Below, piece by piece: positions 1-11,393 of a stretch of 11,393 nt of DNA. The stretch is from contig JAAZDZ010000106.1 in NCBI GenBank assembly GCA_012512545.1, positions 1 to 11,393 on the forward strand. Reading direction: 5' to 3'. The notes under the pieces are model-generated. The model searched no databases, was not told the origin of the DNA, and saw only the letters and a program-made list of their open reading frames with translations. The DNA comes from Alcaligenaceae bacterium. Lineage in GTDB: Bacteria; Pseudomonadota; Gammaproteobacteria; Burkholderiales; Burkholderiaceae_B. Within the stretch, counting starts at the first letter, position 1. The number at the start of each line of letters is the position of its first letter. Both the position numbers and the translations under genes were made by a program.

Positions 1-1965
1 ACCCGCCTGCTCACGCAGGCCAGCGCTGCTGAAGAAGCCGTTTATCGTGCGCTGTTGGAAGTGCCATTCACGCAGCGTGGTGTGCATAAACCCGGCCAGC
101 AAACGGAACTGCAGCGTGTGGGTTTGCAGAAGACGCTGTTCTCCAGCCCGGCGGCGGCACTGGAATCTACGAACAAAAGAATCTCATCACTCAAGCAAAA
201 ACCGGACATCACCCTAGACGAGCAGGCCGAAGTGGATAGCCTGCAGGAGTTGCTCGATGCCGTGAGGGTGCTGACCGATGAGCCGGATGCAGCCAGCTTC
301 AGCAAATACCAGCGTCTGGTCTCCTACCTGCGCTCAGACGAATTTGCATGGAACCCTTCTGCTGCCACCGACCGACTGGTGATTTTCTCAGAGCGCATCG
401 AGACCCTGCATTGGCTGCGTGAACAGCTCAGCAAGGATTTGCGCCTGAAGTCGAATCAAATCGAGGTGTTGCACGGCCAGATGGCCGACACAGAGCAACA
501 GGAACGGGTGGAGCGTTTCGGGCGACTGAACGACCCGGTGCGGGTCCTGCTGTGTTCCGATGTCGCCAGCGAAGGCCTGAACCTGCATTACTTCTGCCAT
601 CGACTGGTGCATTTTGACTTGCCATGGTCGCTGATGATTTTCCAGCAGCGCAATGGCCGCGTGGACCGCTACGGTCAGGAACATCAGCCCAATATCATTT
701 ACCTGTTCACCGATACAGTGAATGAGAAAATCAAGGGTGACCTGCGTATCCTGGAAATCCTGGAAAAGAAGGATGAGCAGGCTTTGCTCAACCTGGGTGA
801 CCCTTCAGCTTTCCTGAATGTCTTTGACCCCGACAAGGAAGAAGAAAAAGTCAGCGAATTCATGGCCAGTGGCCTCACGCCAGAAGAAGTCGAGGCTGAC
901 ATGGACGCCACGGCCAGTGCTGATGACAGCAATGAAGGTGACTGGCTCATGCAGCTGTTTGGGGGACAGGCAGACCAGGAGGTTTCAGGGGCGGAAGAGG
1001 ATTTATCACTACCCACCAGCAGCCTGGACGCCATCGTCGAGCCCGCTTCTTTGTTCGACACTGATTATCAATACACCAAGACCGCGCTGACACTGTTGAA
1101 CCAGGGCCAGGTTTTGTGCCAGTGGGCGGCTGAGGATGACCAGCAGATTATTGCGCTGACGGCTCCGCCGGATTTGCAGGAGCGCTTGCGGCAGCTGCCG
1201 CGTGAAGTCCAGGCTGCCAACGACCATTATTCCTTGTGCGCGGACCCCGCACGCATGGCCGAAGCCATAGAAACCGCAAGGCAGGCCCGTGCAGAAGAAG
1301 AATCCTGGCCCCAGCTGCATTATCTATGGCCACAGCATCCCATCATGGAATGGCTGGGCGAACGTGTGTTGACGCACTTTGGCCGTCACAAAGCCCCGTT
1401 GCTGCAAAGCGCGGCGTTGCATGCCGATGAGCAGGCTTTCATTTTGATGAGCCTGGTGCCCAACCGTAAGGGTCAGCCGCTGCTGGTGGAATGGCAGGTG
1501 GCGCTACGTCGCGGCCAGGGCAATTTTTCGCTGGAACCCTTTGATGCGTTTGCACAGCGTATCGGCCTGAAGGCCGGGGGTCTGCCTAACCGTGGGGTAA
1601 CGGCGGGGTTGGATGCAACCATCCAGGAAATGCAAAACGCCCTGCCCGGGGCAGTGCAGGCCATGCATGCCTATATGGTGGGCAAGCAGGCTGCGTTTTC
1701 TGCCAGCCTTGAAGAGCGGCTTTCAGGGACTTTGCAGGAGCTGCAACGCTTGCAGGAACGCCAGATGGAGCAGCTGGAAATCAGTTTGTCTAAACAGCTG
1801 GAAACGGTGAAACGTGGCCGCTTTGAACAGCGCAGTCAGCAAATCAACCGTATCTTCGACGATTACCGTCAGTGGGTGCATGACACCCTGTCCACCGAGC
1901 CGCAACCCTGGATTCAAGTCCTGGCTGCTGTGTGTCACCCTCAACCTTCTGTCGCTGGAGCCTGA
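1..1965 (+). CDS. SNF2-family helicase, C-terminal part (DrmD-like), 5' end outside the window
   Basis: The frame is open from base 1 and gives 654 residues before the TGA at 1963-1965. The real start lies upstream, and the in-frame TTG at 55 has no role. What is visible is the second RecA domain of an SF2/SNF2 ATPase. Motif IV is LVIFSER near nt 379, followed by motif V SDVASEGLNL (nt 556-585) and the canonical SNF2 motif VI QQRNGRVDRYGQ (nt 643-678) with its arginine finger. The Walker A and DEAH motifs must lie left of the window. Before motif IV, LQKTLFSSPAAALES resembles the linker of DISARM-type SNF2 helicases. After motif VI come an acidic stretch (nt 838-950) and a long tail ending in a Leu/Gln/Glu-rich probable coiled coil (about nt 1708-1848). 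SNF2 proteins translocate on double-stranded DNA using ATP. The methyltransferase gene starts 2 bases after the stop, so the two are probably co-translated. DrmD of class 1 DISARM is my best family guess. SNF2 helicase is secure, the exact subfamily is not. Confidence 0.9.
   Translation, partial: TRLLTQASAAEEAVYRALLEVPFTQRGVHKPGQQTELQRVGLQKTLFSSPAAALESTNKRISSLKQKPDITLDEQAEVDSLQELLDAVRVLTDEPDAASFSKYQRLVSYLRSDEFAWNPSAATDRLVIFSERIETLHWLREQLSKDLRLKSNQIEVLHGQMADTEQQERVERFGRLNDPVRVLLCSDVASEGLNLHYFCHRLVHFDLPWSLMIFQQRNGRVDRYGQEHQPNIIYLFTDTVNEKIKGDLRILEILEKKDEQALLNLGDPSAFLNVFDPDKEEEKVSEFMASGLTPEEVEADMDATASADDSNEGDWLMQLFGGQADQEVSGAEEDLSLPTSSLDAIVEPASLFDTDYQYTKTALTLLNQGQVLCQWAAEDDQQIIALTAPPDLQERLRQLPREVQAANDHYSLCADPARMAEAIETARQARAEEESWPQLHYLWPQHPIMEWLGERVLTHFGRHKAPLLQSAALHADEQAFILMSLVPNRKGQPLLVEWQVALRRGQGNFSLEPFDAFAQRIGLKAGGLPNRGVTAGLDATIQEMQNALPGAVQAMHAYMVGKQAAFSASLEERLSGTLQELQRLQERQMEQLEISLSKQLETVKRGRFEQRSQQINRIFDDYRQWVHDTLSTEPQPWIQVLAAVCHPQPSVAGA
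1957..1960 (+). promoter_or_regulatory. Ribosome binding site of the methyltransferase gene
   Basis: GGAG lies 7 bases before the ATG at 1968, inside the last codons of the helicase gene. It favours this ATG over the in-frame GTG at 1932. The stop TGA (1963-1965) and the ATG are separated only by CC, a layout typical of translational coupling. Confidence 0.6.
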
Positions 1966-1967
1966 CC

Positions 1968-4900
1968 ATGCCTGTATTGGAAGCGGTTCAGACCTTCACC
2001 GGTATTACCAACGAAAACGAGTTCTACAGTCATCACTACCTGGCCGAAGTCTTCAAAGGCGATATCAAGGCCCGCCTGGATGCCTGGGATGCCCTGGAGA
2101 CGGAGCATGCGGGTGAAGAAAACCAGCGTGCGCCTTACAAGCGCCTGCAGGCGTGGGCGCAGAAGTGGTTCAGCCTGCATAGCCAGATTCAACACGCCGG
2201 TGACGACAAGCAACGCTGGAAGCTGTTCACCGAGATACAGACTGGCCTGCTGGAAGCCCTGGGCTATCCCAAGCCAACTGCGCTGCCGCATCGGCACGAA
2301 TTAGTGGCCGGTTTGCCCATTCCCTTGTGGCTGTTGCAATTGCCTGGCCTGGCGGTAATTCCCGCCTATCGCCCCGGTGCAGAAGACGATGACCTGCTTG
2401 ACCATACCTTGCCCGGCTTTCTGTACGGAGAAGAGCCTGTTCCCAACGGCCTAAAGGGGGAAACCTGGGCCGATATGCTGGCCGATGCAGTGTTTGCAGC
2501 AGAGACCGCCCCGCGCTATGTGGTGCTGGCAGGACTGGATGAATGGCTGCTGATTGACCGCTACAAATGGCCTAACAACCGGGCTCTGCGCTTTGATTGG
2601 GCAGAAATCCTGGACCGCAAGGATGCAGACACCCTCAAGGCTTGCGCCGTGCTGCTGCACAAGGAAAGCCTGGCGCCGGGTGAAGGCGACAGCCTGCTGC
2701 AGTCCTTGGACGAAAACGCCCACAAGCACGCGTTTGGGGTGAGTGAAGACCTGAAATATGCCCTGCGGGAAGCCATTGAGCTCTTGGGCAATGAAGCTGC
2801 TCGGCAGCTCCGTCAGCAGGCCGCTGACAGCAAAAAAGGGTTCTTCAGTGGTAAAGACCAGCTGGACCCTGACGAGCTCAGCATGGAATGCCTGCGCATG
2901 GTGTACCGGCTGCTGTTCATGTTTTACATCGAGGCCAGGCCGGAACTTTCGTATGTGCCCATCGCAAAAAGCGAGGTCTACCAGAAAGGCTATAGCCTTG
3001 AAAGCCTGCGCGACCTGGAGATGCAGCCGCTCACCACACCCAGCGCGCGCGAAGGCGCGTATTTCGATACCACGCTGCGTCGGTTGTTCCAGTTGGTGGC
3101 GGAGGGCTGCGGCCTGAATGAGCCCAGGCAAGGCGAACTGGGGGCGACGATTACCGGGGCCAAAGATGTCTTTGCCCTGGCGCCGCTTGACAGCCGCCTG
3201 TTTGATGACGACAGCATGCCCTTGCTCAATCGGGTGCGCTTCCCCAACCACGTATGGCAACGCATTATCCGCCTGATGTCGCTGACACGCGGCCAGGGGC
3301 GCGGTAAACGTAGCGGGCGGGTCAGTTATCAGTTGCTGTCCATCAACCAGTTAGGCGCGGTATACGAAGCGCTGCTGAGCTACAGGGGTTTCTTTGCTTC
3401 TGAAGACCTGTATGAAGTCCAGCCAGCGCCCAAGAAAGCCAAGGCAGCGGCTCCCTCCGCCGATGATGACGATAGCGACGAGCCGACGGATGACGATGAC
3501 AGCCCCCGCAAGAGCTCCGGGGCCGCCGCCGCGTCGGGAGACCTGCTGGAAAACGCCTGGTTTGTACCGGCTGACCGTCTGCATGAATACGACGAAGCCG
3601 AGCGGGTTTACGACAAAAACGACGCCGGCCACCTGGTGCTGCGCAAGCATGAACGAGGCAAATTTGTTTACCGGCTGGCCGGGCGTGACCGCCAGAAAAG
3701 CGCCAGCTATTACACGCCACAGGTGTTGACCCAGTGCCTGGTCAAGTACGCCCTGAAGGAACTGTTGGAAGGCGGCAGGGTCAAGAAAGCCGACGACATT
3801 CTGACCCTCACGGTGTGCGAACCTGCCATGGGCAGTGCAGCCTTCTTGAATGAGGCCGTGAACCAACTTTCGGAAGCCTACCTGGAACGCAAGCAGGCCG
3901 AGCTGGGGCGCCGCATTCCCCATGAGGACTACCCGCAGGAACTGCAGAAAGTCCGTATGTACATGGCTGACCGCAATGTCTACGGGGTTGACTTGAACCC
4001 TGTGGCGGTAGAGCTGGCAGAAGTTTCCCTGTGGTTGAATGCCATTTATGGGGAAACCGATGAAGAGGGTCGCCCTCAGCCTGCTCGAGTGCCATGGTTT
4101 GGTTACCAACTGTTCGCGGGGAACAGCCTGATAGGCGCTCGCCATCAGGTATACCGAGCCTCTAGCCTGTTGAAAGGCGCCAAGCCTGCCTGGCATGCCG
4201 AACCGCCGCGCCCGGTCACGGCCGAACAGCCCCGTGCCGCAGATGAAATCTGGCATTTCTTACTGCCCGACCCGGGCATGGCCAATTACACCGACAAGAC
4301 CGCCAAAGCCTTGTACCCGGAGGCTTTTGAGCGATTGAAAGCCTGGCGCAAGGCTTTCACCGCACCGCTTTCAGAGTACGAAATCGCTCGCCTTCAGCAG
4401 CTCAGTAACCGAGTGCAGGAGCTCTGGCAGGAACATACGCGCGCATTGGCGCGTGACAGGCAGCGCACGGAAGATAATCTGACTGTCTGGCCACACCCTG
4501 AAAGTGATGCCGGCGACACCGGCACCCGTATCAGCCGCGCACAAAAGGAAGTCATCCGTCGTGAAGGCCTGTTGAATGAAGATGGCGACCTGGCCACGCC
4601 TTTCCGCCGCCTGAAGCTGGTGATGGATTACTGGTGCGCCCTGTGGTTCTGGCCGTTGGCGGCAGTGGAGCAGATACCCAGCCGTGAAGAATGGTGGATG
4701 GAAATCGGTGCCATTCTGGAAGGCAATGTGGTGGACATGACCCCGCAACTAGGCCTGGGCTTGGAGCCTGCCGCAGGCCCGATTCAGAGGGATATCGCAG
4801 AACCCACGGGCTTTGAAGCGGCGCAGCCCAGCCTGGAAGGGTTTGCGACACAGCCGAGCCTGCGAGCAGCCACTGAAGACAGGAGCCGCTTGCACGATAC

Positions 4901-7013
4901 CCTGGGCCAGTTGCGTATCGGCAAGCTCAGGCACAACTTCCCGCGCATCGCTCAGGTGGAAGCCGTTGCTGATGCCCGCCGCTTTATGCATTGGGAACTG
5001 TTCTTTGCCGACATCCTGCTGCAGCGCGGGGGCTTCGACCTGATTTTGGGGAACCCCCCGTGGCTGAAGGTGGAGTGGAACGAATCCGGCATATTGGGGG
5101 AATACAACCCAATATTCGCAGTGAGGAAAATTAGCGCAAGTGACCTGGCGAAATTGCGCAGGGAAGCATTTGCAGAATTTTCCGGTTTGCAGGAGGCTTG
5201 GGCAGAAGAACTGCAGGAAGCGGAGGGGATGCAGAGCTTCTTGAATGCGGTGCAGAACTATCCTTTACTCAAAGGTGTCCAGTCAAATCTCTATAAAAAT
5301 TTTGTAGAGCGTAGTTGGCAATTATCTAATAGCTGTGGATGTATTGGATTAATCCACGAGGAAAGCTTATATGACGACGCTGCAGCTTCTAATATTCGTG
5401 AAAATCTATACCGACGGTTAAGGTATCATTTTCAGTTTGTTAATGAAAAAAAACTATTTAAAGATGTAGATAATCATAAGAAATTCAGTATAAACATCAC
5501 TTCTTCATTTGCAGGGGAACCTGCGTTTATAAATATTTCGAACTTATATCATCCATCAACTGTCGATAAATGTTTTGACTCTGATAATGCGTGCCTGGTG
5601 CCGTCCATCAAAGATTCCAAAGGGGATTGGAACGTTGAGGGGCATCCGTCTCGAGCGGTGCGTATCGACAGAGATAGGTTGGAATTGTTTTTTTCTCTTT
5701 TCGACAATGGGATTGGCTCAACATTGGGCGCCCGATTACCGGCTGTTCATTCAGAAGAGTTCGTATCAGTCCTTTCCAAGTTCAATGGCTTAGATTCATC
5801 GTTTGAGAAGCTTGACGGGAAATACGGTTTTTTCGAGATGTACCACGAGACTCGAGCGAATGCTTCTGGCGTCATTGCGCCGAACATCCATACTCCAAAA
5901 CATCTCTCCGATGTAGTGCTTTCGGGTTCTCATATAGGAATAGGAAATGCCTTTCAACAGACTTCCCATTCGGCGGGAGGGTCGAAAATGGCATTCGACA
6001 GAATTGACCTTGAGTTGATTGGTGCAAATTACTTACCCCGAACCAAGTTCTGTCTGAAAGACCACTCCATCAATGGATTTAAGAAGTCAGTTAACTGGAA
6101 CGCAGCACTTGCTTCCACCAAGTTATATAGATTTGCTACAAAGTACCAAATTAGCCAGTCTATGGAGAGGGGGTATGTCGGATGTGTTATCCCCCCTGGT
6201 GTTTCTCATCTTCAAACCATAATTTCAGTCGCGTTTAAAGATGATATGGACTTGGTGAATTTTTCTTGTAGAAACATTACATTATTGTACGCATTTTTTG
6301 CAAGAACGACTGGTTTTCCTACATTCCGCAGCCTAGCGAAGGGGCTCCGATGGAAGGGAGTGGTGAATCCTCGTCTCATCTCTCGTTTTTTGTTGTTGGT
6401 CTGCGTCACTGATGCATACGCCGATTTGTGGCAAAAATACAGGCAGTTTGTTGAATCATCGGACTCATGGGCAATTCGTGACAGAAAACTTACTTCTTCG
6501 AAATTTGAAGCGTTTACACACGAGTGGGAATGGAGTTCTCCTGCTCGTAAAGATTTTGACCGTCGACAACTGCTTGTGGAGATGGATGTGCTTGTTGCCA
6601 TGGAAATGGAGGTCACGTTGGAGGAGTTTTTGTCTATCTATCGTGTACAGTTTCCGGTTATGCACGGGTTTGAACGCGACACTTGGTACGACATCAACGG
6701 TCGAATCATTTTCACAAATAACAAAGGCCTGACGGGTGTAGGTCTGCCCCGCAAAGGCGGCCGCAATACCCCTCGGGTACGCATTCAAACGCCTGATGGA
6801 AACCCACGAGAAGGCAACTTCGGCTGGGAAGACCTTTATAAAGACAGCGAATGGTTGGTACCCGACGGCACAGTCGTGACCGAAGAGGTAATGGATGACA
6901 CCCTGCCCGGCGGCCCCCGCAAAATTGAGCGCCGCTATGTCGCCCCATTTGCCCGTGCCGACCGCGAAGAAGATTACCGCATAGCCTGGGCGTATTTTTC
7001 CGCAAACCGATAG
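1968..7013 (+). CDS. Giant Eco57I/PglX/DrmMI-like adenine-N6 DNA methyltransferase
   Basis: 1681 aa from the ATG at 1968, chosen for its GGAG site; the in-frame GTG at 1932 would overlap the helicase gene. It should transfer a methyl group from S-adenosylmethionine to adenine N6 in DNA. Motifs: SASYYTP (578-584, motif X region), EPAMGSAAF (618-626, motif I, SAM binding), YGVDLNP (672-678, motif II) and the catalytic NPPW (1029-1032, motif IV, adenine type). The order X-I-IV is that of gamma-class and Eco57I-like enzymes. The ~350 residues between motifs II and IV are a helical insertion holding a Trp-rich stretch near 885-905. The N-terminal ~490 residues contain GLDEWLLIDRYK and LRFDWAEIL, like the N-terminal domain of type IIG enzymes, but I see no convincing PD-(D/E)xK nuclease signature. 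An Asp-rich linker (499-512) precedes the methylase domain. Residues ~1103-1585 are the likely target recognition domain and are unusually AT-rich. The last ~95 residues are GC-rich again. DrmMI or PglX are the nearest named relatives; methyltransferase is nearly certain, the target site is unknown. Confidence 0.93.
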   Translation: MPVLEAVQTFTGITNENEFYSHHYLAEVFKGDIKARLDAWDALETEHAGEENQRAPYKRLQAWAQKWFSLHSQIQHAGDDKQRWKLFTEIQTGLLEALGYPKPTALPHRHELVAGLPIPLWLLQLPGLAVIPAYRPGAEDDDLLDHTLPGFLYGEEPVPNGLKGETWADMLADAVFAAETAPRYVVLAGLDEWLLIDRYKWPNNRALRFDWAEILDRKDADTLKACAVLLHKESLAPGEGDSLLQSLDENAHKHAFGVSEDLKYALREAIELLGNEAARQLRQQAADSKKGFFSGKDQLDPDELSMECLRMVYRLLFMFYIEARPELSYVPIAKSEVYQKGYSLESLRDLEMQPLTTPSAREGAYFDTTLRRLFQLVAEGCGLNEPRQGELGATITGAKDVFALAPLDSRLFDDDSMPLLNRVRFPNHVWQRIIRLMSLTRGQGRGKRSGRVSYQLLSINQLGAVYEALLSYRGFFASEDLYEVQPAPKKAKAAAPSADDDDSDEPTDDDDSPRKSSGAAAASGDLLENAWFVPADRLHEYDEAERVYDKNDAGHLVLRKHERGKFVYRLAGRDRQKSASYYTPQVLTQCLVKYALKELLEGGRVKKADDILTLTVCEPAMGSAAFLNEAVNQLSEAYLERKQAELGRRIPHEDYPQELQKVRMYMADRNVYGVDLNPVAVELAEVSLWLNAIYGETDEEGRPQPARVPWFGYQLFAGNSLIGARHQVYRASSLLKGAKPAWHAEPPRPVTAEQPRAADEIWHFLLPDPGMANYTDKTAKALYPEAFERLKAWRKAFTAPLSEYEIARLQQLSNRVQELWQEHTRALARDRQRTEDNLTVWPHPESDAGDTGTRISRAQKEVIRREGLLNEDGDLATPFRRLKLVMDYWCALWFWPLAAVEQIPSREEWWMEIGAILEGNVVDMTPQLGLGLEPAAGPIQRDIAEPTGFEAAQPSLEGFATQPSLRAATEDRSRLHDTLGQLRIGKLRHNFPRIAQVEAVADARRFMHWELFFADILLQRGGFDLILGNPPWLKVEWNESGILGEYNPIFAVRKISASDLAKLRREAFAEFSGLQEAWAEELQEAEGMQSFLNAVQNYPLLKGVQSNLYKNFVERSWQLSNSCGCIGLIHEESLYDDAAASNIRENLYRRLRYHFQFVNEKKLFKDVDNHKKFSINITSSFAGEPAFINISNLYHPSTVDKCFDSDNACLVPSIKDSKGDWNVEGHPSRAVRIDRDRLELFFSLFDNGIGSTLGARLPAVHSEEFVSVLSKFNGLDSSFEKLDGKYGFFEMYHETRANASGVIAPNIHTPKHLSDVVLSGSHIGIGNAFQQTSHSAGGSKMAFDRIDLELIGANYLPRTKFCLKDHSINGFKKSVNWNAALASTKLYRFATKYQISQSMERGYVGCVIPPGVSHLQTIISVAFKDDMDLVNFSCRNITLLYAFFARTTGFPTFRSLAKGLRWKGVVNPRLISRFLLLVCVTDAYADLWQKYRQFVESSDSWAIRDRKLTSSKFEAFTHEWEWSSPARKDFDRRQLLVEMDVLVAMEMEVTLEEFLSIYRVQFPVMHGFERDTWYDINGRIIFTNNKGLTGVGLPRKGGRNTPRVRIQTPDGNPREGNFGWEDLYKDSEWLVPDGTVVTEEVMDDTLPGGPRKIERRYVAPFARADREEDYRIAWAYFSANR
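3462..3503 (+). other. Asp-rich low-complexity linker inside the methyltransferase
   Basis: The codons read DDDDSDEPTDDDDS (residues 499-512): two DDDDS blocks, preceded by a Lys/Ala/Pro stretch and followed by Lys, Ser and an Ala run. It sits between the N-terminal domain and the methylase core and is probably a flexible tether. Only the low complexity is seen; the tether role is inference. Confidence 0.7.
5275..6720 (+). other. AT-rich target recognition segment of the methyltransferase, probably exchanged
   Basis: Five 60-base lines counted by hand inside this segment (from 5281, 5341, 5401, 5521 and 6241) have 32, 42, 25, 30 and 28% GC. The lines starting at 4981 and 6721, just outside it, have 58 and 65%. 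The reading frame continues unbroken through both edges. Codon use changes with it (TTA, AAT, AAA and ATT become common). It begins about 75 codons after the NPPW motif, where Eco57I/PglX-like enzymes carry the target recognition domain. Edges are approximate. The domain call is by position and composition, not by a recognised motif. Confidence 0.6.
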
Positions 7014-7014
7014 C

Positions 7015-7021
7015 AAGAGGG
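7015..7021 (+). promoter_or_regulatory. Ribosome binding site of the 240 aa gene
   Basis: AAGAGGG lies between the TAG of the methyltransferase (7011-7013) and the ATG at 7025. The spacing is short (3-4 bases), but this is the only purine-rich site available, and it supports the ATG at 7025 over the in-frame ATG at 7058. Confidence 0.5.
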
Positions 7022-7024
7022 TTT

Positions 7025-7747
7025 ATGAGTAAAGATAACTTTTTTGACCCCTTTTGGATGGAGCAGGTAAAGCTTCCGGTAAAACGTGTAGCTGGGCAGT
7101 GGGAGTTTCTTTACGGGGGTGAGATACCGGTCAAAGATGGTGCTTTCGGTGAGCTGACCATTAGCGTCAACCAACTGACGGATAAAGCCTTTCGGGAGCG
7201 CGTTACCGCAACGCTGGTTGTGCCTATTTTGGAAGAAGGAACGCCGTTGTTGGTGGCGTTAAGTGACCTGTCTTGCACACGCGGTGGTTCGTGGCCCGAA
7301 AACGATATCTTCAATTTTCCTATTGGAACCACACGGCTAGAAAGAGTTGTTTTGGGACCAATGCAGCAGAAATCGCGTCAAGGAGAATTGCTTGGCGAAA
7401 AAGGTGGATTGTGGTTGAAGCTTAAGGGCTTAGAAAAAACCGAGTTGTTGGGCAGTTCAATCTTGATGCCCGAAGGTTTTGAGCCAGCATCTGCGAAAAG
7501 TCTTAACCATGCCTTTACCCTGCTGTCTGAGAAATACGAAACACATCGGATATCCCATACTGGAAATGTGTATACGAGGGTTTATTACCAAGAGCGCAAT
7601 GGAAATTGGTATCCCTTAGACGATTTGCGTAATGGTGTAAGAGTACAAGGTGAAAAGATGCTGCTTGAGGATGTTTGGGCCGAAATCGAGCGGCGTCTCG
7701 GAGGGCGACCGTGGGTTCAGCCTCAGAAAAAAAAACGTACCTCGTAA
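7025..7747 (+). CDS. Uncharacterised 240 aa protein of the defence operon
   Basis: I do not recognise a family. The ATG at 7025 follows AAGAGGG, 11 bases after the methyltransferase stop; TAA is at 7745-7747. The protein has no signal peptide, no membrane segment and no nuclease, ATPase or methylase motif that I can see. The N-terminus is aromatic (FFDPFW), then strand-like stretches alternate (for example GQWEFLYGG, ATLVVPIL, TRLERVVLG), suggesting a mostly beta fold. The second half looks mixed alpha/beta, and the C-terminus is basic (QPQKKKRTS), which could contact DNA. A single Cys argues against a zinc site. Three hand-counted 60-base lines give 40, 50 and 40% GC, lower than the helicase genes, so it may have a separate history. 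Its place between the methyltransferase and the big helicase, on the same strand with almost no gaps, suggests an accessory subunit or specificity factor. That role is inference from position only. Confidence 0.85.
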   Translation: MSKDNFFDPFWMEQVKLPVKRVAGQWEFLYGGEIPVKDGAFGELTISVNQLTDKAFRERVTATLVVPILEEGTPLLVALSDLSCTRGGSWPENDIFNFPIGTTRLERVVLGPMQQKSRQGELLGEKGGLWLKLKGLEKTELLGSSILMPEGFEPASAKSLNHAFTLLSEKYETHRISHTGNVYTRVYYQERNGNWYPLDDLRNGVRVQGEKMLLEDVWAEIERRLGGRPWVQPQKKKRTS

Positions 7748-7769
7748 TGTAATTTGAAAAACCGTTGCC

Positions 7770-10700
7770 ATGCTGCCATCGCTCCTGACCAAAGACATCA
7801 AAACCGGCCTTAAGCAGTTTCTGACTGCCGGGTTTGAGCCGTCCGACGCCTTCATGCAAGGGTTGATGAGCCGGTTTGTGGAAGATGAATCAGCATGGCT
7901 GAAAGGCCCGTATGTGCAGGTCGGGCTGCCCTTTGTGCAAGGGCAAAAGGGCAAACAGTTCTTCTCCACATTTGAAACCCAGTTCCCCGGCTATAGCCAT
8001 CAGGAACAGGCCTGGACGCGCTTATCGTCAGAGCATCTGGCATCCAGCACACTCGTTGCCACCGGTACCGGTAGCGGCAAGACGGAGTGTTTTCTCTACC
8101 CCGTGCTGGACTACTGTGCCCGTACCCGCGCCGCGGGTGAGGCCGGTATCAAGGCCTTGGTTATCTACCCCATGAATGCGCTCGCCAGTGACCAGGCGCG
8201 ACGCATTGCTCAGTTGGTGGCCACGGTACCAGCCTTTCGCCAGTTACGTGTTGGCCTGTATGTGGGCGGGCGTGTGGGTGAGCCGGGCAGCGGCATGGTC
8301 ATGACGCCCGAAAGCGTGATTACCGACCGCGATACCTTGCGCAAGCAGCCGCCGGATATTCTGCTTACCAACTACAAGATGTTGGACTACCTGATGCTTC
8401 GGCCTCAGGACAGGCAACTGTGGGCAGCGAACCAGCCCGAGACACTGCGTTACGTGGTGGTGGACGAGCTGCATACGTTTGATGGCGCACAGGGAACCGA
8501 CCTGGCGCTGCTGCTACGCCGCCTGCGTGCGCGGCTGCAAACTCCGGAGGGGCACTTGATATGTGCGGGCACTTCGGCCACCTTGGGCGATGCCTCTGAC
8601 ACCACCGGTCTGCGCACCTATGCCAGCCAGGTGTTCGGGGTTCCGTTCGACGCTGATTCGGTAGTGACGGAGAACCGCCAGAGCGTCGGCGCCTTCCTGG
8701 AAGATGCCACCGTTGATTTCATGTTTCCCTTTCGCCCGGAAACGGCCTCCCAGCTGAACACCACCCTGTACGAATCACAGGAAGCGGCGGTCGAAGCGCT
8801 GTTCAGGCTCTTCTTTCCGAATGAGCCGGTTCCGGCGGATGTGAAAGACCCCGCATGGCGCCGTGAACTCGGTCAAAACCTCAAGCGGCATCAGCTGTTT
8901 GTGAATCTGATCAAGCATTTGAAAGGCGGGGTCGTCGATGTTTCAGAACTGAAAGCGGCGTTTGTGCGTAACTTGCCGCGTGCGACGGATGAGCAGGTAG
9001 GCTGGGTGGTGGATGCCTTGTTAGTACTCGTGGCCTGGGCGCGCCGCGAAGGTAACCAGCCTCTGGTGACCTTGCGCATGCAGTTGTGGGTCAGGGAACT
9101 GCGCCGTATGGTGGGCAAGCTGAGCTCCCAGGCAGAAGAAGTGGTGCTGCGTAGCGAGCGCGACCTGCCCGCCGAACGTGATGGTGTCTACCTGCCCATG
9201 GTGCAATGCAGCCAGTGTCGTACCACCGGCTGGATATCCCGGCTGGTGCAGGGCACCAACAAGCTCTCTACCAAGCTCGACGAAATCTACAACACCTGGT
9301 TCTCCGCGCGGCCGGAAGCGGCCCGCTTCTACGCCGCCAAAAGCGTTCGTCATTCCCATGTGGAAGGCATTAACCAGCACGTGTGTGTGGCTTGCGGCAA
9401 CCTGCAACAGGGTGAAGGTGGTTGCCTGGCCTGTGGCGGGCAGGAACTGCTGGAAATTTTTCGGGTCACAGCGCAGCGTTCACAGACGTCCGGCATGGCG
9501 CAGTTTACGCGGCACGACAATACCTGCCCGGCCTGCGGCGAACGTAATGAGCTGCTGTTGCTTGGCGCACGTACCGCAACCCTGGGTTCTCAGGTCGTAG
9601 AGGCCACCTGGGCCAGTGTGTTCAATGATGATAAAAAACTCATCGCCTTTTCCGACTCGGTGCAGGATGCCGCCCACCGCGCGGGTTTCTTTGGTGCCCG
9701 TACTTACCTGAACAATGTGCGTATGGCGCTGGCCCAGGTTATGGATGAGGTCGTGGTGGGGCCTATGCCCTGGTCCGATTTCCTGGAAAAGGTCAAAGCA
9801 CAGTTCAGGCAGCCAGGCTCGGTGCTGCACATGGATGACGAACGGCTGGTGACGGAATTCATTGGCCCCAATATGACCTGGCAACGCGACTGGGCACACG
9901 AGTTGATGCAGCATCATCGCCTGCCGGCGGATAGCAAGCTGCCGGGCAGAGTCAGAAAACGCTTGTTATGGCAGGCGGTCAGTGAGATGACCTACCTGAG
10001 CAAGCGGGGCCGCACCCTGGAACGTATTGGCAAGGCGACATTGTCCGTGCCTTGGGAACACCTGATGGCCGTGGCAGAGCGGCTGACACCTTATCTGCGT
10101 GAGCATTTTGGCGCCCATGGCCTGGAGCAGGCTACCGTGACCCAGTGGCTTTGGGGCACGCTTACACATATGCGCCGCCGTGGCGGGGTCATGCACCCTG
10201 AACTGACTCAATATGCCGCAGATGGCAATGTGTTTGCACTGGGTAGAACAGGCGGGCGGGGTGAATGGATGCCGTCCATGGGCGATTACGCGCCCAAGCC
10301 GGTGTTCTTGACACTGGGGCGGCAACCAGGGTTTGACAAGCTCACGCATCGCAGCCGCCCCACCTGGTATGAGCGCTGGGCGGATGCAGTATTGGGCCAG
10401 CAGACTCTGCTGCCGGTGGGCATGACGGCCGAGATGTATGAGGCGGCCTTTGAGGCCTTGCAGCAGGACGGGGTCCTTATCCGTACTCAGCATCATCTGG
10501 GCGATACCCTGGCCTTGAATCCTGATGCCCTGGTACTGAATACGAATATATGCTTTGTTGCTACATCAGGAAGTCAACGCCGGTTGGCGGTTCCTCAGGC
10601 AGAAGCGGAGCATTTCCTGGGCATGCCTTGCTTGGATGCGGTTGAGTCGACATATGAAGTGCTGCTGACGGACACTACCAGTTGGTGGGCCACGCGTTAC

Positions 10701-11393
10701 AGTCAGGGCAATCTGCGTCGTGTGATAGCCGCTGAACATACCGGCTTGCTAGAGCGTACCGACCGTGAGGCACTGGAGCAGCGTTTCAAGAGCAAGACCC
10801 CCAAGCCCTGGTTTGAGAATCTGCTTTCTGCCACCCCCACGTTGGAAATGGGTGTGGACATCGGCGACCTTTCATCTGTTCTGCTGTGCTCAGTGCCACC
10901 GGCACAGGCCAGCTTTCTGCAGCGCATAGGCCGTGCCGGTCGGGTGGACGGCAACGCAGTGGCAACCACGCTGGCGGACGGTAACAGCCCGCATGACCTG
11001 TATTTCTTCTCGGAGACCCACGAGATGATAGCGGGGGAAGTCAGCCCGCCGGGCATCTTTCTGCAGGCTGCTGAGGTATTGCGGCGCCAGCTGTTTGCCT
11101 TTTGCATGGATGACTGGGTGGCGGGCCTGACCAATATGTCGGCTTTGCCGCAGAAAACCTCACCAGCCTTGGATGCGGTGGAGCAGGCGCGCACAGACCG
11201 CTTCCCCTACATTTTTTGCGACCACATGCTGCAGCACGAGCAGCGGCTGTTTGATGCCTTTATGACGCTATTGGGTAAGGATGCCACCGAACAAGTGCGG
11301 GAGCGCCTGTGGAACACCATGCAGGGCCAGGGTGAGGAAGACAGCCTGCGCGTGCGCCTGACAAAAGTGTTGAGCGACCTGGTGACAGACGGT
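7770..11393 (+). CDS. Large DEAD/DEAH-like SF2 helicase with zinc-binding insertion (YprA/DrmA/DruE type), 3' end outside the window
   Basis: 1208 residues are visible and the frame is still open at the right edge. An in-frame TGA at 7755 limits the start, and ATG 7770 is the first start after it, 22 bases beyond the previous stop, without a clear Shine-Dalgarno site. RecA1: ATGTGSGKT (97-105, Walker A), YPMNAL (133-138, motif Ia), DELH (232-235, motif II), SAT (269-271, motif III). Four CxxC pairs follow at 480/483, 539/542, 552/555 and 586/589, enough for two zinc sites. RecA2 opens with FSDS (627-630), as in COG1205/YprA-like helicases, and carries GVDIGD (1028-1033, motif V) and QRIGRAGR (1051-1058, motif VI). 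About 400 residues separate motifs IV and V, far more than in a plain RecA2 domain, with helical and possibly winged-helix content. All ATPase residues look intact, so an active ATP-driven translocase is expected. A DUF1998 domain is often found at the C-terminus of, or next to, such helicases; here that part is out of view. The closest named relatives are DrmA and DruE; I cannot choose between them. Confidence 0.92.
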   Translation, partial: MLPSLLTKDIKTGLKQFLTAGFEPSDAFMQGLMSRFVEDESAWLKGPYVQVGLPFVQGQKGKQFFSTFETQFPGYSHQEQAWTRLSSEHLASSTLVATGTGSGKTECFLYPVLDYCARTRAAGEAGIKALVIYPMNALASDQARRIAQLVATVPAFRQLRVGLYVGGRVGEPGSGMVMTPESVITDRDTLRKQPPDILLTNYKMLDYLMLRPQDRQLWAANQPETLRYVVVDELHTFDGAQGTDLALLLRRLRARLQTPEGHLICAGTSATLGDASDTTGLRTYASQVFGVPFDADSVVTENRQSVGAFLEDATVDFMFPFRPETASQLNTTLYESQEAAVEALFRLFFPNEPVPADVKDPAWRRELGQNLKRHQLFVNLIKHLKGGVVDVSELKAAFVRNLPRATDEQVGWVVDALLVLVAWARREGNQPLVTLRMQLWVRELRRMVGKLSSQAEEVVLRSERDLPAERDGVYLPMVQCSQCRTTGWISRLVQGTNKLSTKLDEIYNTWFSARPEAARFYAAKSVRHSHVEGINQHVCVACGNLQQGEGGCLACGGQELLEIFRVTAQRSQTSGMAQFTRHDNTCPACGERNELLLLGARTATLGSQVVEATWASVFNDDKKLIAFSDSVQDAAHRAGFFGARTYLNNVRMALAQVMDEVVVGPMPWSDFLEKVKAQFRQPGSVLHMDDERLVTEFIGPNMTWQRDWAHELMQHHRLPADSKLPGRVRKRLLWQAVSEMTYLSKRGRTLERIGKATLSVPWEHLMAVAERLTPYLREHFGAHGLEQATVTQWLWGTLTHMRRRGGVMHPELTQYAADGNVFALGRTGGRGEWMPSMGDYAPKPVFLTLGRQPGFDKLTHRSRPTWYERWADAVLGQQTLLPVGMTAEMYEAAFEALQQDGVLIRTQHHLGDTLALNPDALVLNTNICFVATSGSQRRLAVPQAEAEHFLGMPCLDAVESTYEVLLTDTTSWWATRYSQGNLRRVIAAEHTGLLERTDREALEQRFKSKTPKPWFENLLSATPTLEMGVDIGDLSSVLLCSVPPAQASFLQRIGRAGRVDGNAVATTLADGNSPHDLYFFSETHEMIAGEVSPPGIFLQAAEVLRRQLFAFCMDDWVAGLTNMSALPQKTSPALDAVEQARTDRFPYIFCDHMLQHEQRLFDAFMTLLGKDATEQVRERLWNTMQGQGEEDSLRVRLTKVLSDLVTDG
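9207..9536 (+). other. Cluster of four CxxC pairs (zinc ribbon region) in the helicase
   Basis: Cys pairs occur at residues 480/483, 539/542, 552/555 and 586/589 of the helicase, in the contexts CSQC, CVAC, CLAC and CPAC. The last three are followed by Gly, as in zinc knuckles. They lie between RecA1 and motif IV of RecA2. Two zinc-ribbon sites are the simplest reading; the pairing of the knuckles is inference. Confidence 0.75.

Follow-up and report, generated by a model that had tools for sequence, protein, structure and literature searches.

The window, the whole stretch of 11,393 nucleotides analysed here, is an entire contig (C561) of a 2.65-Mb draft genome in 580 contigs that is 81.7% complete, and both window ends are thus contig ends. 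It carries four genes, all on the plus strand, with intergenic gaps of 2, 11 and 22 bases; the ORF coordinates bear out the order, strand and spacing given in the original prediction. The first gene (1..1965, 5' end open) encodes the C-terminal 654 amino acids of ArmA, a BrxHII/RapA/SNF2-like helicase with a Helicase_C domain and SEG and QRxGRxDR motifs. This part is 74% identical to residues 335-979 of a full-length homologue in locus L008; about 334 N-terminal residues fall past the contig end, and with them the ArmA Walker motifs. The second gene (1968..7013) encodes ArmB, a PglX-like N6-adenine DNA methyltransferase of 1681 amino acids with an Eco57I Pfam match. We place its start at the ATG at 1968; the mechanical ORF begins upstream, at a GTG at 1932. 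The protein shares 42.9% identity with E. coli ArmB across 100% of the query, and its catalytic NPPW motif (5052..5063, residue 1029) and a GxG-type glycine (residue 622) align with residues that were mutated in E. coli ARMADA.

The third gene (7025..7747) encodes a protein of 240 amino acids, here called P240, with a tentative RAMA-like region suggested by structure comparison (7208..7651, residues about 61-209). Within it lies the hallmark motif of an 82-sequence alignment, S-L-N-H-A ... E-x-H-R-I-S-x-T-G-N-V-Y (7499..7573, residues 159-183). The fourth gene (7770..11393, 3' end cut) encodes the first 1208 amino acids of a YprA/DruE-type helicase, assigned to ArmC by similarity to other ArmC proteins. 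Motif searches located a Walker A motif (GSGKT, 8070..8084), a motif II (DELH, 8463..8474) and, between RecA1 and RecA2, four CxxC motifs (9207..9536), where ARMADA and Druantia helicases are described to have a zinc-binding beta-barrel (PMC12458937). This ArmC is 71-74% identical to those of loci L003, L004, L005 and L008, and 37.6% identical to E. coli ArmC over 1207 residues, its full aligned length. The searched motifs of the methyltransferase and of the last helicase are all intact. In the E. coli copy of locus L002, the residues mutated in the published work occur at the positions given there, and the window has the equivalent residues of ArmB and ArmC.

The expectation that further components lie past the cut ends proved correct. 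A second contig of the same genome, C230, encodes an ArmC tail (65% identical to residues 1572-2138 of the L004 homologue) and, directly after it, most of ArmD (C230:2-1813, 74% identical to residues 2-594 of L004 ArmD). The sole MZB/DUF1998 match in the genome, at its 81.7% completeness, is on C230, inside the ArmC tail frame; in the intact L004 ArmC, the MZB occupies residues 1560-1649 of a single chain. C561 and C230 are not physically joined in the assembly, and the fused-MZB ArmC of this genome is read across both. The N-terminal residues of ArmA (about 334) and the ArmC residues between the two contigs (about 360) were not found in a search of the same genome with intact relatives as queries. 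By eye, the tail on C230 shares with E. coli ArmC a Vsr-like motif of the type PDFVIWP...AVFCDG..H; Pfam reports no Vsr domain in L004 ArmC. L004 ArmD has UvrD/GajB matches, preceded by about 250 residues in which Pfam gives no RelE match at E <= 0.05. Since the ArmC tail and ArmD are on C230, and the only MZB lies in that tail, the gene content indicates that a complete ARMADA II system is most probably present in the organism.

ARMADA Type II was described as ArmA (RapA/BrxHII-like), ArmB (PglX-like), ArmC and ArmD (GajB-like), with ArmC a YprA-like helicase fused to OB-CON-DUF1998 and a Vsr-type nuclease (Bell et al. 2025 preprint, PMC12458937). Anti-phage activity has been demonstrated for ARMADA of E. 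coli NCTC 12900 (PMC12458937); the operon of the window is known from its sequence. The window almost certainly represents most of such an operon. A BrxHII/RapA-like helicase, a PglX-like methyltransferase and a YprA-family helicase follow one another on one strand in ARMADA II order, with P240 interposed. ArmD of the UvrD/GajB type comes next, the MZB/DUF1998 is part of the ArmC chain, and the residues essential in E. coli are kept wherever they are visible in the window (PMC12458937). What differs is P240: the ARMADA II loci examined from E. coli, Klebsiella, Microvirga and some others have no gene between ArmB and ArmC. P240 is indeed extra, as had been proposed.

PADLOC and NCBIfam (2023 and 2026 copies) yield partial matches only, to DISARM, Druantia, Dpd and Type IIG models. 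With DISARM Class 1 the window shares an SNF2-type helicase, a PglX-like methyltransferase and a YprA-family helicase. However, its YprA protein is DruE-like, as the original prediction had noted (288 bits for DruE versus 61 bits for DrmA), and the order goes on with ArmD. The DUF1998 protein DrmB, expected nearby, has no separate counterpart in the 81.7% complete genome, and it is ArmD, rather than DrmB or DrmC, that is the expected next gene and is found after the ArmC tail. Druantia III has in common with the window a DruE-like YprA helicase with CxxC motifs, but DruE tails are of the PLD type and not the Vsr type (PMC12458937), DruE3 of E. coli aligns with only 241 residues of the window ArmC (32% identity), and the four genes of the window are ARMADA-type.

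Because armC directly follows armB in E. coli ARMADA II, the three junctions of the operon were scored in loci found independently of P240. Searches with ArmB or ArmC gave 29 such loci (13 plasmid records and 4 order, 4 class and 8 family genomes) once the genomes of the window and of L004 had been set aside. The plasmid loci are 13 of 30 ArmB records, the other 17 being from E. coli (14), Klebsiella (1) and Streptomyces (2). Altogether 26 of the 29 loci were scored; L026/L054 was dropped because the gene order is changed, and L043 and L088 because no ArmC is present on the contig. The armA-armB distance is at most 84 nt in all 26 loci, and the armC-armD distance at most 123 nt in all 18 loci where it is measurable. 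In contrast, armB and armC are within 206 nt of each other in 10 of the 26 loci and 651-10,782 nt apart in the other 16. The difference from the two other junctions has Fisher P values of 1.0e-6 and 1.5e-5, uncorrected for kinship; among the 16 loaded loci, 7 belong to one family and 2 to one Haematobacter strain. The junction region has a match in 518 of 5426 E. coli genomes, with no insertion among the 30 matches listed. Haematobacter plasmid pOT1-7 and Martelella plasmid pMM259, a near-isogenic pair, share 99.6% identity across 6969 bases of armC-armD but 89.6% in armA-armB, and the junction gene is present in pOT1-7 only. The armB-armC junction is thus also a recombination boundary. By sequence comparison, this junction, unlike the other two, is the place of exchangeable extra genes in related operons, and it is very likely a preferred cargo site.

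The slot genes are diverse. ORFs were called mechanically and chosen ones were scanned with Pfam (the L048 gene was outside the scan), which gave matches above cut-off in 9 of the 16 loaded loci: a protein kinase (L028), a Schlafen-like AlbA_2 + HATPase combination (L030), HNH, Gp49 and HipA (L031), a MoxR-type ATPase (L050), NOV_C + KAP (L080), SIR2 (L081), NOV_C (L083), KAP + AbiEii (L084) and NERD with AAA_11/12 (L085). Matches below threshold were to M78/ImmA (L024), PIN (L082) and ParA (L045). The L087 gene has a BLAST match to the L030 gene only, and those of L029 and L044 have no clear Pfam match. An FRG-domain gene follows armB in L043, one of the unscored loci. Among loci with P240, the slot of L003 holds GmrSD, P240, a DrmD-like helicase and an unknown gene, and that of L004 a 337-aa gene, a 1142-aa gene and P240; in L005, P240 is the only slot gene. 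Intact P240 occurs in none of the 26 scored loci; L085 has an N-terminal remnant just ahead of armC. The Haematobacter slot gene was considered as a divergent P240 and rejected, being M78/ImmA-like (Pfam score 20.8 against a cut-off of 22). P240 is not a fixed fifth subunit of ARMADA, because loci found via ArmB carry other genes or none in the slot, and it is very probably cargo rather than core.

P240 has 304 homologues at E <= 1e-3, and 588 by profile at E <= 0.01, but no match in Pfam (E <= 0.1), NCBIfam, PADLOC or PHROGs. Residues S159, N161, H162, H174, R175, S177, G180, N181, V182 and R202 are invariant in all 82 aligned sequences, which include distant members associated with BREX and restriction genes. 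A scan of the genome collection found 11 further loci, which together with the window make 12 contexts. Five are ARMADA II slots (the window, L003, L004, L005 and L008, the last with an interrupted copy). Two are operons termed ARMADA I-like on the grounds of gene order and a DruE-like YprA protein, not of phylogeny; P240 lies directly after the methyltransferase in L010 and two ORFs later in L009. The SNF2 gene of L010 has the DpdE model as its best match. Distant members follow BrxL in a BREX locus (L012) and lie between a Schlafen-like gene and HsdR (L013), one context each; in L007, an HsdR gene lies on the opposite strand, about 1.5 kb away from P240. The remaining two are a fragment or have no recognised defence gene beside them (L006, L011). 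In unbiased samples, P240 was present in 2 of 399 genomes of the order (the window's own and a 31-residue end piece at a contig edge) and in 1 of 398 genomes of the phylum, the window's own. The plasmid and phage collections gave no match, and viral contigs no confirmed relative.

The predicted fold of P240 tentatively resembles, in residues about 61-209, the RAMA domains of CcrM (6pbd) and MPND. Judging from the alignment ends, S159, N161/H162, N181 and R202 of P240 would lie near the CcrM residues S315, H317, N330 and R350, which contact DNA phosphates. Unlike CcrM, P240 has no tryptophan at the W332 position; moreover, it is a stand-alone protein of 240 amino acids with an unmatched N-terminal part, and its sequence similarity to the RAMA domains of CcrM and MPND is not significant. 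RAMA sequences are reported to diverge strongly (PMC9963953). The Pfam RAMA profile does not match P240 at E <= 0.1, hhalign gives a weak match, and a RAMA family search in 21 relatives found one match, below threshold. Scored against two P240 HMMs, 110 CcrM tails reach means of 0.05 and 1.44 bits; 3.5% of 1695 and 1.0% of 1336 reported shuffles (2000 made) attain these means, and no CcrM tail (maxima 1.3 and 2.8 bits) scores as high as the best shuffles (4.7 and 5.1 bits). A sequence search of the PDB listed three chance-level polymerase matches only, a search of phages with the CcrM tail found nothing, and Foldseek against BFVD gave no match at E <= 1e-3.

We therefore favour, with a probability of roughly 70%, an ARMADA II operon, with armD on C230, that carries P240 as an accessory at the armB-armC junction, where it would likely bind DNA and tune recognition. 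By analogy with E. coli, ARMADA would act by a non-abortive block of phage DNA that needs the two SF2 motors ArmA and ArmC, the UvrD-type motor ArmD and the methyltransferase ArmB. The likely role of ArmB is to mark or read self DNA, and that of ArmC, with its Vsr-like tail, to cut. P240 would be translated together with the operon. It is most likely a DNA-binding accessory, as its C-terminal part is predicted to resemble the RAMA domain that keeps hold of the non-target strand in the adenine methyltransferase CcrM. Reading or gripping DNA beside ArmB, P240 may widen or tune the recognition by the system.

Alternatively, P240 may be a self-contained defence or guard module, comparable to embedded genes of the GmrSD or PrrC type, that uses the ARMADA operon for expression and mobility only. 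Other slot occupants do look free-standing (SIR2, AbiEii, HipA, KAP, NERD-AAA, kinase), P240 occurs without ARMADA in L006 and L007, and a Type I RM operon with embedded TgvAB offers an independent precedent (PMC11411939). We nevertheless consider this possibility rather unlikely, as P240 has neither a recognisable catalytic domain in the databases scanned nor a constant partner. It also lies downstream of an ARMADA-type methyltransferase gene in 7 of the 12 loci, and in two further loci, distant members sit next to BREX or Type I restriction genes. P240 lies immediately after ArmB in the window and in L005, and after the methyltransferase in the ARMADA I-like loci, which would also fit a partner that regulates or protects ArmB (as inhibitor, stabiliser or specificity subunit) in a sub-branch of ARMADA. 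This is improbable, however, because within the window's own ArmB branch the ArmB-found loci L080-L084 carry other genes and L085 only the remnant, so that ArmB does not need P240; in L003 and L004, moreover, other genes separate the two. The weakest reading, a DISARM Class 1 variant carrying an inserted gene, was rejected as highly improbable: DrmD and DrmMI models match the first two genes and the order resembles drmD-drmMI-drmA, but the DrmD score is 151 bits against a cut-off of 610, the methyltransferase scores far higher as Type IIG (809 bits) than as DrmMI (163 bits), the helicase favours DruE over DrmA, and the only MZB is that of the ArmC tail. Of the two options left by the original prediction, a DISARM variant or a separate, related system, the second holds.

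Extra defence genes inside BREX loci, as auxiliary or backup effectors, have been published (Rakesh and Krishnan 2026, PMC12839542), as has TgvAB, in a paper that cites a survey of embedded defences (PMC11411939). As in the window, extra genes are nested there in methyltransferase-based operons, and the kinds overlap with those in the ARMADA slot (GmrSD, HNH, and Schlafen with histidine-kinase ATPase). These reports, however, concern BREX, BREX-related and Type I RM loci (PMC12839542, PMC11411939), and no match marks P240 as a nuclease. Neither ARMADA nor DISARM turned up in a word search of PMC12839542. Our literature search, with the ARMADA supplement and most subscription papers outside its scope, turned up neither P240 nor a cargo slot between armB and armC in any account of ARMADA. 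This is thus a known system, described only in 2025 (PMC12458937), in a new arrangement, and with it a new protein family, the function of which we infer.

The many different add-on genes in the slot of P240 suggest a second role for ARMADA, as a dock for exchangeable immune parts. More speculatively, armB-armC may be a dedicated cargo dock of ARMADA II, in which recombination swaps modules while the four-gene engine stays fixed. P240 might found a group of stand-alone RAMA-like DNA readers that is passed among BREX loci, Type I restriction loci and ARMADA types I and II and extends recognition by a methylation-based system to phage DNA that is modified or otherwise protected. If the junction is a cargo dock, this would explain the unknown genes inside an otherwise strict operon, and reading the junction contents would be a direct route to new defence genes. 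P240 itself represents a widespread family, as yet unnamed, with ties to methyltransferase-based defence and, if it is a RAMA-like reader, would be a concrete case of a swappable DNA-recognition accessory for such defence.

In genome G1481 (loci L085 and L086), ArmB is represented by two matches on one contig (5533576-5535072 and 5612898-5616785), about 78 kb apart, whose query ranges overlap at residues 451-493; this arrangement is suggestive of a large element inserted within armB. In the ARMADA II locus L084, armA and armC are each interrupted by an opposite-strand ORF of 203 aa (450-1061 and 18510-19121), and both ORFs appear to be copies of a single small insertion element. The P240 copy in the metagenome-assembled genome of L008 (L008:9992-10883) is spread over two frames with about 160 bases between them, which points to either a disrupted gene or a misassembly.

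In L004, a gene for a 1142-aa protein (L004:6471-9899) lies upstream of P240 within the armB-armC slot; Pfam and PADLOC searches returned no match for this protein. In L029 (9398-10603), the slot contains, as judged by eye, a toxin-antitoxin-like pair and a SecB-like protein; no Pfam match was found among the ORFs scanned. In the BREX locus L012, a putative endonuclease/exonuclease/phosphatase-like gene (also judged by eye; 2403-3203) lies 3' of BrxL and the distant P240 member.

The window's own genome encodes a second SNF2-type helicase on a different contig (C123:16100-17857, open frame of 974 aa), which possibly marks a further defence locus. A DrmD-like SNF2 helicase (1045-1068 aa) recurs together with a 543-615 aa protein, in the armB-armC slot of L003 (10856-15881) and L080 (12183-16948), and 3' of P240 in the ARMADA I-like locus L009 (10642-15642). 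This pair may constitute a separate small defence module.
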